In this document: in pieces, positions 1-64,000 of the stretch | How positions within the stretch are numbered: position 1 is the stretch's first letter | Layout of the letters: the number at the start of each line of letters is the position of its first letter | NCBI RefSeq assembly: GCF_013373795.3 | Contig: NZ_CP088022.1 | Location: 2,356,001-2,420,000, forward strand | Source: Bradyrhizobium quebecense | GTDB taxonomy: Bacteria > Pseudomonadota > Alphaproteobacteria > Rhizobiales > Xanthobacteraceae | DNA length: 64,000 bases | Direction of reading: 5' to 3' | Notes under the pieces: generated by a model | Told to the model about the DNA's origin: nothing | The model's input: the letters and a program-made list of their open reading frames with translations, nothing else | The model's database searches: none | Translations under genes and position numbers: made by a program

Positions 1-350
1 GCGCCATGCGGCCCGTCCCAGATCTTGTGGTCGATGACCAGGAACGGCAACGCATGGCAGTAGCCGTGGCGCGCCGTCATGTCACGGTTGAAACTCTCGG
101 TGCGCTCCTGCAGCCGTTGATTGGCCGCAGCAAACACGGCGAGGCGATTGTCCGCCGTCGGCACGATGCTGGCTGCGTCGTCGGGCGCGAACCCCGCATC
201 GCGCAGCATCGGCCCGATCCGCGGATCTTCCCACTGCCTCCTGTGAAAGGCGGGTGCCGCGCCGTCGGCACCCGGTGCCGGACGCAAGGGCTCCTTGAGA
301 TCGCCCGACGTCGCCTGCTTCTTTCCAAAAACCACCCTGCGCTCGAACAT
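1..350 (-). CDS. Hypothetical protein, 3' part outside the window
   Basis: An open minus-strand frame starts with ATG at 350 and stays open to the first base, giving at least 115 residues (MFERRVVFGKKQ... to ...KIWDGPHG). AGGAACGGCACG directly before the ATG supplies a ribosome-binding site. The visible part has a basic N-terminus, a Pro/Ala-rich linker and then a helical-looking stretch with Asp, Glu, Asn and Gln. No signal peptide or membrane segment is visible. I do not recognise a family. The codon bias (G/C in third positions) supports real coding. It lies 150 bases downstream of the receiver-kinase gene on the same strand and could be co-transcribed with it; nothing shows a functional link. 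Confidence 0.6.
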   Translation of the reverse strand, partial: MFERRVVFGKKQATSGDLKEPLRPAPGADGAAPAFHRRQWEDPRIGPMLRDAGFAPDDAASIVPTADNRLAVFAAANQRLQERTESFNRDMTARHGYCHALPFLVIDHKIWDGPHG

Positions 351-502
351 CGTGCCGTTCCTGCCAAGCTGGGGGAAAAGCATGGCAAACAACGCCCAGA
401 TTTGTCTTAACCGGTCAGGGCAAGCGGCTGCGATCGAACAACAGGGTGACGCGGCCGTTAAGGCCAACGCGAAAAATCGATCAATCCGCCGGCGGAAGCG
501 GT

Positions 503-1594
503 CTAACTGGCGGCAACGCTTGTCGATTTCGCCGGCGCCGGGGTGACGCGGGCGAACCGCACCACGAAGCGGGTGCCGTTGTGGCCTGGGTCGCGCTCGA
601 CGCTGGCGTCGAGTTTGACGGCCATCGCCGCGACGATGCGCTGGCCCATGCCGGTGCCGCGTGGATCGGCCTTGTCGGAGAAACCCACGCCTTCGTCGCT
701 GATCGCAAGCTGCAAATCGTCCGCGTGCGGCTTCAGCTCGACATGGATCGGGCCGGCGCCGTCGGGATAGGCGTATTTCACGGCGTTCATCACCAGTTCG
801 TTGACGATGATGCCGATCGCGACCGCACGGTCGGGATCGATCTCGACCGGGTCGGCCTTCAGCGTCAGCCGCGACATCTTGTTGCCTTCGGCCGATCGCC
901 TGAGATCCTCGAGCAGTGCCTCGAGATACTGGTTGAGCATCACCGTCTTGAAGTCGTGCGAGGTGTAGAGGCGGCGATGCACCTGCGCGACGGCGGCGAC
1001 GCGGCCCATCGCATTGGTGAGCGCCGCCTTGACATCCTGCTGGGTCGAGGAATTGGCTTGCAGATGCAGCAGCGAGGCAATGATCTGCAGCGAATTGCCG
1101 ACACGATGGTTGACCTCGCGAAGCAGAACCTCGCGCTCGGCGGCGAGCGCGGCGTAGCGGTCGCGCGAGGCGTGCACCTCGGCCTCGGCCTCGTCGCGCG
1201 CCTTCTGGATTGCGGCCCGCCGGACCGCGCCGTTCACCGCGACCTGGAGCAGGGGGATGAATTCGCCCCTGACATCCTTAACCAGATAGTCCGCCGCGCC
1301 GGCCTTCAGCGCGGTAACGGCAATCGCCGAATCCTGCGAGGCGGTGACGAACACCACCGGCGGTGCGTCGGCGATCTTGAGGATCTGCTCCAGCGTCTCC
1401 AGCCCATCGAGGCCAGGCATGTACTGGTCGAGCGCGACGACGTCGATGCCGCCCTGGGCGAGCCGGTCGAGGCCTTCCTGGCCGCTTGCGGCGTGCACGA
1501 CCTTGTAGCCCGCGCGCGTCAGCCCGCGTTCGACCAGGCGCGCCAGCGCCGCGTCGTCGTCGATATAGAGCAGTGTCGTCGTTGCGCTGGTCAT
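503..1594 (-). CDS. Response receiver/sensor histidine kinase (REC-HisKA_2-HATPase)
   Basis: This is a cytoplasmic 363-residue protein. The N-terminal receiver domain is at about residues 7-120, with acidic residues IDDD (11-14), phospho-acceptor D56 in VVALDQYMPG, FVTAS and the conserved Lys of YLVKD. After a coiled linker comes a HisKA_2-type dimerisation box, REVNHRVGNSLQII, whose His is the expected phosphorylation site. The ATPase domain has the N-box NELVMNAVKYA and the G-box DEGVGF. The ATG at 1594 was chosen because it overlaps the stop of the preceding receiver gene as ATGA; a longer frame to 1714 would run into that gene. Known HisKA_2 proteins act in two-component or general-stress relays. 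The inferred role is the last member of a three-gene relay. Confidence 0.85.
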   Translation of the reverse strand: MTSATTTLLYIDDDAALARLVERGLTRAGYKVVHAASGQEGLDRLAQGGIDVVALDQYMPGLDGLETLEQILKIADAPPVVFVTASQDSAIAVTALKAGAADYLVKDVRGEFIPLLQVAVNGAVRRAAIQKARDEAEAEVHASRDRYAALAAEREVLLREVNHRVGNSLQIIASLLHLQANSSTQQDVKAALTNAMGRVAAVAQVHRRLYTSHDFKTVMLNQYLEALLEDLRRSAEGNKMSRLTLKADPVEIDPDRAVAIGIIVNELVMNAVKYAYPDGAGPIHVELKPHADDLQLAISDEGVGFSDKADPRGTGMGQRIVAAMAVKLDASVERDPGHNGTRFVVRFARVTPAPAKSTSVAAS

Positions 1595-2031
1595 ATCGAA
1601 GCTGGCGGCACCTGAATCACGGAAAAGAACAGGCCAAGCTGGCGAATGGCGTTGGCAAAGCTTTCGTAGTTCACCGGCTTGGTGATGTAGACGTTGCAGC
1701 CGAGTTCGTAGCAACGTTTGATCTCCTGGGAGTCGTCGGTCGTGGTCAGCACGACCACCGGCGTAGCCTTGAGATGCTTGTTTTCCTTGACCCGCTTCAG
1801 AATATCGATGCCGGTCATGTCGGGCAGATTGAGATCAAGCAGGATGAGCAGGGCCTGGCCCTTGCGCTCGACCGCGCTGCCATCCTTGCCGAACAGGTAG
1901 TGCACGGCCTCTGTACCGTTGGTGAACGGGACGATCTCATTGTTGACACCTGAGCGCCGGATATTCCGCTCAATCAGGCGGGCATGGCCCTCGTCGTCCT
2001 CGATCATGATGATGGTGACTGGATCGCTCAT
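1591..2031 (-). CDS. Single-domain response regulator (Rcp1-like)
   Basis: A 146-residue protein made only of a receiver domain. It shows the acidic pair EDD at 11-13, the phospho-acceptor D66 in LLDLNLPDMTG, VVLTTT and the invariant Lys in the ITKPVN motif. There is no output domain, so it probably shuttles phosphate or regulates by protein contact. This type, resembling cyanobacterial Rcp1, is commonly encoded next to a kinase. It starts in an ATGA overlap with the upstream kinase (2028-2031) and ends in an ATGA overlap with the downstream receiver-kinase (1591-1594), so the three are almost certainly translated in a coupled way. The partner assignment is inference from order. Confidence 0.88.
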   Translation of the reverse strand: MSDPVTIIMIEDDEGHARLIERNIRRSGVNNEIVPFTNGTEAVHYLFGKDGSAVERKGQALLILLDLNLPDMTGIDILKRVKENKHLKATPVVVLTTTDDSQEIKRCYELGCNVYITKPVNYESFANAIRQLGLFFSVIQVPPASI

Positions 2032-3566
2032 GATTCCTTATCCCGGTTCTTGCCTGAGTTCTTGCCTGACCAATTGATGGGCAGCGTGATCGTGAACGTG
2101 CTGCCGTTGTGAAGTTCCGATGCTACCGACATGGTCCCGCCCAGTCTGCGCACAAGTGCGCGGACATGGGCAAGCCCGATACCCTGACCGGGCTTGTCCT
2201 GGGTTCCGGCACGGCGGAACAGATCGAAGATGCGCTGGTGGTCCTTGGGATCGATGCCGCGGCCATTGTCCGCGACCTCGAAGATCGCAAAGCCCAGCTT
2301 GGTGCGGCCCTCGATCGAAATCTCGCCGGGGACGCCGTCCTTGAGGTACTTGAGTGCATTGTCGATCAGGTTGGAGAAGATCTGCTCCAGCGCGAGGCGG
2401 TCGCTGACGATATTCGGCAAAGCGCCGACCTCGACGGTCGCATTGGCCTCGGCCGCCTGATGCGCGACCGTCTTGACGATGCCGTCGATCAGCTCGCGGA
2501 CGTCGATCCGCTCCAGCTTGAACTCGCGGCGGCCCTCGCGGGTGAGATTGAGGATCGCGCTGATCAGGCGGTCCATCTTTGCGATCGACGATTTGATGAA
2601 GCCGAGCGATTCGCTGAAATCGTCGGATAGCTGCTTGTCGGAGCCTTCAAGCTCGGGCTCGGCCACGTCGGTCGCGTCTTCCATCGCCGGCGCCAGCGAT
2701 GCGGTGCGATTGAGCGTGGCGATGCGCTTGAAGATGTCGCCGCGCAATTCCTCCAGCTCGCTGGTGAAGCCCATGATGTTGACCAGCGGCGAGCGCAGGT
2801 CGTGGCTGACGATATAGGCGAAGCGCTGGATTTCCTCGTTGGCCTCGCGCAGGTCGGCGGTCCGTTCGTCGACGATGGTTTCGAGATTGACGTTGCTGTC
2901 GCGCAGCCTGGCCTCGGCCTCGCCGCGCGCCCGCGACGATTGCCGCAGCAGCACGAGCGAGAGGGCGGCGAGCGCCAGCACCATGCAGGAGCCGGCGATG
3001 GTGACCGAGGAGGCCAGCACTTGGGTCCTGTCCGCGGTCGCGGTGCGCGCCGCCAGCAGCCGATCCTCCTCGGTGCGCATGTCGCGGCCGATCCGGGCGA
3101 TCGCCTCCAATGCATCGGCCGAGGTGCCCTTGCGCAGAATGTCGACGCTGGTCGCGGCATCGTTGTTGTCGGCGCGCTCGATGCTGAGGGCGAACTCGGC
3201 CAGCCGTTGCTCGACGGCGGCCTTGAGCTTCGCGGCATTGGCGACCTGCGCCGGATTATCGACGGTCATCATCTGGAGATGGCCGAGCGCGGCCGGGAGC
3301 GCTGCCGCGGCCGACTGGTACTCGGACAGGTATTGTGGTGCTGACGTCAGCAGATACGCCCTGGTCGCGCTTTCTGCGCGCCTGACGTCAAGCAGCAGAT
3401 TGGCAACCTGGCCCTCCACCTCGACCGTGTGGACGACTAAGGCGTTGTCCTCGCGCGCCTTGTTGACCAGCAGGACAGACGCCACGCTGACCGCGACCAG
3501 CACGAAAAATCCCGCCGAGAGCAGCAGGATCTGTAACGTGGACCGGCGTCGTGAAACTGGTGTCAC
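2028..3566 (-). CDS. Membrane sensor histidine kinase with CHASE3 domain
   Basis: A 512-residue inner-membrane kinase. Membrane segment 1 is at about 12-34, a helical extracytoplasmic CHASE3-type domain at about 40-185 (VRRAESATRAYLLT is typical), and membrane segment 2 at about 186-207. A HisKA domain follows with H255 in IVSHDLRSP. The ATPase domain has NLIDNALKYL, VADNGRGID and GQGIGLAHV. The HisKA hairpin carries an acidic Ala/Glu/Asp-rich insertion of about 45 residues between its helices, as in phytochrome-like kinases that pair with Rcp1-type receivers. It is first of the three-gene relay and overlaps the receiver gene by ATGA. The ligand is unknown. Confidence 0.88.
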   Translation of the reverse strand: MTPVSRRRSTLQILLLSAGFFVLVAVSVASVLLVNKAREDNALVVHTVEVEGQVANLLLDVRRAESATRAYLLTSAPQYLSEYQSAAAALPAALGHLQMMTVDNPAQVANAAKLKAAVEQRLAEFALSIERADNNDAATSVDILRKGTSADALEAIARIGRDMRTEEDRLLAARTATADRTQVLASSVTIAGSCMVLALAALSLVLLRQSSRARGEAEARLRDSNVNLETIVDERTADLREANEEIQRFAYIVSHDLRSPLVNIMGFTSELEELRGDIFKRIATLNRTASLAPAMEDATDVAEPELEGSDKQLSDDFSESLGFIKSSIAKMDRLISAILNLTREGRREFKLERIDVRELIDGIVKTVAHQAAEANATVEVGALPNIVSDRLALEQIFSNLIDNALKYLKDGVPGEISIEGRTKLGFAIFEVADNGRGIDPKDHQRIFDLFRRAGTQDKPGQGIGLAHVRALVRRLGGTMSVASELHNGSTFTITLPINWSGKNSGKNRDKES

Positions 3567-3666
3567 GACGGTCTCTTCGCGAGAGTGGGATTCAATGCGT
3601 CCCCGTGGAAAGCCAACAACCCTTTAGTACGTTTGAGCGGGGCGCTGGGTTCCACAAAGTTCCAAA

Positions 3667-5025
3667 CTATTTCGGGGTATCGGACGGCTGGCCGGCGAGA
3701 TACTGCTCCAGCCAGTGGATGTGATAATCGCCCTCGATGATATCGGGCTCGCGCACCAGTGCGCGGAACAGCGGCAGCGTCGTCTCGATGCCGTCGACCA
3801 CCATCTCGTCCAGCGCCCGGCGCAGGCGCATCAGGCATTCGCCGCGTGTCTTGCCGTGCACAATCAGCTTGCCGACCAGCGAGTCGTAATAGGGCGGAAT
3901 CACGTAGCCCTGATAGACGGCGGAATCGATCCGCACGCCGAGACCGCCAGGCGCATGGAATTGCGTGATCCGTCCGGGCGAGGGACGGAAGGTCTGCGGG
4001 TTCTCCGCATTGATGCGGCACTCGATGGCGTGGCCGATGATCGCGATGTCGCTCTGCTTGGCCGGAAGCTCGCCGCCGGCGGCAATCCGGATCTGCTCGA
4101 GCACCAGATCGATGTCGGTGATGCTTTCGGTGACGGGATGCTCGACCTGGATGCGCGTGTTCATTTCGATGAAATAGAACTCGCCGTCCTCGTAGAGGAA
4201 TTCGATGGTGCCGACGCCGAGATACTTCATGTCCCGCATCGCCTTGGCGCAGGTCTCGCCGATCCTGGCGCGCGCGGCCGCCCCAAGCACGGGCGAGGGG
4301 CCTTCCTCCCAGACCTTCTGGTGACGGCGCTGCAGCGAGCAGTCACGCTCGCCGAGATGGATGGCGCCGCCGCGGCCGTCGCCGAGAATCTGGATCTCGA
4401 TGTGGCGCGGCTTCTGCAGGTATTTCTCCAGGTAGACCGAGGCGTCGCCGAATGCCGACTTGGCCTCATTGGCCGCGGTCGTCAGCGCTAGCGCGAGGTC
4501 GGCCTCGGTGTGGGCGACCTTCATGCCACGGCCGCCGCCGCCGGCCGCTGCCTTCACCAGCACCGGGAAGCCGATCTCCCTGGCGATCGCCATGGCATCG
4601 TCGTCCGCCGTCACTGCGCCGTCCGAGCCGGGCACCACGGGGATGCCGAGGCGCTTGGCGGTCTTCTTGGCTTCGATCTTGTCGCCCATCAGGCGGATGT
4701 GCTCGGCCTTCGGCCCGATGAAACCCAGATTGTGGTCGGCGAGGATCTCGGCGAAGCGGGCATTCTCGGACAGGAAGCCGTAGCCGGGATGCACGGCGTC
4801 GGCGCCGGTGATCTCGCAGGCGGCCAGCAGCGCCGGGATGTTGAGATAGGAATCCTTCGACGGCGGCGGCCCGATGCAGACGCTCTCGTCGGCGAGGCGC
4901 ACATGCATGGCGTCGGCGTCGGCGGTCGAATGCACCGCGACGGTGGAGATGCCGAGCTCCTTGCACGCCCGGAGCACGCGAAGCGCGATCTCGCCGCGAT
5001 TGGCTATGAGGATCTTGTCGAACAT
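3667..5025 (-). CDS. accC: Biotin carboxylase subunit of acetyl-CoA carboxylase
   Basis: Uses ATP and bicarbonate to carboxylate biotin on AccB, the first half-reaction of malonyl-CoA synthesis for fatty acids. At 452 residues it has the usual AccC length. Visible landmarks are the N-terminal [14 protein letters not shown] fold, the ATP-grasp glycine loop [22 protein letters not shown], the catalytic-site [13 protein letters not shown] and ECRINAEN near the biotin carboxylase C-terminal domain. The gene starts 24 bases after accB in the order aroQ-accB-accC. The relay genes follow on the same strand after about 100 bases, probably as a separate unit. Confidence 0.98.
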
Positions 5026-5049
5026 CGCAGCGCCTGACGTTGACGGAAG

Positions 5050-5535
5050 CTATTCAATGATGACGAGCGGCTCGCCGAATTCGACCGGCTGGCCGTCCTC
5101 GACGAGGATCTGCGTCACGGTGCCCGCGCGCGGCGACGGAATCTGGTTCATCGTCTTCATCGCCTCGATGATCAGAAGGGTCTGGCCGGCCGTGACCTTG
5201 GTGCCGACTTCAATGAACGGCTTGGCGCCAGGTTCCGGAGCCCAATAGGCGGTGCCGACCATCGGCGAGGGCACGACACCCGGGTGCTTTGCCATGTCGG
5301 TGGCGGCAGCCGGCACTGCCACCGGGGCGGCAACCGCATGCACGGCTGATGGCACGGAGGCGGCGATGCTGATATTGCGCGCGACCCGGACGCGCAGGCC
5401 GGCGCGCTCGATCTCGATCTCGGTGAGGTTGGTCTCAGCAAGCAGCAGCGCGAGCTCGCGAATGAGAACGCTGTCGTCGTTCTTGGAGTCGTTCTTGGGC
5501 TTTGCGGCTGATTTGTCGTCTGGCTGGCGCGCCAT
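5050..5535 (-). CDS. accB: Biotin carboxyl carrier protein of acetyl-CoA carboxylase
   Basis: Carries the biotin that shuttles carboxyl groups between AccC and the carboxyltransferase. It is 161 residues long. A charged N-terminus leads into a helical segment ([20 protein letters not shown]), a Pro/Ala/Val linker at about 55-85 and a biotinyl domain at about 85-161. The biotinylated lysine is K127 in the EAMKTMN motif, and the thumb sequence is present (PFIEVGTKV). It lies 52 bases after aroQ and 24 before accC, matching the standard alphaproteobacterial arrangement. Confidence 0.98.
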
Positions 5536-5587
5536 GTTGTTTGATCCGAAATCTCTGTCTGGTGACGGGGAACGTCAGGATTGACGA

Positions 5588-6055
5588 TTAAGTCTTTGCC
5601 TTCGCACCGATCCTGGTGGCGAGGCCGATGATCGCAAGCCGGTAGCCGTCGATGCCGAAGCCGCAAAGTGACGCGAAGGCGGCTTTAGCAGTGAACGAGT
5701 GGTCCCGGAAGCTCTCGCGGGCGTGGATGTTGCTGACATGGACCTCGACGGCGGGGATCTTGACCGCAACCAGTGCGTCATGCAGCGCGATCGAGGTATG
5801 AGAGTAGCCGCCGGCGTTGATGATGATGCCGACCGCCTTCTTGGTGTGGGCCTCATGGATGAAGTCGATCAGTTCGCCCTCGCGGTTGGACTGCCGGCAA
5901 TCGGCGGTCAACCCGAACTGGCGCGCGGTGTCCGCGCACAGCTTCTCGACGTCGGCGAGGGTGGCATGGCCGTACGTCTCCGGCTCGCGCGTCCCCAACA
6001 GGTTGAGGTTCGGGCCGTTCAGCACATAGATCGTTCCGGCAGCAGCCATTTCCAT
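5588..6055 (-). CDS. aroQ: Type II 3-dehydroquinate dehydratase
   Basis: Dehydrates 3-dehydroquinate to 3-dehydroshikimate in the shikimate pathway. The 155-residue protein has all family signatures: [17 protein letters not shown] with the catalytic Tyr, [30 protein letters not shown] with the substrate-binding His, and [14 protein letters not shown]. Two starts are possible, ATG at 6055 or ATG at 6049 ([10 protein letters not shown]); the first has GGAA close upstream and was kept. It is the first gene of aroQ-accB-accC, so the promoter should lie between 6056 and the terminator at about 6298. Confidence 0.97.
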
Positions 6056-6271
6056 GGGTTCCGAAGGGGAAAGTGGGCCGGGTTATAGGTAACAACCGGC
6101 CGCAGGGGAAGTCTTTAGGTGAAATCGGAACGTCTTCAACAGCTTCCTCCGCTCTGTTAGATAGCTGCCGTAACCTACGGAAATTGCTGATTAACCAAAT
6201 CTGGCGGAAGTCGCCCCTCGGCTTTGCTCCGGCCAGCCATCCACCGGCGACTGCGGGGTGCAGCCGCATGC

Positions 6272-6299
6272 AAAACCCCGCCCCTGAGGGGCGGGGTTG
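6272..6299 (-). terminator. Rho-independent terminator of the DUF1236 gene
   Basis: An 11-bp GC-rich stem AACCCCGCCCC with a TGA loop and a perfect partner arm. Read on the minus strand it is followed by TTTT. It lies 48 bases beyond the stop of the DUF1236 gene, which is the only gene oriented to use it. Confidence 0.8.
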
Positions 6300-6346
6300 A
6301 GATCGAGGCGAGGGCCCGTCAAGGCACCCTCGCGCCGAGGCCGAGG

Positions 6347-7195
6347 TCAGCCCTCGATGATGTAGACGATCTCGTGGGTCTCCGGCTGCACGATGATGTA
6401 GCGGCCGTGGACCAGGATGAACTCGTAACCGCGCCACTGCGGGTAGATCGTTACCACGCGCTCCGGCACCGGATAGAAGTGCACGTCAGCCGGGACGCGG
6501 GTGCCGACCGCCACGTTGAAGTTCACGTTGGTGGTTTCGGTCACATGCTCCGACCTGATCGCGGTCGAGATCTGGGTGCGCTTCTCGGCCGGCGGAGCCG
6601 CGGTGGCCGACGTTGCCGCGTTGCCGGTCGTGGTCTGGGTGCGGCTCGTGTCGTTGGTCTGGGCGCGGTTGGTGTCGGTCGGGCTCTTGGTCTGAGCGTT
6701 CTGGTTGGTGGTGGCGCCGTTCTTCTCACGGCTCTCGGCGGCGTTGTTCATCTTGCCGCTCTTGTCATGCTCCTCGGCCCTCATGTTGCCGCTCTTGTCG
6801 CGGCCTTCGGCCTTCATGTCCTTCGAGCCTTCCTTGGCGCCCTTGGTCGCATCGTTCTCCGAGCTCATCCCCTTCGACTTCTGCGTATTCTCCTGGGCGC
6901 CCTTGGTGGCCGGGCCGGACTTTTCGGACTCGGCGCCCTTCATGCCCGATGCGTCATCCTTCATGCCTGAAGAAGACTGACCGGTCGTGGAGTGCTCGGA
7001 ACCCTTCATGCCGCCGGTATCGCGCTGCATGGTGCCCGACGATGCGCCACCGGACGGTGCGCTGTGCTGCACGGTCGCGCCGCCGCCGGCCCCGGTCTCC
7101 TTGTTGGCGCCGCCAGCGCCCTGTGCATTCGCGAAACCGGTACCGGCGATCAGGGCCGCCGCAGCGACCGAAATCAGAAAGCGGTTAGTCATCAT
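6347..7195 (-). CDS. DUF1236 secreted protein with low-complexity linker
   Basis: Function unknown. The 282-residue protein has a clear signal peptide (MTNRFLISVAAAALIAGTGFANAQ). A long hydrophilic region at about 25-205 is rich in Gly, Lys, Ser, Asn, Thr and Met, with repeats of KGAE/KSG/MKAEGRDKSG type. The C-terminal globular segment has the DUF1236 features VPADVHFYPVPERVVTIYPQWRG and ends in HEIVYIIEG. DUF1236 proteins are abundant in Bradyrhizobium as exported proteins with no known activity. It stands alone with its own terminator. The start could be the second Met, one codon later. Confidence 0.88.
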   Translation of the reverse strand: MMTNRFLISVAAAALIAGTGFANAQGAGGANKETGAGGGATVQHSAPSGGASSGTMQRDTGGMKGSEHSTTGQSSSGMKDDASGMKGAESEKSGPATKGAQENTQKSKGMSSENDATKGAKEGSKDMKAEGRDKSGNMRAEEHDKSGKMNNAAESREKNGATTNQNAQTKSPTDTNRAQTNDTSRTQTTTGNAATSATAAPPAEKRTQISTAIRSEHVTETTNVNFNVAVGTRVPADVHFYPVPERVVTIYPQWRGYEFILVHGRYIIVQPETHEIVYIIEG

Positions 7196-7317
7196 ATTCC
7201 TCCTCGTTATTCAGCATTGCCCGCGCCGACAACGGGAGAGGATGTGCGATGTTCCTGTTGATTTGCGGTTCCTTGCAGTTTGTTTCTTGTGTGAATGCGC
7301 GATGAACAATTTGCGTT

Positions 7318-8262
7318 TCAACCGCAGGCCCAGTCGAACTCCATGCTCGCAAGATCGAGCTGGCCGTTGCCGCCGCCGAAATTGAACCCGCCGAAATGCT
7401 CTTCGATCTCGAGATAGGTCGCGCTGTATTTCGGCGTCCACTGGTTCGGAAACATCGTGCCGCCGAGATGGTTGCGGCCGCGCAACCGCTCAAGACCGCG
7501 TGCACTGCCTTGCTCGCCATAGGGTGCGACGTAGTCGCCGAGCTCGCCCTTGTGCAGCAGATGATCGCGCGGCGGCTTGCCGATATTGGGATCGTCGTCG
7601 CGCGGCGCGAGGCCGATGCCGTAGGCGTGGTGCCCGGCCTCGGGGATGCCGCCGAACAGGCGGTACCAGTATGTCTTCTCTAGCTCGTCGGTGCGGGTGC
7701 GGCCGACGTTGACGTCGAACGCCGTGCGCGCCGCGCCCTTCACGAGCCAGCGCGGAGGCAAATTGGCTTCCAGCAACGGATTGCCGGCAAGCTCCGGCGG
7801 CCGGCACAGCGGTCCTGCGAACTCGGTCTCCGTGAACCAGATCGCCGCGAAATTGTGGTCGATGATGTCCTTCATCCGAAACTCCATCGGATGACGGTTC
7901 TGCCGATAGGCGAAGTACGGCAGCAGATTGGGATCGGATGGACGCGCGATGGTCTCTGCCGCGAGATATTGCGCGACCGCGTCGATCTCGACGGGTTCGT
8001 CATATTGCTGATCGGCGAACATGGCGAGCGCGACATAGGCGTCACCCTTGGCGCGATACTGCGCCGGGACGCGCAGCGTGAAGCAGTGCTGCATCGGAAA
8101 GCCGTCATGGGGACTGAGCGGCCATTGCTCGGTGCGAATGCCCGGTGGCAGGCCGTAGCACCAGCCATGATCGTGGTCGGTGCCACGCTGTGGCGCTGTC
8201 TTCAGGAGCGTGAGATCGTAGCCAAGGGTTGGTGGAGCAAGGGTTGGCGGGGCCAGGGGCAT
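7318..8262 (-). CDS. Conserved hypothetical protein
   Basis: A soluble 314-residue protein of unknown role. I chose ATG at 8262 (MPLAPPTLAPPTLGYDLT) because the longer frame to 8454 would overlap the terminator and the end of the preceding gene and is Arg-rich and non-protein-like there. The N-terminus contains a five-residue duplication, APPTLAPPTL. The rest is rich in His, Trp, Tyr, Pro and Asp (HDHGWCYGLPPGIR, QHCFTLRVPAQY, GPLCRPPELAGNP, EIEEHFGGFNFGGGNGQLDL). There is no signal peptide or membrane helix. I recognise no catalytic motif. Confidence 0.7.
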   Translation of the reverse strand: MPLAPPTLAPPTLGYDLTLLKTAPQRGTDHDHGWCYGLPPGIRTEQWPLSPHDGFPMQHCFTLRVPAQYRAKGDAYVALAMFADQQYDEPVEIDAVAQYLAAETIARPSDPNLLPYFAYRQNRHPMEFRMKDIIDHNFAAIWFTETEFAGPLCRPPELAGNPLLEANLPPRWLVKGAARTAFDVNVGRTRTDELEKTYWYRLFGGIPEAGHHAYGIGLAPRDDDPNIGKPPRDHLLHKGELGDYVAPYGEQGSARGLERLRGRNHLGGTMFPNQWTPKYSATYLEIEEHFGGFNFGGGNGQLDLASMEFDWACG

Positions 8263-8333
8263 GGCGCGCGGCTTCCGTTGTTGGTGATGCCCCTTGGTTG
8301 CGGCCAGCGCGGAAGCGGTTCGGTGCCGCAAAT

Positions 8334-8365
8334 AAAAAATCCGGCTGCCAGGCAGCCGGATTTTT
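8334..8365 (-). terminator. Rho-independent terminator after the thiol oxidoreductase gene
   Basis: A perfect stem, ATCCGGCTGCC with its partner arm, flanked by A6 on one side and T5 on the other, so it can terminate in both directions. It lies about 30 bases downstream of the stop at 8396 on the minus strand. Confidence 0.85.
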
Positions 8366-8395
8366 CTGGATGGATGAGCGCTGTCGAAGCGACGA

Positions 8396-9163
8396 TCAGC
8401 AGGTCGCCTTGCCGCAGCGGGCAAGGCCGATCTTCTCCTTGAGACCGTCGACACCGACCGCGCCGATCACGACCTGCTTGCCGATCACGTAGCTCGGCGT
8501 GCCGTTCATGCCCATGGATTCGGCGAGGCGGAAATTCTCCTCGATGGTCGCCTTCACCTCGGGGCTTGCCATGTCCTTCTCGAGCTTGGTCATGTCGAGA
8601 CCGACCTCCTTGGCGACCGCCAGCGCGCGCGCCTTGTCGGCGGCGCCGCGGCCGCCGAGCAGCTTCTGGTGAAACTCGAGATACTTCTTGCCGGTCGGAT
8701 CCTGCATGCGCACGGCGACCGCGACCTGCGCGGCCTCGACCGAGCCCTGGCTCAGCACCGGGAATTCCTTCAGCACGACCTTCAGCTTCGGATCCGACTT
8801 CATCAGGTCGAGCATGTCGGACATCGCGCGCTTGCAGTAGCCGCAATTGTAATCGAAGAACTCGACGAAGGTGACGTCGCCGTCCTTGTTGCCGAGCATG
8901 ACGCCGCGCGGCGAGTTGAAGATCGTGTCCGCGTTCTTGGCGACGCTCTGCTCGTGCTTCTCGGCTTCGGCGGCGGCCTGCCGCTTGCTGAGCTCGTTCA
9001 TCGCCTCCTCGAGCACCTCGGGGTGCGCGATCAGGTAGTTGCGCACGATGGTCTCGATGTCGCCGCGCTGGGTGTCGTTGAAGCTCTGCGCGGACGCCGT
9101 CAGCGGCGCGGCGCAAATGCCGAGCGCGAGCAGGGCAGGGGCGAGAAAACGAAGCGCTGGCAT
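8396..9163 (-). CDS. DsbA-family periplasmic thiol oxidoreductase (ScsC/Com1-like)
   Basis: Predicted to make, shuffle or reduce disulfides in the periplasm. The 255-residue precursor has a signal peptide ending ASAQS near residue 26. A helical N-terminal extension of about 60 residues (RGDIETIVRNYLIAHPEVLEEAMNELSKRQ) resembles the oligomerisation arm of ScsC/Com1-type proteins. The thioredoxin-fold domain has the active site C107-G-Y-C110 and the cis-proline loop GTPSYVIG. The C-terminus adds two more cysteines (ARCGKATC), which is unusual. Alone on its transcript, with a terminator just after. Confidence 0.88.
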   Translation of the reverse strand: MPALRFLAPALLALGICAAPLTASAQSFNDTQRGDIETIVRNYLIAHPEVLEEAMNELSKRQAAAEAEKHEQSVAKNADTIFNSPRGVMLGNKDGDVTFVEFFDYNCGYCKRAMSDMLDLMKSDPKLKVVLKEFPVLSQGSVEAAQVAVAVRMQDPTGKKYLEFHQKLLGGRGAADKARALAVAKEVGLDMTKLEKDMASPEVKATIEENFRLAESMGMNGTPSYVIGKQVVIGAVGVDGLKEKIGLARCGKATC

Positions 9164-9249
9164 GGCAAAATCCTTGTTCGAGGTGGCCCGAAATACGGCA
9201 GGGCCGCGGGCCGGTTTCGGTGATCGTTGTATGGAACTACGGTTTATTT

Positions 9250-10671
9250 CTAGTTGTTTTTCTGACCCGGCATCGGCTTGGCGCTCACAATGTCGTCAGC
9301 TTTGACCCAGCCGGGCGTGCCGATCGCAAACCGCGTCTTGGCGCGCGACGCCAGTTCGCGGGCGGTCTTGTTGTCGCCGCGGAGATAGGCGGCCTGCGCC
9401 GAGGCAAGGTCGGCCTGGGCATAGTCGCCCTTGCGGCCATAGGCCATCGCGAGCTGGGTATAGCCGAGCGGCGCCTCGGGCTCGCGCGCCACGGCGGCGC
9501 GCAGCATGTTGATCGCATCGTCGGTGTAGGCCTTGTTGTCGGAGGCGACCAGCGCCTGGCCGAGCAGCATCTCGATCAGCGGCGAGCTGCCGGAGAGCTG
9601 CACCGCGCGGCGCAACGGCGCGATGGCCTCCGCCGGCCGGCCGCCTTCGAGCAGCGCCTGGCCGCGCAATTCGTAGAAATAGGGATTGTTGGGCTGGACC
9701 TGGATCAAGCCGTCGATCTGCGCGATCGCCGAACGCAGATCGCCGTGCAGATAGGTGGTGATCGCGCGCGCATAACGCGCCGGCAGGCTGGTGTTGGACA
9801 GCGGATAGCGGCGGTAAACGGTGTCCTGACGCTCCATGAAGCCCGAGATCTTGGCGCGCATCATGTCGTGACGCAGCTGCAGCGCCGGATCGTCCTTCTT
9901 GTCCCAATAGGGGCTCGATCGCGCCAGGTCCTCCAGCGCGGAGACGCGGTCGACTGGCATCGGGTGCGATTGCAGATAGGGGTCGGCACCGCGCGCGGCG
10001 AACAGGCTCTCGTCGGTGAAGCGCTTGAACGTCTCGTACATGCCCTTGGCGGACTGGCCGGTCGCGTTCAGGAACTTGACGCCGGCGCGGTCGGCGTTTT
10101 CCTCCTGCTGGCGCTGATAGGAGAGCAGCGTGCGCTGAATGACCGACTGCGGCGCCGAGATCGCAGCGGCGCCGGCGCTGGAGAGGCCGTTCCCAACGCC
10201 GCCGCCCGCAGCGCCTGCGGCCAACGCACCGACGCCGAGCAGCATCGCGATGATCATCTGGGTCTGCGCCTGCGCGAGCTGCTCGCGCATCTTGGCAAGA
10301 TGACCGCCGGCCAGATGGCCGGTTTCATGCGCCAGCACGCCGATGATCTGGTTCGGCGTCTCCGATTGCAGCAGCGCGCCGTAATTGACGAAGATGCGGC
10401 GGCCGTCGGCAACGAAGGCGTTGAACGAGCCCTCGTTGATGATCACGATCTGGATGTTCTGCTTCTCGAGACCGGCGGCGCGCAGGATCGGCCTGGTATA
10501 TTCGCGCAGCAGCTGCTCGGACTCGGTGTCGCGCAGCACCGGCGGGCCCTTCTGCTGGGCCCGCGCAGGGACGACGGGGCCAACGGCGAGTGCAACCGCG
10601 GTCAGCAATGCGGTGAACTTGAACGCAGAAGGCTTGAGGGTCCTGGCGCGAAGCGCGTGGCGAAACAGCAT
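9250..10671 (-). CDS. M48-family zinc metalloprotease with TPR-like repeats (BepA/YfgC-like)
   Basis: Probably a periplasmic quality-control protease for outer-membrane proteins. The 473-residue precursor has an N-terminal hydrophobic segment (about 18-38, ending PARAQQ). The M48 domain has the zinc motif H115-E-T-G-H119 (GVLAHETGHLAGGH) and the third ligand region QQEENADRAGVKFLN. A hydrophobic alanine/glycine segment follows at about 140-170. The C-terminal half contains helical TPR-like repeats (PYFYELRGQALLEGGRPAEAIAPL, EAPLGYTQLAMAYGRKGDYAQAD). This matches BepA in order and length. Confidence 0.92.
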   Translation of the reverse strand: MLFRHALRARTLKPSAFKFTALLTAVALAVGPVVPARAQQKGPPVLRDTESEQLLREYTRPILRAAGLEKQNIQIVIINEGSFNAFVADGRRIFVNYGALLQSETPNQIIGVLAHETGHLAGGHLAKMREQLAQAQTQMIIAMLLGVGALAAGAAGGGVGNGLSSAGAAAISAPQSVIQRTLLSYQRQQEENADRAGVKFLNATGQSAKGMYETFKRFTDESLFAARGADPYLQSHPMPVDRVSALEDLARSSPYWDKKDDPALQLRHDMMRAKISGFMERQDTVYRRYPLSNTSLPARYARAITTYLHGDLRSAIAQIDGLIQVQPNNPYFYELRGQALLEGGRPAEAIAPLRRAVQLSGSSPLIEMLLGQALVASDNKAYTDDAINMLRAAVAREPEAPLGYTQLAMAYGRKGDYAQADLASAQAAYLRGDNKTARELASRAKTRFAIGTPGWVKADDIVSAKPMPGQKNN

Positions 10672-10897
10672 GGGCGATCTATCGGCGATGTCTGGCCGCG
10701 CCGCGGCAAGGTCCGGTTCCCGACCCGGAAGGATCAGGCGCGTGGCACAGTCTGTTGTTTTTGCAGTTCTTCTTCACGCGAACCGGGTATGCACTTGGCC
10801 TGAAAGCGTTATAAGGAGCCACCGAATGCGGCCAGTCTGGGGCGGTCGCCGGTATCGGAACCCGAATTCGGCAGCGGCCGTGCAATAGCAGAAATCC

Positions 10898-12085
10898 ATG
10901 CGTGAAGCGACAGCGAGAGACCGTGTGAGCAGCCTTTTGACAGCGTCCGGCCGGAGCGATGTTCCACCGTTCATGGTGATGGACGTGATGGCCGCGGCGG
11001 CGCGAATCGAGGCCGCGGGCGGCCATGTCATCCACATGGAGGTGGGGCAGCCCGCCGAGGGTGCGCCGAAGCCGGCGGTCGCAGCCGCACAGGCCGCGCT
11101 TGGCGGCGGGCGGATCGACTACACCTCGGCGCTCGGCATTCCCAGTCTGCGCGCGCGCATCGCCCGGCACTACCGCGACACGTATAACTGTGCGGTCGAT
11201 GCTGAGCGCATCATCGTCACCACGGGCTCGTCGGGCGGGTTCATCCTGGCGTTTCTTGCGATGTTCGAGCCGGGCGACCGGGTCGCCGTCACCGTGCCGG
11301 GCTATCCGCCTTACCGGCACATCCTGACCGCGCTCGGCTGCGAGCCGGTGCTGATCGAGACCTCCGGCGACACCCGTCATGCGCTGACCGGGGAGGCGCT
11401 GCTGGCCGCCCATCGCAAGGCGCCGCTGAAGGGCGTGCTGGTCGGCAGCCCTGCGAATCCGACCGGCACGATGATGTCGCGCGAGGCGCTGTTGAACCTG
11501 ATGGCCGCCGCCGACAGCGCGGGCATCCGCTTCATCTCCGACGAGATCTATCACGGCCTCGACTACGCATTTCCTGCGGTGACGGCGGCGGAACTGTCGC
11601 CGAACGCGCTCGTGATCAACTCGTTCTCGAAGTACTTCTGCATGACCGGCTGGCGCGTCGGCTGGATGGTGGAGCCCGACGTGCTGGTGCGGCCGATCGA
11701 GCGGCTGCAGCAGAACCTGTCGATTTCGGTGCCGACCTTGTCGCAGATCGCCGCCGAGGCGGCCTTCGAGGGTCGCGAGGAGATGGAGGCGATCAAGCGC
11801 GGCTATCAGGAGAACCGCCGCATCCTGATCGAAGGCCTGCCCAAGGCCGGGCTGACCAAGTTCCTGCCGGCCGACGGCGCGTTCTATCTCTACGCCGACG
11901 TCTCCGACTTCACCGCCGACAGCTTCGCCTTCGCCAGCGAGATGCTCGAGAAGGCGCATGTCGCAGCGACCCCGGGCATCGATTTCGATCCGATCCACGG
12001 CCGCGCCTTCATCCGATTTTCCTATGCGCGTTCCGCGGCGGAGATGCAGGAAGCAGTTGCGCGGATCGCGCATTGGCTTAAATAG
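10898..12085 (+). CDS. PLP-dependent class I/II aminotransferase
   Basis: Transfers amino groups between an amino acid and a 2-oxo acid; the substrate cannot be read from sequence. The 395-residue protein has fold-type I landmarks: GQPAEGAPKPA, YTSALGIPSLRARIARHY, VTTGSSGGFILAF, SPANPTGTMMS, ISDEIYHGLDY and the cofactor lysine K245 in SFSKYFCMTGWRVGW. The C-terminal Arg for the carboxylate is in FIRFSYARS. ATG at 10898 and GTG at 10925 are both possible; GAGAG upstream of the GTG makes it a real alternative. Transcribed divergently from the M48 protease gene. Confidence 0.9.
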   Translation: MREATARDRVSSLLTASGRSDVPPFMVMDVMAAAARIEAAGGHVIHMEVGQPAEGAPKPAVAAAQAALGGGRIDYTSALGIPSLRARIARHYRDTYNCAVDAERIIVTTGSSGGFILAFLAMFEPGDRVAVTVPGYPPYRHILTALGCEPVLIETSGDTRHALTGEALLAAHRKAPLKGVLVGSPANPTGTMMSREALLNLMAAADSAGIRFISDEIYHGLDYAFPAVTAAELSPNALVINSFSKYFCMTGWRVGWMVEPDVLVRPIERLQQNLSISVPTLSQIAAEAAFEGREEMEAIKRGYQENRRILIEGLPKAGLTKFLPADGAFYLYADVSDFTADSFAFASEMLEKAHVAATPGIDFDPIHGRAFIRFSYARSAAEMQEAVARIAHWLK

Positions 12086-12222
12086 CCCGCAATCTTCGAG
12101 AGCCCTCGGTCTTGTCGGTTGGATCGGTCTCGCAAGCGCTGGCCCCGGTTTCGGCGGAGCAGCACGCGACAGATCGCCGCGGATAAACGGCAGGGCCGAC
12201 ACAGTTCCATTTGACTTGAACG

Positions 12223-12239
12223 GCCAAGTTGATCTTGGC
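12223..12239. promoter_or_regulatory. Candidate operator upstream of dctA
   Basis: A perfect inverted repeat, GCCAAG-TTGAT-CTTGGC, 31 bases before the dctA start and just downstream of TTGACT at 12211. Its position fits a repressor or activator site. No convincing sigma-54 (-24/-12) promoter, the known mode for rhizobial dctA, was found here. This is inference from symmetry only. Confidence 0.35.
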
Positions 12240-12270
12240 TATTTCCGCCATTTCTGAGGGGGAGTGACAC

Positions 12271-13605
12271 ATGGCAGCGGCAACCGTTGCCACGGCTTCA
12301 CCGGCGTCTGCCGGTAGCAAGCCGTGGTACAAGATTCTCTACGTCCAGGTTCTGATCGCGATCGTGCTCGGCGCGCTAGTCGGCTGGTTGTGGCCCGGCA
12401 TTGCCACCAACGAGTGGATCAAGGCGCTCGGCGACGGCTTCATCAAGCTGATCAAGATGGTGATCGCGCCGATCATCTTCTGCACCGTGGTGTCCGGCAT
12501 CGCCCACATCCAGGATGCCAAGAAGGTCGGCCGCATCGGCGTCAAGGCGCTGGTCTATTTCGAGGTGGTCTCGACCTTCGCGCTGGTGATCGGATTGCTC
12601 ATCGGCAATATCGTGAAGCCGGGCGCGGGCTTCGGCAATGCGGCGGCGAACGCGCAGGCGGTTGCCGGCTATGCCAAGCAGGCGGAGGCGCAGAAGAGCG
12701 TCGACTTCGTGCTGCACATCATTCCGGACACCGTGGTGGGCGCCTTCGCGCAGGGCGAGATCCTGCAGGTGCTGCTGTTCTCGGTGCTGTTCGGCTTTGC
12801 GATCATGGGCCTCGGCGAGCGCGGCCACACCATCCGCTCGTTCATCGACGACGCTGCGCATGCGGTGTTCGGCGTGATCTCGATCGTGATGCGGGCGGCG
12901 CCGATCGGTGCGTTCGGCGCGATGGCCTTTACCATCGGCAAGTTCGGCACCGGCGCGATCCTCAATCTGATGGGGCTGATTGCGACGTTCTATCTGACCG
13001 CCGCGCTGTTCGTCCTCGTGGTGCTCGGCATCATCGCGCGGATCGCCGGGTTCTCGATCTTCAGGTTCCTGGCCTACATCAAGGACGAGCTCCTGATCGT
13101 GCTCGGCACCTCGTCCTCCGAGAGCGCGCTGCCGTCATTGATGGAGAAGCTCGAACGTCTCGGCTGCTCGAAGTCGGTGGTCGGTCTCGTGGTGCCCACG
13201 GGCTATTCGTTCAACCTCGACGGCACCAACATCTACATGACGCTGGCGACGTTGTTCATCGCGCAGGCGCTGGGCTACGATCTCTCGTTCAGCCAGCAGC
13301 TCACGATCCTGGTGGTGGCGATGCTGACCTCGAAGGGTGCCTCCGGCATCACCGGCGCGGGGTTCATCACGCTGGCGGCGACCCTTGCGGTGGTCGATCC
13401 GCGGCTGGTGCCGGGCATGGCGATCGTGCTCGGCATCGACAAGTTCATGAGCGAATGCCGCGCGCTGACCAATCTGTGCGGCAACGGCGTCGCCTGCGTG
13501 ATCGTCGCCTGGTGGGAGGGCGAACTCGACCGCGACAAGCTCAATGCCAACCTTTCCCGGCAGATCGACCCGACCGACATGGAGACCGCGCTGACGACGG
13601 ACTGA
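12271..13605 (+). CDS. dctA: C4-dicarboxylate transporter DctA
   Basis: A proton- or sodium-coupled symporter for succinate, fumarate and malate in the inner membrane, of the DAACS family; in rhizobia it is the carbon supply route of bacteroids. The 444-residue protein has multiple membrane segments starting at about 22-40 ([21 protein letters not shown]). The family motifs are [16 protein letters not shown], the serine-rich hairpin [26 protein letters not shown] in the substrate site and [22 protein letters not shown] at the end. A strong GGGGGAG lies 8 bases before the ATG. No dctBD regulators are adjacent, so regulation would be in trans. Confidence 0.95.
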
Positions 13606-13649
13606 TCCAACATGAACTTGGATCGAAGAGCTTTGGCGACGAGCTCGCT

Positions 13650-13773
13650 TCACCTCTCCCCATTGGGGAGAGGTCGATTTGCGAAGCAAATCGGGTGAGG
13701 GGACGCAGCTCTCACGAGAGACCGTAACGCCTCGCCCGGCGCTACGCGCCGACCTCTCCCAAGGGAGAGGTGA
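13650..13773. repeat. Dispersed palindromic repeat (CACCTCTCCC...GGGAGAGGTG)
   Basis: Outer arms CACCTCTCCC (13651) and GGGAGAGGTG (13763) enclose two smaller hairpins, CTCCCCATTGGGGAG and GATTTGCGAAGCAAATC, plus CGCCCGGCGCTACGCGCC. It lies between the convergent dctA and FAD-oxidase genes and could fold and help terminate both. This layout is typical of the dispersed intergenic repeats of Bradyrhizobium; other copies are outside the window. Confidence 0.75.
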
Positions 13774-13814
13774 ACCTCCGCTGCCGATCCAATTCGACCT
13801 GATCTCGTCACGCT

Positions 13815-15047
13815 TTAGAACCGGTCCAGCCGATACGGCGAGGTGTCCACGGAGGATGCCTCGCCGTTCATCGTTTCGGCCAGCACCCGTGCCGTCGCCG
13901 GGCCGAGCGTAAAGCCCTGATGGCCGTGACCGAAATTCACCCATAGCCCGCGATGGCGCGGCGCAGGCCCGAGCACCGGCAGCATGTCGGTAGTGCAGGG
14001 GCGGGTGCCGAACCACGGCTCGGGCTCGACACGGCCGCCGATCTCGATCAGCTCGCGTGCGGCCGCCTCGGCATGGCCAAGCTGGATCGGCGTCGCCGGC
14101 GCATCCGGACTGGTCAGCTCTGCGCCGGTCGTGATGCGGATCCCCTTGGCCATGGGCGCCATCGCATATCCATTCGCTGTGTCGACCAGCGGCAGGTCGA
14201 GCGAGCGGCCGCCCTGATAGTGCATATGGTAGCCGCGCTTGCGCACCAGCGGGATCCGGTAGCCGAACTTGCGCAGCAATTGCGGTGACCACGGCCCGAG
14301 CGTCACGACGACATGGGCGGCATCGATCCGGCCGCCGGTGGTGTCGACCGACCAGCCGGTTGCGGTCTCCGTCAGCGTCTGCGCGTCGCCGCGCAGCAGC
14401 GTTCCGCCGAGACGCTCGAACAATCCGGCATAGGCCGAAACCAGACCGCCGGGGTCCGACACGGTCCAGGGCCCGAGCCAGTGAATGGCACCGGGGAGGT
14501 CGTCGCGCAGCAATGGCTCCGCCTTGGCGAGCTCGCTGCCGTCAAGCACGCGAAACTGCACGCCGAAATCACGCCGGTTCTCTTCGGCGACTGCGATCGC
14601 CTGCTCCAGGGCCGCCGGGTCGCGATGCAGCAGGCGATAGCCGGCGCGGCGGATCAGATTGTCGGCATGCGCATCGCGGATCAGCGTGTCGTGCTCGGCC
14701 GCGGCGTAGGCGATCAGGCGCGCCCAGGCGATGGTGGCTTCGCGGTGCCGCTCGGGCGTCGAGTTCCACCAATAGCGCAGCAGCGGACCGGCGTGCCGGG
14801 GCAACGATGCCAGGCGATAGCGTACGTCGTTGGTGCGCCCCATCGCGATCCTGGCGAGCGTGGCCGGATCGCGCGGCATCGGATAGGGCCGCACCGCCTC
14901 GCTCTGAATGATGCCGGCATTGCCGTAGCTGGTTTCGCGGCCCGGTTCCTTGCGGTCGACGAGCGTCACCGACCAGCCGCGGCGTTGCAGGTGCAGCGCC
15001 GTGCTGACACCCACCATGCCGCCGCCAAGAACGATCGCGCTTTGCAT
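13815..15047 (-). CDS. FAD-dependent amino-acid oxidoreductase, DadA-like
   Basis: Probably oxidatively deaminates a D-amino acid and feeds electrons to the respiratory chain. The 410-residue DAO-family protein has an N-terminal Rossmann FAD site, IVLGGGMVGVSTALHLQRRGWSVTLVDR. Then come ETSYGNAGIIQSEAV, typical of DadA, a mid-domain substrate lid, VVVTLGPWSPQLL and the C-terminal FAD-closing GTRPCTTDMLPVLGPAPRHRGLWVNFGHGHQGFTLGP. The dadX or racemase neighbour seen in some genomes is absent. It converges with dctA, separated by the palindromic repeat. Confidence 0.88.
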   Translation of the reverse strand: MQSAIVLGGGMVGVSTALHLQRRGWSVTLVDRKEPGRETSYGNAGIIQSEAVRPYPMPRDPATLARIAMGRTNDVRYRLASLPRHAGPLLRYWWNSTPERHREATIAWARLIAYAAAEHDTLIRDAHADNLIRRAGYRLLHRDPAALEQAIAVAEENRRDFGVQFRVLDGSELAKAEPLLRDDLPGAIHWLGPWTVSDPGGLVSAYAGLFERLGGTLLRGDAQTLTETATGWSVDTTGGRIDAAHVVVTLGPWSPQLLRKFGYRIPLVRKRGYHMHYQGGRSLDLPLVDTANGYAMAPMAKGIRITTGAELTSPDAPATPIQLGHAEAAARELIEIGGRVEPEPWFGTRPCTTDMLPVLGPAPRHRGLWVNFGHGHQGFTLGPATARVLAETMNGEASSVDTSPYRLDRF

Positions 15048-15109
15048 TGGGATCCGTCTCCGTCAGGCTCCGTCACGCCGCGTCTGACGAACGGATGGCC
15101 TGTCCAATA

Positions 15110-15137
15110 AAAACGCCCGGCGTGAACCGGGCGTTTT
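15110..15137 (-). terminator. Rho-independent terminator after rne
   Basis: AAAACGCCCGG and its perfect complement around a 6-base loop, giving TTTT after the stem on the minus strand. It lies 16 bases beyond the rne stop. Confidence 0.85.
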
Positions 15138-15152
15138 GACTTCCAGGTGGTG

Positions 15153-18100
15153 CTAGTTGCCGCCGCCGCCGAAGCGGCGCGACCACCAGCCCTTGCGGGC
15201 CGGAGCCTCGGCCGTGGTGGCGTCCGGTGCGGACTGCGAGGCAGAGGCTGCGGGTTCAGGGGCGGGGGCAGGTTCCTCCGCCGGGCTCTGAGCCAGCGCC
15301 GGTGTCGTCTCGGGTTGCGGGCTCGATGCGAAGCTGACCTTTTCGCGCACCGTCGAGCGGCGCCGCTGCGCGCGGTCGCTTTCGGCTGTGTCCTCGGCGG
15401 CAGGTGCTGCAACGGGTTCGGGTTCGGGCACCGTGATCGCCTCAACCGGCACGGCCTCGATCGGCTGCCATTCCGTCGGCTGTGCAAACAGCTCGGGCTG
15501 CACGAGCGAGGGGGCCGGCTCCGCGTCGTGGCTATCGAAATCGGCGACTGCGTCCGCGGCTTCAGGTGCTGCCACCGGGCTCAGCTCATCGGAGATCGAT
15601 CCGGCAAGACCGTCATCGGGTCCGCCAGTGCCGCGCCGGCGGCGGCCGCCACGGCGTCCGCGGCGCCGCGGGCGGCGATCGCCGTTGCCGGCCTGGTCGT
15701 CGCGGGCAGCGCCCTGGGCTTCGTCGCCTTCGTCCTCATCGCCTTCGGCTTCGCCCGCGGCAACCACCTCGGTGCCATCGGGCAGGACATGCATCAGATC
15801 GCCGTCCTCGCGCGGCGGCTGAACACCGTCACGCGCCTCGTTGGCGCCTCCACGGCCGCGGCGCCGACGGCGGCGCTTGCGGCGCTGGCCGTCGCCTTCG
15901 CCCTCAGCGGCGCCTGCTTCCTCGCCGCCCGCCCGGTCGTCGACGAGCCCTTCGGTCTCGTCGGTCTCGATCTCGGCCTCGTATTCGAACAGTTCTTCCT
16001 CGTCATCCGCCTCATCGACCTGCGCCGGCGCAGCGGCAGCTTGCGCGGCAAGCAGCGCCTTGGCGGCTTCGAGCGTATGCACCTGCTCGCCGCGATCGAT
16101 GACGTAGGATTGCTGGCCGTGCACGGTGGCGTCGGCGACGACCGACAGCGAGACTCGGAAGGATTCCTCGAGGTCGCGCAGATGGCCGCGCTTGTGGTTG
16201 AGCACGTAGAGCGCGACGTCGGTGCGGGTGCGGACCACCAGATTGTGGGTCGCGCCCTTCATCAGGATTTCCTCGATGCCGCGCAGGAGCTGCAGCGCCA
16301 CCGACGAGACCGAGCGGACGTGACCGCTTCCGCCGCATTGCGGGCAGGGCTCGGTCGAGTTCTCCAGCATGCTGGCGCGGATGCGCTGGCGCGACATTTC
16401 CAAGAGGCCGAAATGCGAGATGCGGCCGACCTGGATCCGCGCACGGTCCTGGCGCAGGCAGTCGGACAGCTTGCGCTCGACCGCGCGGTTGTTGCGCTTC
16501 TCGTCCATGTCGATGAAGTCGATGACGATCAGGCCCGCGAGGTCGCGCAAACGCAATTGACGCGCAACCTCTTCCGCGGCTTCCAGATTGGTCTTGAGCG
16601 CGGTGTCCTCGATATGGTGTTCGCGCGTGGCGCGACCGGAGTTGACGTCGATCGAGACCAGCGCCTCGGTCTGGTTGATCACGATGTAGCCGCCGGAGCG
16701 CAACTGCACGGTCGGCGAGAACATTGCGTCGAGCTGGCTTTCGACGCCCATGCGCGAGAACAACGGCTGGCCGTCGCGATATTGCTTCACCGCGCGCACA
16801 TTGGCCGGCATCAGCATCTTCATGAAGTCGCGCGCTTCGCGGTAGCCCGCTTCGCCCGCCACCTGAATCTCGTCGATTTCCTTGTTGTAGAGGTCGCGCA
16901 GCGAGCGCTTGATCAGCGAGCCTTCCTCGTAGACCAGGGTCGGCGCCTGCGACTTCAGGGTCAGGTCGCGCACCGTCTCCCACATCCGGATCAGGTACTC
17001 GAAGTCGCGCTTGATCTCCGGCTTGCTGCGGGAGGCGCCGGCGGTACGCAGGATGATCCCCATGCCCTCGGGCACGTCGAGGTCCTGCACCACTTCCTTC
17101 AGCCGCGAGCGGTCCTGGGCGGAGGTGATCTTGCGGCTGATGCCGCCGCCACGCGCGGTGTTGGGCATCAGCACGGCATAACGGCCGGCGAGCGACAGAT
17201 AGGTGGTCAGCGCGGCGCCCTTGTTGCCGCGCTCTTCCTTGACGACCTGCACCAGCATCACCTGCCGGCGCTTGATCACTTCCTGGATCTTGTATTGGCG
17301 ACGGGGGCGGAACGCGCGCTCCGGAACCTCCTCGAGCACGTCGTCGCCGCCGACGGACTCGACGACATCCTCTTCCTCGCCTTCCTCGCCGTCATCCTCG
17401 TCGTCGTCTTCGCCGGCATCATCGCCATGCCGAGCCTCGGGCGCGGCTCCGTCCGCAAGCGTTGCGTATTCGGCGACGCCGTGCTCATCGGCCGCGGCGT
17501 GGACTTCGTCGGCAGCCACATGCGGCGCGTCGTCGGCATGCGCGGCGTTTTCCGCGACCTGCTCCTCATGGGTCCGCTCGGGCTCATGATTGACCTCGGC
17601 GGCCTCGACGAATTCCGGCGCAGCCGACGCAACGGAGGCTTCGACCACCGCGACGACGGGGTCGGACGGGGCGTCGGCGGCCTGCGCCTCGCTCGCTACG
17701 GGGGCGTGGTCGTGATCGTGCGCCTGATCATGGTCATGGTGGTCATGATCGTGATCATCGTGGCCATGATCGTCGTGACCATGGTCATGGTGATGCTCAT
17801 GCTCATGGTGATGCTCGTCGTCGTGATGCGCATGATCATGCGCCTCATGCTCGTGACCCTCATAGGCGGCCACGCCGTGCTCGTGATGCCCGGCATCGTG
17901 TTCATGATGCCCGGTATCGACGGGATGTTCGTGAGCCTCGGCTGCCGGCAGCGCCTGCGCGTCGCCTGCACCCTCGATCACCTCGCTCTGGACGCGGTCG
18001 CCATGGCCGCGGCGGCGGGCATTGCGATGGCGCGACCGGCGGCGATGGCCGCGGTTCTCGTGCTCTTCCTCGGCCTCGCGATGGGCGCGCTCGTCGGCTT

Positions 18101-18371
18101 CGATCAGCGCCTGACGATCGGCGACCGGGATCTGATAGTAGTCGGGATGGATTTCGCTGAAGGCCAGGAAGCCGTGCCGGTTGCCGCCATACTCGATGAA
18201 GGCAGCCTGCAGCGACGGCTCTACGCGCGTAACCTTGGCGAGGTAAATGTTGCCGCGCAGTTGTTTGCGCTGGGCGGTCTCGAAATCAAACTCTTCGACG
18301 CGATTGCCACGGACCACGACGACCCGGGTCTCTTCCGGGTGGGTGGCATCGATCAACATCTTGTTGGGCAT
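15153..18371 (-). CDS. rne: Ribonuclease E/G with large His/Asp-rich insertion in the S1 domain
   Basis: The endonuclease core of mRNA decay and rRNA/tRNA processing. The 1072-residue protein starts with the S1-type segment (MPNKMLIDATHPEETRVVVVRGNRVEEF, then KVTRVEPSLQAAFIEYGGNRHGFLAFSEIHPDYY). That domain is split by an insertion at about residues 87-355. The insertion has an Arg patch at 108-121, a His/Asp/Glu-rich stretch at 146-222, and an acidic Asp/Glu tract at 318-340. The core resumes at RPRRQYKIQEVIKRRQVMLVQVVKEERGNKGAALT. Catalytic aspartates lie in VSIDVNSGRAT and VIDFIDMDEKRN, and the zinc-link Cys pair in EPCPQCGGSGH. The C-terminus (from about 790) is acidic then Arg-rich, expected to bind RNA and partners. 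Confidence 0.96.
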   Translation of the reverse strand: MPNKMLIDATHPEETRVVVVRGNRVEEFDFETAQRKQLRGNIYLAKVTRVEPSLQAAFIEYGGNRHGFLAFSEIHPDYYQIPVADRQALIEADERAHREAEEEHENRGHRRRSRHRNARRRGHGDRVQSEVIEGAGDAQALPAAEAHEHPVDTGHHEHDAGHHEHGVAAYEGHEHEAHDHAHHDDEHHHEHEHHHDHGHDDHGHDDHDHDHHDHDQAHDHDHAPVASEAQAADAPSDPVVAVVEASVASAAPEFVEAAEVNHEPERTHEEQVAENAAHADDAPHVAADEVHAAADEHGVAEYATLADGAAPEARHGDDAGEDDDEDDGEEGEEEDVVESVGGDDVLEEVPERAFRPRRQYKIQEVIKRRQVMLVQVVKEERGNKGAALTTYLSLAGRYAVLMPNTARGGGISRKITSAQDRSRLKEVVQDLDVPEGMGIILRTAGASRSKPEIKRDFEYLIRMWETVRDLTLKSQAPTLVYEEGSLIKRSLRDLYNKEIDEIQVAGEAGYREARDFMKMLMPANVRAVKQYRDGQPLFSRMGVESQLDAMFSPTVQLRSGGYIVINQTEALVSIDVNSGRATREHHIEDTALKTNLEAAEEVARQLRLRDLAGLIVIDFIDMDEKRNNRAVERKLSDCLRQDRARIQVGRISHFGLLEMSRQRIRASMLENSTEPCPQCGGSGHVRSVSSVALQLLRGIEEILMKGATHNLVVRTRTDVALYVLNHKRGHLRDLEESFRVSLSVVADATVHGQQSYVIDRGEQVHTLEAAKALLAAQAAAAPAQVDEADDEEELFEYEAEIETDETEGLVDDRAGGEEAGAAEGEGDGQRRKRRRRRRGRGGANEARDGVQPPREDGDLMHVLPDGTEVVAAGEAEGDEDEGDEAQGAARDDQAGNGDRRPRRRGRRGGRRRRGTGGPDDGLAGSISDELSPVAAPEAADAVADFDSHDAEPAPSLVQPELFAQPTEWQPIEAVPVEAITVPEPEPVAAPAAEDTAESDRAQRRRSTVREKVSFASSPQPETTPALAQSPAEEPAPAPEPAASASQSAPDATTAEAPARKGWWSRRFGGGGN

Positions 18372-19076
18372 TTTGGAGCTCTTGACGGCGGCGGGCGCGG
18401 ATCATGGCAGGCGCAAATTGCGCCGCCCGGTGACGCGACGGTCCACCTGATTCGGGGGTGAGGGGAAGGCCAAAACGCGTCTCGCGGCGCAGCGCCGGAC
18501 GGGAACCCACCGGGATGATGCGACGGGCGAAGTTTTCACCTCGCGTCAGCGCGATCATTCGGGAGATCCTGGTCGGCAATGCAGTCTGGCGCATTAAGCG
18601 TCGGCCCGTCTAAACATGTTGGCGGCGAAATTGACCGCCGTATCTTTTGCTGAAGGCCTCGCCTGGCGCCGAAGCGCCTGCCGGCCATCGCATATCGAGG
18701 CCCCAAGGGGCCGGATAATCGGTTACGCCGTGTCTCAAACCGTCCCTCTGGCGAGGGAGTGTGTCTGGGACCGGACGCCGCTCGGGCTTGAATCCGCCTC
18801 TCCGTGTCAGCCGCGCGCGGCGCTGGCTGGGGAGGGACCGGAAAAACACGGCGGGATCTTCGATTTGGAAGGTTCCACCGTTGCACCGAGAGGCTGAACG
18901 CGACACAACCGGGAGTACTAGCCGTCAGCACTCCGTACATACGTGGATTGCCCGCCGCGTGCAAGGGAAGCGTCACGCCGCCGCAACACTCGGCTCTTTT
19001 CGCCCGCGCGCCATTAGGGTGCGATTAACCGTGTGGTTCTAATGCGGTAAGAAGCAGCTGGGAGGCTCCGAATCGG
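18372..19076. other. Long intergenic region: rne leader and divergent amidase promoter region
   Basis: About 700 bases between the divergent rne and amidase genes with no convincing protein-coding frame. Several short GC-rich inverted segments are present, such as GGCCCCAAGGGGCC near 18700 and CCCTCTGGCGAGGG near 18747. In other bacteria a long structured rne leader lets RNase E limit its own synthesis; a similar role here is inference. No terminator or tRNA was seen. Confidence 0.45.
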
Positions 19077-20402
19077 GTGGAGAACCGCGCAAAACACCTT
19101 GTTTTCCTGGGATGCGGGCTGTTGTGCGCTGCAGCATTGGCGCTTGGCGTGGCCAGCGCCCCGAGCGCGGCCGAAGGACCACAGGACAGCCAGCCGGCGC
19201 AGGCCGTAGGTGCTTTCGCTGCCAGTGCGCCGAATTTCCCGGTCGCATCCGGCGCCAGGCTTGCCGGCGACGACAAGCAGACCCGTTTCATCCTCGATCT
19301 CGACCGCAAGATCGAGTTTCGCGCCTTCCCGTTGGCCGATCCCTACCGTGTCGTGGTCGATATCCCGCAGGTCAATTTCCAGCTCGCTGCCGGCACCGGC
19401 TCGGCGGCGCGGGGATTGGTGAAGGCGTTCCGCTATGGCCTGGTGATGCCCGGCGGCTCCCGGATCGTGTTCGACATGACCGGCCCGGTGAAGATCGCCA
19501 ATTCCTACGTGCTCGATGCCGCCAACGGCCAGCCGCCGCGGCTGGTGCTGGATTTCGAGCAGGTCGATCGCACCAGCTTCATGCGGTCGCTCGCGCCGGA
19601 GGGCCGGCCCGAATTGAAGCCGTCGATTTCCGAAGCCACCACGGCGACCATTCCGGCCGTCACCACGGCGGCGCTGCCACCGGTTGCGACCACCGACTCC
19701 CGCCCGCTGATCGTGATCGATCCCGGTCATGGCGGCATCGACAACGGCACCCAGTCCGGCGACCAGACCGAGAAGAACCTGGTGCTGGGCTTTGGCCTTG
19801 CCCTGCGCGACCGGATCGAGAAGTCGGGTAAATATCGGGTGGTCATGACCCGGTCCGACGACACCTTCATCCCGCTCAACGACCGGGTGAAGATCGCGCG
19901 CTCGCAATCCGCGGCGCTGTTTGTCTCGGTCCACGCCGATGCCTTGCCGCGCCGCGAGGGCGACGCCCAGGGCGCCACGATCTACACCGTGTCCGACAAG
20001 GCGTCCGACGCCGAGGCCGAGCGGCTGGCGGAAGCGGAGAACAAGGCCGACGCGATCGCAGGCGTGAACCTGACCGACGAGCCGACCGAGGTCGCCGACA
20101 TCCTGATCGACCTCGCGCAGCGCGAGACCAAGACCTTCTCCAACCGCTTCGCCCGTCTGCTGATGGACGAGATGAAGTCCACGGTGCGGATGCACAAGCA
20201 TCCGCTGAAATCGGCCGGCTTCCGGGTGCTCAAGGCGCCCGACGTGCCGTCCGTTCTGGTGGAGATCGGCTATGTCTCCAACAGGGGCGACCTCGAGCAT
20301 CTGGTCTCCGAGAACTGGCGCAACAAGGCCGTCGGATCGATGGTCCAGGCGATCGACACGTTCTTCTCCAAACGGCTGGCAACCGCCGGACCGGCAAAGT
20401 GA
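19077..20402 (+). CDS. N-acetylmuramoyl-L-alanine amidase, AmiC-like (AMIN + Amidase_3)
   Basis: Cleaves the bond between peptide stem and MurNAc to split septal peptidoglycan. The 441-residue precursor starts with GTG at 19077, preceded by GGGAGG. A signal peptide covers about 1-33 (ALGVASAPSAAEG). The AMIN domain is at about 55-165 (TRFILDLDRKIEFRAFPLADPYRVVVDIPQVNF), then a Thr/Ala/Pro linker and the Amidase_3 domain from about 205. There it shows zinc-site sequences IDPGHGGIDNGT, FVSVHADAL and the catalytic Glu in SVLVEIGYVSN. The PBP1A gene follows after 280 bases on the same strand, a common pairing. Confidence 0.95.
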   Translation: MENRAKHLVFLGCGLLCAAALALGVASAPSAAEGPQDSQPAQAVGAFAASAPNFPVASGARLAGDDKQTRFILDLDRKIEFRAFPLADPYRVVVDIPQVNFQLAAGTGSAARGLVKAFRYGLVMPGGSRIVFDMTGPVKIANSYVLDAANGQPPRLVLDFEQVDRTSFMRSLAPEGRPELKPSISEATTATIPAVTTAALPPVATTDSRPLIVIDPGHGGIDNGTQSGDQTEKNLVLGFGLALRDRIEKSGKYRVVMTRSDDTFIPLNDRVKIARSQSAALFVSVHADALPRREGDAQGATIYTVSDKASDAEAERLAEAENKADAIAGVNLTDEPTEVADILIDLAQRETKTFSNRFARLLMDEMKSTVRMHKHPLKSAGFRVLKAPDVPSVLVEIGYVSNRGDLEHLVSENWRNKAVGSMVQAIDTFFSKRLATAGPAK

Positions 20403-20562
20403 AATTGGCCGCCTGAAAAGCCGGGGCCGTTGCCCGGAAGCCCTAGTTTGGCCACAGCGGCGACGCTATAGACAAAGGACCGCAGGTCCGCAGAATCGAC
20501 CATATTGTACGGCGGCTGTTGTATATTCGCGTGCGCAAGGCGGCTCGCTGGGCCAAGGCTTT

Positions 20563-20590
20563 GATGTAAAGGCCTCGATGCAAAGGCCTC
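20563..20590. repeat. 14-bp tandem direct repeat upstream of the PBP1A gene
   Basis: Two adjacent units, GATGTAAAGGCCTC and GATGCAAAGGCCTC (13 of 14 identical), about 90 bases before the PBP1A start. A third weaker version, TATGTAAGCCTTCG, follows at about 20593. Could be a regulator site or simple slippage; nothing decides. Confidence 0.5.
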
Positions 20591-20681
20591 GCTATGTAAG
20601 CCTTCGTTGTGTGAGGCTTCGCACTTTTGGACAGGCGCTCCTGACGATTGAGCGCCGGAGGGTAGGAACGGAACGTCGATA

Positions 20682-23183
20682 ATGCGCCTGCTCGTGCGGT
20701 TCATGGGTTTCTTGTTCGCCGCCGGAACCGTCGTGTTCCTGGTCGGTGTCGCCGCCGTCGCTGGCGCCATCTGGCATTTCTCCAAGGATCTGCCCGACTA
20801 CTCGCAGCTCCAGGACTATGAGCCGCCGGTGATGACCCGGGTGCACGCCGCCGACGGCGCGCTACTCGGCGAATACTCCAAGGAGCGCCGGCTTTATCTG
20901 CCGATCCAGGCCGTGCCGAAGCTCGTGATCAACGCGTTCCTCGCCGCCGAAGACAAGAACTTCTACGAGCACGGCGGCATCGACTATCAGGGCATGGCGC
21001 GCGCTGCGATCCTCTACGCGCAGAACTACGGCTCCAACCGCCGCCCGCAGGGTGCCTCGACCATTACCCAGCAGGTCGCCAAGAACTTCCTGCTGACGAA
21101 CGAAGTCTCGTTCGCGCGCAAGATCAAGGAAGCCCTGCTGGCGATGCGCATCGAGCGCGCCTATTCCAAGGACCGCATCCTCGAGCTCTACCTCAACGAA
21201 ATCTATCTCGGGCTCGGCGCCTACGGCATCGCGGCGGCGTCGCTGGTCTACTTCGACAAGTCGGTCAACGAGCTGACGATCGCCGAAGCGTCCTATCTCG
21301 CTGCGCTGCCGAAGGCGCCGGCCGCGCTGCATCCGGTCCGCAACCGTGACCGCGCGATCGAGCGCCGCAACTACGTGATCGACCGCCTGCTGGAGAACGG
21401 CTGGATCAAGCAGGCCGACGCCGACAAGGCGCGCAAGGACCCGCTCAACGTCACCAGCCGTTCGAACGGTGCGCACATCTTCGCCGGCGAGTATTTCGCC
21501 GAGGAAGTCCGCCGCGACATCTTCGAGCGCTACGGCGAAAAGAAGCTTTACGAGGGTGGCCTGTCGGTTCGCACCACGCTCGATCCCAAGATCCAGGTGA
21601 TGGCGCGCAAGACCATGGTCGCCGGCCTCGTCAATTACGATGAGGCGCAGGGCTGGCGCGGCGCGCCGCAGAAGCTCGACGTGTCCGGCGACTGGGGCGT
21701 CAAGCTTGCCGACGTCAAATCGCTCTCCGACATCTCGCCGTGGCGGATGGCGGTCGTGCTCGAGACCAGCGATCAATCGGCGCGGATCGGCTTCCAGCCC
21801 GGCCGCGAGCTCGGCGGCGCGGTCAGCAAGGAACGGCAGACCGGCATCATCACGATGGACGGCGTGCGCTGGGCCAAGACCAAGGGCAAGGCGCCGACCG
21901 CGGTCTCGCAGGTGCTGCAGCCCGGCGACGTGATCTATGCCGACCCGCTGGTGACCAAGGACGGCAACGCCGTCGAAGGCCAGTATCGCCTGCGGCAACT
22001 GCCTGAGGTCTCCGGCGCCATGGTGGCGATGGATCCGTGGACCGGCCGCGTGCTCGCGATGGTCGGCGGCTTCTCGTTCGACCAGAGCCAGTTCAACCGT
22101 GCGACGCAGGCCTACCGGCAGCCCGGCTCGTCGTTCAAGCCGATCGTGTACTCGTCGGCGCTGGACAACGGCTATACGCCGTCAACCACGGTGATCGACG
22201 CGCCGATCGAGATCGATCAGGGGCAGGGCGCCGGCGTGTGGCGTCCGGAGAACTATTCGACCGGCAAGTATTACGGCCCGACCACGCTGCGCAACGCGCT
22301 GCAGCGCTCGCTCAACACTGTGACGGTGCGGCTCGCGCAGGACATCGGCATGCCGCTGGTCGGCGAGTATGCCAAGCGCTTCGGTGTCTATGACGAATTG
22401 CCGAACTACCTGTCGTACGCGCTGGGTGCCGGTGAAACGACCGTCATGCGCATGGTCACGGCGTATTCGATGTTCGCCAACGGCGGCCGTCGCGTGAAGC
22501 CGACGCTGATCGATCGCATCCAGGACCGCTACGGCCATACCATCTTCAAGCACGACACCCGCGAATGCCGCGGCTGCGACGCGCCCGGCGGCTGGAAGAG
22601 CCAGCCGGAGCCGCAGCTCGTCGACCGCCGCGAGCAGGTGCTCGATCCGATGACGGCCTACCAGATCACCGAGATGATGGAAGGCGTGGTCCAGCGCGGC
22701 ACCGCGACCGTCGTGAAGGAGGTCGGCAAGCCGATCGCCGGCAAGACCGGCACCACCAACGATGAGAAGGACGTCTGGTTCGTCGGCTTCTCGCCGGATC
22801 TCGCGGTCGGCGTCTACATGGGTTACGACAAACCGCGCAATCTCGGCCGCACCGCCACCGGCGGTCACGTGGCGGCGCCGATTGCCCGCGACTTCCTCAA
22901 GCTTGCGCTCGCCGACAAGCCGCCGACCCCGTTCAAGGTTCCGGCCGGCATCAAGCTGATCCGCGTCGATGCCAAGACCGGCATGCGTGCCGGCCCAGGC
23001 GATAGCGGCAACACCATTCTCGAAGCCTTCAAGCCGGGCACCGCGCCGCCGGACAATTACTCGGTCATCGGTGTCGCCGATGCCGATGGCCGCGGTCCTG
23101 CACCCGGCCCGCAGCCGTCGCAGAGTGGCGGACAGCCGGATGGCGGCTTCTTCATGCGGCCGGGAACCGGGGGACTGTACTAG
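20682..23183 (+). CDS. mrcA: Penicillin-binding protein 1A (bifunctional transglycosylase/transpeptidase)
   Basis: Polymerises and cross-links peptidoglycan. The 833-residue protein has an N-terminal membrane anchor (residues 4-28). The GT51 glycosyltransferase domain shows AAEDKNFYEHGGIDYQGMARA, GASTITQQVAKNFLL and KIKEALLAMRIERAYSKDRILELYLNEIYLG. An OB-like insertion domain characteristic of PBP1A follows. The transpeptidase domain has the active serine in PGSSFKPIVY, the SLN triad in RSLNTVTVR and KTGTTN. The tail is Pro/Gly/Gln-rich. The gene follows the amidase gene on the same strand. Confidence 0.97.
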   Translation: MRLLVRFMGFLFAAGTVVFLVGVAAVAGAIWHFSKDLPDYSQLQDYEPPVMTRVHAADGALLGEYSKERRLYLPIQAVPKLVINAFLAAEDKNFYEHGGIDYQGMARAAILYAQNYGSNRRPQGASTITQQVAKNFLLTNEVSFARKIKEALLAMRIERAYSKDRILELYLNEIYLGLGAYGIAAASLVYFDKSVNELTIAEASYLAALPKAPAALHPVRNRDRAIERRNYVIDRLLENGWIKQADADKARKDPLNVTSRSNGAHIFAGEYFAEEVRRDIFERYGEKKLYEGGLSVRTTLDPKIQVMARKTMVAGLVNYDEAQGWRGAPQKLDVSGDWGVKLADVKSLSDISPWRMAVVLETSDQSARIGFQPGRELGGAVSKERQTGIITMDGVRWAKTKGKAPTAVSQVLQPGDVIYADPLVTKDGNAVEGQYRLRQLPEVSGAMVAMDPWTGRVLAMVGGFSFDQSQFNRATQAYRQPGSSFKPIVYSSALDNGYTPSTTVIDAPIEIDQGQGAGVWRPENYSTGKYYGPTTLRNALQRSLNTVTVRLAQDIGMPLVGEYAKRFGVYDELPNYLSYALGAGETTVMRMVTAYSMFANGGRRVKPTLIDRIQDRYGHTIFKHDTRECRGCDAPGGWKSQPEPQLVDRREQVLDPMTAYQITEMMEGVVQRGTATVVKEVGKPIAGKTGTTNDEKDVWFVGFSPDLAVGVYMGYDKPRNLGRTATGGHVAAPIARDFLKLALADKPPTPFKVPAGIKLIRVDAKTGMRAGPGDSGNTILEAFKPGTAPPDNYSVIGVADADGRGPAPGPQPSQSGGQPDGGFFMRPGTGGLY

Positions 23184-23289
23184 CGGTTGGCCAATCCAAA
23201 TCGCCGGGATAGCGTGGCCAAGCCGATTGCGCTTTGCCACGCCGGTCGCTACATCCCCGGCAAGCTTTTTCACCAACACCTGAAAGACC

Positions 23290-24421
23290 ATGCGCGCGGA
23301 AATCGAACGCCTTGTTGAAGAGATCAAGCAGTCAGTCGGGCTGCTGAGGAGGCATCTTTGACGTCGAACAATCGACGGCACGCCTCGCTGAGCTGAACAA
23401 GCTCGCTGAAGACCCCAATCTCTGGAACGATCCCCAGAAGGCCCAGCGGCTGATGCAGGAGCGCACCTCGCTGGAGGACGCGCTCTCCGGCATCGGCAAG
23501 GTCGAGCGCGAGCTCGAGGACAATATCGGCATGATCGAGCTCGGCGAGGCCGAGAACGATGCGGCCGTGGTCGCCGAGGCCGAGAAAGCGCTCAAGGACC
23601 TCAAGAAAGAGGTCGCCCGGCGCGAGCTGGAAGCGCTGCTCTCGGGCGAGGCCGACAAGTTCGATTCCTACCTCGAAGTCCATGCCGGCGCCGGCGGCAC
23701 CGAGAGCCAGGACTGGGCGCAGATGCTGCTGCGCATGTACACGCGCTGGGCGGAGAAGCACGGCTTCAAGATCGAGTTCCTCGAGGAGTCGCAGGGCGAA
23801 GAGGCCGGCATCAAGTCCGCCACCATCCAGATCTCCGGCCATAATGCCTATGGCTGGTTGAAGACCGAGGCCGGCGTGCATCGCCTGGTGCGCATCTCGC
23901 CGTTCGATTCCAACGCGCGGCGGCACACGTCGTTTTCGTCGGTGCAGATTTTCCCGGTGATCGACGACAGCATCAAGATCGAGATCAAGGAGTCCGATGT
24001 TCGCACCGACACGATGCGGTCGGGCGGCGCCGGTGGTCAGCACGTCAACAAGACCGAGTCGGCGGTGCGCCTGACGCACATCCCGACCGGCATCGCGGTG
24101 GTCTGCCAGGCCGGCCGCTCCCAGCACAAGAATCGGGCGCAGGCCTGGGACATGCTGCGCGCGCGGCTTTATGAGATGGAGCTGAAGAAGCGCGAGGAGC
24201 AGGCCGCCGCCGATCAGGCGGCCAAGACCGAGATCGGCTGGGGTCACCAGATCCGCTCCTATGTGCTGCAGCCCTACCAGATGGTGAAGGATTTGCGCAC
24301 CGGTGTGCAGACCTCCGACACCTCCGGGGTGCTCGACGGCGATCTCGATGAATTCATGGCGGCGACGCTGGCGCAGCGTGCCTTCGGCACCGGGCCCGGC
24401 TCCGTCGAGGATGTGGATTAG
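23290..24421 (+). CDS. prfB: Peptide chain release factor 2 with programmed +1 frameshift
   Basis: RF2 releases peptides at UGA and UAA. The gene begins at ATG 23290 and reaches an in-frame UGA at codon 24 (23359-23361). Skipping one base there joins it to the long frame ending at 24421, for 376 residues, the normal RF2 length. The sequence across the joint reads [33 protein letters not shown], matching RF2 proteins. The stop-recognition tripeptide SPF ([11 protein letters not shown]) and the hydrolysis motif GGQ ([10 protein letters not shown]) are present. The usual autoregulation applies: low RF2 favours the shift. The next gene starts 3 bases after the stop. Confidence 0.97.
23347..23361 (+). 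promoter_or_regulatory. prfB: prfB recoding site (internal SD, CTT-TGA-C)
   Basis: AGGAGG at 23347-23352, a three-base CAT spacer, then slippery CTT at 23356 and TGA followed by C. Spacing and order equal the classical RF2 frameshift signal, where the anti-SD contact pushes the ribosome forward by one base. Confidence 0.95.
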
Positions 24422-24424
24422 CCC

Positions 24425-25294
24425 ATGCCGCGCGTCGCTTTCATCGGATTGGGACGCATGGGCCACGGCATGGCCGGCCGTTACCTCGATGCCGGCTTCA
24501 CCGTCGCGGTGTGGAACCGGAGCAAGGCCAAGGCCGACGATTTGATCGCGCGCGGCGCGCTGTGGGCGACTTCGCCGGAGGACGCCGCGATCGACGCCGA
24601 TGCGGTCGTGACCATGGTCGCCGACGACGAGGCATCGCGCGCCGTCTGGCTGACCCGGGACGGCGCCGCTGCCACCATGAAGGCCGGCACGCTCGCGATC
24701 GAATGTTCCACGGTCTCGTATCAGCACACGCTCGATATGGCGCGCGAGCTGCACAGCCGCGGCCTGATCTACATCGATTGTCCGGTCACCGGGCTCCCCG
24801 AAGCGGCGGCCGCGGGCAAGCTGACGTTGCTGGTGGGCGCCGATGCCGCTGATCTCGAGAAGGCACGGCCGTTCCTCGCGCCGATTGGCAGCACGATCCG
24901 CCATTTCGGCGCAGTCGGCACCGGCACTGTCTTCAAGCTGATCAACAATCTGATCGGTGCGGTGCAGATCGCAAGCCTCGCCGAGGGCGTCGCGATCGCC
25001 GAGCAGGCCGGCCTCGACATGCAATTGGTCGCCGAGGCGCTGGCGACCGGTGCGATCGCGAGCCCGCAGGTGATCCGCCTCAGCAAGCGGATGATCGACC
25101 GCAACTTCTCCGGTGCGTCATTCACGGCGGCGCTGCGCCACAAGGATGCCGACTACGCCGTGCGTCTCGCCGAGACGCTGCTGCCCGGCGTGCCCGTGAG
25201 CCGCGCCGCGCTCACCGCCTACGACAAGGCCAAGGCCCATGCGCCCGATGCCGACGAGGGCCAGATGATCGAGATCGTGTCGCGGCCGAAATAG
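24425..25294 (+). CDS. Beta-hydroxyacid dehydrogenase (3-hydroxyisobutyrate dehydrogenase family)
   Basis: An NAD(P)-dependent oxidation of a beta-hydroxy acid; the exact substrate is unknown. The 289-residue protein has the family's N-terminal Rossmann motif VAFIGLGRMGHGMAGRYLDAGFTVAVWNRS. Next come the substrate-loop region YIDCPVTGLPEAAAAGKLTLLVG, where the family usually has the signature DAPVSGG, and the catalytic Lys region GTVFKLINNLIGAVQIASLAEG. The C-terminal helical domain includes FTAALRHKDADYAVRLAE. The Pro-Val-Thr-Gly-Leu-Pro variant of the substrate loop departs from the usual VSGG. It begins 3 bases after prfB and is probably co-transcribed with it. Confidence 0.88.
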   Translation: MPRVAFIGLGRMGHGMAGRYLDAGFTVAVWNRSKAKADDLIARGALWATSPEDAAIDADAVVTMVADDEASRAVWLTRDGAAATMKAGTLAIECSTVSYQHTLDMARELHSRGLIYIDCPVTGLPEAAAAGKLTLLVGADAADLEKARPFLAPIGSTIRHFGAVGTGTVFKLINNLIGAVQIASLAEGVAIAEQAGLDMQLVAEALATGAIASPQVIRLSKRMIDRNFSGASFTAALRHKDADYAVRLAETLLPGVPVSRAALTAYDKAKAHAPDADEGQMIEIVSRPK

Positions 25295-25378
25295 GCAGAG
25301 CCGCCATTCACGGAAATCGGGTGGCCAGCGACGCCGCGCCCGGCTAGGCATCTGCGCCTGCGTAGATGAGTGCCCGCC

Positions 25379-26314
25379 ATGCCTTCCGCCGACAACAGGA
25401 TCGATCGCCGCGACTGGGGGCTGCTCGGCTTTCTGTCGGTGCTGTGGGGCGGCTCGTTCTTCTTCAACGGCGTGATCCTGCGCGAATTGCCGCCGCTGAC
25501 CCTGGTGCTGCTGCGCGTTGTGCTCGGCGCGCTCATCCTGCTGCCGCTGCTGCGCGCCCGGAAGATCGAGTTCCCGCGTGGCCTTGCTGGTTGGGCGCCG
25601 TTCGCCGCGATGGGGCTGTTCAACAACGCGCTGCCGTTCTCGCTGATCGTGTTCGGGCAGACTTATATTTCGAGCGGGCTGGCCTCGATCCTCAATGCGA
25701 CGACGCCGCTGTTTGCGGTGGTCGTGATGGCGATGGCCGGCGAGGAGCGGCTGCAGGCGCGCCGCGTGGCGGGCGTGGTAGTCGGACTGATCGGGGTCGC
25801 GATCCTGCATGGTGATGCGCTCGGCTTCGAGAGCGGGCAGGGCATCGGCATCCTGCTGTGCCTCGCTGGCGCCTTCAGCTACGGCATCGCGGCGCTGGTC
25901 GGGCGGCGGCTGCCGCAGCGCGTGCCGCCGCTGGGCACGGCGACGTTCCAGATGATGGCCTCCAGCGTGATGATGGCGGTCGTCGCCGGTATGGCCGAGC
26001 GACCCTGGCTGCTGCCGATGCCGCATCTGACCACGTGGCTCGCCGTGCTCGGGCTCGCGGCGCTGTCGACGGCGCTGGCCTATATCGTGTTCTTTCAGAT
26101 CCTGCAGCGCTCCGGCGCGACCAATGTGATGCTGGTGACGCTGCTGCTTCCGGTCACCGCGATGCTGCTCGGCTTCTTCGTCCTCGGCGAGCCGGTCGCG
26201 CCGCGCGAGGTGATCGGCGCGCTCGTGATCGCCAGCGCACTGCTCTTGATCGACGGGCGCGTCTTGACCTGGTTCAGCCGCGCGCCTGTTTCCACGCCGC
26301 ATACCAGCCGGTGA
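25379..26314 (+). CDS. EamA-domain (DMT superfamily) transporter
   Basis: An inner-membrane exporter of metabolites, substrate unknown. Roughly 311 residues with ten predicted helices in two EamA repeats: the first starts LLGFLSVLWGGSFFFNGVILRELPPLTLVLLRVVLGALILLPLL, the second GIGILLCLAGAFSYGIAALVGRRLP. The second repeat ends VTLLLPVTAMLLGFFVLGEPVAPREVIGALVI, a classic DMT motif. ATG 25379 was preferred to an in-frame GTG at 25370. The 3' end overlaps the convergent carbamoyltransferase gene by 41 bases (26274-26314), so one stop lies inside the other gene. Confidence 0.9.
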   Translation: MPSADNRIDRRDWGLLGFLSVLWGGSFFFNGVILRELPPLTLVLLRVVLGALILLPLLRARKIEFPRGLAGWAPFAAMGLFNNALPFSLIVFGQTYISSGLASILNATTPLFAVVVMAMAGEERLQARRVAGVVVGLIGVAILHGDALGFESGQGIGILLCLAGAFSYGIAALVGRRLPQRVPPLGTATFQMMASSVMMAVVAGMAERPWLLPMPHLTTWLAVLGLAALSTALAYIVFFQILQRSGATNVMLVTLLLPVTAMLLGFFVLGEPVAPREVIGALVIASALLLIDGRVLTWFSRAPVSTPHTSR

Positions 26315-28427
26315 AGCGGCCGCTGTCGCGCTCGCCGCCGTGCCAGGCGGCAGAGGCGGTGCCGTCGTCGGCGACCAGCACCACGGCGTCGAGCCCCCTG
26401 GAGCGGCGCAGCGTGTCCATCGCCTGCGCCGGCGTCTGCGCGATCGGGCCCGCGACGTTGAACGACGTGTTGACCGACATCTCGACGCCGATATGGCGGC
26501 CGAGCGCCTTCAGGTAAGCGTAGGTGAGGGGATCGTCGGCCTCGCGCACGATCTGGATGCGGCCGGTGCCGTCGGCATGCACCACGGCGGGAATCTTCGC
26601 GCGTGCCTCCGGCTTCGAGTGCGCCGTGAGCACCATGTAGTTGTAGGCGTTGTAGTCGTCGTCGGACGCGCCGTCTTCCAGCTCGAAATAGTCGCGCGCG
26701 GCCTGCAGGGTCGCCATCGGCGCCAGCGGGCGGATCGCCTCGCGGTACTTGACGCGCTCGTTGAGCCGCTCGCGCACCTCGGGGTCGCAGGGGTTGGCGA
26801 GGATCGAGCGATGGCCGAGCGCGCGCGGGCCGGTTTCGGCCGCGCCCTGATAGATCGCGATCACGCCGCCTTGCGCCACCATGGAAGCCATCAGATCGGC
26901 GACCGCATCGCGCCCTTCTGATGTCGCGACATTGCCGATCTCGGTCGAGGCGACGTCGTCGGCGCGCAGCGCCGCGGCGATGTCGGCGTTCGAGGGCGGC
27001 AGGCCGCAATAGAAGGCGTGCGACAGCGGCGCACCGCGCGCGGCGCCCGCCATATGCGCGAACAGCCAGGCCGCGCCGATCGGCACGCCGGGATCGCCGG
27101 GCACCGGCGGCACCCACATATGCAGCCGCGTCTTGCGCTGCTGGGCGCGTTCGAACCAGGCCTCGTCAAAGTGCTCGAGCAGCCGCATGTTGCCGAGCGC
27201 GTTCAGCGCTACGCCGCCGGTCAGCACCAGGCGGTCGGTGCCGGTGATGCGCAGGAGATGATCGATGACATGGATCATCGCGTCCTCGAACACCAATTGC
27301 GTCGCGGCCGCCTTGTCGACGCGGTCCTTGGTGTCGGCGCGGTGATTGATGTCCTCGACGCGCAGCACGGCGTCGGGATTCCAGAGCTGGTCGGGCCGCA
27401 GCGGCTGGCCGAGAATATCGATCAGCGGCTGATGATAGGGATTATCGGCGGGGTCGGCGTACCAATTGGCCATCGCGCGATTGAGCTGCACGCTGCCATT
27501 GCGCCCGAGTTGCAGCACCGCCTTCAGGCGTTGATAGTAGGGATTGGTGGCGCGGTTCATGTCGCCCCAGGCGGCGGCGCCCATGTAGCGGCCCTCGCTG
27601 GAGAGCCAGGTCCAGCCGCCCTGGCTCGACGAGATCACGGTGTAGAAGGCGCCGAGCGAGTCGAACAGGCTCTCATTGCAATAGAGCCGCTTCATCTCGC
27701 CGTTCTCGGCGACATAGAGCGAAATCGAGCCGACGTCGCCGGTGCCGTCGAGCACCGCAATCGCGACACGCTCGCGCACACCGGCGAACGGCGATGCGGT
27801 GAACGAGTACCAGGCATGATTGTCATGATGCGGCATGCAGATCAGCGGCAGCTGTTCGCCAAGCCCGTACATCTTGCCGAGCCTGCGCGCGATGCGCCGC
27901 ACCTGGTCCATCTGGCGCAGGTTGATCGCCGGCGCGATCGGCGCGCGGAGCAATTTGATGCTGGCCGGCGCTTCCTCGAGCGAGGTGCGGATCAGCATCG
28001 CCATCAGCGCCGGATAATCCCAGGTGGTGACGAAGGCCGCGATGTCGCCGACGTCGCGGCCCATCCGTTGCAACACCTTGCGCATGTCTTCGAGCGCGTG
28101 TTGCGGAAACTCGTTGGTGTGTTTGTTTCCGGAAAAGCGCTCTTCCTCGTTGTTGACGATCAGGCGCGGTCCGTCCTTCTGGGTGACCTCGACCAGCGCG
28201 ACGCCGGTGTTGTGGGTGCCGGGGCAGGCGAGGCCGGCGATATAGACGGTCTCGCCGCGCTGCAGCTTCTCGCGGATCGAGGCGATCGTGCGCTGCGCGA
28301 ACTCGCCGTTGGCCTTGTGCAGGCCACGCTTCGCCAATGCACGTTCGCTGAGGCGGCGCGTGATCTCATAGCCCGCGGCCGCAATACGCGGATGCCGCGG
28401 ACCGGTACGAATGTCCGGTTTACGCAA
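26274..28427 (-). CDS. Carbamoyltransferase, NodU/CmcH/TobZ family
   Basis: Transfers a carbamoyl group from carbamoyl phosphate through a carbamoyladenylate to a hydroxyl of a sugar or other acceptor; NodU decorates Nod factors. The 717-residue protein has the two parts of the family. The Kae1/ASKHA-like domain shows PGTHNTGVALVE, EEERFSGNKHTNEFP, the metal-site CMPHHDNHAWYSF, AVLDGTGDVGS, EGRYMGAAAWGD and LVLTGGVALNALGN. The YrdC-like carbamoyltransferase domain shows ETGPRALGHRSILANP, KYREAIRPLAP and SVNTSFNVAGPI. It carries about 60 residues before the core. The nearby polysaccharide cluster suggests a surface-sugar acceptor; that is inference. Confidence 0.92.
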   Translation of the reverse strand: MRKPDIRTGPRHPRIAAAGYEITRRLSERALAKRGLHKANGEFAQRTIASIREKLQRGETVYIAGLACPGTHNTGVALVEVTQKDGPRLIVNNEEERFSGNKHTNEFPQHALEDMRKVLQRMGRDVGDIAAFVTTWDYPALMAMLIRTSLEEAPASIKLLRAPIAPAINLRQMDQVRRIARRLGKMYGLGEQLPLICMPHHDNHAWYSFTASPFAGVRERVAIAVLDGTGDVGSISLYVAENGEMKRLYCNESLFDSLGAFYTVISSSQGGWTWLSSEGRYMGAAAWGDMNRATNPYYQRLKAVLQLGRNGSVQLNRAMANWYADPADNPYHQPLIDILGQPLRPDQLWNPDAVLRVEDINHRADTKDRVDKAAATQLVFEDAMIHVIDHLLRITGTDRLVLTGGVALNALGNMRLLEHFDEAWFERAQQRKTRLHMWVPPVPGDPGVPIGAAWLFAHMAGAARGAPLSHAFYCGLPPSNADIAAALRADDVASTEIGNVATSEGRDAVADLMASMVAQGGVIAIYQGAAETGPRALGHRSILANPCDPEVRERLNERVKYREAIRPLAPMATLQAARDYFELEDGASDDDYNAYNYMVLTAHSKPEARAKIPAVVHADGTGRIQIVREADDPLTYAYLKALGRHIGVEMSVNTSFNVAGPIAQTPAQAMDTLRRSRGLDAVVLVADDGTASAAWHGGERDSGRFTGWYAAWKQARG

Positions 28428-28586
28428 TCAGAACGCCTCGACTCGTGATCCCCACGTCGACTTCAATCATAAATAGCGCCAGGCAACAATGCCGTTTCGC
28501 CCAACGGAAAAACCCAGCGCTTGCCAGCACATGCGTCTCTTGCGAGACTTGCCGTCAAAACCACGACAAAAATCGGGGAGAAAACG

Positions 28587-29822
28587 ATGCCGGCTCGTTC
28601 TGGATATATTGGCGCGATCGTGGCCTTCGCAAGTGCCGCATTGATCACGACCTCGGCCACCGCGCAGAAGAAATACGATCCCGGCGCAAGTGATGGCGAA
28701 ATCAAGATCGGCAACATCATGCCGTATAGCGGCCCGGCGTCGTCCTACGGCGTGATCGGCAAGACAGAGGCCGCGTTCTTCAAGATGATCAACGAGCAGG
28801 GCGGCATCAATGGCCGCAAGATCACCTTCATCAGCTACGACGATGCCTATTCGCCGCCGAAAGCGATCGAGCAGGCGCGCAAGCTGGTCGAGAGCGACGA
28901 GGTGCTGCTCATCTTCCAGGCACTCGGCACGCCGTCGAATTCGGCAATCATGAAATACATGAATGCCAAGAAGGTGCCGCAATTGTTCGTTGCGTCCGGC
29001 GGCACGAAATTCGGCGACCCCAAGAACTTCCCCTGGACGATGGGCTTTCAGCCCAACTACCAGAGCGAGGGGCGCATCTATGCGAAATACATTCGCGACA
29101 AATACCCCGACAGCAAGATCGCGGTGTTCTGGCAGAATGACGACGCCGGCAAGGATCAGTTCAAGGGCCTGAAGGACGGGCTCGGCGACAAGGCGGGCAT
29201 GATCATCGCCGACAAGTCCTACGAGGTCTCCGATCCTTCGATCGATTCGCAGATCGTCGCGCTGCACGATTCCGGCGCAGACATCTTCTTCTCCTGGGCG
29301 GCGCCGAAGGGATCGGCGCAGGCGATCCGGAAAGTGGGCGAGCTTGGCTGGAAGCCGAAATTCTTCCTCGCCAACACCGCGACCACGGTCGCCTCGGTGC
29401 TGAAGCCGGCGGGGCTCGAATATGCCAAAGGCATCATCTCGACCCAATACCTGAAGGATCCGACCGACCCAACCTGGGACAAGGACCCCGCGGTCGTGAA
29501 GTGGCGCGGCTTTATGGACAAATACTATCCTGAGGGGGACAAGGCCAATTTCAACAACGTCTATGGCTATGTGCAGTCGGAGGCCATGGTGCAGGTGCTG
29601 AAGCAGTGCGGCGACAATCTCACGCGCGAGAACGTCATGAAGCAGGCCGCCAATTTGAAGAACTTCCACTCCGACCTGATGCTGCCGGGCATCATGGTCA
29701 ACACCTCGCCCGACGACTACTACCCGATCGAGCAGATGCAATTGATGCGGTTCAACGGCGAGGCCTGGGAGCTGTTCGGCGACGTCATCACGGGCGAGGT
29801 CGGGCACGACGCGACGCGGTAG
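28587..29822 (+). CDS. Periplasmic binding protein of a branched-chain amino acid-type ABC transporter
   Basis: Binds an amino acid, amide or aromatic acid for a LivFGHM-type importer. ATG 28587 was chosen for its GGGGAG site and because it begins a signal peptide (MPARSGYIGAIVAFASAALITTSATAQK); a longer frame from 28521 lacks both. The mature part starts YDPGASDGEIKIGNIMPYSGPASSYGVIGKTEAAFFKMINEQGGINGRKI, the canonical Peripla_BP_6 opening. No permease or ATPase genes are adjacent, so it is an orphan component. It is divergent from the carbamoyltransferase gene. Confidence 0.93.
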   Translation: MPARSGYIGAIVAFASAALITTSATAQKKYDPGASDGEIKIGNIMPYSGPASSYGVIGKTEAAFFKMINEQGGINGRKITFISYDDAYSPPKAIEQARKLVESDEVLLIFQALGTPSNSAIMKYMNAKKVPQLFVASGGTKFGDPKNFPWTMGFQPNYQSEGRIYAKYIRDKYPDSKIAVFWQNDDAGKDQFKGLKDGLGDKAGMIIADKSYEVSDPSIDSQIVALHDSGADIFFSWAAPKGSAQAIRKVGELGWKPKFFLANTATTVASVLKPAGLEYAKGIISTQYLKDPTDPTWDKDPAVVKWRGFMDKYYPEGDKANFNNVYGYVQSEAMVQVLKQCGDNLTRENVMKQAANLKNFHSDLMLPGIMVNTSPDDYYPIEQMQLMRFNGEAWELFGDVITGEVGHDATR

Positions 29823-29896
29823 GCGGTTGGCTGGTCATTGAGGCGCTGCTGACGCAGCAAACACTGCTGTCGCCCCAGGCGTATCCCAACGCCAGA

Positions 29897-30001
29897 TGTC
29901 ATCACCCGCGCATGCGGGTGAATCCAGTATTCCAGAGACGGTCGTGCTTGAGCCGAGGGGCCGCGGCGTACTGGATCGCCCGGTCGAGCCGGGCGATGAC
30001 A
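29897..30001. repeat. Dispersed palindromic repeat (TGTCATC...GATGACA)
   Basis: Ends TGTCATC and GATGACA enclose two hairpins, CACCCGC-GCAT-GCGGGTG and GCCCGG-TCGAG-CCGGGC. It occupies the gap between the convergent binding-protein and ligase genes. The type is a frequent intergenic repeat in Bradyrhizobium (family knowledge); the exact family name was not assigned. Confidence 0.75.
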
Positions 30002-30033
30002 GTTGAAGTTGGAGACGCAGCTTAGCATTCTCG

Positions 30034-31356
30034 CTACGTAATTCGTTTCAGCTCGCGTGCCGCTGCGGTGCCTGCCAGGAGCTTCTCCGGCCGGCGGGCG
30101 CGCAGCGCCATGCCGCCGGCGACGCCGACGCCGATCACGTACATCCAGCCCTCGTGAAAATCGGACAGATGCGAATTCAGCAGCGAGCTCGTGATGTTCT
30201 GCACGACGATGGCGAGCCCGATCCAGCTCACGAGATCGCGGCCGGCGAACAGCCTGACATGGCTGGTCCACATCGCGTACAGCAGCAGGACGCCGATGAG
30301 CCCCCACTGGATGGCGACATTGAGGGTCTGGTTGTGCGGGTTGTTGATCACCTCGGCGTCGAGGCCAGTTTGTCCGGCGGCATCCAGCATGAACAAGTGC
30401 TTGATCGCGCCGGTGCCGTGCCCGATTAGCGGCGCCTCGGTGATGAACTTCACCGACTTCCGCCAATAGGTCAGGCGCTGCGCGGTGGAGGCGATCCCGG
30501 ACGTATCGTGGGCGCGATACTCGATGCCGACGTCGGCGATGCGTTGACGCAGATAGGGTGACGTCGCCCACACCAGCAGGCTTGCCAGTGCGACAGCGGC
30601 GAACAGCAGCCGCGTGGCGCGGCGGGACAGATGCAGCGAGGCGAACAGGACCAGCAAGACCGGCATGGTGACCAGCGCGGTCCGCGCCGAGACAACGTAG
30701 AGCATGTTGACGATGAACAGCAGCATCAGCGCGATGGCGCCGGCTGCGATGCGCCATTGCCTGGCCCGCATCGCCGTCAACGCCGGCAGCGCCAGCGAGA
30801 AGGCACACAGCGTGAATTCCTGGCTCTGGTCGAGGTAGTTCTTGACCGGCACGCCGCCGGAGGCGGTGTGCGCAAGCTTGAGCTGCGGCAACGCCAGCAC
30901 GATCCAGGACAGGAACATCAGCAGCGTGCACGACACCAGGAAGGCGGCGAACACCCAGAGCCTGCGCTGCGAGCGCTGGAAATAGCTGAGCAGGAACGGC
31001 AGCAGCAGCAGCTTGCTGAGCGGCTTGATGCCTTGCAGCCGTTCGGCCCAACTCGTCTCAGACCACGCCAGGCCCATCAATGCGAGCGCGACCAGCGCGA
31101 TCGGCAGTGCAAAGGCCGGCTGTGCGAGGTCAAGAATGAACTGTTCCCAGTCGATGATCGGGATCACAGCGATAAGCCACAGCAGCATGAAGACGGCGAG
31201 CGCAGTGGTCGACCATGGCAGCGAGGCGGCGGCCAGTGCGATCAGAGCGTCGGTCGCGCGGACATAGGCGGCTGAGCCGGACCAGACACGGACGCGATCA
31301 CGCCACCGCGGTACGGGCTCGATGGTGACGTCGATCGCGTGGGAGTCGCTGGCCAT
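30034..31356 (-). CDS. O-antigen ligase/polymerase family membrane protein (Wzy_C)
   Basis: Likely joins a lipid-linked polysaccharide to an acceptor, or polymerises repeat units, on the outer face of the inner membrane. The 440-residue protein has 10-12 predicted helices. A large periplasmic loop (about 265-345) has the Wzy_C signature LIGHGTGAIKHLF and VINNPHNQTLNVAIQWGLIGVLLL. It is the last gene of the minus-strand polysaccharide cluster, 7 bases after the glycosyltransferase gene. Whether it acts on O-antigen or an exopolysaccharide cannot be decided. Confidence 0.88.
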   Translation of the reverse strand: MASDSHAIDVTIEPVPRWRDRVRVWSGSAAYVRATDALIALAAASLPWSTTALAVFMLLWLIAVIPIIDWEQFILDLAQPAFALPIALVALALMGLAWSETSWAERLQGIKPLSKLLLLPFLLSYFQRSQRRLWVFAAFLVSCTLLMFLSWIVLALPQLKLAHTASGGVPVKNYLDQSQEFTLCAFSLALPALTAMRARQWRIAAGAIALMLLFIVNMLYVVSARTALVTMPVLLVLFASLHLSRRATRLLFAAVALASLLVWATSPYLRQRIADVGIEYRAHDTSGIASTAQRLTYWRKSVKFITEAPLIGHGTGAIKHLFMLDAAGQTGLDAEVINNPHNQTLNVAIQWGLIGVLLLYAMWTSHVRLFAGRDLVSWIGLAIVVQNITSSLLNSHLSDFHEGWMYVIGVGVAGGMALRARRPEKLLAGTAAARELKRIT

Positions 31357-31363
31357 GACCGGG

Positions 31364-32776
31364 TTACACGGTGGCGCCGTTGAATGCGGCCATTGTGGCT
31401 GACGGCGTGGGCACGGAGGTCACGGTTTCCGTGGCGACCCGATGCGACAGCAGGTCGCGCGCCTGGGTGTGGTGGCCGAAGCGCTCGGCAAGCTCGGTCC
31501 GGCGCGCGCGGATCTTGTTCCGCCATTGCTCTTGCTCAGCCAGAACCCGGGTGACCGAGGCGCCGATGGACTCGATCGAGAACGGGTCGAAGTAATCGGC
31601 GAGTTCACCAGCAACTTCGCGGAACACGGCAATGTCGGAGCACAGCACCGGCGTGTTCGCGGCCAGCGCTTCGATGATCGGCACGCCGAAGCCTTCGGCG
31701 AGGCTCGGCATGATCAGGCCATGGGAATCGGCAGTGAGAGCGGCCTTCTCATGCTCCTCGACATAGCCGGAAAAGCGGACGTTGGACGGCGCATTGCGGG
31801 TCAGGCTGGGCGCTCCAGTATAGCCGATCACGACGAGGTCGGCCTGGGGCAGCTTGCGGAAGGCGCGGATGACCGCGGCGAGGTTCTTGCGCGGCTCGGC
31901 GGAGACGATCACGACGAAGTACGGTCGTCCGCTCGGCGCACCCACCGGCAGCGCCTGTGCATCGAACCTGGTGCGGGGATAGACCACCCGCGCCGGCAGA
32001 TGCGCGAACTGCGGAAGCAAAGCGCGGAACCGGCCGAGGCTGTAATGCGAGACGAAGGCGAGTTCATCGGCTTGCTGCAGGCTGGTGAATAGTCGGGACA
32101 GGAACAGCCGCGTTGCGACGTCGCTGAGCTTGAGGTCGGTCAGCGGCAACAGGTCATGCACGACGCAGATCACCTTGGCGCCGCGCTTGCGCTGGATCGC
32201 GACCCGCATCGGCGTGTCGACGAGGATGACGTCGTAGCCGCGCGCATCGACCCGCGGCGGCGGCAGCCGCAGCAGCGCCGAGGTGTCCTGATAGCTGTAG
32301 AAGCCGGGCTCGAGCAGGAAGTCGCCGAACAGCTTGAGATGGCGCAGGTCGGTCGGGATGTATTCGAGGCCGTCGGCATGGTTCTCGATCAGGCTGACGC
32401 CGGCCGGCAGCATATGGATCGCGCGCAGGAAGCTGACCGCGAATTCCGGCGAGGTCGCGGCGCGCAGCTTGCCGCGGAACCAGTCGACGGTGCGGCGCAG
32501 GCCGCCGCTGCTGCGCATCACAGGCGCATTCATGTCGGCCTCGTCGAGGAAACGATAGAGCGCGAGCAGCTCGATCAGTCGCGAACCGTCGGGCAGCAGC
32601 CTTGTGCGCTGCTGGCGCTGGCGCAGCTTGCGGTAGCGGCGCGTGGTCTCGACCAGCAAGGTCAGCTCATGACCGTCGCCGGCCAGCGAGCGGATCAGTT
32701 CACGCGTGAAATGGAAGATGCCGCGCTTGTGGTTGGGTTCGCCGAGCGCCTCGCTGACGACCAGGATCTTTGTCAT
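31364..32776 (-). CDS. Glycosyltransferase, GT4 type
   Basis: Adds a sugar during surface-polysaccharide assembly, on the cytoplasmic side. The 470-residue protein has a GT-B layout. The N-terminal domain begins MTKILVVSEALGEPNHKRGIFHFTRELIRSLAGDGHELTLLVE. An acceptor-side region of about 150 residues follows, with CVVHDLLPLTD and SHYSLGRF. The donor-side domain has VIVSAEPRKNLAAVIRAFRKL and the Glu-x7-Glu motif in SLAEGFGVPIIEALAANTPVLCSD. Its start overlaps the ABC ATPase stop as ATGA (32773-32776), indicating coupled translation. Confidence 0.9.
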   Translation of the reverse strand: MTKILVVSEALGEPNHKRGIFHFTRELIRSLAGDGHELTLLVETTRRYRKLRQRQQRTRLLPDGSRLIELLALYRFLDEADMNAPVMRSSGGLRRTVDWFRGKLRAATSPEFAVSFLRAIHMLPAGVSLIENHADGLEYIPTDLRHLKLFGDFLLEPGFYSYQDTSALLRLPPPRVDARGYDVILVDTPMRVAIQRKRGAKVICVVHDLLPLTDLKLSDVATRLFLSRLFTSLQQADELAFVSHYSLGRFRALLPQFAHLPARVVYPRTRFDAQALPVGAPSGRPYFVVIVSAEPRKNLAAVIRAFRKLPQADLVVIGYTGAPSLTRNAPSNVRFSGYVEEHEKAALTADSHGLIMPSLAEGFGVPIIEALAANTPVLCSDIAVFREVAGELADYFDPFSIESIGASVTRVLAEQEQWRNKIRARRTELAERFGHHTQARDLLSHRVATETVTSVPTPSATMAAFNGATV

Positions 32777-33513
32777 GCGGTTATTTCTCTAAGCTCGAGG
32801 TGATGCGGGACGGGCGGATCCAGCGCAACGGTGCTGGTGATGCGGCCGTGATCGAGATTGATGATGCGGTTGCAGGTTCGACGCAGCAGCCCCTGGTCGT
32901 GCGAGGCGATCACCACGATCGCCGCGGCCTCGACCATCTTGCGCAGCCGCTGCTCGGCCTTGGCCGAGAAATTCTCGTCGACCACGCTGAGCCATTCGTC
33001 GAGCAGCAGGATATCGGCGGGAAAGGCGGTCGCGGTCGCGAACAGCACGCGCATCAGCATACCCGACGAGAACATGCGCAGCGGCAGCCGCTGCATGCGT
33101 GCCTCGAGCTCTGTGAACGCCCAGATCTCGTCCAGGATCGCCGGCGTCGGCTTGCGGCCGGAGATCCGCAGCAGCAGGTTGATATTGTCGGCGGCGACGA
33201 AATCGAGATTGACGCCGGCACCGAGGCCAAGCAGCGGCACGATGTTGCCTGATATCTCGACCCGGCCGCTGGTTGCCGGGAACACGCCGGCGATCAGCCG
33301 CAGCAAAGTGGACTTGCCGGAGCCGTTCGGCCCGGCGAGGCCGATGCGGGCGCCGGCCTTTGCCTCGATCGAGATGTTGTCGATTGCGCGGATGGTGCGC
33401 ATCTCGCTGGTCTGGCGGAACAGGCGGCCGAGCAGGCGGCGCTTCAGCGAAAAGTCGTAGGCGCCGTACAGCGGATAATCGAGGCAGACGTCGCGGAGGT
33501 CGATGCTTGCCAT
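32773..33513 (-). CDS. ABC transporter ATPase for polysaccharide export (Wzt/KpsT-like)
   Basis: Powers export of a finished glycan across the inner membrane with a Wzm-type permease. The 246-residue protein has Walker A GPNGSGKST, the Wzt-type Q-loop region GNIVPLLGLGAGVNLDFVAADN, a signature of the KpsT/Wzt kind (RMFSSGMLMRVLFATA), Walker B DILLLDEWLSVVDENF and H-loop VIASHDQGLLRRTC. It lacks the C-terminal carbohydrate-binding domain of longer Wzt proteins, so export is probably not coupled to end-cap recognition. The permease is the C-terminal half of the fusion protein encoded immediately upstream (stop 4 bases away). Confidence 0.93.
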   Translation of the reverse strand: MASIDLRDVCLDYPLYGAYDFSLKRRLLGRLFRQTSEMRTIRAIDNISIEAKAGARIGLAGPNGSGKSTLLRLIAGVFPATSGRVEISGNIVPLLGLGAGVNLDFVAADNINLLLRISGRKPTPAILDEIWAFTELEARMQRLPLRMFSSGMLMRVLFATATAFPADILLLDEWLSVVDENFSAKAEQRLRKMVEAAAIVVIASHDQGLLRRTCNRIINLDHGRITSTVALDPPVPHHLELREITA

Positions 33514-33517
33514 GTTG

Positions 33518-35476
33518 CTAGATCCAGAATGCCGCTTTGCGCAATTGAGCGACCGTCACGGTCGCGGCGACCGCGAGCGCAGCAAGGCAGGCCAGCACGT
33601 AGACCACGCTCGGCATCGCGACATGGCCTGATGCCAGCGGGTCGCGCCAGACTGCGAACAGATGCGTCAGCGGATTGAGCCGCATCACCGTGGAGCCGCG
33701 ATCGATCATCTCAGGCGTCCAGATGATCGGCGAAGCCAGGAAGGCCAGCGTCAGCGAGGACTCGATGATCGGCTTGATGTCCCGGTAGCGCGTCGCCAGC
33801 GCGCCGAGCACGAGGCTGACGCCGAGCGTGCAGATGACGAACAGGGCGAGGCCGGGCAGGGCGGCGATGGCGCCGCCGACATCCCGCGGCGTCAGCACGA
33901 GCCACAGGACCAGCGGCACGACCGCGTTGTGAGCCGCGAACAGCGCCTGCCGGAAGGTACATTGCAGCAGGAAGATCACCGGCGGCAGCGCGCGATCCTT
34001 GATCAGGCTGGCCGAGCCCTGCAGCGCGGTGGTGGCGTCGAGCACGACGCTGTTGAGGAAGGTCCACGCGGTGAGGCTCGCCGCCAGCATCGGCAGCCGC
34101 GCCACCGCGCTGGCGTTGGAGAGATGGCCGATGACCGAGCCGAGCACGGCCACCATGATCGCCATCTGGATCGACATCCAGAAGGGTCCAAGGAGGGAGC
34201 GGACGTAGCGATGGCGGACGTCTGACCAGGCCAGCGCTGCCGCGATCTGGATCGCGCCGACGAGACCGGCCGTTCGGGGGCGCGGGGCTGGGGCTAGTGA
34301 CCCTGCGTCCTTTGCGGCTTGTTCGGTCACGACCTTGCGGTACACCGTCTCTACTCCCTCCTTGAAGGCTGTGGTTGAGTATTTCGTCATCGCACGATGG
34401 CGCGCGGCCTGGCCCATACGGCGCCGCCGCTCGGGATCGTTGATCAGCGTCTCGATGGCGTCGGCGAGGGCTGCGGGATCGCCGGGCGGCACGGTGATGG
34501 CCTCGAGGCCGTCGCGGGCGACATGCGGAACGCCGGTGTCGAGCGCGGTGTTGACGATCGGGCGGCTCGCCGCCATCGCCTCGAGTTGGGCCAGCCCGAA
34601 GGTCTCCGCATTGGTCACCGACGGCATCACGAAGACGTCGGCGATGCGCGTCAGCTTGACGCGTTCGCTCTCGGACACCGAGCCGAGCAGGCGGACGCGG
34701 TCCTGAAAGCCGTAGTCGCGGATCAGCTGTTCGAGATTGCCGCGCTCGCGGCCCTCGCCGACGATCCAGACCACGAAATTGCGGGCATGGGCGGCGCGCA
34801 CCAGCACGTCAAAACCCTTGTAGGGCACCAGCCGGCCGCAGGCGAGGACGAGGCGGCCGCGGGCGTTGACGTCGTCGGCCTGCGCGGCGGGCCGGTCATA
34901 CTTCTCGACATCGACGCCGAACGGAACGGCGTGGCACTTGTCCGCGAATTCCCGCAGCAGCGGCGTGGTTTTGATCAGCACCGGATCGGAGACGATGATC
35001 GCGGCGGCACGCCGCAAGGTTCGCCGCATCATCGGCTCGACCAGGAAACGCAAGGCTGCGTGCGAGACGATGTCGGCGTGCCAGTGCACCACCAGCGGAC
35101 GCGCGCGGCCGAGCCCGAACGCGAACACGAGGTCGGCGAGCGGGAAGGGCGCGTGCAGCGCCAGCAGATCGTGCGCGGCAATGCGGCGCCACAGCCGCCA
35201 CGGATAAGTCGGCGCCGCCGGCAGCGACAGCACGTCGCCGAACGAGTGCACACGCTCGACGGCAACGTCATTGACCACGATCTGCCGCTCGCCGCCGGAG
35301 CGCGAGCAGACCAGCACGGCGGCGTTGAAGGTGTCCTGCAGCGAGGCGCAGATGTCACGGATCACGGTCAGCGTGCCGCCGAACAGATCGGGGTAGTAGA
35401 CCTTGAAGATGTGGAGCACCGACGGACGCCGGGCCGGCGCGTTCAAACCAATCATGGGCGGCTCGATCCGGATCAT
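33518..35476 (-). CDS. Fusion of GT4 glycosyltransferase and Wzm-type ABC permease
   Basis: One 652-residue frame joins two functions normally made by separate genes. Residues 1-385 are a GT-B glycosyltransferase (HIFKVYYPDLFGGTLTVIRDIC, then LACGRLVPYKGFDVLVRAAH, VGEGRERGNLEQLI, and AETFGLAQLEAMAASRPIVNT). Residues 401-652 are an ABC-2 permease (ALAWSDVRHRYVRSLLGPFWMSIQMAIM, six predicted helices, IIWTPEMI, NPLTHLFAVWRDPL). A short Pro/Ala linker separates them. The ATG at 35476 overlaps the stop of the upstream membrane-peptide gene as ATGA, which decides the start over one 96 bases upstream; ATG 35455 is another option. The fusion could couple the last sugar addition to export. Confidence 0.88.
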   Translation of the reverse strand: MIRIEPPMIGLNAPARRPSVLHIFKVYYPDLFGGTLTVIRDICASLQDTFNAAVLVCSRSGGERQIVVNDVAVERVHSFGDVLSLPAAPTYPWRLWRRIAAHDLLALHAPFPLADLVFAFGLGRARPLVVHWHADIVSHAALRFLVEPMMRRTLRRAAAIIVSDPVLIKTTPLLREFADKCHAVPFGVDVEKYDRPAAQADDVNARGRLVLACGRLVPYKGFDVLVRAAHARNFVVWIVGEGRERGNLEQLIRDYGFQDRVRLLGSVSESERVKLTRIADVFVMPSVTNAETFGLAQLEAMAASRPIVNTALDTGVPHVARDGLEAITVPPGDPAALADAIETLINDPERRRRMGQAARHRAMTKYSTTAFKEGVETVYRKVVTEQAAKDAGSLAPAPRPRTAGLVGAIQIAAALAWSDVRHRYVRSLLGPFWMSIQMAIMVAVLGSVIGHLSNASAVARLPMLAASLTAWTFLNSVVLDATTALQGSASLIKDRALPPVIFLLQCTFRQALFAAHNAVVPLVLWLVLTPRDVGGAIAALPGLALFVICTLGVSLVLGALATRYRDIKPIIESSLTLAFLASPIIWTPEMIDRGSTVMRLNPLTHLFAVWRDPLASGHVAMPSVVYVLACLAALAVAATVTVAQLRKAAFWI

Positions 35477-35640
35477 GCGGCGAACAGGGCGACAACGAAC
35501 GGCAGCGCCAGCGCGGCGGCGAACACCAGCGAGCGCAGCAGCGCCGGAAACACCGGCTCGATCGGGCCACAAGGCGCCTGCGGCGTGAAACGGAGTGTAG
35601 TGGCGAACCGAACGGGTTCGCGCGACGAACGAAGAGGCAT
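35473..35640 (-). CDS. Small membrane protein, 55 codons
   Basis: A short frame starting ATG 35640 with AGGGA about ten bases before it. The peptide has a polar N-terminal half (MPLRSSREPVRFATTLRF...) and one C-terminal membrane helix (PALLRSLVFAAALALPFVVALFAA). Its stop is shared with the start of the fusion gene in ATGA, so it looks like the translated first cistron of the export operon. It may be a subunit, an anchor or only a coupling leader. I know no family. Coding is supported by the start signal, the overlap and the helix, not by homology. Confidence 0.6.
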   Translation of the reverse strand: MPLRSSREPVRFATTLRFTPQAPCGPIEPVFPALLRSLVFAAALALPFVVALFAA

Positions 35641-35675
35641 TGCGTCGGATTCCCTGCTGAATGGATATTGGATAC

Positions 35676-35731
35676 GTGGGAAAATTTCACACGTCAATGG
35701 CGTCGGACCAAAATGTGGGATTATGTCCCAC
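35676..35731. promoter_or_regulatory. Compound operator, copy A, before the polysaccharide operon
   Basis: Two elements 39 bases apart: GTGGGAAAATTTCAC followed by ACGTCAA, and the perfect palindrome GTGGGA-TTATG-TCCCAC at 35715. The same pair recurs at 36364-36422. It lies 36 bases upstream of the small membrane gene, where a promoter is expected. The protein that binds is not known; the small gene just upstream is my candidate. Confidence 0.65.
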
Positions 35732-35835
35732 GTGTGGCGGGGGACAACTTTTTTGGCAGGAGGCATCGGAGCGCATGGCGGCGGGATCGCGCCGCGACGG
35801 CGCAAGGCGAGTAAGTCTGCAGCGCTGGCGGGGTG

Positions 35836-36270
35836 TCAGGCCGGCTCGGCCGTGCTGCCGGCCGTCGATGGCTGCAACTGGCGCCTGATGGCGGGGATGT
35901 CGAAATGGATCCACTCGGGCAGCATCGCGGCTGCGGGCCGCTGCAGATCCTGCTCGATGACGACGCGCTTGCCGCCATCCGATGTCAGCGCGATCGAGAC
36001 CGAGTTCGCCCGTGGCTCGGCGGTGAGGCCGGCATGCGCGCGGCTGGCATATTCGCCGGCGCGCAGGCCGCCGAAGCCGAAGGCGAGCAGGCGGCCATAG
36101 ATGTACAGCGCCAGCAGATCAGTTTCGCCGAAGCGGCGCGGCGAGCCGGGCACCACGCCCGGCAGGCAGGGATAGCCGCCTGCCATCACCGTCGACACGA
36201 ACTCCTCGTAGGGAACCTGGGCGATCCGGCAGGCTTCCGCGATCACAAGGTCGAATCGGGCAGGCGTCAT
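35836..36270 (-). CDS. Small unknown protein, candidate DNA-binding regulator
   Basis: A soluble 144-residue protein of no recognised family. ATG 36270 (MTPARFDLVIAEACRIAQVPYEEFV) was chosen over one 45 bases upstream. The middle, FGETDLLALYIYGRLLAFGFGGLRAGEYASRAHAGL (residues about 48-82), reads as two helices with a tight glycine turn and a third helix, which could be a MerR- or phage-like helix-turn-helix; this is inference. The C-terminal half is beta-like. The gene lies between the two copies of the compound operator and is transcribed toward the polysaccharide operon, so it may control both itself and that operon. Confidence 0.65.
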   Translation of the reverse strand: MTPARFDLVIAEACRIAQVPYEEFVSTVMAGGYPCLPGVVPGSPRRFGETDLLALYIYGRLLAFGFGGLRAGEYASRAHAGLTAEPRANSVSIALTSDGGKRVVIEQDLQRPAAAMLPEWIHFDIPAIRRQLQPSTAGSTAEPA

Positions 36271-36354
36271 GGAACGGTCCGTGGCGATGGCGGCAGTGCC
36301 TCCGCACCCCGACACTCACGCCGGCAAGCGCGTCGTGTCCGGATGTGATTTTAT

Positions 36355-36422
36355 TTCCCATAAGTGGGAAAATGTCACACGTCAAGCGGGGGGTGGGGCA
36401 AAACGGTGGGATTGTGTCCCAC
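36355..36422. promoter_or_regulatory. Compound operator, copy B, between divergent genes
   Basis: Contains TTCCCA-TAAG-TGGGAA (36355-36370), GTGGGAAAATGTCAC with ACGTCAA (36364-36385) and the perfect palindrome GTGGGA-TTGTG-TCCCAC (36406-36422). Elements are 42 bases apart, against 39 in copy A. It sits between the candidate regulator gene (minus strand) and the DUF6502 gene, whose ATG is 25 bases to the right. Confidence 0.65.
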
Positions 36423-36446
36423 GCAGCGGACGGCTAAAAGTTAGGC

Positions 36447-37322
36447 ATGAATGCCAAGCCCCCGAAGCCGAAGCCGGGATCGTCTGCGCCGATCGCCGCC
36501 GCGAAGCTGCACGCGCCGCTGGCGCGGATGCTGCGCCCGCTGGTGCGGCTTTGCGTCCGCGGCGGCATGACATTTCCGGCGCTGACCCAGCTGTTGCGCG
36601 AGCTCTATGTCAACGTCGCCGAGCACGACTTCGCGCTCGAGGGCAAGGAGCAGACCGATAGCCGCGTCAGCCTCTTGACCGGCATCCACCGCAAGGAGGT
36701 CGCCCGGCTGCGCGGCGCGGGCGCGCCGGTCAATGCGGTGCCGGCGACGCTGTCGCGCACCAGCGCGATCATCGCGCGCTGGCTGGCGGCGCCCGAATTT
36801 ACCGACGCCAAGGGCGATCCGCTGCCGTTGCCGCGCACCGCCGATGGCGGCGCGCCGTCGTTCGAGACCCTGGTCGAATCGATCACCAAGGACGTGCGGC
36901 CGCGCGCCGTGCTCGACGAATGGCTCGACCGCAAGCTCGTCACCATCAATGACGACGACGAGATCATGCTGGTCGAGGAGGCCTTCGTCCCACATGGCGA
37001 CGACGATCGTAAATGGCATTATCTCGGGCGTAACCTGCACGACCATGTCGCGGCCGCCGAGATGAACGTGTCGTCGGCGACACCGCGCTTCCTTGAACGC
37101 GCGGTACATTACGACGGGCTGTCGGCCAAGCTGGCAAAACGACTCGAGGGCCGCTCGCGCGAGCTCGCGATGGAGGCGCTGAAGGTCGCCAACCGCGAGG
37201 CCAATCGCGCCTTGGCCAAGGACAAGGGCGGCGACTACCGCTGGAATTTCGGCATCTACATCTATCGCGAGGGCCCCGACGGTCCGGTCGATGATGATGC
37301 CGACGAAGGCGGTGCGTCGTGA
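36447..37322 (+). CDS. DUF6502 family protein
   Basis: Function unknown. The 291-residue soluble protein has the family opening LARMLRPLVRLCVRGGMTFPALTQLLRELYVNVAEHDF, which resembles a winged-helix fold, followed by SLLTGIHRKEVARLR, typical of the family and HTH-like. The C-terminal part (GRNLHDHVAAAEMNV, FLERAVHYDGLS, GNF-type end) is helical. The tail is acidic (DDDADEGG). A weak AGG precedes the ATG. Its stop overlaps the GTG of the DUF5666 gene as GTGA, so the two are translated together. DUF6502 is often beside DUF5666 genes, which supports a joint role. A palindrome 25 bases before the ATG suggests repression. Confidence 0.85.
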   Translation: MNAKPPKPKPGSSAPIAAAKLHAPLARMLRPLVRLCVRGGMTFPALTQLLRELYVNVAEHDFALEGKEQTDSRVSLLTGIHRKEVARLRGAGAPVNAVPATLSRTSAIIARWLAAPEFTDAKGDPLPLPRTADGGAPSFETLVESITKDVRPRAVLDEWLDRKLVTINDDDEIMLVEEAFVPHGDDDRKWHYLGRNLHDHVAAAEMNVSSATPRFLERAVHYDGLSAKLAKRLEGRSRELAMEALKVANREANRALAKDKGGDYRWNFGIYIYREGPDGPVDDDADEGGAS

Positions 37323-38563
37323 AAAGTCCGCCCGTCATTTCCCGCCGCGCGCTGCTGATCGGCTTCTGGCTCGGTGGAACCTCGCTCGCGGGCGCGCAGG
37401 TCAAGAAGCGCGGCAACGATCAGGGTATCGGCGGCACCGGGATCACTGGCTCCGACCAGGGCATCGGTGGCACCGGCATTGTCGGCGTGATCCAGCGGTT
37501 CGGCTCGATCTACGTCAACGGCGAGCGCGTCGCCTATGCGGCCGATGTGGCGGTCCGGATCGACGGCGAGGCGGCGAACGCCAAAGCGCTGCGGATCGGC
37601 CAGCTCGCGCGCGTGGTGGCAGAGCGCGATGCCGGCGGCACGCTGTCGACCAGGCGCATCGACGTGGCGAGCGAAGTGACAGGGCCGGTCGAGCAGGTGA
37701 AATCGGGCGAGCTGACGGTGCTCGGCCAGAAGGTCGCGTGGAGCGGCCGCGAGAGCTGGCTGAAGGTCGGCGCGCATGTCGCCGTGTTCGGGCTGCGCCG
37801 CACCGATGGCGTCGTCGTCGCAAGCCTGGTGCAGGAGCGCCATGACGCTGCGATGCGCGTCGCAGGACCACTCGAGCGCGACCGCAACGGAGCGTTCCGG
37901 ATCGGCGAGCTCAAGCTCAGCGGCGTCGATGCGGCTTTGGTCGGTCAGCGCGTGCAGGCGGAAGGGCATGTCGCGCAGGGCGTGATGCAGGTCTCGCGCA
38001 GCCGCGCCGATGACTTCTCCGATCTCACCGGCGCCAAGCGGCTCTTGATCGAGGCCTATGTGCGGCGGGTCGGCAATGACCTGCAGCTCGGCTCCGGCTT
38101 CGTCGCGCGCGACCACTCGCGCTTTTGGCCGGCCGCCGATACGCGCGTGGTCGTCAACGCGCAGCTGTCGGGGACGCGCGAGCTGCGGGTCGAGTCGGTG
38201 CAATCGGTCACTAGATTTCCGGGCTCGTCGGTGAGGAGCCCCGGCACGCCGGGCCGCGGCTCCGGCGGCGGTGGCTCCGGGCCGGGACATGGATCCGGAC
38301 TGGGCGGGCGCGGTGCGCCTGGTGGCGGCGGCCCCGGCGGCAGCCCTGGTGGGCCGTCTGGTGCGCCCGGCGGCGGGCCGCCAGGTGGTGCCGGTCCTGC
38401 GCCCGATCCCCTGAACGGCGGAACGACCGGCCCCGGTCCGGGCGGCGTCGGCTCGCCCGGCGGGCCATTCGGCCCCGGTGGCGGTGGTGGTCCGTTCGGG
38501 CCCGGCGGCGGATTCGGTGGTGGCGGGCCGCCCGGCGGCATGGGCGGCGGCGGCCGCCGCTGA
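37319..38563 (+). CDS. DUF5666 secreted protein with Gly/Pro-rich tail
   Basis: Function unknown. The 414-residue protein starts with GTG overlapping the DUF6502 stop. An N-terminal hydrophobic segment after two Arg (SRRALLIGFWLGGTSLAGAQ) fits a Tat-type signal. Two copies of DQGIGGTG-like sequence (about 35-60) lead into DUF5666 beta-barrel repeats (GVIQRFGSIYVNGERVAYAADV and related at about 57-300). The last 110 residues are almost only Gly, Pro, Ser and Ala with occasional Phe. The export signal and beta repeats point to a periplasmic or surface role. Confidence 0.85.
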   Translation: MKSPPVISRRALLIGFWLGGTSLAGAQVKKRGNDQGIGGTGITGSDQGIGGTGIVGVIQRFGSIYVNGERVAYAADVAVRIDGEAANAKALRIGQLARVVAERDAGGTLSTRRIDVASEVTGPVEQVKSGELTVLGQKVAWSGRESWLKVGAHVAVFGLRRTDGVVVASLVQERHDAAMRVAGPLERDRNGAFRIGELKLSGVDAALVGQRVQAEGHVAQGVMQVSRSRADDFSDLTGAKRLLIEAYVRRVGNDLQLGSGFVARDHSRFWPAADTRVVVNAQLSGTRELRVESVQSVTRFPGSSVRSPGTPGRGSGGGGSGPGHGSGLGGRGAPGGGGPGGSPGGPSGAPGGGPPGGAGPAPDPLNGGTTGPGPGGVGSPGGPFGPGGGGGPFGPGGGFGGGGPPGGMGGGGRR

Positions 38564-38578
38564 GCCGCAAACGAGATC

Positions 38579-38602
38579 GGCGCAAGCGAGGCCGCTTGCG
38601 CC
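38579..38602. terminator. Hairpin after the DUF5666 gene
   Basis: GGCGCAAGCG and its near-perfect complement around a short loop, 16 bases after the DUF5666 stop. The T-rich run is poor (GATGTTC), so it is a weak or factor-assisted terminator. It may also have served the M23 peptidase gene before the insertion to its right. Confidence 0.55.
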
Positions 38603-38632
38603 GATGTTCAGATCAATCGTTGCGAGATTGAG

Positions 38633-38682
38633 CTAGCCCGCGCTGAGCCGGACGCCGGCGCGGAGGAATTTCTGCGGATCGA
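38633..38682. repeat. Left copy of a 50-bp direct repeat (duplicated 3' end of the M23 peptidase gene)
   Basis: Matches 39940-39989 in 49 of 50 positions, same orientation; the only difference is C at 38648 against T at 39955. It encodes the last codons and TAG stop of the M23 peptidase. Together the two copies bracket 1257 bases holding the IS fragment and the immunity gene, like an attachment-site or insertion duplication. Confidence 0.9.
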
Positions 38683-39088
38683 GAGCCGGATCGGGAGGCC
38701 GTGAGCGTCGACGACGACGTGGATCTTGGTCGTGAGCCCGCCGCGTGATCGACCGAGACAATGATCTGCACCTCCTTTTGCCATTGCAGCCTGCTGATGG
38801 GCACGAACGGAGGTGCTGATCATCTGGATGTTACCACTATGCGCGGCGCTGATGGACGCTATCAGTCGGTCCCATACGCCGGCCTTCCGCCATCGCACAA
38901 TGCGGTTGTAACAGATGGTACGCGGTCCATAGCGTTCTGGTAGGTCGCGTCATGGTGTTCCCGATCGAAGCACCAAAAATGCCGTTCAGCACGCGCCGAT
39001 CATCGACGTGGGGCGCGCCTCTCGGCTTGTTGGGCAGCAGCGGCGTGATCACGCGCCATTCGAAGTCGGTCAGATCATATCGGCTCAT
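38683..39088 (-). pseudogene. IS5-family transposase remnant, truncated and frameshifted
   Basis: The N-terminal segment MSRYDLTDFEWRVITPLLPNKPRGAPHVDDRRVLNGIF is the usual opening of short IS5-group orfA products. The frame is then lost near 38960. A second frame carries RWRKAGVWDRLIASISAAHSGNIQMISTSVRAHQQAAMAKGG and DHCLGRSRGGLTTKIHVVVDAHGLPIRL, the matching central part with the first catalytic Asp region altered. The C-terminus with the remaining catalytic residues is missing, because the left direct repeat begins there. It cannot make a working transposase. Confidence 0.85.
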
Positions 39089-39265
39089 ATTGAGCTTGAA
39101 TCAGAGTTCGGCGCGATATGAAAGCGGCAAGTCAGCAAACGCCCCCACGTCCGGCATTTGCCGCCGAACCGGGAAGCGCAACAGCGGTAGCCCGGCGTAG
39201 GTCAACACTAATAGAGCCACGCTTTCTTAGCGGACCGAACGGGCGCTTAGTGCTAGATCTTTTGC

Positions 39266-39820
39266 TCAATCTGGCTTTTGGTCCGGCAGGGAAAGGCCGG
39301 CCTGAAGGTCACGGATTATGATGCCTAGTTGGCCTGAGGCGAGGAGCCCTGGCCCTAAGGGACCCGAACGGTCTTCGCCTACACGTGGAAGCGCTCGCAG
39401 TGCAGTCCGCACCTCCGCTTTCATATGCATGAGCTGCCAGCGAACCTCGTCATCGGCGGCTCGTGGCCGGTCGGGAGACGCTAAGCTGGCGGCTTTAACG
39501 GCATACGCTGCGGCGCCCAAGGCGTGTGCACCCATGTGGCAAACGGCGGCAGCTTGACCCGCAGCTCTGGCGGCGGCTGCGGCTGCGGGAGACTTCACCT
39601 CTTTAGCAGCGCCGCCGCCCATAAACCGTTGGCGAATTTCTACGGCGGTGTCCAACTCCCCGCGGGAGTACGCTCGGGTCCGGGCGATAGCAGCGCGAGG
39701 GCGACCGTCAGTCGGCCTTTCAGCTTCAAAAATCCGCAGAACTCGTTCAGCACAGTCGGCGGCCCATGCAGCGACAAGTCGCCGGTCGGATTCGCTCAAT
39801 GCCTGCGAAGATTTCGCCAT
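39266..39820 (-). CDS. Putative immunity protein, Imm5-like
   Basis: Probably protects against a polymorphic or contact-dependent toxin. The 184-residue helical protein shows the features I know from Imm5-like proteins: WAADCAERVLRIFEAERPTDGRPRAAIARTRAYSRGELDTAVEIRQ, a run of alanines (AAAAARAAGQAAAVCHMGAHALGAAAYAVKAASLA), and a C-terminal helix near the end. No toxin gene or secretion system is adjacent, so it would be an orphan immunity gene. It is inside the 50-bp direct repeats and next to an IS remnant, both signs of acquisition. The start at 39820 has a weak GAG upstream. Confidence 0.75.
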   Translation of the reverse strand: MAKSSQALSESDRRLVAAWAADCAERVLRIFEAERPTDGRPRAAIARTRAYSRGELDTAVEIRQRFMGGGAAKEVKSPAAAAAARAAGQAAAVCHMGAHALGAAAYAVKAASLASPDRPRAADDEVRWQLMHMKAEVRTALRALPRVGEDRSGPLGPGLLASGQLGIIIRDLQAGLSLPDQKPD

Positions 39821-39939
39821 CTCAGACTCTAAAAATGAAACTCAACCATTCAGTCAAATATGACCGCTTTGCGGTCTACGTGACCCAAAAGCCGACAGTC
39901 CCAGCAATCTCGGTCGTTCCCGATTTATGAGTTCACGGC

Positions 39940-39989
39940 CTAGCCCGCGCTGAGTCGGACGCCGGCGCGGAGGAATTTCTGCGGATCGA
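39940..39989. repeat. Right copy of the 50-bp direct repeat (native end of the M23 peptidase gene)
   Basis: This copy is part of the intact gene: it encodes its last residues (...KFLRAGVRLSAG) and TAG stop. See 38633-38682 for the partner. Being inside a conserved gene end, it is the likely original, with the left copy produced by the insertion. Confidence 0.9.
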
Positions 39990-41289
39990 CCGCTTCGCCG
40001 TCGATGCGGGTCTCGTAGTGCAGATGCGGACCGGTGGAACGTCCGGTCGAACCGACGGCGCCGATCACCTGGCCGATCTTGACGTATTCACCGACCTTGA
40101 CGCCGATCTCGGAGAGATGGCCGTAGCGGGTCGACAGCCCATTGCCGTGATCGACCTCGACCATGCGGCCGTAGCCGCCGGCCCAGCCCGCCGACACCAC
40201 CTTGCCGTTGGCGGTGACGCGCACCGGATCGCCCTGCGCGGCGCGGAAGTCGAGCCCGGTGTGCATCGCCGGACGGCCGAGGAAGGGATCGGAGCGAACG
40301 CCGAAGCCGCTGGTGAATTCGACCTCGCCGACCACGGGCTTGCGATAAGGCACCAGCGCCAGCGTCTGGTTCAGGCGCTGCATCTGCGCGCGGTTGATGT
40401 TGATGCGGTAGAGCTGGCGCTCGAACGCGCCGGCGTCGGGCGCGAGCTTCACCGGCACATAGGGGCCCCCCATGCCGGAGCGCGGCGTCGCGGCTTCGAG
40501 CTGCGCCATGTTGAGGCCGAGATCGGAGATCACGCCGCGCATCCGGCGCACCCGCGATTCGATGCCGTCCTCGACCGAGGAGAGTGCTGCGACCTGGCGC
40601 CGCTCGACCTGGTCGAGCGAGGTTTGCAGACGGACCAGGACGTTGTCGACGCCCTGGGCCTTGGCGAACTGGTTCGGCTGCGCCTTGGCGATCAGCGGCG
40701 CGCGCGATTCCAGCCGCGCCTCGCGATCCGGCGGCGCCACGAAGATCACGGTGTCGCTGATCGGGGAGGGCTTCGGCGTACCGGATGACGGCGCGGCGTC
40801 GGCGCGGCCCTGCGGCTTGATCGATCCGGTGGTCGCAACATCAGGCATCGCGCCGAGCGCGGTGGCGCGTGATTCCAGCGCCGACTGCCGCTTCATGATC
40901 TGGTCGAGCTTCTGGTCGAACTGTTCCTGATCGAGCAGCTGGCGGCTGGTGGTGCGGTCAACCTTGGCGCGCAGCTCCGAGATGCGGTCCTCATAGGCGT
41001 ATTGCATCTCGGCCTGGCGCGCGATCAACCGGGTCAGGACGTCGTCACGGAACGCGAAATACGTCGCAGTCGCCGCCGACCACATGCCGAGCAGGACCAC
41101 GGTGCCGACCGCGATCCAGAACACCACCGGTCCGAACCGGACCTGCTTGCCGGCATGGACCAGCGTATAACCCTCGCCGGAGGCGGCCGCCGTCTGTGCG
41201 GCATGCTGGGCCACCGGACGGCGCGCCGGCGACCGGCCATGGTCTTGCGGATGATGGTGTTTCTGGTGATGACCGGACCGGCTCGACAT
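39940..41289 (-). CDS. M23-family peptidoglycan endopeptidase, membrane anchored
   Basis: Cleaves peptidoglycan cross-bridges or activates an amidase. About 449 residues from ATG 41289, which has GGGAG before it; a start at 41358 is possible. A His-rich N-terminus (SSRSGHHQKHHHPQDH) is followed by one membrane helix (PVVFWIAVGTVVLLGMWSAATATYF) and a long coiled coil (about 75-290). The M23 domain has the zinc ligands in MHTGLDF and HLHYE, with SGFGVRSDPF and VEVDHGNGLSTRYGHLSEI. No active-site residue is missing, though related proteins act through partners. The gene's 3' end carries one copy of the direct repeat. Confidence 0.92.
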   Translation of the reverse strand: MSSRSGHHQKHHHPQDHGRSPARRPVAQHAAQTAAASGEGYTLVHAGKQVRFGPVVFWIAVGTVVLLGMWSAATATYFAFRDDVLTRLIARQAEMQYAYEDRISELRAKVDRTTSRQLLDQEQFDQKLDQIMKRQSALESRATALGAMPDVATTGSIKPQGRADAAPSSGTPKPSPISDTVIFVAPPDREARLESRAPLIAKAQPNQFAKAQGVDNVLVRLQTSLDQVERRQVAALSSVEDGIESRVRRMRGVISDLGLNMAQLEAATPRSGMGGPYVPVKLAPDAGAFERQLYRININRAQMQRLNQTLALVPYRKPVVGEVEFTSGFGVRSDPFLGRPAMHTGLDFRAAQGDPVRVTANGKVVSAGWAGGYGRMVEVDHGNGLSTRYGHLSEIGVKVGEYVKIGQVIGAVGSTGRSTGPHLHYETRIDGEAVDPQKFLRAGVRLSAG

Positions 41290-41388
41290 CGGTACTCCCG
41301 CGGCCGGTCGGACCAAGCTCCGTACGGCTAATCTGCGGGGCCGATTTGAGCCCGCCATGGTTAATTTTCAGGAAACGGAACCCTCCGG

Positions 41389-42123
41389 TCAGAGCGATCG
41401 GGCGGCCTCCAATACCGCTTCGGCATGGCCGTCGACCTTCACATGACGCCAGATCCGCGCGACTTTTCCACTGGAATCGACCAGAACCGTGGTGCGAATA
41501 ATTCCCATGAAGGTCCTGCCATACATGGATTTTTCGCCCCAGGCGCCATACGCCTCCAGCATCTGATGAGCCGGGTCCGAGACCAGCGGCAACGACAGCT
41601 GGTGTTTGTCTCGAAATGACTCCTGCGCCTTAACCGTATCGGCGGAAATGCCGACCACCTCGGCACCTGAAGCCACGAACTCATTCTTGAGCCGCGTGAA
41701 GTCGATCGCCTCCCTGGTGCAGCCGGGGGTGTCGGCGCGGGGATAGAAGAACAGCACCAGCTTCTTGCCGGCAAAATCCCTCAGTGAAACGCTGCCTCCG
41801 CCGTCGCGCGGCAGGTCAAACGCTGGTGCCGCGGCGCCCTCAGCGAGTGTGACGGAGGACGACCTGGTCACGGTCGCGGCCGGCGCAGGCTTTAACGGTT
41901 TCGATGCGGCCTTGTGCGAGGCTTTGCCTTGAACACCCGTTGCGGTCTTGGTGGTGGTCTTGGCCTTCGCCTTTGTTGCTTTCTTGGCCGCGGCCTTCTT
42001 CGCAACCGTTGTGCGGGTTTTCGTCGCGGACTTCCCAGTGCTTGCGCCTGCGGCGCGCGCAACCTTTGTTGCGACCCGCTTTCCGGTTGTGTTGGAGGAT
42101 TTCTTGCGCGTTTTCTTGGACAT
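41389..42123 (-). CDS. Bcp/PrxQ-type peroxiredoxin with histone-like lysine-rich N-terminus
   Basis: Reduces peroxides with thioredoxin as donor. The start at ATG 42123 follows a strong AAGGAAGG site. Of 244 residues, the first 90 are nearly all Lys, Ala, Thr and Ser in KKA/KTT/AKK repeats, resembling histone H1 or AlgP tails. The Prx domain begins at about 91 (VTLAEGAAAPAFDLPRDGGGSVSLRDFAGKKLVLFFYP), with the peroxidatic C135 in DTPGCTREA. The second Cys common five residues later in Bcp is absent (here Asp), so it is a 1-Cys form. It lies 99 bases before the M23 gene on the same strand. The tail might bind DNA or RNA. Confidence 0.92.
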   Translation of the reverse strand: MSKKTRKKSSNTTGKRVATKVARAAGASTGKSATKTRTTVAKKAAAKKATKAKAKTTTKTATGVQGKASHKAASKPLKPAPAATVTRSSSVTLAEGAAAPAFDLPRDGGGSVSLRDFAGKKLVLFFYPRADTPGCTREAIDFTRLKNEFVASGAEVVGISADTVKAQESFRDKHQLSLPLVSDPAHQMLEAYGAWGEKSMYGRTFMGIIRTTVLVDSSGKVARIWRHVKVDGHAEAVLEAARSL

Positions 42124-42349
42124 ACGCCTTCCTTTCGTCGCTTTCCGAAGCTCAACCATTGGGGTATTGCGGTCTCATTCGCAGCGGCCGGATTCGCATC
42201 GGCTGCTGGGCAAGTTTGATGGCCACGGAGTATGGTGACAAGGAATTCGACGCGTTACCCGTCCGCTTGCTGAATTGGCTTTTGATTGGTTGTTTTGGTC
42301 CGTTCCGGGGCCGTCGGCGAGTAACATGATTAGGCGAGGATAGGCGGCG

Positions 42350-45300
42350 ATGCCGGCAAGGGAGCGCTCGATAACAGTCGACGGGCGCCCCTATGGCGGC
42401 GATCAGCTTCGCCGTCAGCACCGAGAGGCAATGGCAAGGAACACGTCGCCGCAGGGTCCAAATCCGCGCGCCGGGACTGACTTCTCGCAATGGGAAGACG
42501 ACGCCGCGTGGGACGAGCAGGATGAGGCGGCGGGCAACCGTGCGCGGCAATTGCTGGCGCGTTCCAACCCCAACCTGCATCGTTTCACCGATTTCTGTTC
42601 CGGCATGCAGCGCTGGCTGCACGGCGAGCGCTGGATCCGTCGCATCGGGCTCGTGCTCGTGGTGCTGGTCGTGATGTTCGCGACCTGCTTCGGCGCATTG
42701 TGGTGGCGGCTCGGCGCCGGTCCGATCAATCTCGATTTGGCGACGCCATGGCTGGCCGCGGCGATCGAGGAGAATATCGGTCACGGCAACACGGTCGAGG
42801 TCGGCGGAACGCAGATCGAGCGCGCCGGCCGCATCAGGATCGCGGTACGCATCCGTGACATCATCGTCCGCGACCGCGACCACGCGGTCGTTGCCAGCGC
42901 GCCGAAAGCCGAAGTGCGCTTGTCGGGAACGGCATTGCTGATGGGCCAGTTGCGGGCGGAGAGCCTCAATCTGGTCGATGCGGAACTGTCGGTGCGCATC
43001 ACGCCCGACGGCAATGTCACTGTGTCCGCCGGCGACACCGCAAAACCGCTCGCCACCGGCGTTGCATCCAAGCGGGAGGCGGGGCTGCCGCCAACATTCC
43101 CGCGGCCGACGACCGCTGCGCCGCCGCCACCGGTTGCATTGCCTCCGATTGCCTCCGGGCCCTCGGCGTCTGCACCCGATTCGGCCCAGAGTGGGCTGCT
43201 CGCCGGCCTCGACTGGCTCGATAGCCTCAGCATGACCGGCCTCGACGGTCAGAACCTCAACGAGATCGGCCTGAAGAACGGCAATCTCGTCGTCGACGAC
43301 CAGCAGCGCGGCAACAAATGGAGCTTTGAGAATATCAGCCTGAGCCTGCGGCGCCCGAGCGGCGGCGGGGTTGCGCTCAGCTTCGGCGAGGACGGCGCAA
43401 AGCCCTGGTCGGTCCGTGTCCTGGTTGGACCGCAGCAGAACGGCGTGCGCTCGGTCGACATCAAGGCCGACAAGGTCTCCACCCGCAACATCCTGCTCGC
43501 GATGCGGACCAAGGATCTCACCTACACCGCCGACCTGCCGCTGTCGGGCGAGATGAAGGGCGAGCTCGGCCGCGACGGCCTGCCGACCTATTTTCGCGGC
43601 AAGGTCAATGTCGGCGCCGGCAACATCATCGACACCGACACGCCCGACTACCCGATGCCGGTCGATTCGGCCGAGATGAGCGTCGAGTGGGATTCGGGGC
43701 GCCGCGTGCTGCTGGCGCCGATCAAGATCGTCTCGGGCGCCAACCGCATCACGCTGCTCGGCCATCTCGAGCCGCCGAACGACAACGTCACCGACTGGCA
43801 GGCGGGCCTGTCGGGGGGCACCATCGTGCTGGCCGGCGCCGATAAGAATGAACCGCCGCTGATCTTCAATCGCATCAACGTCGGCTTCCGGTTCGACACC
43901 GAGAAGAAGCGGGTGCTGCTGACCCAGGCCGACATCTCCAATGGCGAGATCGGCGTCGCCGGCACCGGCAGCATCGACTATTCCGGCGAGCCGCGGTTGC
44001 AACTCGGCTTCGCCGGCACCCCGATGTCGGCCTCCGCGCTGAAGCGGATGTGGCCGATCATCATCGTGCCCGAGGTGCGTGAATGGGTACTCGAGCGGAT
44101 CGACCGCGGCACGCTCCAGCGCATCGATGTCGGCGTCAATTCGCCGGTACATAATCTGTCGCGCAAGGGACCACCGATCCCGGATGACGGTCTCTCGGTC
44201 AACATCGTCGCCTCGGGTGTCACGGTGCGCCCGGTGGATCAGATGCCCGCAGTGCATGACGCGGATCTGAAAGCCAGGGTCACCGGCCGCACCGCGACGG
44301 TGACCATCAACCAGGGCATCGCCGACACGCCGGCAGGCCGCAAGATCACGCTGTCGGATTTCAGCTTCGAGGTGCCGGACATGGCGCCGAAACCGTCGCC
44401 GTCGAAGGTCAAGTTCCGGGTCGACTGTCCGGTGCCGGCCGCCGCCGAGATCCTCGCATCCGACCGGCTCAGCGATCTCTCCGGTCCGCCGATCGATCCC
44501 AACGCCAGCAAAGGCAACGTCACGGCCACGATCAATCTCGGCATGCCGGTGACGGGCGGACTGACCAAGGCCGACACGCAATATTCCGTCACCGCCGACA
44601 TCTCCGGCGTTGCCGTCGACAAGCTGGTCATGAACCAGAAGCTCGAGGCCAACACGCTGAAGGTGATTGCGAGCAACGCCGGCTTCCAGGTCAAGGGCGA
44701 CGTCAAGATCAACGGGCAGGCGGCCTCGCTCGACTACCGCAAGCCGGCCGACGGTGATGCCGACGTCAAGCTGCAGGCAACGCTGGATGACGCGAGCCGC
44801 GCGCGCCTCGGGCTTGATCTCGGCCCCGCAGTGTCGGGCGCGATCCCGATCAAGCTGAGCGGCAAGATCGGCAGCGGCGACAATCCCACCACCAAGATGG
44901 GCGTCGAGGCCGACCTGACCCAGCTCAAGCTCGACAACATCCTGCCCGGATGGGTCAAGGCGCAGGGCAGGGCCGGCAAGGCGACTTTCAACGTGGTGCC
45001 GAAGGGGCAGTCGACGCGGTTCGAGGATATCTCGATCGAAGGCAGCGGCGTCTCGATCAAGGGCGCGCTTGAGGTCGACCAGAACGGCGACCTGATGAAT
45101 GCGAACTTCCCGACCTATGCGCCGTCGGACGGCGACAAGACATCGCTGCGGGCCGATCGCGGTCCCGACGGCGTGATCAAGGTGACGATGCGCGGCGACG
45201 TGTTCGATGGCCGCGGCTTCCTGAAATCGGCGATCTCCGGCCGCGACAGCGATCCCAAGAGCAAGACCAAGACGACCGATTTCGATGTCGATCTGAAGCT

Positions 45301-46054
45301 CGGCGCGGTGGCCGGGTTCAACGGCGAGGCGCTGCGCGGCGTCGACTCCAAGATCTCGCGCCGCAACGGGTTCTTCAAGGCGTTCACGCTGAGCGGCAGG
45401 GTCGGCCGCGATACTCCCGTCAGCGTCGATATGCGCGGCCGCCAGCAGGGCCGCGAGGTGATCTACCTGCAAACCGGCGACGCCGGCGCGTTCCTGCGCT
45501 TCATCGACACCTATTCGAAGGTGGTCGGCGGCCAGCTCACGCTGGCGATGGAGCCGCCGATCCCCGAGCCGAGCCCGAGGGAAGGCCTCATCAACATCAC
45601 CGGCTTCTCGGTGAAGGGCGAAACCCAGCTCGACCGCGCCGTCGCCGGCGGGCCGGTCAGCACCCAGAACGGCATCGGGTTCGACGCGCTGCGCGCCGAG
45701 TTCACGCGCCAGAGCGGCCAGCTTTCGATCCGCAACGGCGTGGTCAAGGGACCGAGCATCGGCGCGACGATCGAAGGCAGCATCGACTATGTCGGCAATC
45801 AGGTGCGGATGAACGGCACCTTCATTCCGATGTACGGGCTGAACAACATGTTCGGCCAGATCCCGTTCTTCGGGATTTTCCTCGGCGCCGGCAGCAACGA
45901 AGGCCTGATCGGCGTGACCTATGAAGTGGTCGGCACGCCGAGCCAGCCGGTGCTGCGCGTCAACCCGATCTCGGCACTGGCGCCCGGCCTGACGCGCAAG
46001 ATCTTCGAGTTCAAGCAGTACGGCCCCAACGATCTGCCGACGACGAACAATTAG
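42350..46054 (+). CDS. YhdP/AsmA-like envelope protein (DUF3971)
   Basis: Members of this family are thought to move phospholipids between membranes. The 1234-residue protein has a cytoplasmic, Arg/Asp-rich N-terminus of about 95 residues and one membrane helix (RRIGLVLVVLVVMFATCFGALWW). A very long periplasmic part of repeating beta segments follows (AESLNLVDAELSVRITPDGNVTV, LPLSGEMKGELG, LSGKIGSG), with a Pro/Ala/Ser linker at about 230-270. The C-terminus ends with the DUF3971/AsmA-like motif GTFIPMYGLNNMFGQIPFFGIFLGAGSNEGLIGVTYEVVG. ATG 42350 was kept; ATG 42431 also has an AGAGG site and would lose 27 residues. It is divergent from the peroxiredoxin gene. Confidence 0.88.
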   Translation: MPARERSITVDGRPYGGDQLRRQHREAMARNTSPQGPNPRAGTDFSQWEDDAAWDEQDEAAGNRARQLLARSNPNLHRFTDFCSGMQRWLHGERWIRRIGLVLVVLVVMFATCFGALWWRLGAGPINLDLATPWLAAAIEENIGHGNTVEVGGTQIERAGRIRIAVRIRDIIVRDRDHAVVASAPKAEVRLSGTALLMGQLRAESLNLVDAELSVRITPDGNVTVSAGDTAKPLATGVASKREAGLPPTFPRPTTAAPPPPVALPPIASGPSASAPDSAQSGLLAGLDWLDSLSMTGLDGQNLNEIGLKNGNLVVDDQQRGNKWSFENISLSLRRPSGGGVALSFGEDGAKPWSVRVLVGPQQNGVRSVDIKADKVSTRNILLAMRTKDLTYTADLPLSGEMKGELGRDGLPTYFRGKVNVGAGNIIDTDTPDYPMPVDSAEMSVEWDSGRRVLLAPIKIVSGANRITLLGHLEPPNDNVTDWQAGLSGGTIVLAGADKNEPPLIFNRINVGFRFDTEKKRVLLTQADISNGEIGVAGTGSIDYSGEPRLQLGFAGTPMSASALKRMWPIIIVPEVREWVLERIDRGTLQRIDVGVNSPVHNLSRKGPPIPDDGLSVNIVASGVTVRPVDQMPAVHDADLKARVTGRTATVTINQGIADTPAGRKITLSDFSFEVPDMAPKPSPSKVKFRVDCPVPAAAEILASDRLSDLSGPPIDPNASKGNVTATINLGMPVTGGLTKADTQYSVTADISGVAVDKLVMNQKLEANTLKVIASNAGFQVKGDVKINGQAASLDYRKPADGDADVKLQATLDDASRARLGLDLGPAVSGAIPIKLSGKIGSGDNPTTKMGVEADLTQLKLDNILPGWVKAQGRAGKATFNVVPKGQSTRFEDISIEGSGVSIKGALEVDQNGDLMNANFPTYAPSDGDKTSLRADRGPDGVIKVTMRGDVFDGRGFLKSAISGRDSDPKSKTKTTDFDVDLKLGAVAGFNGEALRGVDSKISRRNGFFKAFTLSGRVGRDTPVSVDMRGRQQGREVIYLQTGDAGAFLRFIDTYSKVVGGQLTLAMEPPIPEPSPREGLINITGFSVKGETQLDRAVAGGPVSTQNGIGFDALRAEFTRQSGQLSIRNGVVKGPSIGATIEGSIDYVGNQVRMNGTFIPMYGLNNMFGQIPFFGIFLGAGSNEGLIGVTYEVVGTPSQPVLRVNPISALAPGLTRKIFEFKQYGPNDLPTTNN

Positions 46055-46425
46055 GACACGCGCTCATCAACGTCCGCTGCAGGTGGAGATCGCGCGCTCG
46101 CTCTCGTCGTCGTTTTCGACCCGAAGCGGATTTGGCTTCAGTCGCTTCGCATCTCTCGTTTCGAACGATGGCTTCCGGGGCCAAGCCACCTCGCACACGC
46201 AATTGCAGTCGCGTTCTCAAATGAGCCGCCGTAGATCACGTACACGTCTTGTCGGCCGATCTCTCAGGGCAAAGATTGGTGCCGTCTCAGACGGTACAAT
46301 CGACGTTCGGTAAGCTGCCGGGCCTCCTGTCGTCCGCCGCCTAGTAATATGCGCTTGACCATGTCGACGGGCTGTTGCTCTAGCGCCAGCGCCCCGGCCC
46401 TGAAGGGCCGGGATTTGCACCGGTG
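46055..46425. other. Intergenic region with one hairpin
   Basis: No coding frame is convincing. A strong palindrome CCCGGCCC-TGAA-GGGCCGGG is at 46393-46412, 14 bases beyond the stop of the small secreted-protein gene on the minus strand. It lacks a T run, so it may be a weak terminator. Nothing else recognised. Confidence 0.5.
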
Positions 46426-46698
46426 CTAGTAGCAGGGTGGATAGGGATAGTAACCGCAGCGATAGGCGCGCGATGCGCCATAGGCAGCGGCTCCGACTGC
46501 AGCAGCTCCGACGCCGACCGCAACTCCCCGGCGTACTGCTGCACCGCGGTAAGCACCACCGTGGTAGACGCCGCCGCGGTGGACGCCAGCGCGACCAACC
46601 CCGCCGCGATATGCGGAGGCCTCAGTTGAAATGGTCGCAATGCATCCGATGCCAATGATGATGGATGCTGCGACCGAAATAATACTTCGACGTGACAT
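46426..46698 (-). CDS. Small secreted Gly/Arg/Tyr-rich protein
   Basis: A 90-residue protein with a signal peptide (SRRSIISVAASIIIGIGCIATISTEASA). A mature part of short repeats follows (YRGGVGRAGVHRGGVYHGGAYRGAAVRRGV), then a glycine/alanine stretch (VGVGAAAVGAAAYGAS) and the tail CGYYPYPPCY. Two Cys in the tail could form a disulfide. Such short exported proteins are common in Bradyrhizobium and have no known function. It stands alone, with the hairpin at 46393 just after it. Confidence 0.75.
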   Translation of the reverse strand: MSRRSIISVAASIIIGIGCIATISTEASAYRGGVGRAGVHRGGVYHGGAYRGAAVRRGVAVGVGAAAVGAAAYGASRAYRCGYYPYPPCY

Positions 46699-47335
46699 TA
46701 TTGATCTCCTTCAGTTTACCATGAGAGCGTCTGGCGGCCCGTTTGAGGCAAAAGGAACACGGCCCCGCCAAAGACTTTTTGTGACGGGTTGCCGTGCTCA
46801 ACGAGGCCTGGACGGGGTGATCGGGGCCCCTAACACAATCGCCGGAACGGCTCCCGCTTGTGCCGTTCGGCAAATGCTTGTTGAAATGCTAGGCCTCTGT
46901 TTTTGGAGCATATTGATTCAGAACAAGCGCTCGCACTAATGAGCACCATTCCCGCATCGAGTATGATCAGCCTTCTCGGTCAATGTTCCGCGCGAGGACG
47001 ATCGGGAGCGAGCTTCCGATAAGAGAAAGCCGTCAGCCTTGGGGAAGCTGACGGCTCCAGGGTGGGGATGCGTAGGGGGTCTACGCATTGTCTGTTTAGA
47101 CCCTTGGCGGCCGCTTCTGTTGACGGAGATCAAACCCGTAGCCAATGAAAAACTTTGGTGAAGCTGTGTGCCAAACGTCCGCCTCGGGCACAAAGCGGAC
47201 ATGGTGTGTTTAGGCGGCAATGTCAGCAATGGGCCGACGTCGTATCAGTCGCTCCGACTCTGGCGGCTTCAAAGTCCAAACGTTTGTGCTCGCGTGCCCA
47301 TGTGGCGCCCAGCGCTCCCGCGAGATCGATAGGTG
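46699..47335. other. Intergenic region, 637 bases, with one terminator-like hairpin
   Basis: No reading frame with a start signal and good codon bias was found. At 47028-47056 AGCCGTCAGC and its perfect complement enclose a 9-base loop, with TTTCTCTT after the stem on the minus strand. This suits the end of a transcript coming from the cytochrome gene at 47336. GTCCGC...GCGGAC at 47169-47192 is a second weak inverted repeat. A small RNA is possible but unsupported. Confidence 0.4.
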
Positions 47336-47671
47336 CTATTTCGGCTTGGATGGCTCCTGAATTGACTTCAGATAGCTGACGACCTCCTCAGCATCCTCCT
47401 TGTTGAAGCGGAAGGTCGGCATGGAGGGATGAATGCTGCTATAGCCGTCCTGCAGTCGTTGCAAGAAGTCGCTGTCGTAGAGTTTGGTTTCACTAAAGCT
47501 GCGAAAGGGTGGCGCCAGCCTGTTCGGGCTCGCGCCGGTCCTGCCAATGGCATGGCAGCCGGCGCATAGCTTTTGCAACATGTCTTTGCCCCTCCGTTGC
47601 TCCTCAGCTCGCGCGTGGGCGAAGGCGTTCCACAAGAGACCTATTGTCAGTATCAGCAAGAAACGCTTCAT
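47336..47671 (-). CDS. Small class I c-type cytochrome
   Basis: A periplasmic electron carrier. ATG 47671 starts a signal peptide (KRFLLILTIGLLWNAFAHARA), with GGAAAG upstream; the longer frame to 47818 is not protein-like at its N-terminus. The 111-residue precursor has one haem site, C36-A-G-C39-H40, and the axial Met is likely in SMPTFRF near residue 87. The region ends in EVVSYLKSIQEP, typical of small cytochromes c. It is not next to an oxidase or dehydrogenase, so its partner cannot be named. Confidence 0.85.
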   Translation of the reverse strand: MKRFLLILTIGLLWNAFAHARAEEQRRGKDMLQKLCAGCHAIGRTGASPNRLAPPFRSFSETKLYDSDFLQRLQDGYSSIHPSMPTFRFNKEDAEEVVSYLKSIQEPSKPK

Positions 47672-48257
47672 CGCAGTCTTTCCACCGTTTTGTCGCATCA
47701 TCCTGTCATCCCAGCATCGCGAGGTTCTCAGCGAGGCTCCCGCTGCGGCCGCGAGAGAAGATCTAGGCATAGTTTGCCAGACGCGCCGAGTCACTCCGGA
47801 GAATTCCCTAAGCTCCATCGGCGGTCGATCACTTTGGTGCCTTTTGCATGCGCCTACATTGGCTTTCGGCCGCCTAAACTGGCGGCTTCTCCATAGCTTG
47901 CCAAACTTGGGTTTGCCGCAGTCAGCGCCGCAGCGCCGGTACCACCAGGAACGGGATCAGGCCGAGCACGACATTGACGAGCGCGAAGGCGATCAGCGGA
48001 TTGTAGCTGTGGGTCCAGTCATGGATCAGGCCGCCGCCCCAGGAGCCATGGCCAGAGCCGAGAGCCCGGGGCGCTGCCGATCATGATGGCGCGGTAGGTC
48101 GTGCCGATGCGCCGACGTGAGATGCCGCAGTGAACGTGCGGTCGATTGTCGCACGCCCGTAACAGTCCGCCCGCAGATTGCGCGCGCCGACCGCCGCCAT
48201 GGCGGGCGGCTACGCCGCCCTCACTTTCTGAAAAAATCTTACATTGGGAGAAAAGCA
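47672..48257. other. Intergenic region holding an MFS gene fragment
   Basis: Bases 47672-47921 show nothing coding. From 47922 to about 48111 the sequence copies the end of the MFS gene at 55816. The last 150 bases before the secreted-protein gene hold its RBS (GGGAG at 48246-48250) and presumably its promoter. Confidence 0.5.
47922..48111 (-). pseudogene. Fragment of MFS transporter gene (3' end copy)
   Basis: Bases 47925-48048 match 55819-55942 with only three mismatches. Further left-to-right the match fades and picks up small indels until about 48111 (compare IGTTYRAIMIGSA with VGTIYGTIMIGSG). It encodes the last roughly 60 residues of that carrier in minus orientation and ends in TGA where the intact gene has TAG. 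The rest of the gene is absent. It is either an old paralogue remnant or a duplication made when the region to its right was gained. Confidence 0.85.
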
Positions 48258-50012
48258 ATGATCGCCAAAGGATTGCGCCCGCCTGTGGGGCTTCCGCTGT
48301 CTCGGCCGGTTCTTGCATTGACGCTGCTCGCCTCCACGGCGCTGGCCGGCAGTCTTGCGCACGCCGACGGCGATGACGTTCATTTCCGGCCAGGTCATCT
48401 GTTGTTGAGCCGTGCGGTGTTCGTCAACAACGCCGTCACCATCACGCCCGGCGTGACCCAGTTGCCGCCGAACTGCGTGTCGCCCAATTGCGTGACCGCC
48501 ACGGCGGACGGCACCTATCCGACCGTGTTCAACAACGACGGTGTCGACGGCTCGTTCGGCCTGACTGCGAAAATCTTGCTCGACGAACTGCGTCTCGACG
48601 GCAGACATTTGCAGTCGCTCGAGGTGCCGAACAGCGCCCAGCGCGGTGTGTCCCAAAACAAGGACCAGATGGTCACCAGCTTCTCGTCAAAGTCCGAGCT
48701 GGCGCTCAATCTGTCGCTCGATCATCGCAGCGTGACCTTCATGGGCTATCTCGCTCCGATCGGCGCCATCGACGTGTCGAACTCCAACACCCCTGACGTC
48801 ATCGATCCGACCAATCCGGTGCCCGGCACCTATTATCGCCTGGTCGCTGAAGTCGACGAGAACGGTCGCTTCCACTTCACCAAGGTGAACGGCTATAGCG
48901 GCAACAACGGCCGCGCTGCGATCTTCAACGATCGGCATGGTGCCGGTGTGTTCTACACCGCCGGCAACGCGGGCAATGGCGGCAACCCGCAGCCTGCGGG
49001 CGTCATCACGGGCGCCGGCATGCAGATCGCGAGAGAGGCCGACGCGCCGCTCGCGCGGCAGGCGGACCCGGGCGGACCTTTCCCGCTCGGCAGCTTCAAC
49101 ATCACCGAACTCGGCCAGAAGGCCGACAAGATCGGCAAGGACACCAATTTCCGCGGCCTCACCGTGTTCAACAACGTGATCTACACGACCAAGGGCAGCG
49201 GCGGGAACGGAATCAACACCGTCTACTTCATCGACACCACCGGCAACGCCGCCAACGGCAGTCCGAAGGCGTGCCCGAACGGCGTCGGCCTGCCGGCTCC
49301 GTCTGCGTCGCTGCCGACGACGCAGATCTTCTACGATGGCTCGAAGTTGGCGGGGCAGGGCGTCACGCCCTATAACATGTGCGTGCTGAGTGGTTTCCCG
49401 ACTGCGCTCAAGAGCACGACCGCGTTCCCGTTCGGCATCTGGTTCGCCGACGCGAATACACTCTACGTCGCCGACGAAGGCAACGGCACCGCGACATTCG
49501 ACCCGACATCGAACAGCTATACTGCTGCCAAGGCGCAGACATCAGCCGGATTGCAGAAGTGGGTGCTCGACAGCAATGCCGGCGCGTGGAAGCAGGTCTA
49601 CACCTTGCAGGCGGGACTTGACCTCGGCGTCCCCTACACGGTGCAGGGCTATCCGACCGGCAACAACGCCGCGACCGGCAAGCCGTGGTCGCCGGCGACC
49701 GACGGCCTGCGCAACATCACCGGCCGCGTCAATCGCGACGGCAGCGTGTCGATCTGGGCGATCACCTCCACGGTGAGCGGCAGCGGCGACCAGGGTGCCG
49801 ATCCGAACAAGCTCGTGATGATCACCGACAAGCTGTCCGCGGCCACGCTGCCGGCCGGCGAACGCTTTGTCACGCTGCGTACCGCGAACGCCGGCGAGGC
49901 GCTGCGTGGCGTGTCGTTCACGCCGGGCACCGGCGATGGCCGGGAGGAGGCCCATGACCGCGGCTCCTGTGGCCGTGACCACCGCAGCGACGATTGCCGC
50001 GACACCGATTGA
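48258..50012 (+). CDS. Secreted protein of unknown function (beta-propeller-like)
   Basis: ATG 48258 has GGGAG seven bases before it and begins a signal peptide (GLPLSRPVLALTLLASTALAGSLAHA). The 584-residue product has a conserved pattern I associate with an uncharacterised exported family: LPPNCVSPNCVTATADGTYPTVFNND, VTSFSSKSELALNLSLDHRSVTFMGYLAPIGAIDVSNSNTP, GYSGNNGRAAIFN, TKGSGGNGINTVYFIDTTG, FGIWFADANTLYVADEGNGT, and EALRGVSFTPGT. Repeats rich in Gly, Asn, Thr suggest beta structure. The last 25 residues (GREEAHDRGSCGRDHRSD) are Arg/Asp-rich and look atypical, so a late frameshift is possible. It stands alone on its strand. Confidence 0.8.
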   Translation: MIAKGLRPPVGLPLSRPVLALTLLASTALAGSLAHADGDDVHFRPGHLLLSRAVFVNNAVTITPGVTQLPPNCVSPNCVTATADGTYPTVFNNDGVDGSFGLTAKILLDELRLDGRHLQSLEVPNSAQRGVSQNKDQMVTSFSSKSELALNLSLDHRSVTFMGYLAPIGAIDVSNSNTPDVIDPTNPVPGTYYRLVAEVDENGRFHFTKVNGYSGNNGRAAIFNDRHGAGVFYTAGNAGNGGNPQPAGVITGAGMQIAREADAPLARQADPGGPFPLGSFNITELGQKADKIGKDTNFRGLTVFNNVIYTTKGSGGNGINTVYFIDTTGNAANGSPKACPNGVGLPAPSASLPTTQIFYDGSKLAGQGVTPYNMCVLSGFPTALKSTTAFPFGIWFADANTLYVADEGNGTATFDPTSNSYTAAKAQTSAGLQKWVLDSNAGAWKQVYTLQAGLDLGVPYTVQGYPTGNNAATGKPWSPATDGLRNITGRVNRDGSVSIWAITSTVSGSGDQGADPNKLVMITDKLSAATLPAGERFVTLRTANAGEALRGVSFTPGTGDGREEAHDRGSCGRDHRSDDCRDTD

Positions 50013-50080
50013 ACGAAAGACGTCACAGCCTTCGGCCTCTCTCCACGTGCCTGTGGGGAGAGGCCGCCGACCATGCCAAA

Positions 50081-50707
50081 TCATTGCGGCGCGGGCGATG
50101 GCTCTCCTGGAAAGCGAACCCCGAAGCGCTGGATCAGACCGGGGACGCTGCTCATATCCATGTCGAGTGCATAGCGCGCGCAGAGCGTCGCCAGCCGCTG
50201 CGGATCAGGGGGACCGTTGCTCAACTCTGCTCCGAGCTCACGGAAATAGTTCTCGAAGCCGGCCGGTGAAATGATCTCCAATACGCGGGCGGGCGTGTCC
50301 CCGGCATTCCAGAACGTGTGCCACTGCTCGCGCGGCTTGAAGATCAGGTCTCCCGGATTGCCGATCGCGACGGTATCGCCGAGCAACGCCCCGATGCGGC
50401 CCTCGAGGACGAAGCTGTACTCGTCCTCGTGATGATGCCGGTGCATGGGCGCTGCCAAAGCGCGCGGCTGCATCGGATGTTCGACAAGGGCGAAGCGCCC
50501 ACCGGCGTCGTCCTCTTCAATCATGAATCGGGCGCTGGTACCGCCGAGAATTGCGAGATGACCATCTTGCGGGCCGAGTATTCGCGGCGATACCATGTTG
50601 TCCTTCCTGGAGGGATCCGGATTCGTCGGCATGTCCATCGCTCCGGTTGTCGGCCCGGCAATGGCGACCGCGATGCCGGCCGTGATGCCAAACGCGCGTG
50701 GCGTCAT
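50081..50707 (-). CDS. Cupin-domain protein
   Basis: A small-molecule-binding or oxygenase-like cupin. The barrel has the metal motif MHRHHHEDEYSFVLEGRIGALLGD and the second half GDLIFKPREQWHTFWNAGDTPARVLEIISPAGFENYF. The 208-residue frame starts at ATG 50707, 24 bases after the stop of the cyclase pseudogene. The first 37 residues (TPRAFGITAGIAVAIAGPTTGAM) look like a damaged Tat signal similar to the one of that pseudogene. A second start, ATG 50596, has a strong GGAAGG site and gives a cytoplasmic protein; I cannot tell which is used. Confidence 0.85.
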   Translation of the reverse strand: MTPRAFGITAGIAVAIAGPTTGAMDMPTNPDPSRKDNMVSPRILGPQDGHLAILGGTSARFMIEEDDAGGRFALVEHPMQPRALAAPMHRHHHEDEYSFVLEGRIGALLGDTVAIGNPGDLIFKPREQWHTFWNAGDTPARVLEIISPAGFENYFRELGAELSNGPPDPQRLATLCARYALDMDMSSVPGLIQRFGVRFPGEPSPAPQ

Positions 50708-50731
50708 TCTCGTCGCCGTCTCGGCTTCCCG

Positions 50732-51224
50732 CTAGGGCCGGCCTTGCGGCGGAGGCGGTAGCGCGCCAATCTGATGAAGCAGCGCGAACCGGTCGGGCAC
50801 GCCCCAATGTTCGACGAGCCTGCCGTCGGCAAATCGGCAGATGTCCATGACATCGATGGAAACAGGTTTTCCCGAGCGCGGGTCGACGCCCGTTGCCTTG
50901 CTTCGCGCCCACACCGTATCGCGCGTTCACGATCGCTTCGATCGTGAGCTTCAAGTCCTTGATGCTGCGCCGCGCGTCCTCGATCTGCGCTTTCAGGATT
51001 TGTGGGCCGGGAATATCCGTTTTCGACAGATACTCATGCTCGATCAGCGTCTCGGCGCAAACTTCGTCCGCGACTGTCAGGTCGCCGTGAGAAGAGCCGC
51101 GCTCGACGATGGCCTTGAAGCGCTCCAGATTGGTCGACATGTTCATCGCTCCAGCTCTCGGGCCGGCGACCGCGATGCCAATCGCAACGACGCCGAATTC
51201 GCGCCGCGTCATTCTCGCTGCCAT
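50732..51224 (-). pseudogene. SnoaL-like ester cyclase, frameshifted
   Basis: The N-terminal part starts at ATG 51224 (GGAGG upstream) with a Tat-type signal MTRREFGVVAIGIAVAGPRAGA, followed by MSTNLERFKAIVERGSSHGDLTVADEV and the core LKLTIEAIV. Near 50925 the reading moves to another frame, which continues DTVWARSKATGVDPRSGKPVSIDVMDICRFADGRLVEHWGVPDRFALLHQIGALPPPPQ to the stop at 50732. The two halves together make a complete cyclase-family protein, so one small indel disrupts it. A sequencing error is an alternative. Confidence 0.8.
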
Positions 51225-51285
51225 GCCGGCCTCCAGGGCAGACCTTGCGGGAAGCGCCGGCGAAGGCGCTTGTAAATTTTGGTCA

Positions 51286-52089
51286 TCAGCCGGGGAAAAA
51301 GACGTTGTCCCAGTCGCCGATGAGGCTGCTGGGCGGCAAGCCGGCGAAAGCGTGGCATTCGCGGATGAAATGGGCCTGATCGAAATAGCCGAGTTCGTGG
51401 ACAATGTCGGTCCAGGACCGGTTCGGGGCATCGCGGCGGGCGACCAGCGCCCTGTCGAACCGGATCGTTCGCGCAAACAGCTTTGGCGTCATTCCGACCT
51501 GCGTCGCGAAACGACGCTGGAACTGGCTGGTGCTGAGGCCGGAATTTGCAACGAGGTCCTCGATCCGCGTACGGCCCCGGACGGCGATCATCCGGCGTGA
51601 TGTGGCGGCGATCGTGCAGTCGGGGCCGCGCTTCTCGAGCATCGCCTCGACCCAGCGTTCGACCGCGGCGAGGCGCAGATCGAAGTCCGGCGCCATGCGC
51701 ACGGAATCGCCGAGTGACGTGGCGGATTTGCCGAGAACGTCCGAGGCTGCCGGATCCTGGTTGACCAAAGTGGTCATGTCGATCCCAACCAACCGGTTCA
51801 AGCCGGGCGGTTGAAAGAGAATGTTGAAGACATGGACTGAGCCTGACAGGCAGACATGCGCGCGACGATAGGTCTGCGGTCCAACCACACCCACATCTGG
51901 CGTCGTGCTGAGCCGGCCGCCGTCGATGCGCACGCGATATGGTTCAGCCAGATGGATATCCAGGATCTGATGCGGCCGTGCGGCGACGGGCCAGGCCAGC
52001 ACGGCGCTCCCCAATTCCACGCGCCGTTCCTCGAACGAGCGCAGGACGCCGCGAAGTTTGGGATGGGGTAGCGCCCGCTTGATATCCAT
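51286..52089 (-). CDS. AraC-family transcriptional regulator
   Basis: Likely controls the adjacent cyclase and cupin genes. ATG 52089 has GAGG six bases upstream; a longer frame to 52137 exists. The 267-residue protein has an N-terminal ligand domain (HPKLRGVLRSFEERRVELG ... FQPPGLNRLVGIDMTTLV). The C-terminal double helix-turn-helix shows RIEDLVANSGLSTSQFQRRFATQVGMTPKLFARTIRFDRAL and SWTDIVHELGYFDQAHFIRECHAFAGLPPSSL. Expected inducer unknown. It is transcribed in the same direction as cyclase and cupin, with 61 bases between. Confidence 0.9.
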   Translation of the reverse strand: MDIKRALPHPKLRGVLRSFEERRVELGSAVLAWPVAARPHQILDIHLAEPYRVRIDGGRLSTTPDVGVVGPQTYRRAHVCLSGSVHVFNILFQPPGLNRLVGIDMTTLVNQDPAASDVLGKSATSLGDSVRMAPDFDLRLAAVERWVEAMLEKRGPDCTIAATSRRMIAVRGRTRIEDLVANSGLSTSQFQRRFATQVGMTPKLFARTIRFDRALVARRDAPNRSWTDIVHELGYFDQAHFIRECHAFAGLPPSSLIGDWDNVFFPG

Positions 52090-52325
52090 CGAGGACCTCG
52101 GCGGCGGAAGCCTAGATCGACCCGGGACTTGCGACAATATCTGTCTTGTCGGCGCAGTTGCCGCGTGTGCTCCGAACGGAGCACTAGAGCATTTTCTGAC
52201 CTGGCGGAATCGGAAGGGATTGAACTAAGCCGCTGCCGCGGCGTAGGGGGCAAGGTGGCATAGATCGCCTCCTGGCTGAGAGGATGTGGGTGTTGGAGCC
52301 CACCCCCTCAGACAGGAGTATCGAG

Positions 52326-53186
52326 ATGGCCGATTTGAGCCCTCTTCGCCGCCGCATGATCGAAGACATGACCGTCCGCAATCTGTCGCCGGCGACGCAA
52401 AGATCCTACATCAGCGCGGTTTCGAAGTTCAGCCGCTATTTTGGCCGATCGCCTGACCGGTTAGAGCTGGAAGACGTCCGCGCCTTCCAGGTGCATTTGG
52501 TCTCGACCGGCATCTCATGGCCGGCGCTGAACCAGATCGTCTGTGCGCTACGGTTTTTCTACGGCGTCACGCTCGGCGAGGCGCTCATCCCAGAGCGCAT
52601 TCCCTATGCGCGAGAACCGCGCAAGCTGCCGGTCGTTCTCAGCGCCGACGAAGTGGTTCAGTTTCTTGAAGCGGTATCGAGCCTGAAGAGCCGCGCCGCG
52701 CTCACCACCGCCTATGCGGCCGGGCTCAGGGCCTCGGAGGTTGCGGGACTGCGGATCGAAGACATCGACAGCGCCCGCGGCGTCATCCAGGTGCGCCACG
52801 GCAAGGGCGCGAAGGATCGCAACGTGATGCTGTCGCCCCAGCTGCTGGGCATCCTGCGCACCTACTGGCGGCTCGCCCGGCCGCGGCTTTATCTGTTCCC
52901 TGGTCGTGACGAAGATCATCCGATCGATCAGACCGTGCTGCATGCCGCCTGCCGGTCGGCGGTGAAGGCTGCGGGCCTGACCAAGCGCGTCACGCTGCAC
53001 ACGCTGCGCCACAGCTTCGCGACACATCTTCTCGAGAACGGAACCGATATCCGGATCATCCAGGTCTTGCTCGGGCACAATAATTTGTCGTCGACAGCGC
53101 GCTACACGCAGGTCGCCACCGATACGATCCGAGCGACGCAGAGCCCGCTCGATCGCCTGTCGCTGGAGGTGACGCCACCTGGATGA
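52326..53186 (+). CDS. Tyrosine recombinase associated with IS91 transposase
   Basis: Site-specific recombinase, probably assisting or resolving transposition. ATG 52326 follows AGGAGTATCGAG. The 286-residue protein has a phage-integrase SAM-like N-domain (MIEDMTVRNLSPATQRSYISAVSKFSRYFGRSPD) and a catalytic domain. The catalytic residues are Arg in AAGLRASEVAGLRIEDID, the Lys of VRHGKGAKDRNV, HTLRHSFATHLLENGTDIRIIQVLLGH (His, Arg, His) and the nucleophile Tyr in STARYTQVA. The next gene starts on the ATGA overlap, so the pair is one operon. Confidence 0.9.
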   Translation: MADLSPLRRRMIEDMTVRNLSPATQRSYISAVSKFSRYFGRSPDRLELEDVRAFQVHLVSTGISWPALNQIVCALRFFYGVTLGEALIPERIPYAREPRKLPVVLSADEVVQFLEAVSSLKSRAALTTAYAAGLRASEVAGLRIEDIDSARGVIQVRHGKGAKDRNVMLSPQLLGILRTYWRLARPRLYLFPGRDEDHPIDQTVLHAACRSAVKAAGLTKRVTLHTLRHSFATHLLENGTDIRIIQVLLGHNNLSSTARYTQVATDTIRATQSPLDRLSLEVTPPG

Positions 53187-54433
53187 CCCGCAGCGGGATG
53201 CGGGTCATGACCCGCTCCGACATCCGCTCCAACAGGCCCGCCATCGAGATTGCCGATATTCTGTGCCGGCATGGCGACGCCTATCGCCGTGTACATGCCG
53301 GTCATCTGGGGCGGGTCGAGCGGCGCGTGATGAGCGCGATCGTTGCGTGCCGGACCGAGGCGCTCGGCGGCCACATGCAGGCTTGCGACGACTGCGGCAC
53401 GACACGCGTTGCCTATAATTCCTGCCGCAATCGGCACTGTCCGAAGTGTCAGGGGAGAGCCCGAGCCGCGTGGCTCGCCGCGCGTCAAGCCGACCTGCTT
53501 CCGGTTCCCTATTTCCACGTCGTCTTTACACTTCCCGCACCGATCGCCGCGATCGCTTTCCAGAACAAGGCCGTCGTCTATGCCATCCTGTTCAAGGCTG
53601 CCGCCGAGGCGATGACGACGCTCGCCGCCAATCCACGCCGGCTCGGCGGTGCGATCGGCGGCGTCGCCGTCCTCCACACCTGGGGACAGACGCTGATGCA
53701 TCATCCCCACGTCCATTGCGTCGTTCCGGGTGGCGGCCTCTCGCCCGATGGCGCGCGCTGGACCGCTTGCCGACCGAACTTCTTCCTGGCCGTCAAACCG
53801 TTGTCCAGACTATTTCGCACACTTTTTCTCAAACGTCTGTCGGCAGCCTTCAACTCCGGTGCCTTGCGTTTCTTCGGCGATCTCGGAGCTCTGGCCGAGC
53901 CGGCTGCCTTTGCGGCCCACCTCGACGCCATGCGACGCATCAACTGGGTTGTTTACGCCAAACGGCCCTTCGGCGGACCCGCACAGGTCCTGGCCTATCT
54001 CGGCCGCTACACCCATCGCGTCGCGATCGCCAACAGCCGGCTCGTCGCACTCGACGACGATCATGTCGCCTTCTCATGGAAGGACTATCGCCAAAACAGC
54101 GCGACAAAGATCATGAATCTCAAGCCCGATGAGTTCATTCGCCGTTTCCTGCTTCATACGCTGCCTGACGGCTTCCACCGCATCCGCCACTTCGGCTTCA
54201 TGGCCAACCGCCATCGCGCTGCCAAGCTCGCCCTTTGCCGCGAACTTCTCGATCATGAGCGAACAGCCCCAAACGATGGCCAGCCGTCGCCTGTGGATTC
54301 GGAGGCTCAAACCCGGGCCGAGGTTCCTGCCTGTCCCGATTGTGGTGGCGTCATGCGCATCATTGAGCGCTTTCGACATAGCTTCAGACGCCCCAGCCCT
54401 CGAACATCACCGTTCCGATGCGACACATCGTGA
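53183..54433 (+). CDS. IS91-family transposase (HUH single-strand type)
   Basis: Rolling-circle transposase acting on single-stranded ends. The 416-residue protein has an N-terminal zinc-binding part (CDDCGTTRVAYNSCRNRHCPKCQGRARAAWLAAR) and FHVVFTLPAPI. The HUH metal motif is HHPHVHCVVPGGG and the catalytic Tyr region YLGRYTHRVAIANSRL. The C-terminal region has a second zinc-like CPDCGG. No interrupting stop is seen, so it may be active. Translation starts on the recombinase stop. Confidence 0.92.
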   Translation: MTRSGMRVMTRSDIRSNRPAIEIADILCRHGDAYRRVHAGHLGRVERRVMSAIVACRTEALGGHMQACDDCGTTRVAYNSCRNRHCPKCQGRARAAWLAARQADLLPVPYFHVVFTLPAPIAAIAFQNKAVVYAILFKAAAEAMTTLAANPRRLGGAIGGVAVLHTWGQTLMHHPHVHCVVPGGGLSPDGARWTACRPNFFLAVKPLSRLFRTLFLKRLSAAFNSGALRFFGDLGALAEPAAFAAHLDAMRRINWVVYAKRPFGGPAQVLAYLGRYTHRVAIANSRLVALDDDHVAFSWKDYRQNSATKIMNLKPDEFIRRFLLHTLPDGFHRIRHFGFMANRHRAAKLALCRELLDHERTAPNDGQPSPVDSEAQTRAEVPACPDCGGVMRIIERFRHSFRRPSPRTSPFRCDTS

Positions 54434-54851
54434 GCCAAGTCATGTCGTGCACGACGATCATCATTCGTCATTTCGCTCCCAGCGTCTCGATCATCGCGGA
54501 CGATGTCGAATCCGTGCTGTCACACTGCGCGACAACAACCGTCCGATGCAGCAAAAGGCCTATCGCGATCTCAGGCGAAGCGCGTCTGATCTCAACTCTT
54601 CCAGGATGCGCACTCCTGTGTCTCTGCCTCACGCGCCGAGCCAGCAGATCGGGCATGGCGATCTCGAACAATCCCCATAGCTGCAAAACCGCGAATAGCC
54701 TCCCGCGCCTTCGTTCAATCCGGCTTCAATGAGGTCGCGTCATAAGCGCCTGCCGCGCCCTCGCGTGAGCGCGACCTCACAGAACCCTCCAGATTCCCTT
54801 GTGAGGCAAATCGTGATTCACCCTGAGGGCTGGTGATGGAGGCCAGCCCCC
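54434..54851. other. IS91 right end and IS630 left remainder
   Basis: No coding frame stands out. Near 54730-54785 the inverted stretch GGTCGCG...GCGCGACC and the following GAAC are likely part of the IS91 origin end. From 54786 to 54851 the sequence is the IS630 leader, with the hairpin GGGCTGG...CCAGCCC just before the transposase ATG. Confidence 0.45.
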
Positions 54852-55803
54852 ATGGCTAAGCCGCTCTCGCCGGACCTTCGCCTTCGCATTATTCGGGCTG
54901 TGGAAGAGGAAGGCATGAGCTGTCGGGGCGCCGCCGGCCGGTTCGGCGTAGCGCCATCGACAGCGATCGAACTGGTCAACGAATGGCGCAGCACCGGCGC
55001 TTGTGAGGCGGGAGCGCAGGGCGGAGACAGACGTTCAGCTCGGATCGAGGGTCATGCTGCGGAGATCCTCTCCCTGGTCAAGGCTACGCCTGACATGACG
55101 CTGGCCGAGATCGCTGACCATCTCCTCAAAGTCCACGGCGAGCGTTTCGTGCCGAGCGTGGTCTGGCGATTCTTCGATCGCCGCAACATCACGTTCAAAA
55201 AAAACATCGCACGCCAGCGAGCAGGATCGGCCGGACGTGGCCGCTGAACGCGCGGCGTGGAAGGCATCTCAGCCTGAGATCGGCATCCATCGGTTGGTGT
55301 TTATCGACGAGACGGGAGCCTCGACCAAGATGGCGCGGCGCTATGGCCGCTCGCCGTACGGCCAGCGCTGTGTCGCAGCGCTCCCGCATGGTCATTGGAA
55401 GACGACGACCTTCGTCGGCGCGCTCAGAGCGACCGGCATGACTGCGCCGATGGTCCTTGACGGTCCCATGGATGGTCTGGCGTTCGAGGCTTACGTGACG
55501 CAAGTCCTCGTGCCGACACTCAGGCCCGGCGACATCGTGGTGATGGACAATCTCGCAGCACACAAGCGCGCCGAGGTCGGCATCGCAATCGATGCCGTGG
55601 GCGCCCAGCTCCTCTATTTGCCGCCTTATTCGCCCGACCTCAATCCGATCGAAATGGCCTTCGCCAAGCTCAAAGCCGCACTTCGAAAGGCCGCCGCCAG
55701 ATCAATCGAGGCTTTGGACAACGCTATTGCCACCGCCCTGACCGCCTTCACCGCCCAAAAGTGCCTGAACTTCTTCGCCGCAGCCGGTTATGACCGTGTC
55801 TGA
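54852..55803 (+). CDS. IS630-family transposase in two frames (frameshift expressed)
   Basis: A cut-and-paste DDE transposase. The first frame (54852-55247) gives the helix-turn-helix half ([45 protein letters not shown]). The second frame gives the catalytic half ([47 protein letters not shown]) with all three acidic residues. They join at an A8 run at 55197-55204, where losing one A yields [26 protein letters not shown], as expected for IS630 proteins. Known IS630 members use such slippage to make the full protein. Otherwise it is intact. Confidence 0.88.
55197..55204 (+). promoter_or_regulatory. A8 slippery run in IS630 transposase gene
   Basis: Eight consecutive A residues at the point where the two transposase frames must join. 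A net +1 shift (or RNA polymerase dropping one A) produces the full-length protein. No strong downstream stem-loop was recognised. Confidence 0.7.
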
Positions 55804-55815
55804 TCAGAATCTGCT

Positions 55816-57063
55816 CTAGCGCCGCAGCGCCGGCACCACCAGGAACGGGATCAGGCCGAGCACGACATTGACGAGGGCGAAGGCGATCAGCGGATTGTAG
55901 CTGTGGGTCCAATCATGGATCAGGCCGCCGCCCCAGGAGCCAAGCGCCGAGCCGAGGCCGCTGCCGATCATGATCGTCCCGTAGATCGTGCCGACGCGCT
56001 CGCCGCGGAAGATTTTCAGCGCGGTCGCGGTGATCAGCGGGCCGCGCGAGCCGATCATGCTGCCGAAGGAGATGATGAAGCCGGTCAGCAGCCAGTAGTT
56101 CGGATACCACTGCAACAGCCAGAGCAGGATGATGCCGACGATCGAGACGCCGTAGCTGAACAGCACGCTGGGACGGCGGCCGATGATGCCGTCAAGCGTG
56201 GACACGCCGAGCATGCCGACGAACAGCGCGACGCCGGAGAAGCCCCAGGCGGTCGCGGCCTGCAGCGGCGGGAAGCCAACATCGATCAGGTAGGCGACGA
56301 TCTGCGCCGTCAGTGCATACATCGCAACCGCGGTGAAGAAGAAGGTCGAGAACAGCGCCCAGAAGGCATGGTGGCGCATCGCGGCCAGCAACGTCCAGCC
56401 TTCTTCGGCGAGGCCGGCTTGAGCCTTCTTCACGATGTGTGGCGATCCGCCGGCGAGCAGCCGCCACGGCAGGAAGACCAGCGGGACAAGCAGGCTGAGC
56501 GCACTGACGCCGAACACCTGATAGGCCTCGCGCCAGCCGATGCGGTCGATCAGCACCTGCGACAGCGGCAGCAGCACCAAGAGGCCGGCGCCGGTCGCCG
56601 AATACATCACGGCCATGGCGGTCGGCAGCTTTGGCCCGAACCAGCGGCCGAGCAGGATCGAGTTCGAGACGTTGCCGATCAGCGCGGTGCCGAAGCCGAC
56701 ACAGAGGCCGACGCTGAGCTGGAATTGCCAGAGCTGCTCGGCGCGCGAGGCGATCAGGAATGCGCAGCCGAGCAGCGACAGGCCCAGCGCATAGACCACG
56801 CGCGGACCGGAGCGGTCGAACAGGCGCCCGACCAGGGGCGCGGTGAGGCCGCTGGCGAGCCAGGTCAGCGAATAGACCGACACGACAGAGGCGCGGTCCC
56901 AGCCGAAATTTTCCGAGATCGGTTTGAGGAAGACCGTGAAGCTGTCGCTGAGACCGCGCCCGAGCACCGACAGCACGAAGCAGAGCGCGAGCACGTTCAG
57001 CGCGACGCGCGACTGTTTCGCCGGCGCTGCAAGCGTGTCATTCGGAGGCGTGGTCTGATCCAT
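55816..57063 (-). CDS. Major facilitator superfamily carrier (monocarboxylate/OxlT-like)
   Basis: A 12-helix inner-membrane carrier of an organic acid or similar solute. The 415-residue protein begins with a polar N-tail, then VALNVLALCFVLSVLGRGLSDSFTVFLKPISENFGWDRASVVSVYS. It has APLVGRLFDRSGPRVVYALGLSLLG between helices 2 and 3, the usual MFS signature, and a cytoplasmic loop at about 205-230. The second half has FFFTAVAMYALTAQIVAYLIDVGFPPLQAA. The stop codon TAG lies on the junction with the IS630 end. A copy of its last 190 bases is at 47922. No regulator is adjacent. Confidence 0.9.
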   Translation of the reverse strand: MDQTTPPNDTLAAPAKQSRVALNVLALCFVLSVLGRGLSDSFTVFLKPISENFGWDRASVVSVYSLTWLASGLTAPLVGRLFDRSGPRVVYALGLSLLGCAFLIASRAEQLWQFQLSVGLCVGFGTALIGNVSNSILLGRWFGPKLPTAMAVMYSATGAGLLVLLPLSQVLIDRIGWREAYQVFGVSALSLLVPLVFLPWRLLAGGSPHIVKKAQAGLAEEGWTLLAAMRHHAFWALFSTFFFTAVAMYALTAQIVAYLIDVGFPPLQAATAWGFSGVALFVGMLGVSTLDGIIGRRPSVLFSYGVSIVGIILLWLLQWYPNYWLLTGFIISFGSMIGSRGPLITATALKIFRGERVGTIYGTIMIGSGLGSALGSWGGGLIHDWTHSYNPLIAFALVNVVLGLIPFLVVPALRR

Positions 57064-57119
57064 CGGAAAGCAAGGAGCGCGCTTTCCGCACTCCCTACAA
57101 CCGACAAATGCGAATGCGC

Positions 57120-58373
57120 CTATGCAGGCTTCAGCAGGACGTGCCGCTTCTTGCCGAGCGACAGCTTGACGACGCCTTCCGGCGTGAGATTGGCCGGCGT
57201 CAGCAGCATCTTCTCGTCGGTGACAGCGGCGTCGTTGACGCGCAGGCCGCCGCCCTTGATCTGCCGCCGCGCTTCGCCGTTGGACGCGACGAGCTCGGCC
57301 TTGACGAAGGCGGCCAGCACGCCGACGCCGGCTTCAAATTCGCCGCGCGGAATTTCCACCGTCGGCAGGGTTTCGGCCAGCGCGCCTTCCTCGAAGGTCC
57401 GGCGCGCGGTCTCGGCGGCTTCACTGGCCGCGTCGCGGCCATGGAGCAGGGCGGTGGCCTCGGTCGCCAACACCTTCTTGGCTTCGTTGATCTCGCTGCC
57501 ACCGAGCGCCGCGAGCTTGCCGATCTCGCTCATCGGCAGGATCGTGAACAGCTTGAGGAATTTGACGACGTCGGCGTCCTCGACATTGCGCCAATACTGC
57601 CAGAAGTCGTACGGCGAGAACTGGTCGGCGTTGAGCCACACCGCGCCCTTGGCGGTCTTGCCCATCTTGTCGCCGGAGGCGGTGGTCAGCAACGGCGTGG
57701 TCAGTGCGAACAGTTGCGGCGAGCCCATGCGGCGGCCGAGATCGACGCCATTGACGATGTTGCCCCACTGATCGGAGCCGCCCATTTGCAGCCGGCAGCC
57801 GGCGCGGCGCGACAGCTCGACGAAGTCGTAGGCCTGGCAGACCATGTAGTTGAATTCGATGAAGCTCATCTCCTGCTCGCGCTCGAGCCGGAGCCGCACC
57901 GAATCCATCGTCAGCATGCGGTTGACCGAGAAATGCCGGCCGATGTCGCGCAGCATCTCGATCCAGTTCAGCTTGGTCAGCCACTCGGCGTTGTCCAGCA
58001 TGATGGCGTCGGAAGGCCCATTGCCATAGCGCAGCACCTTGGCGAACACGCCGCGGATCGAGGCCTTGTTGGCTTCAATCTCTGCGACCGTGCGCATCGC
58101 GCGCGTCTCGTCCTTGCCGGAGGGGTCGCCGACCATCGTGGTGCCGCCGCCCATCAATGTTATCGGCTTGTTGCCGCTCTGTTGCAGCCAGTACAGCATC
58201 ATCATGGTGAGGAAGTTGCCGATGTGCAGCGACGGCGCGGTGCAGTCATAGCCGACATAGGCGGTCGCCTCGCCCTTCGCGGCAAGCGCGTCGAGGCCCT
58301 CGAAATCGGAGCACTGGTGGACGAAGCCGCGTTCCTGTAGAGTGTTCAGGAAATCCGATTTAAATGCAGTCAT
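57120..58373 (-). CDS. tyrS: Tyrosyl-tRNA synthetase
   Basis: Charges tRNA-Tyr. The 417-residue class I synthetase has [16 protein letters not shown] (HIGH-type motif HIGN), DPSGKDETR, the tyrosine-recognition region [32 protein letters not shown], and the KMSKS-type motif [14 protein letters not shown]. The C-terminal S4-like domain ends [43 protein letters not shown]. All catalytic motifs are present. It is on the minus strand, with the MFS gene 56 bases downstream, and divergent from anmK; tyrS next to anmK is common in alphaproteobacteria. Confidence 0.98.
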
Positions 58374-58525
58374 TTGTCGGCGAGCCAGATCATTCTTGTT
58401 TTACGGTTTTTGCGTCTATTTGCGGAACCTTGATGCTTGAGGCTGCCGCAGGCGGACGCGCAGTGGCATTATAGGATGTACTTGTTTGAGACAAGCCGGG
58501 GGTTCCCGGCTGGGGCGCTTCCACA

Positions 58526-59629
58526 ATGATGTTAACGGCACTCGGTCTGATGAGCGGGACCTCGCTCGACGGGGTCGACGTGGCACTGATCGAGACCGAC
58601 GGCCGCCAGATCAAGGCCTTCGGGCCGACGGGCTATCGCCCCTATACCGACAGCGAGCGCAGCCTGCTGCGCCAGGCGCTCACCGAGGCCGTCCATCTGA
58701 CACAGCGCGACGCCCGGCCGGGGATATTGCGGCAGGCCGAGCAGGTTGTCACGTCAGCCCATGCCGAGGCGGTCGCCAGCTTCATGGCGCAGACCCGGAT
58801 CTCCGCCCAGGACATCGACATCGTCGGGTTCCATGGCCAGACCGTGCTGCATCGCCCCGAGCGGAGGTTGACGGTCCAGATCGGCGATGCCCTGGCGCTC
58901 GCCAAAGCGATCCACATTCCGGTGATGCATGATTTCCGCGCCGCCGACGTCGAGGCCGGCGGGCAGGGTGCTCCGCTCGTGCCGGTCTACCACCGTGCGC
59001 TGGCGCAATCGCTGAACCGCGAGGGGCCGACCGTCGTGGTCAATATCGGCGGCGTCTCCAACATCACCTATATCGACGGAACCGACACGCTGATCGCCTG
59101 CGACACCGGGCCCGGCAATGCGCTGCTCGACGACTTCATGTTCCGCCAGATGCATCAGCCGTTCGACACCGCCGGCAAGTTCGCGGCGCTGGGCAAACCG
59201 GACGAAGCCTGGATCGCACGGGCGCTCAAGCTGCCGTTCTTCGCGCTGCCACCGCCGAAATCGCTCGACCGCAACGACTTCGCCGGCCTGAAGCTCGGTG
59301 CCGTGGCGCCGGCCGATGGCGCGGCGACGCTGACCGCTTTCACGGCTGCCGCGATCGCCCGCGTCGTGCCGCTGCTGCCGAAACGGCCGAAGAGCTGGAT
59401 CATCTGCGGCGGCGGCGCCTCCAACCTCACGATGATGCGGATGCTGCGCGAGCGCCTGGCGCCGGCAACCGTCGAGCCCGCCGAGGCGCTTGGCTGGGCG
59501 GCGGACGCGATCGAGGCGCAGGCCTTCGGCTTCCTTGCCGCGCGCGGCATGAAGGGGCTGCCGCTGAGCTACCCCGCCACCACGGGGGTGCCGATCCCGA
59601 TGACCGGGGGCATCATCGCGCGACCGTGA
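58526..59629 (+). CDS. anmK: Anhydro-N-acetylmuramic acid kinase
   Basis: Phosphorylates and opens 1,6-anhydro-MurNAc in cell-wall recycling. The 367-residue protein shows the phosphate-binding N-terminus TALGLMSGTSLDGVDVALIETDG, VGFHGQTVLHRP, the catalytic Asp region HDFRAADVEAGGQGAPLVPVYH, NIGGVSNITYID, DTGPGNALLDDF and CGGGASNLTMM. The length and motifs match AnmK. It is transcribed divergently from tyrS; the GST gene follows after an 82-base promoter region. Confidence 0.97.
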   Translation: MMLTALGLMSGTSLDGVDVALIETDGRQIKAFGPTGYRPYTDSERSLLRQALTEAVHLTQRDARPGILRQAEQVVTSAHAEAVASFMAQTRISAQDIDIVGFHGQTVLHRPERRLTVQIGDALALAKAIHIPVMHDFRAADVEAGGQGAPLVPVYHRALAQSLNREGPTVVVNIGGVSNITYIDGTDTLIACDTGPGNALLDDFMFRQMHQPFDTAGKFAALGKPDEAWIARALKLPFFALPPPKSLDRNDFAGLKLGAVAPADGAATLTAFTAAAIARVVPLLPKRPKSWIICGGGASNLTMMRMLRERLAPATVEPAEALGWAADAIEAQAFGFLAARGMKGLPLSYPATTGVPIPMTGGIIARP

Positions 59630-59631
59630 TT

Positions 59632-59696
59632 TAGATGCAAATGCATCTACCTTGACAGTTCCATGCCGCAGCATTTAATTCGATGCAGTTGCATTG
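59632..59696 (+). promoter_or_regulatory. Promoter flanked by two palindromic operators (GST-sugE)
   Basis: Perfect palindrome TAGATGCA-AA-TGCATCTA at 59632-59649; TTGACA (-35) at 59652-59657; 16-base spacer; TTTAAT (-10) at 59674-59679; second palindrome ATGCA-GT-TGCAT at 59683-59694, near the start site. Both operators have the same two-base centre, and their centres are 48 bases apart. This suits a dimeric MarR-type repressor. The regulator gene is not in the window. Confidence 0.75.
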
Positions 59697-59711
59697 AACG
59701 CGAGGTTCGTC

Positions 59712-60389
59712 ATGGCCGCCCTGAAGCTGATCAGCCACAAGCTCTGTCCCTATGTGCAACGCGCGGTGATCGCGCTGCATGAGAAGGGCGTGCCGTTCGA
59801 GCGGATCGATATCGATCTCGCCAACAAGCCCGACTGGTTCCTGAAGATCTCGCCGCTCGGCAAGGTGCCGGTGCTGGTCGTGACCGGCGACGACGGCAAG
59901 GAAGTCGCGCTGTTCGAGAGCAACGTGATCTGTGAGTACATCGAGGAGACGCAAGGTGGCGCCAAGCTGCATCCCGAGAACGCGCTGACGCGCGCCGAGC
60001 ATCGCGCCTGGATGGAGTTCGGCTCGGCCATTCTCGGCGACCTCTGGGGGCTCGAGACTGCGACCGATGCCGCGACCTTCGAGAGCAAGCGGCAGGCGGT
60101 CGCCGCAAAGTTCGCGCGCGTGGAGGCTGCGCTCGGCGCGGGTCCGTTCTTCGCGGGCGACAGGTTCAGCCTGGTGGATGCGGTGTTCGCGCCGGTCTTC
60201 CGCTATTTCGATCTGTTCGACCAGCTGACCGATCTCGCCGTTTTCACCCACACGCCAAAACTTCGCGCCTGGCGCAGTGCGCTGGCGCAGCGGCCGAGCG
60301 TGCGCAGCGCCGTTTCACCTGATTATCCCGCGCTGCTGCATGCGTTCCTGGTCGGCCACCGCGCGCACATGCTGAAGCTTGCCGCGTAA
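59712..60389 (+). CDS. Glutathione S-transferase family protein
   Basis: Conjugates or reduces with glutathione, probably in detoxification. ATG 59712 has GAGG six bases before it; an earlier ATG at 59694 would overlap the second operator. The 225-residue protein has an N-terminal thioredoxin-like domain with SHKLCPYVQRAVIALHEKGVPFERIDID (Cys as in the CPYV group), the GSH loop GKVPVLV and the Ser-containing VALFESNVICEYIEE. The C-terminal helical domain has GDRFSLVDAVFAPVFRYFD. The exporter gene starts 3 bases after its stop, so the two share the operator-flanked promoter. Confidence 0.92.
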   Translation: MAALKLISHKLCPYVQRAVIALHEKGVPFERIDIDLANKPDWFLKISPLGKVPVLVVTGDDGKEVALFESNVICEYIEETQGGAKLHPENALTRAEHRAWMEFGSAILGDLWGLETATDAATFESKRQAVAAKFARVEAALGAGPFFAGDRFSLVDAVFAPVFRYFDLFDQLTDLAVFTHTPKLRAWRSALAQRPSVRSAVSPDYPALLHAFLVGHRAHMLKLAA

Positions 60390-60392
60390 GCC

Positions 60393-60722
60393 ATGTCGCA
60401 CTCCATTGCCTGGATCGCGCTGGTCGTTGCCGGTCTTCTCGACGTCGGCTGGGCCATCTCGATGAAATATGCCGAAGGTTATACGCGCCTCGGCTGGACG
60501 CTGGTCTCGCTCGCACTGCTCGCCGCGTTCGTGTTCCTGCTCGGGCGCGCGTTGCAGGTGCTCGGCGTCGGCATCGCCTACACGGTATGGACCGGCATCG
60601 GCGCGGTCGGCACGCTGACCATGGGCGTGTTGCTGTTCAACGAAGCCTTGAACCCGATGAAGGTCGCCGGGATCGCACTGGTGCTGGTCGGCATCGCCGC
60701 ACTGAAATTCGCGCCGGAGTAG
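60393..60722 (+). CDS. Small multidrug resistance protein, SugE/Gdx-like
   Basis: A four-helix inner-membrane transporter; Gdx members export guanidinium. The 109-residue protein matches the family (SIAWIALVVAGLLDVGWAISMKYAEGYTRLGW, TAYTVWTGIG-like AYTVWTGIGAVGTLTMGVLLFNEALNP). The essential membrane Glu of helix 1 (normally LLEV) is Asp17 here, an uncommon change. It is the second gene of the operator-controlled GST pair and starts 3 bases after the GST stop. Guanidinium specificity is not proven. Confidence 0.88.
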   Translation: MSHSIAWIALVVAGLLDVGWAISMKYAEGYTRLGWTLVSLALLAAFVFLLGRALQVLGVGIAYTVWTGIGAVGTLTMGVLLFNEALNPMKVAGIALVLVGIAALKFAPE

Positions 60723-60730
60723 GTGGCTTC

Positions 60731-60853
60731 GTAGCCCGGATGGAGCGAAGCGCAATCCGGGGCAGGTCTAACCGCGGAGGCAGTGGTCCCGGATTTCGCG
60801 GAGCCTGTCATCGGGCGCGCGTTCGCGCGACCCGTTGGCTCCATCCGGGCTAC
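60731..60853. repeat. Long palindromic repeat (GTAGCCCGGATGGAGC ends)
   Basis: The left end GTAGCCCGGATGGAGC (60731) is the reverse complement of 60838-60853 (16 of 16). Inner parts hold further short inverted segments (ATCCGGGG/CCCGGATT). It lies between the convergent sugE-like and hydrolase genes and may help terminate both. This sequence type is a common dispersed repeat in Bradyrhizobium. Confidence 0.85.
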
Positions 60854-60867
60854 CAGAGCGGCGTCGC

Positions 60868-61515
60868 TCAGCGCACGTTGGCGAGGCGCATGTCCAGATA
60901 GCCGGTCACCGTCTCCATCAGCGGCTCGAGCTTGCCGTCGAAGAAGTGGTTGGCGCCGGGGATGACCTGCTGGTCGATCACGATGCCCTTCTGCGTCTTC
61001 AGCTTCTCGACCAGCGTGTTGACGTCCTTGGGCGGCACCACGGCATCCTTGTCGCCGTGTACGATCAGGCCCGACGACGGGCAGGGCGCGAGAAACGAGA
61101 AGTCGTAGAGATTGGCGGGTGGCGCGATCGAGATGAATCCCTCGACCTCCGGCCGGCGCATCAGAAGCTGCATGCCGATCCATGCGCCGAACGAGAAACC
61201 CGCAACCCAGCAAGCGCGCGCCTCCGGATTGATCGCCTGCGCCCAGTCGAGCGCGCTCGCGGCATCGGACAATTCGCCGGTGCCGTGATCGAACGAGCCC
61301 TGGCTGCGACCGACGCCACGGAAGTTGAAGCGCAGCACCGAGAAGCCGCGATGCGCGAACGCGTAATAGCACTGGTAGACGATCTGGTGGTTCATCGTGC
61401 CGTGGAACTGCGGATGCGGATGCAGGATCATCGCAATCGGCGCGTTCTTCTGCTTGGCCGGGTGATAGCGGCCCTCGAGACGGCCAGCAGGGCCGGTGAA
61501 AATGACTTCAGGCAT
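60868..61515 (-). CDS. Alpha/beta hydrolase
   Basis: A serine hydrolase of unknown substrate. ATG 61515 was chosen for its AAGGGAAC site; the frame extends further upstream without a start signal. The 215-residue protein begins MPEVIFTGPAGRLEGRYHP, then has the oxyanion region ILHPHPQFHGTMNHQ, VLRFNFRGVGRSQG and the nucleophile elbow GFSFGAWIG. It ends with HGDKDAVVPPKDVNTL (Asp) and IPGANHFFDGKLE (His). This matches the KANL3/Tex30 or dienelactone hydrolase-like group. No neighbour hints at its substrate. Confidence 0.9.
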   Translation of the reverse strand: MPEVIFTGPAGRLEGRYHPAKQKNAPIAMILHPHPQFHGTMNHQIVYQCYYAFAHRGFSVLRFNFRGVGRSQGSFDHGTGELSDAASALDWAQAINPEARACWVAGFSFGAWIGMQLLMRRPEVEGFISIAPPANLYDFSFLAPCPSSGLIVHGDKDAVVPPKDVNTLVEKLKTQKGIVIDQQVIPGANHFFDGKLEPLMETVTGYLDMRLANVR

Positions 61516-61518
61516 TGT

Positions 61519-61563
61519 GTTCCCTTGATTGACGCGTTCCCTTGATTGACGTCGATCAATCAA
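61519..61563. promoter_or_regulatory. 17-bp tandem repeat and FNR/FixK-like box before the hydrolase gene
   Basis: GTTCCCTTGATTGACGC (61519-61535) is repeated at 61536-61552 with one change, duplicating the hydrolase RBS. TTGATTGA-CGTCGA-TCAATCAA spans 61542-61563. Its core TTGA-N6-TCAA equals the FNR/FixK consensus. Regulation by oxygen through this box is inference. Confidence 0.5.
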
Positions 61564-61978
61564 CCGGTTGGAGCCATCTTCGGCGACGGGCGCGAGCAGA
61601 GCGGCTCATGATGAAATCAGCGCAGGCGCCGCCGGGCGGCACGCTGGAAGGCCTTCTAGCATGACGCAAGGGGCAAAAATCAAGGAAATTGTGCCGCTTG
61701 GCAGAGGCTAATCCGCTCCGTGACGCGTGCGCAGCCGGCGCGTCGGCGGCGACCCGGATCAACACGCCGAATTGCTCGTTGGCTACCTGAAGTTTTGGTT
61801 TGTCATATTGCTATCGCGCGCGGCGCGCAGGCAGATGTCTTGCCAGGCAACACGATGGGACTCCCGGCCGAGCGTGAAAAATCTCCCGCATTGGTGACTC
61901 TGATCTGGTCTCGCTGCCCGACTGTCGTTATGTCGCAATGGAAGGCCGCAACCACGGTGGTTGCCGCGGACAAGCTCG
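61564..61978. other. Intergenic region before the suf cluster
   Basis: No gene is supported in these 415 bases. In many relatives an iscR-like gene precedes the cysteine desulfurase; none is present here. No clear terminator or Fe-responsive box was recognised. Confidence 0.4.
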
Positions 61979-63136
61979 ATGGCCGATCGCGTCTATCTCG
62001 ACTGGAATGCCACAACGCCACTTCGCCAGGAGGCAAAGGCGGCGATGGCTGCTGCATGGGAATTGAGCGGCAATCCGTCCTCGGTGCACAGCGAGGGACG
62101 CCGCGCGCGCCGGCTGGTCGAGGATGCCCGCAATGCGGTGGCGAATGCGGTCGGCGGCCGGCCGCAGGACGTCGTGTTTCTCTCCGGCGGGACCGAAGCC
62201 AATGCGCTCGCATTGACGCCGGGACTGCGCCGCGGTGCAGGCGCGCCGGTCAGCCGGCTCCTGGTGTCCGCGATCGAGCATGCGTCTGTCCTCGCGGGCG
62301 GACGGTTTGCGCGTGAGGCCACCCTCGCGATCAATGTCACGCGCGCCGGGGTGATCGATCTCGATCATCTGCGTGCGCTGCTGGCCGACGGTGCGCCCGC
62401 ATTGGTCTCGGTGATGCTGGCGAACAACGAGACCGGCGCCATCCAGCCGGTGGCTGACGTCGCCGAGATCGTCCACGCGGCCGGTGGCCTGGCGCATGTC
62501 GATGCGATCCAGGCGTTCGGCAAGATTCCGTTCGATCTCGCCTCGACCCAGGCCGATCTGGTGACGCTGTCGGCGCACAAGATCGGTGGACCGAAGGGCG
62601 CAGGCGCACTGGTGCTTGCCGAAGGCGTCGAAGGACTGGAGGCGTTCCTGCGCGGCGGCGGGCAGGAGCTCGGACGACGGGCAGGGACCGAGAACGTCGC
62701 AGGGATTGCCGGCTTTGGTGCGGCCGCGAAGGCCGCGATGGTGGCGCTGAAGGCCGACGCCGCCGGCGTCAGGGGACTGCGCGACCGGCTCGAGCACGGG
62801 CTGCGGCAGACGCCGGACGTGGTGGTCTTCTCCGATAACGTAGAGCGGTTGCCGAATACCGTTCTGTTCACGGCGCCCGGCATGAAGGCCGAAACGGCGG
62901 TCATCGGATTCGACCTGGCGGGGGTAGCGGTGTCTTCCGGTTCCGCTTGCTCGTCGGGCAAGGTCCAGCCGTCCCACGTCCTGGAGGCAATGGGATACCG
63001 TCAAGAGGTGTCCCAGGGAGCGGTGCGGCTCAGTCTTGGCTGGTCTACCACGGAGACAGACGTGGATTTGGCCCTCAAGGCTTGGCGAAAGCTCGCCGAT
63101 ACCTTAGTTAAGGGAGCGCGACGAAACACAGCTTGA
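61979..63136 (+). CDS. Cysteine desulfurase
   Basis: Takes sulfur from cysteine for iron-sulfur cluster assembly (NifS/IscS class). The 385-residue protein starts at ATG 61979; a TTG six codons earlier is an alternative. It shows YLDWNATTPLRQEA, LSGGTEANALAL, ANNETGAIQPV, HVDAIQAFGK, the PLP lysine K201 in SAHKIGGPKGAG, GRRAGTENVAG and the catalytic C324 in SSGSACSSGKVQPSHVLEAMG. The sufB gene follows after 95 bases, so it is the first gene of a suf-type operon and supplies its sulfur. The gene name could be iscS- or nifS-like and is left blank. Confidence 0.95.
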   Translation: MADRVYLDWNATTPLRQEAKAAMAAAWELSGNPSSVHSEGRRARRLVEDARNAVANAVGGRPQDVVFLSGGTEANALALTPGLRRGAGAPVSRLLVSAIEHASVLAGGRFAREATLAINVTRAGVIDLDHLRALLADGAPALVSVMLANNETGAIQPVADVAEIVHAAGGLAHVDAIQAFGKIPFDLASTQADLVTLSAHKIGGPKGAGALVLAEGVEGLEAFLRGGGQELGRRAGTENVAGIAGFGAAAKAAMVALKADAAGVRGLRDRLEHGLRQTPDVVVFSDNVERLPNTVLFTAPGMKAETAVIGFDLAGVAVSSGSACSSGKVQPSHVLEAMGYRQEVSQGAVRLSLGWSTTETDVDLALKAWRKLADTLVKGARRNTA

Positions 63137-63231
63137 ACAGTTCTAAGCGGGTGATTTCGTCTTCAAAGCATCGTAAGAGACTTCGGAACTTGAGATCCAC
63201 CGCGGTCCTTGAAACCGCGAGCGGAGGATTG

Positions 63232-64000
63232 AATGCCTGCTGTACAAGAGACGGTCGAGCGCGTCCGGCGCATCGACGTCGACCAGTATCGTTATGGATT
63301 TGAGACGCTGATCGAGTCCGACAAGGCCCCGAAAGGCCTGTCGGAAGACACCGTCCGCTTCATCTCTGCAAAGAAGAATGAACCGGCCTGGATGCTGGAA
63401 TGGCGTCTGGAGGCGTATCGCCGCTGGCTGACCATGACCGAGCCGACTTGGGCGCGCGTCAACTATCCGAAGATCGACTATCAGGATCTTTATTATTATT
63501 CGGCGCCGAAGCCGAAGAAAACGCTGTCCTCGATCGACGAGATCGATCCGGAAATTCTCAAGACCTATGAGAAGCTCGGCATCCCGCTCCGCGAAGTCGC
63601 CGTTCTCGAGGGCGTCGAGCCGCCGCCCGGCGGCCCGCCGTCGGCCAATCGCAAGATCGCGGTCGATGCCGTGTTCGATTCGGTGTCGGTCGCAACCACC
63701 TTCCAGAAGGAGCTGAAGGCCGCCGGCGTGATCTTCATGCCGATCTCAGAGGCGATCCGCGAGCATCCCGAGCTGGTGCAGAAATATCTCGGCACCGTGG
63801 TGCCGACCTCGGACAATTACTTCGCTACGCTGAACTCGGCGGTGTTCTCCGACGGCTCGTTCGTCTACGTGCCGCCGGGCGTGCGTTGCCCGATGGAGCT
63901 GTCGACCTATTTCCGCATCAACGAGCGCAACACCGGCCAGTTCGAGCGCACGCTGATCATCGCCGACAAGGGCTCCTACGTCTCCTATCTCGAAGGCTGC
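63232..64000 (+). CDS. sufB: Fe-S cluster scaffold protein SufB, 5' part
   Basis: Part of the SufBCD scaffold that builds Fe-S clusters. The frame starts at ATG 63232 with GGAGG seven bases before it and is open to the window end (256 codons). The visible sequence is characteristic: [65 protein letters not shown], then [61 protein letters not shown]. It continues beyond the window, where sufC and sufD are expected. Confidence 0.97.

Follow-up and report, generated by a model that had tools for sequence, protein, structure and literature searches.

Our study indicates that the DUF6502 protein encoded in a region of the Bradyrhizobium quebecense genome is very likely a DNA-binding transcription regulator that recognizes the operator GTGGGA-N5-TCCCAC and represses both its own gene and the divergent glycan-export operon. 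The region, called here the window, is the whole stretch of 64,000 nucleotides that we analysed. The observations behind this reading are the sites themselves, their rarity, their strict co-occurrence with DUF6502, their promoter-like geometry and the covariation between the operator and a predicted recognition helix. The palindromes most likely belong to DUF6502 and not to the small protein encoded between their two copies; therefore, DUF6502 looks like a new family of regulators. The features discussed are collected in Table 1.

Table 1. Genes, operators and predicted promoters of the locus (positions are those of the window; a point in the strand column marks features without an assigned strand).
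Feature	Position	Strand	Basis or sequence
O-antigen ligase / Wzy_C family protein	30034-31356	-	PF04932
Glycosyltransferase group 1 (GT)	31364-32776	-	Pfam
ABC transporter ATP-binding protein (ABC)	32773-33513	-	Nearest NCBIfam model galactan export Wzt, below cut-off
Glycosyltransferase fused to ABC-2 permease (GT-ABC)	33518-35572	-	PF00534 + PF01061
55-aa small hydrophobic ORF, first of the operon	35473-35640	-	Sequence
Predicted glycan operon promoter	35669-35697	-	TTGACG 35692-35697, 17 nt, TATCCA 35669-35674
Copy A operator 1	35676-35692	.	GTGGGAAAATTTCACAC, read directly
Copy A operator 2	35715-35731	.	GTGGGATTATGTCCCAC, read directly
144-aa gene (P0001), proposed target	35836-36270	-	Model nearest MerR-type regulators
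Predicted 144-aa gene promoter	36357-36385	-	TTGACG 36380-36385, 17 nt, TATGGG 36357-36362
Copy B operator 1	36364-36380	.	GTGGGAAAATGTCACAC, 11 of 12 palindrome bases
Copy B operator 2	36406-36422	.	GTGGGATTGTGTCCCAC, read directly
Predicted DUF6502 promoter	36412-36440	+	TTGTGT 36412-36417, 17 nt, TAAAAG 36435-36440
DUF6502 gene, proposed DNA-binding autoregulator, 291 aa	36447-37322	+	PF20112 match
DUF5666 gene, overlapping the DUF6502 end	37319-38563	+	PF18914, E 6.5e-8

The original prediction described two copies of a two-part element at positions 35676-36422, and direct reading found them in identical orientation, with spacings of 39 (copy A) and 42 (copy B) within the copies and distances of 688 and 691 from copy to copy; the neighbouring genes that it named were likewise confirmed by ORF positions and Pfam. 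The ACGTCAA of the first part ends at 35697 in copy A and at 36385 in copy B; the N5 of copy A is TTATG, and no plus-strand gene follows this copy. Only two exact GTGGGA-N5-TCCCAC sites exist in the whole genome of 9,172,345 bases, both of them in this window, and the reversed control pattern has no match in the same genome. It is the exact sites that carry evidential weight, because the looser pattern with two mismatches shows no excess over its control across the genome (212 matches vs 434); within the window, up to two mismatches give five matches against a shuffled mean of 2.56, a number reached by 8 of 100 shuffles and weak by itself. A perfect 15-nt inverted repeat was also observed, with one arm inside the 144-aa gene (35960-35974) and the other upstream of it (36322-36336).

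Two promoter elements were missed in the original prediction. The first is the plus-strand ACGTCAA, which corresponds to the minus-strand -35 box TTGACG. In both copies, the imperfect palindrome (operator 1) occupies the 17-nt spacer between this box and TATCCA or TATGGG, the latter a poor match to the -10 consensus, and each first part is therefore predicted to be a sigma-70-like promoter with an internal operator. Among the 108 DUF6502-bearing genomes of the genus, operator 1 keeps 11 of 12 palindrome bases in 106 and is accompanied by TTGACG in 102. An operator that fills the normal 17-nt gap between the -35 and -10 boxes of a promoter stands in the usual place of a repressor, which argues against DUF6502 binding these operators and activating the glycan operon with no repression; operator 2 does lie upstream of the glycan-side -35 box, a possible activator position, and we consider such activation unlikely. 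Repression is thus our best reading, taken from operator position alone. The second missed element is TTGTGT, formed by the N5 of copy B operator 2 and the next T, which would be the -35 box of DUF6502 itself. The palindrome overlaps the predicted promoter of DUF6502 in the sequence of all 108 genomes. In the window, the DUF6502 ATG at 36447 lies 7 nt beyond the end of the TAAAAG hexamer, and the transcript is therefore probably leaderless. Scanning spacers of 10-29 nt in the 72 loci that bear such a site among our named loci, which are the best 80 of at least 580 confirmed stretches, TA---T appeared with a spacer of 16 in 13 loci and of 17 in 35, and at no other spacer.

The ownership of the elements was examined in 265 Bradyrhizobium genomes, where the 144-aa protein (P0001) occurs in 28, the palindrome in 119 and DUF6502 in 108. 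The palindrome is present in 108 of the 108 genomes with DUF6502 compared with 11 of the 157 without it, and the upstream sequence, read for all 108, places it directly upstream of DUF6502 in every case. Each of these loci has exactly one GTGGGATTGTNTCCCAC, and this single site per genome has the form GTGGGATTGT(G/A/C)TCCCAC, where the variable base is G in 92, A in 15 and C in 1; two palindromes are found in 19 of the genus genomes. DUF6502 also accompanies P0001 in all 28 genomes that encode the latter. It had been proposed that P0001 owns the elements as an autoregulator, given that its gene sits between the copies; its MerR-like structure model and the finding of the second control region only with closer P0001 homologues point the same way. 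Nevertheless, the protein is missing in 91 of the 119 palindrome-bearing genomes, 80 of them among the 108 with operator and DUF6502, and no homologue was found in any of the non-Bradyrhizobium named loci (best 80 of at least 580), all of which have operators. The palindrome, expected always to lie near homologues of P0001, is thus widespread without them, the outcome named beforehand as contrary to that proposal, and P0001 ownership is extremely improbable. The wider idea of an autoregulated local switch for glycan export would still stand, with DUF6502 as the owner instead.

Some genomes of the genus depart from the general pattern. Five of the six that lack TTGACG (G282, G317, G406, G441, and G443) are among the 18 DUF6502 genomes without a GT-ABC match, in a search that covered 257 of the 265 genomes, and in G317 and G406, no homologue of P0001, GT-ABC, ABC, GT or DUF5666 was seen in the 12 kb fetched. 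Regarding the 11 palindrome genomes without DUF6502, the six with a listed site all have other N5s; the G287 site resembles that of copy A, and no gene of the locus lies within 2 kb of it. The DUF6502 match is split into two pieces in G203, G282, and G443, where the gene may be broken in the genome or in the assembly.

The operator also accompanies DUF6502 in other families and, with more exceptions, in other classes. Exact sites occur in 18 of the 198 genomes of our taxonomic family sample. A motif-first set was assembled from 17 exact sites in other genomes of this sample, fetched as loci, and a second site of G095. DUF6502 directly follows the two whose N5 is TTGTG or TTGTA, one in G105, of the same genus as the window, and one in G095, of another genus, where DUF6502 is 80% identical, GT-ABC (67%) is divergent and DUF5666 lies downstream; no DUF6502 gene occurs within 1.5 kb of the remaining 16, whose N5s differ. 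In all 80 named loci, a core site lies at most 400 bp upstream of DUF6502, and these loci lean to close relatives because they are the best-scoring 80 of at least 580 confirmed stretches: 46 are counted as Bradyrhizobium (one labelled Frankia) and 34 come from Methylobacterium, Bosea, Kaistia, Methylocapsa, Lichenibacterium and others. Searches of the order and phylum, reaching other families and classes, yielded 38 loci. A core site matching at least 9 of 10 bases lies no more than 300 bp upstream of DUF6502 in 26 of them, compared with a background of 2 matches in 129,550 other bases; the 38 omit L127, which is of the same genus, and L135, which scores below the family cut-off, and they include two loci from G536 and four from G954. 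The 12 loci without a core site are L131, L133, L137, L138, L139, L142, L146-L150, and L153; L137 and L139 bear a relative of the site with 6-nt spacing, L131 bears ATGGG/CCCAT palindromes, and no palindrome was found upstream of DUF6502 in L146-L150 and L153. The 15 genomes examined have from 0 to 4 exact sites each, with at least one in 11 of the 12 that encode DUF6502 and in none of the three that do not.

The protein of the window scores well above the family cut-off of PF20112 (E 4.8e-30; 104.8 bits vs 27; residues 22-274). Pfam gave no match to named regulator families (TetR, DeoR, GntR, and others), only DUF6502 and a sub-cut-off RIMB1_N, and NCBIfam gave no match at E 0.01. Its AF2 model suggests a helix-turn-helix (HTH) at residues 71-88, and TGIHRK is the sequence of the predicted recognition region in most proteins whose operators are GTGGG. 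The outer operator base covaries with residue 80 of this predicted helix. The comparison used 56 loci (three of the genus, the 38 described above, and 15 of the 34 non-Bradyrhizobium named loci from the best 80 of at least 580), and, where a GGG/CCC palindrome was found, GTGGG occurs in 30 of 31 Ile80 loci vs 0 of 6 Leu80 loci (Fisher p 3e-6), with three Ile80 loci (L129, L142, and L153) and seven Leu80 loci left uncounted as having no such palindrome. The Ile80 exception, L124, has GCGGG; the outer base is A or T in the Leu80 loci, and the Val80 loci are mixed. This covariation is only suggestive and not independent proof, because the Leu80 proteins are related to each other. It bears on the alternative that another regulator, with its gene in a different place, binds the palindromes to control both DUF6502 and the glycan operon, since co-occurrence alone cannot separate a bound regulator from a regulated gene. 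An outside regulator with only two exact sites in the genome, whose operator changes its outer base along with the predicted recognition helix of DUF6502, is very unlikely.

The original prediction also attributed a helix-turn-helix to the 144-aa protein, and this part is tentatively supported by its AF2 model, whose nearest structure is CvkR, while the role as element owner is not. CvkR is described as a MerR-type repressor of type V-K CRISPR-associated transposons (PMC9938897). Sequence identity between P0001 and CvkR is 18%. In the eight genomes with 56-61% identical homologues, there is one palindrome, and in the four of them that have a GT-ABC match, the P0001 gene ends 40-65 nt before it. 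In the closer lineage (P0001 at least 63% identical), a second copy of the element stands in front of the glycan operon. Of the 30 GT-ABC loci fetched, the 19 with closer P0001 (L321-L339) have a site equivalent to copy A operator 2 at a distance of 157-255 nt upstream of the GT-ABC match, and none of these 19 shows the TTGT form of N5. The P0001 match is split into two pieces in G258, where the gene may be broken in the genome or in the assembly. Our best reading is that P0001 would be an added target of DUF6502 and copy A an extra control region. Control in two layers, in which DUF6502 is ancestral and P0001 also binds the region or antagonises DUF6502 to tune the glycan operon in one lineage, would fit a MerR-type DNA-binding protein whose gene is under the same operators. 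MerR activators, however, usually work on spacers of 19-20 nt and the spacer here is of 17, and we regard this arrangement as improbable.

With DUF6502 taken as the regulator, the nature of its targets can be considered. The 55-aa ORF has no Pfam match, and the GT-ABC ORF starts at TTG, with an in-frame ATG at 35455. A GT-ABC match was found in 90 of the 257 genus genomes searched, all 90 with DUF6502. Where the 144-aa gene is missing, DUF6502 usually has the GT-ABC, ABC, GT, and ligase-like genes directly divergent from it, with a common control region. Control of glycan genes is not universal, because most Methylobacterium loci (within the best 80 of at least 580) have no homologue of them and a different divergent gene. 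Two Bosea loci (L221 and L226) have operator pairs both before DUF6502 and in front of an ABC-2 export gene at a distance of more than 4 kb; ORF calling there can give wrong frames in GC-rich loci, and only genes with recognisable products were used. In L221, the distant pair (about 11601-11645) lies between the export gene and a divergent gene that, by eye, resembles a sugar-phosphate nucleotidyltransferase. In G620, of Methylobacterium type, a second site is found 17 nt ahead of a gene for a small serine-rich protein (L303); this genome shares its genus with G662 and G713, and Methylobacterium is inferred from likeness to named loci. Second exact sites far from DUF6502 were also seen in G669, G548, G578, and G719, all of one genus (L315-L318), near sugar-transport permease or dehydrogenase-like genes that may be further targets. 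In the window, a carbamoyltransferase gene (26274-28427, minus strand) near the glycan operon may serve in glycan modification.

The DUF5666 gene is the other nearly constant neighbour. Its product has an N-terminus that, by eye, resembles an export signal; a homologue lies downstream in 75 of the 80 named loci (best 80 of at least 580), L222 being cut by a contig end, and PF18914 matched in 9 of the 10 distant loci scanned, which were picked from 28 listed. Speculatively, DUF5666 is a candidate sensor or effector. Further downstream, ORF 38608-38898 (minus strand) matches the IS5-family transposase model NF033580 with 66.9 bits, below the cut-off of 110, and is likely an insertion-sequence remnant, and ORF 39266-39820 (minus strand) encodes an Imm-5-like putative immunity protein (PF21805, E 1.1e-34). 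A weak operator-like match at 41492-41508 (plus strand; GTGCGAATAATTCCCAT) recurs in several Bradyrhizobium loci at comparable positions; it lies inside an AhpC/TSA ORF, so coding conservation may explain the recurrence.

From these comparisons, we infer binding, repression, a signal and an order of evolutionary steps as follows. DUF6502 would bind an operator of the general form GGG-N7-CCC, and the simpler arrangement would comprise two operators in one intergenic region: operator 1 within the TTGACG promoter that drives the divergent glycan-export operon, where it fills the spacer, and operator 2 overlapping the -35 box of DUF6502's own promoter. Bound DUF6502 would block RNA polymerase at both promoters until a signal lifts the repression. 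A small MerR-like gene heads the operon in one Bradyrhizobium lineage, and within the sub-lineage that includes this window, copy A would allow the glycan operon to be driven separately.

Of the 7997 candidates scored, 3956 proteins match the Pfam family PF20112 at E of at most 0.001. In the open-access literature that we searched, we found no mention of DUF6502 or of IPR045445, which we take to be its accession, in a search that papers using only locus tags, and papers outside that literature, would escape; searches on the motif and related topics gave nothing relevant. Our reading would be the first to give this family of thousands of members, which has no assigned function, both a function and a DNA site that can be tested directly, offer a motif for locating its target genes, and tie it to glycan-export control in Bradyrhizobium and some relatives. 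A broader interpretation, possible but doubtful, is that DUF6502 is a new and widespread Pseudomonadota regulator family with a readable operator code that forms, together with DUF5666, an envelope-sensing module adjusting polysaccharide export; if so, the code would be GGG-N7-CCC with its outer base set by residue 80, and DUF5666 would be a nearly constant and probably exported partner. One-component HTH regulators that repress their own genes and have a divergent target operon, such as TetR, DeoR, GntR and similar proteins, are a familiar kind. DUF6502 resembles them in the palindrome at its own predicted promoter, but it matches no named family; what would be new is the family as a regulator, its operator and its predicted specificity residue.
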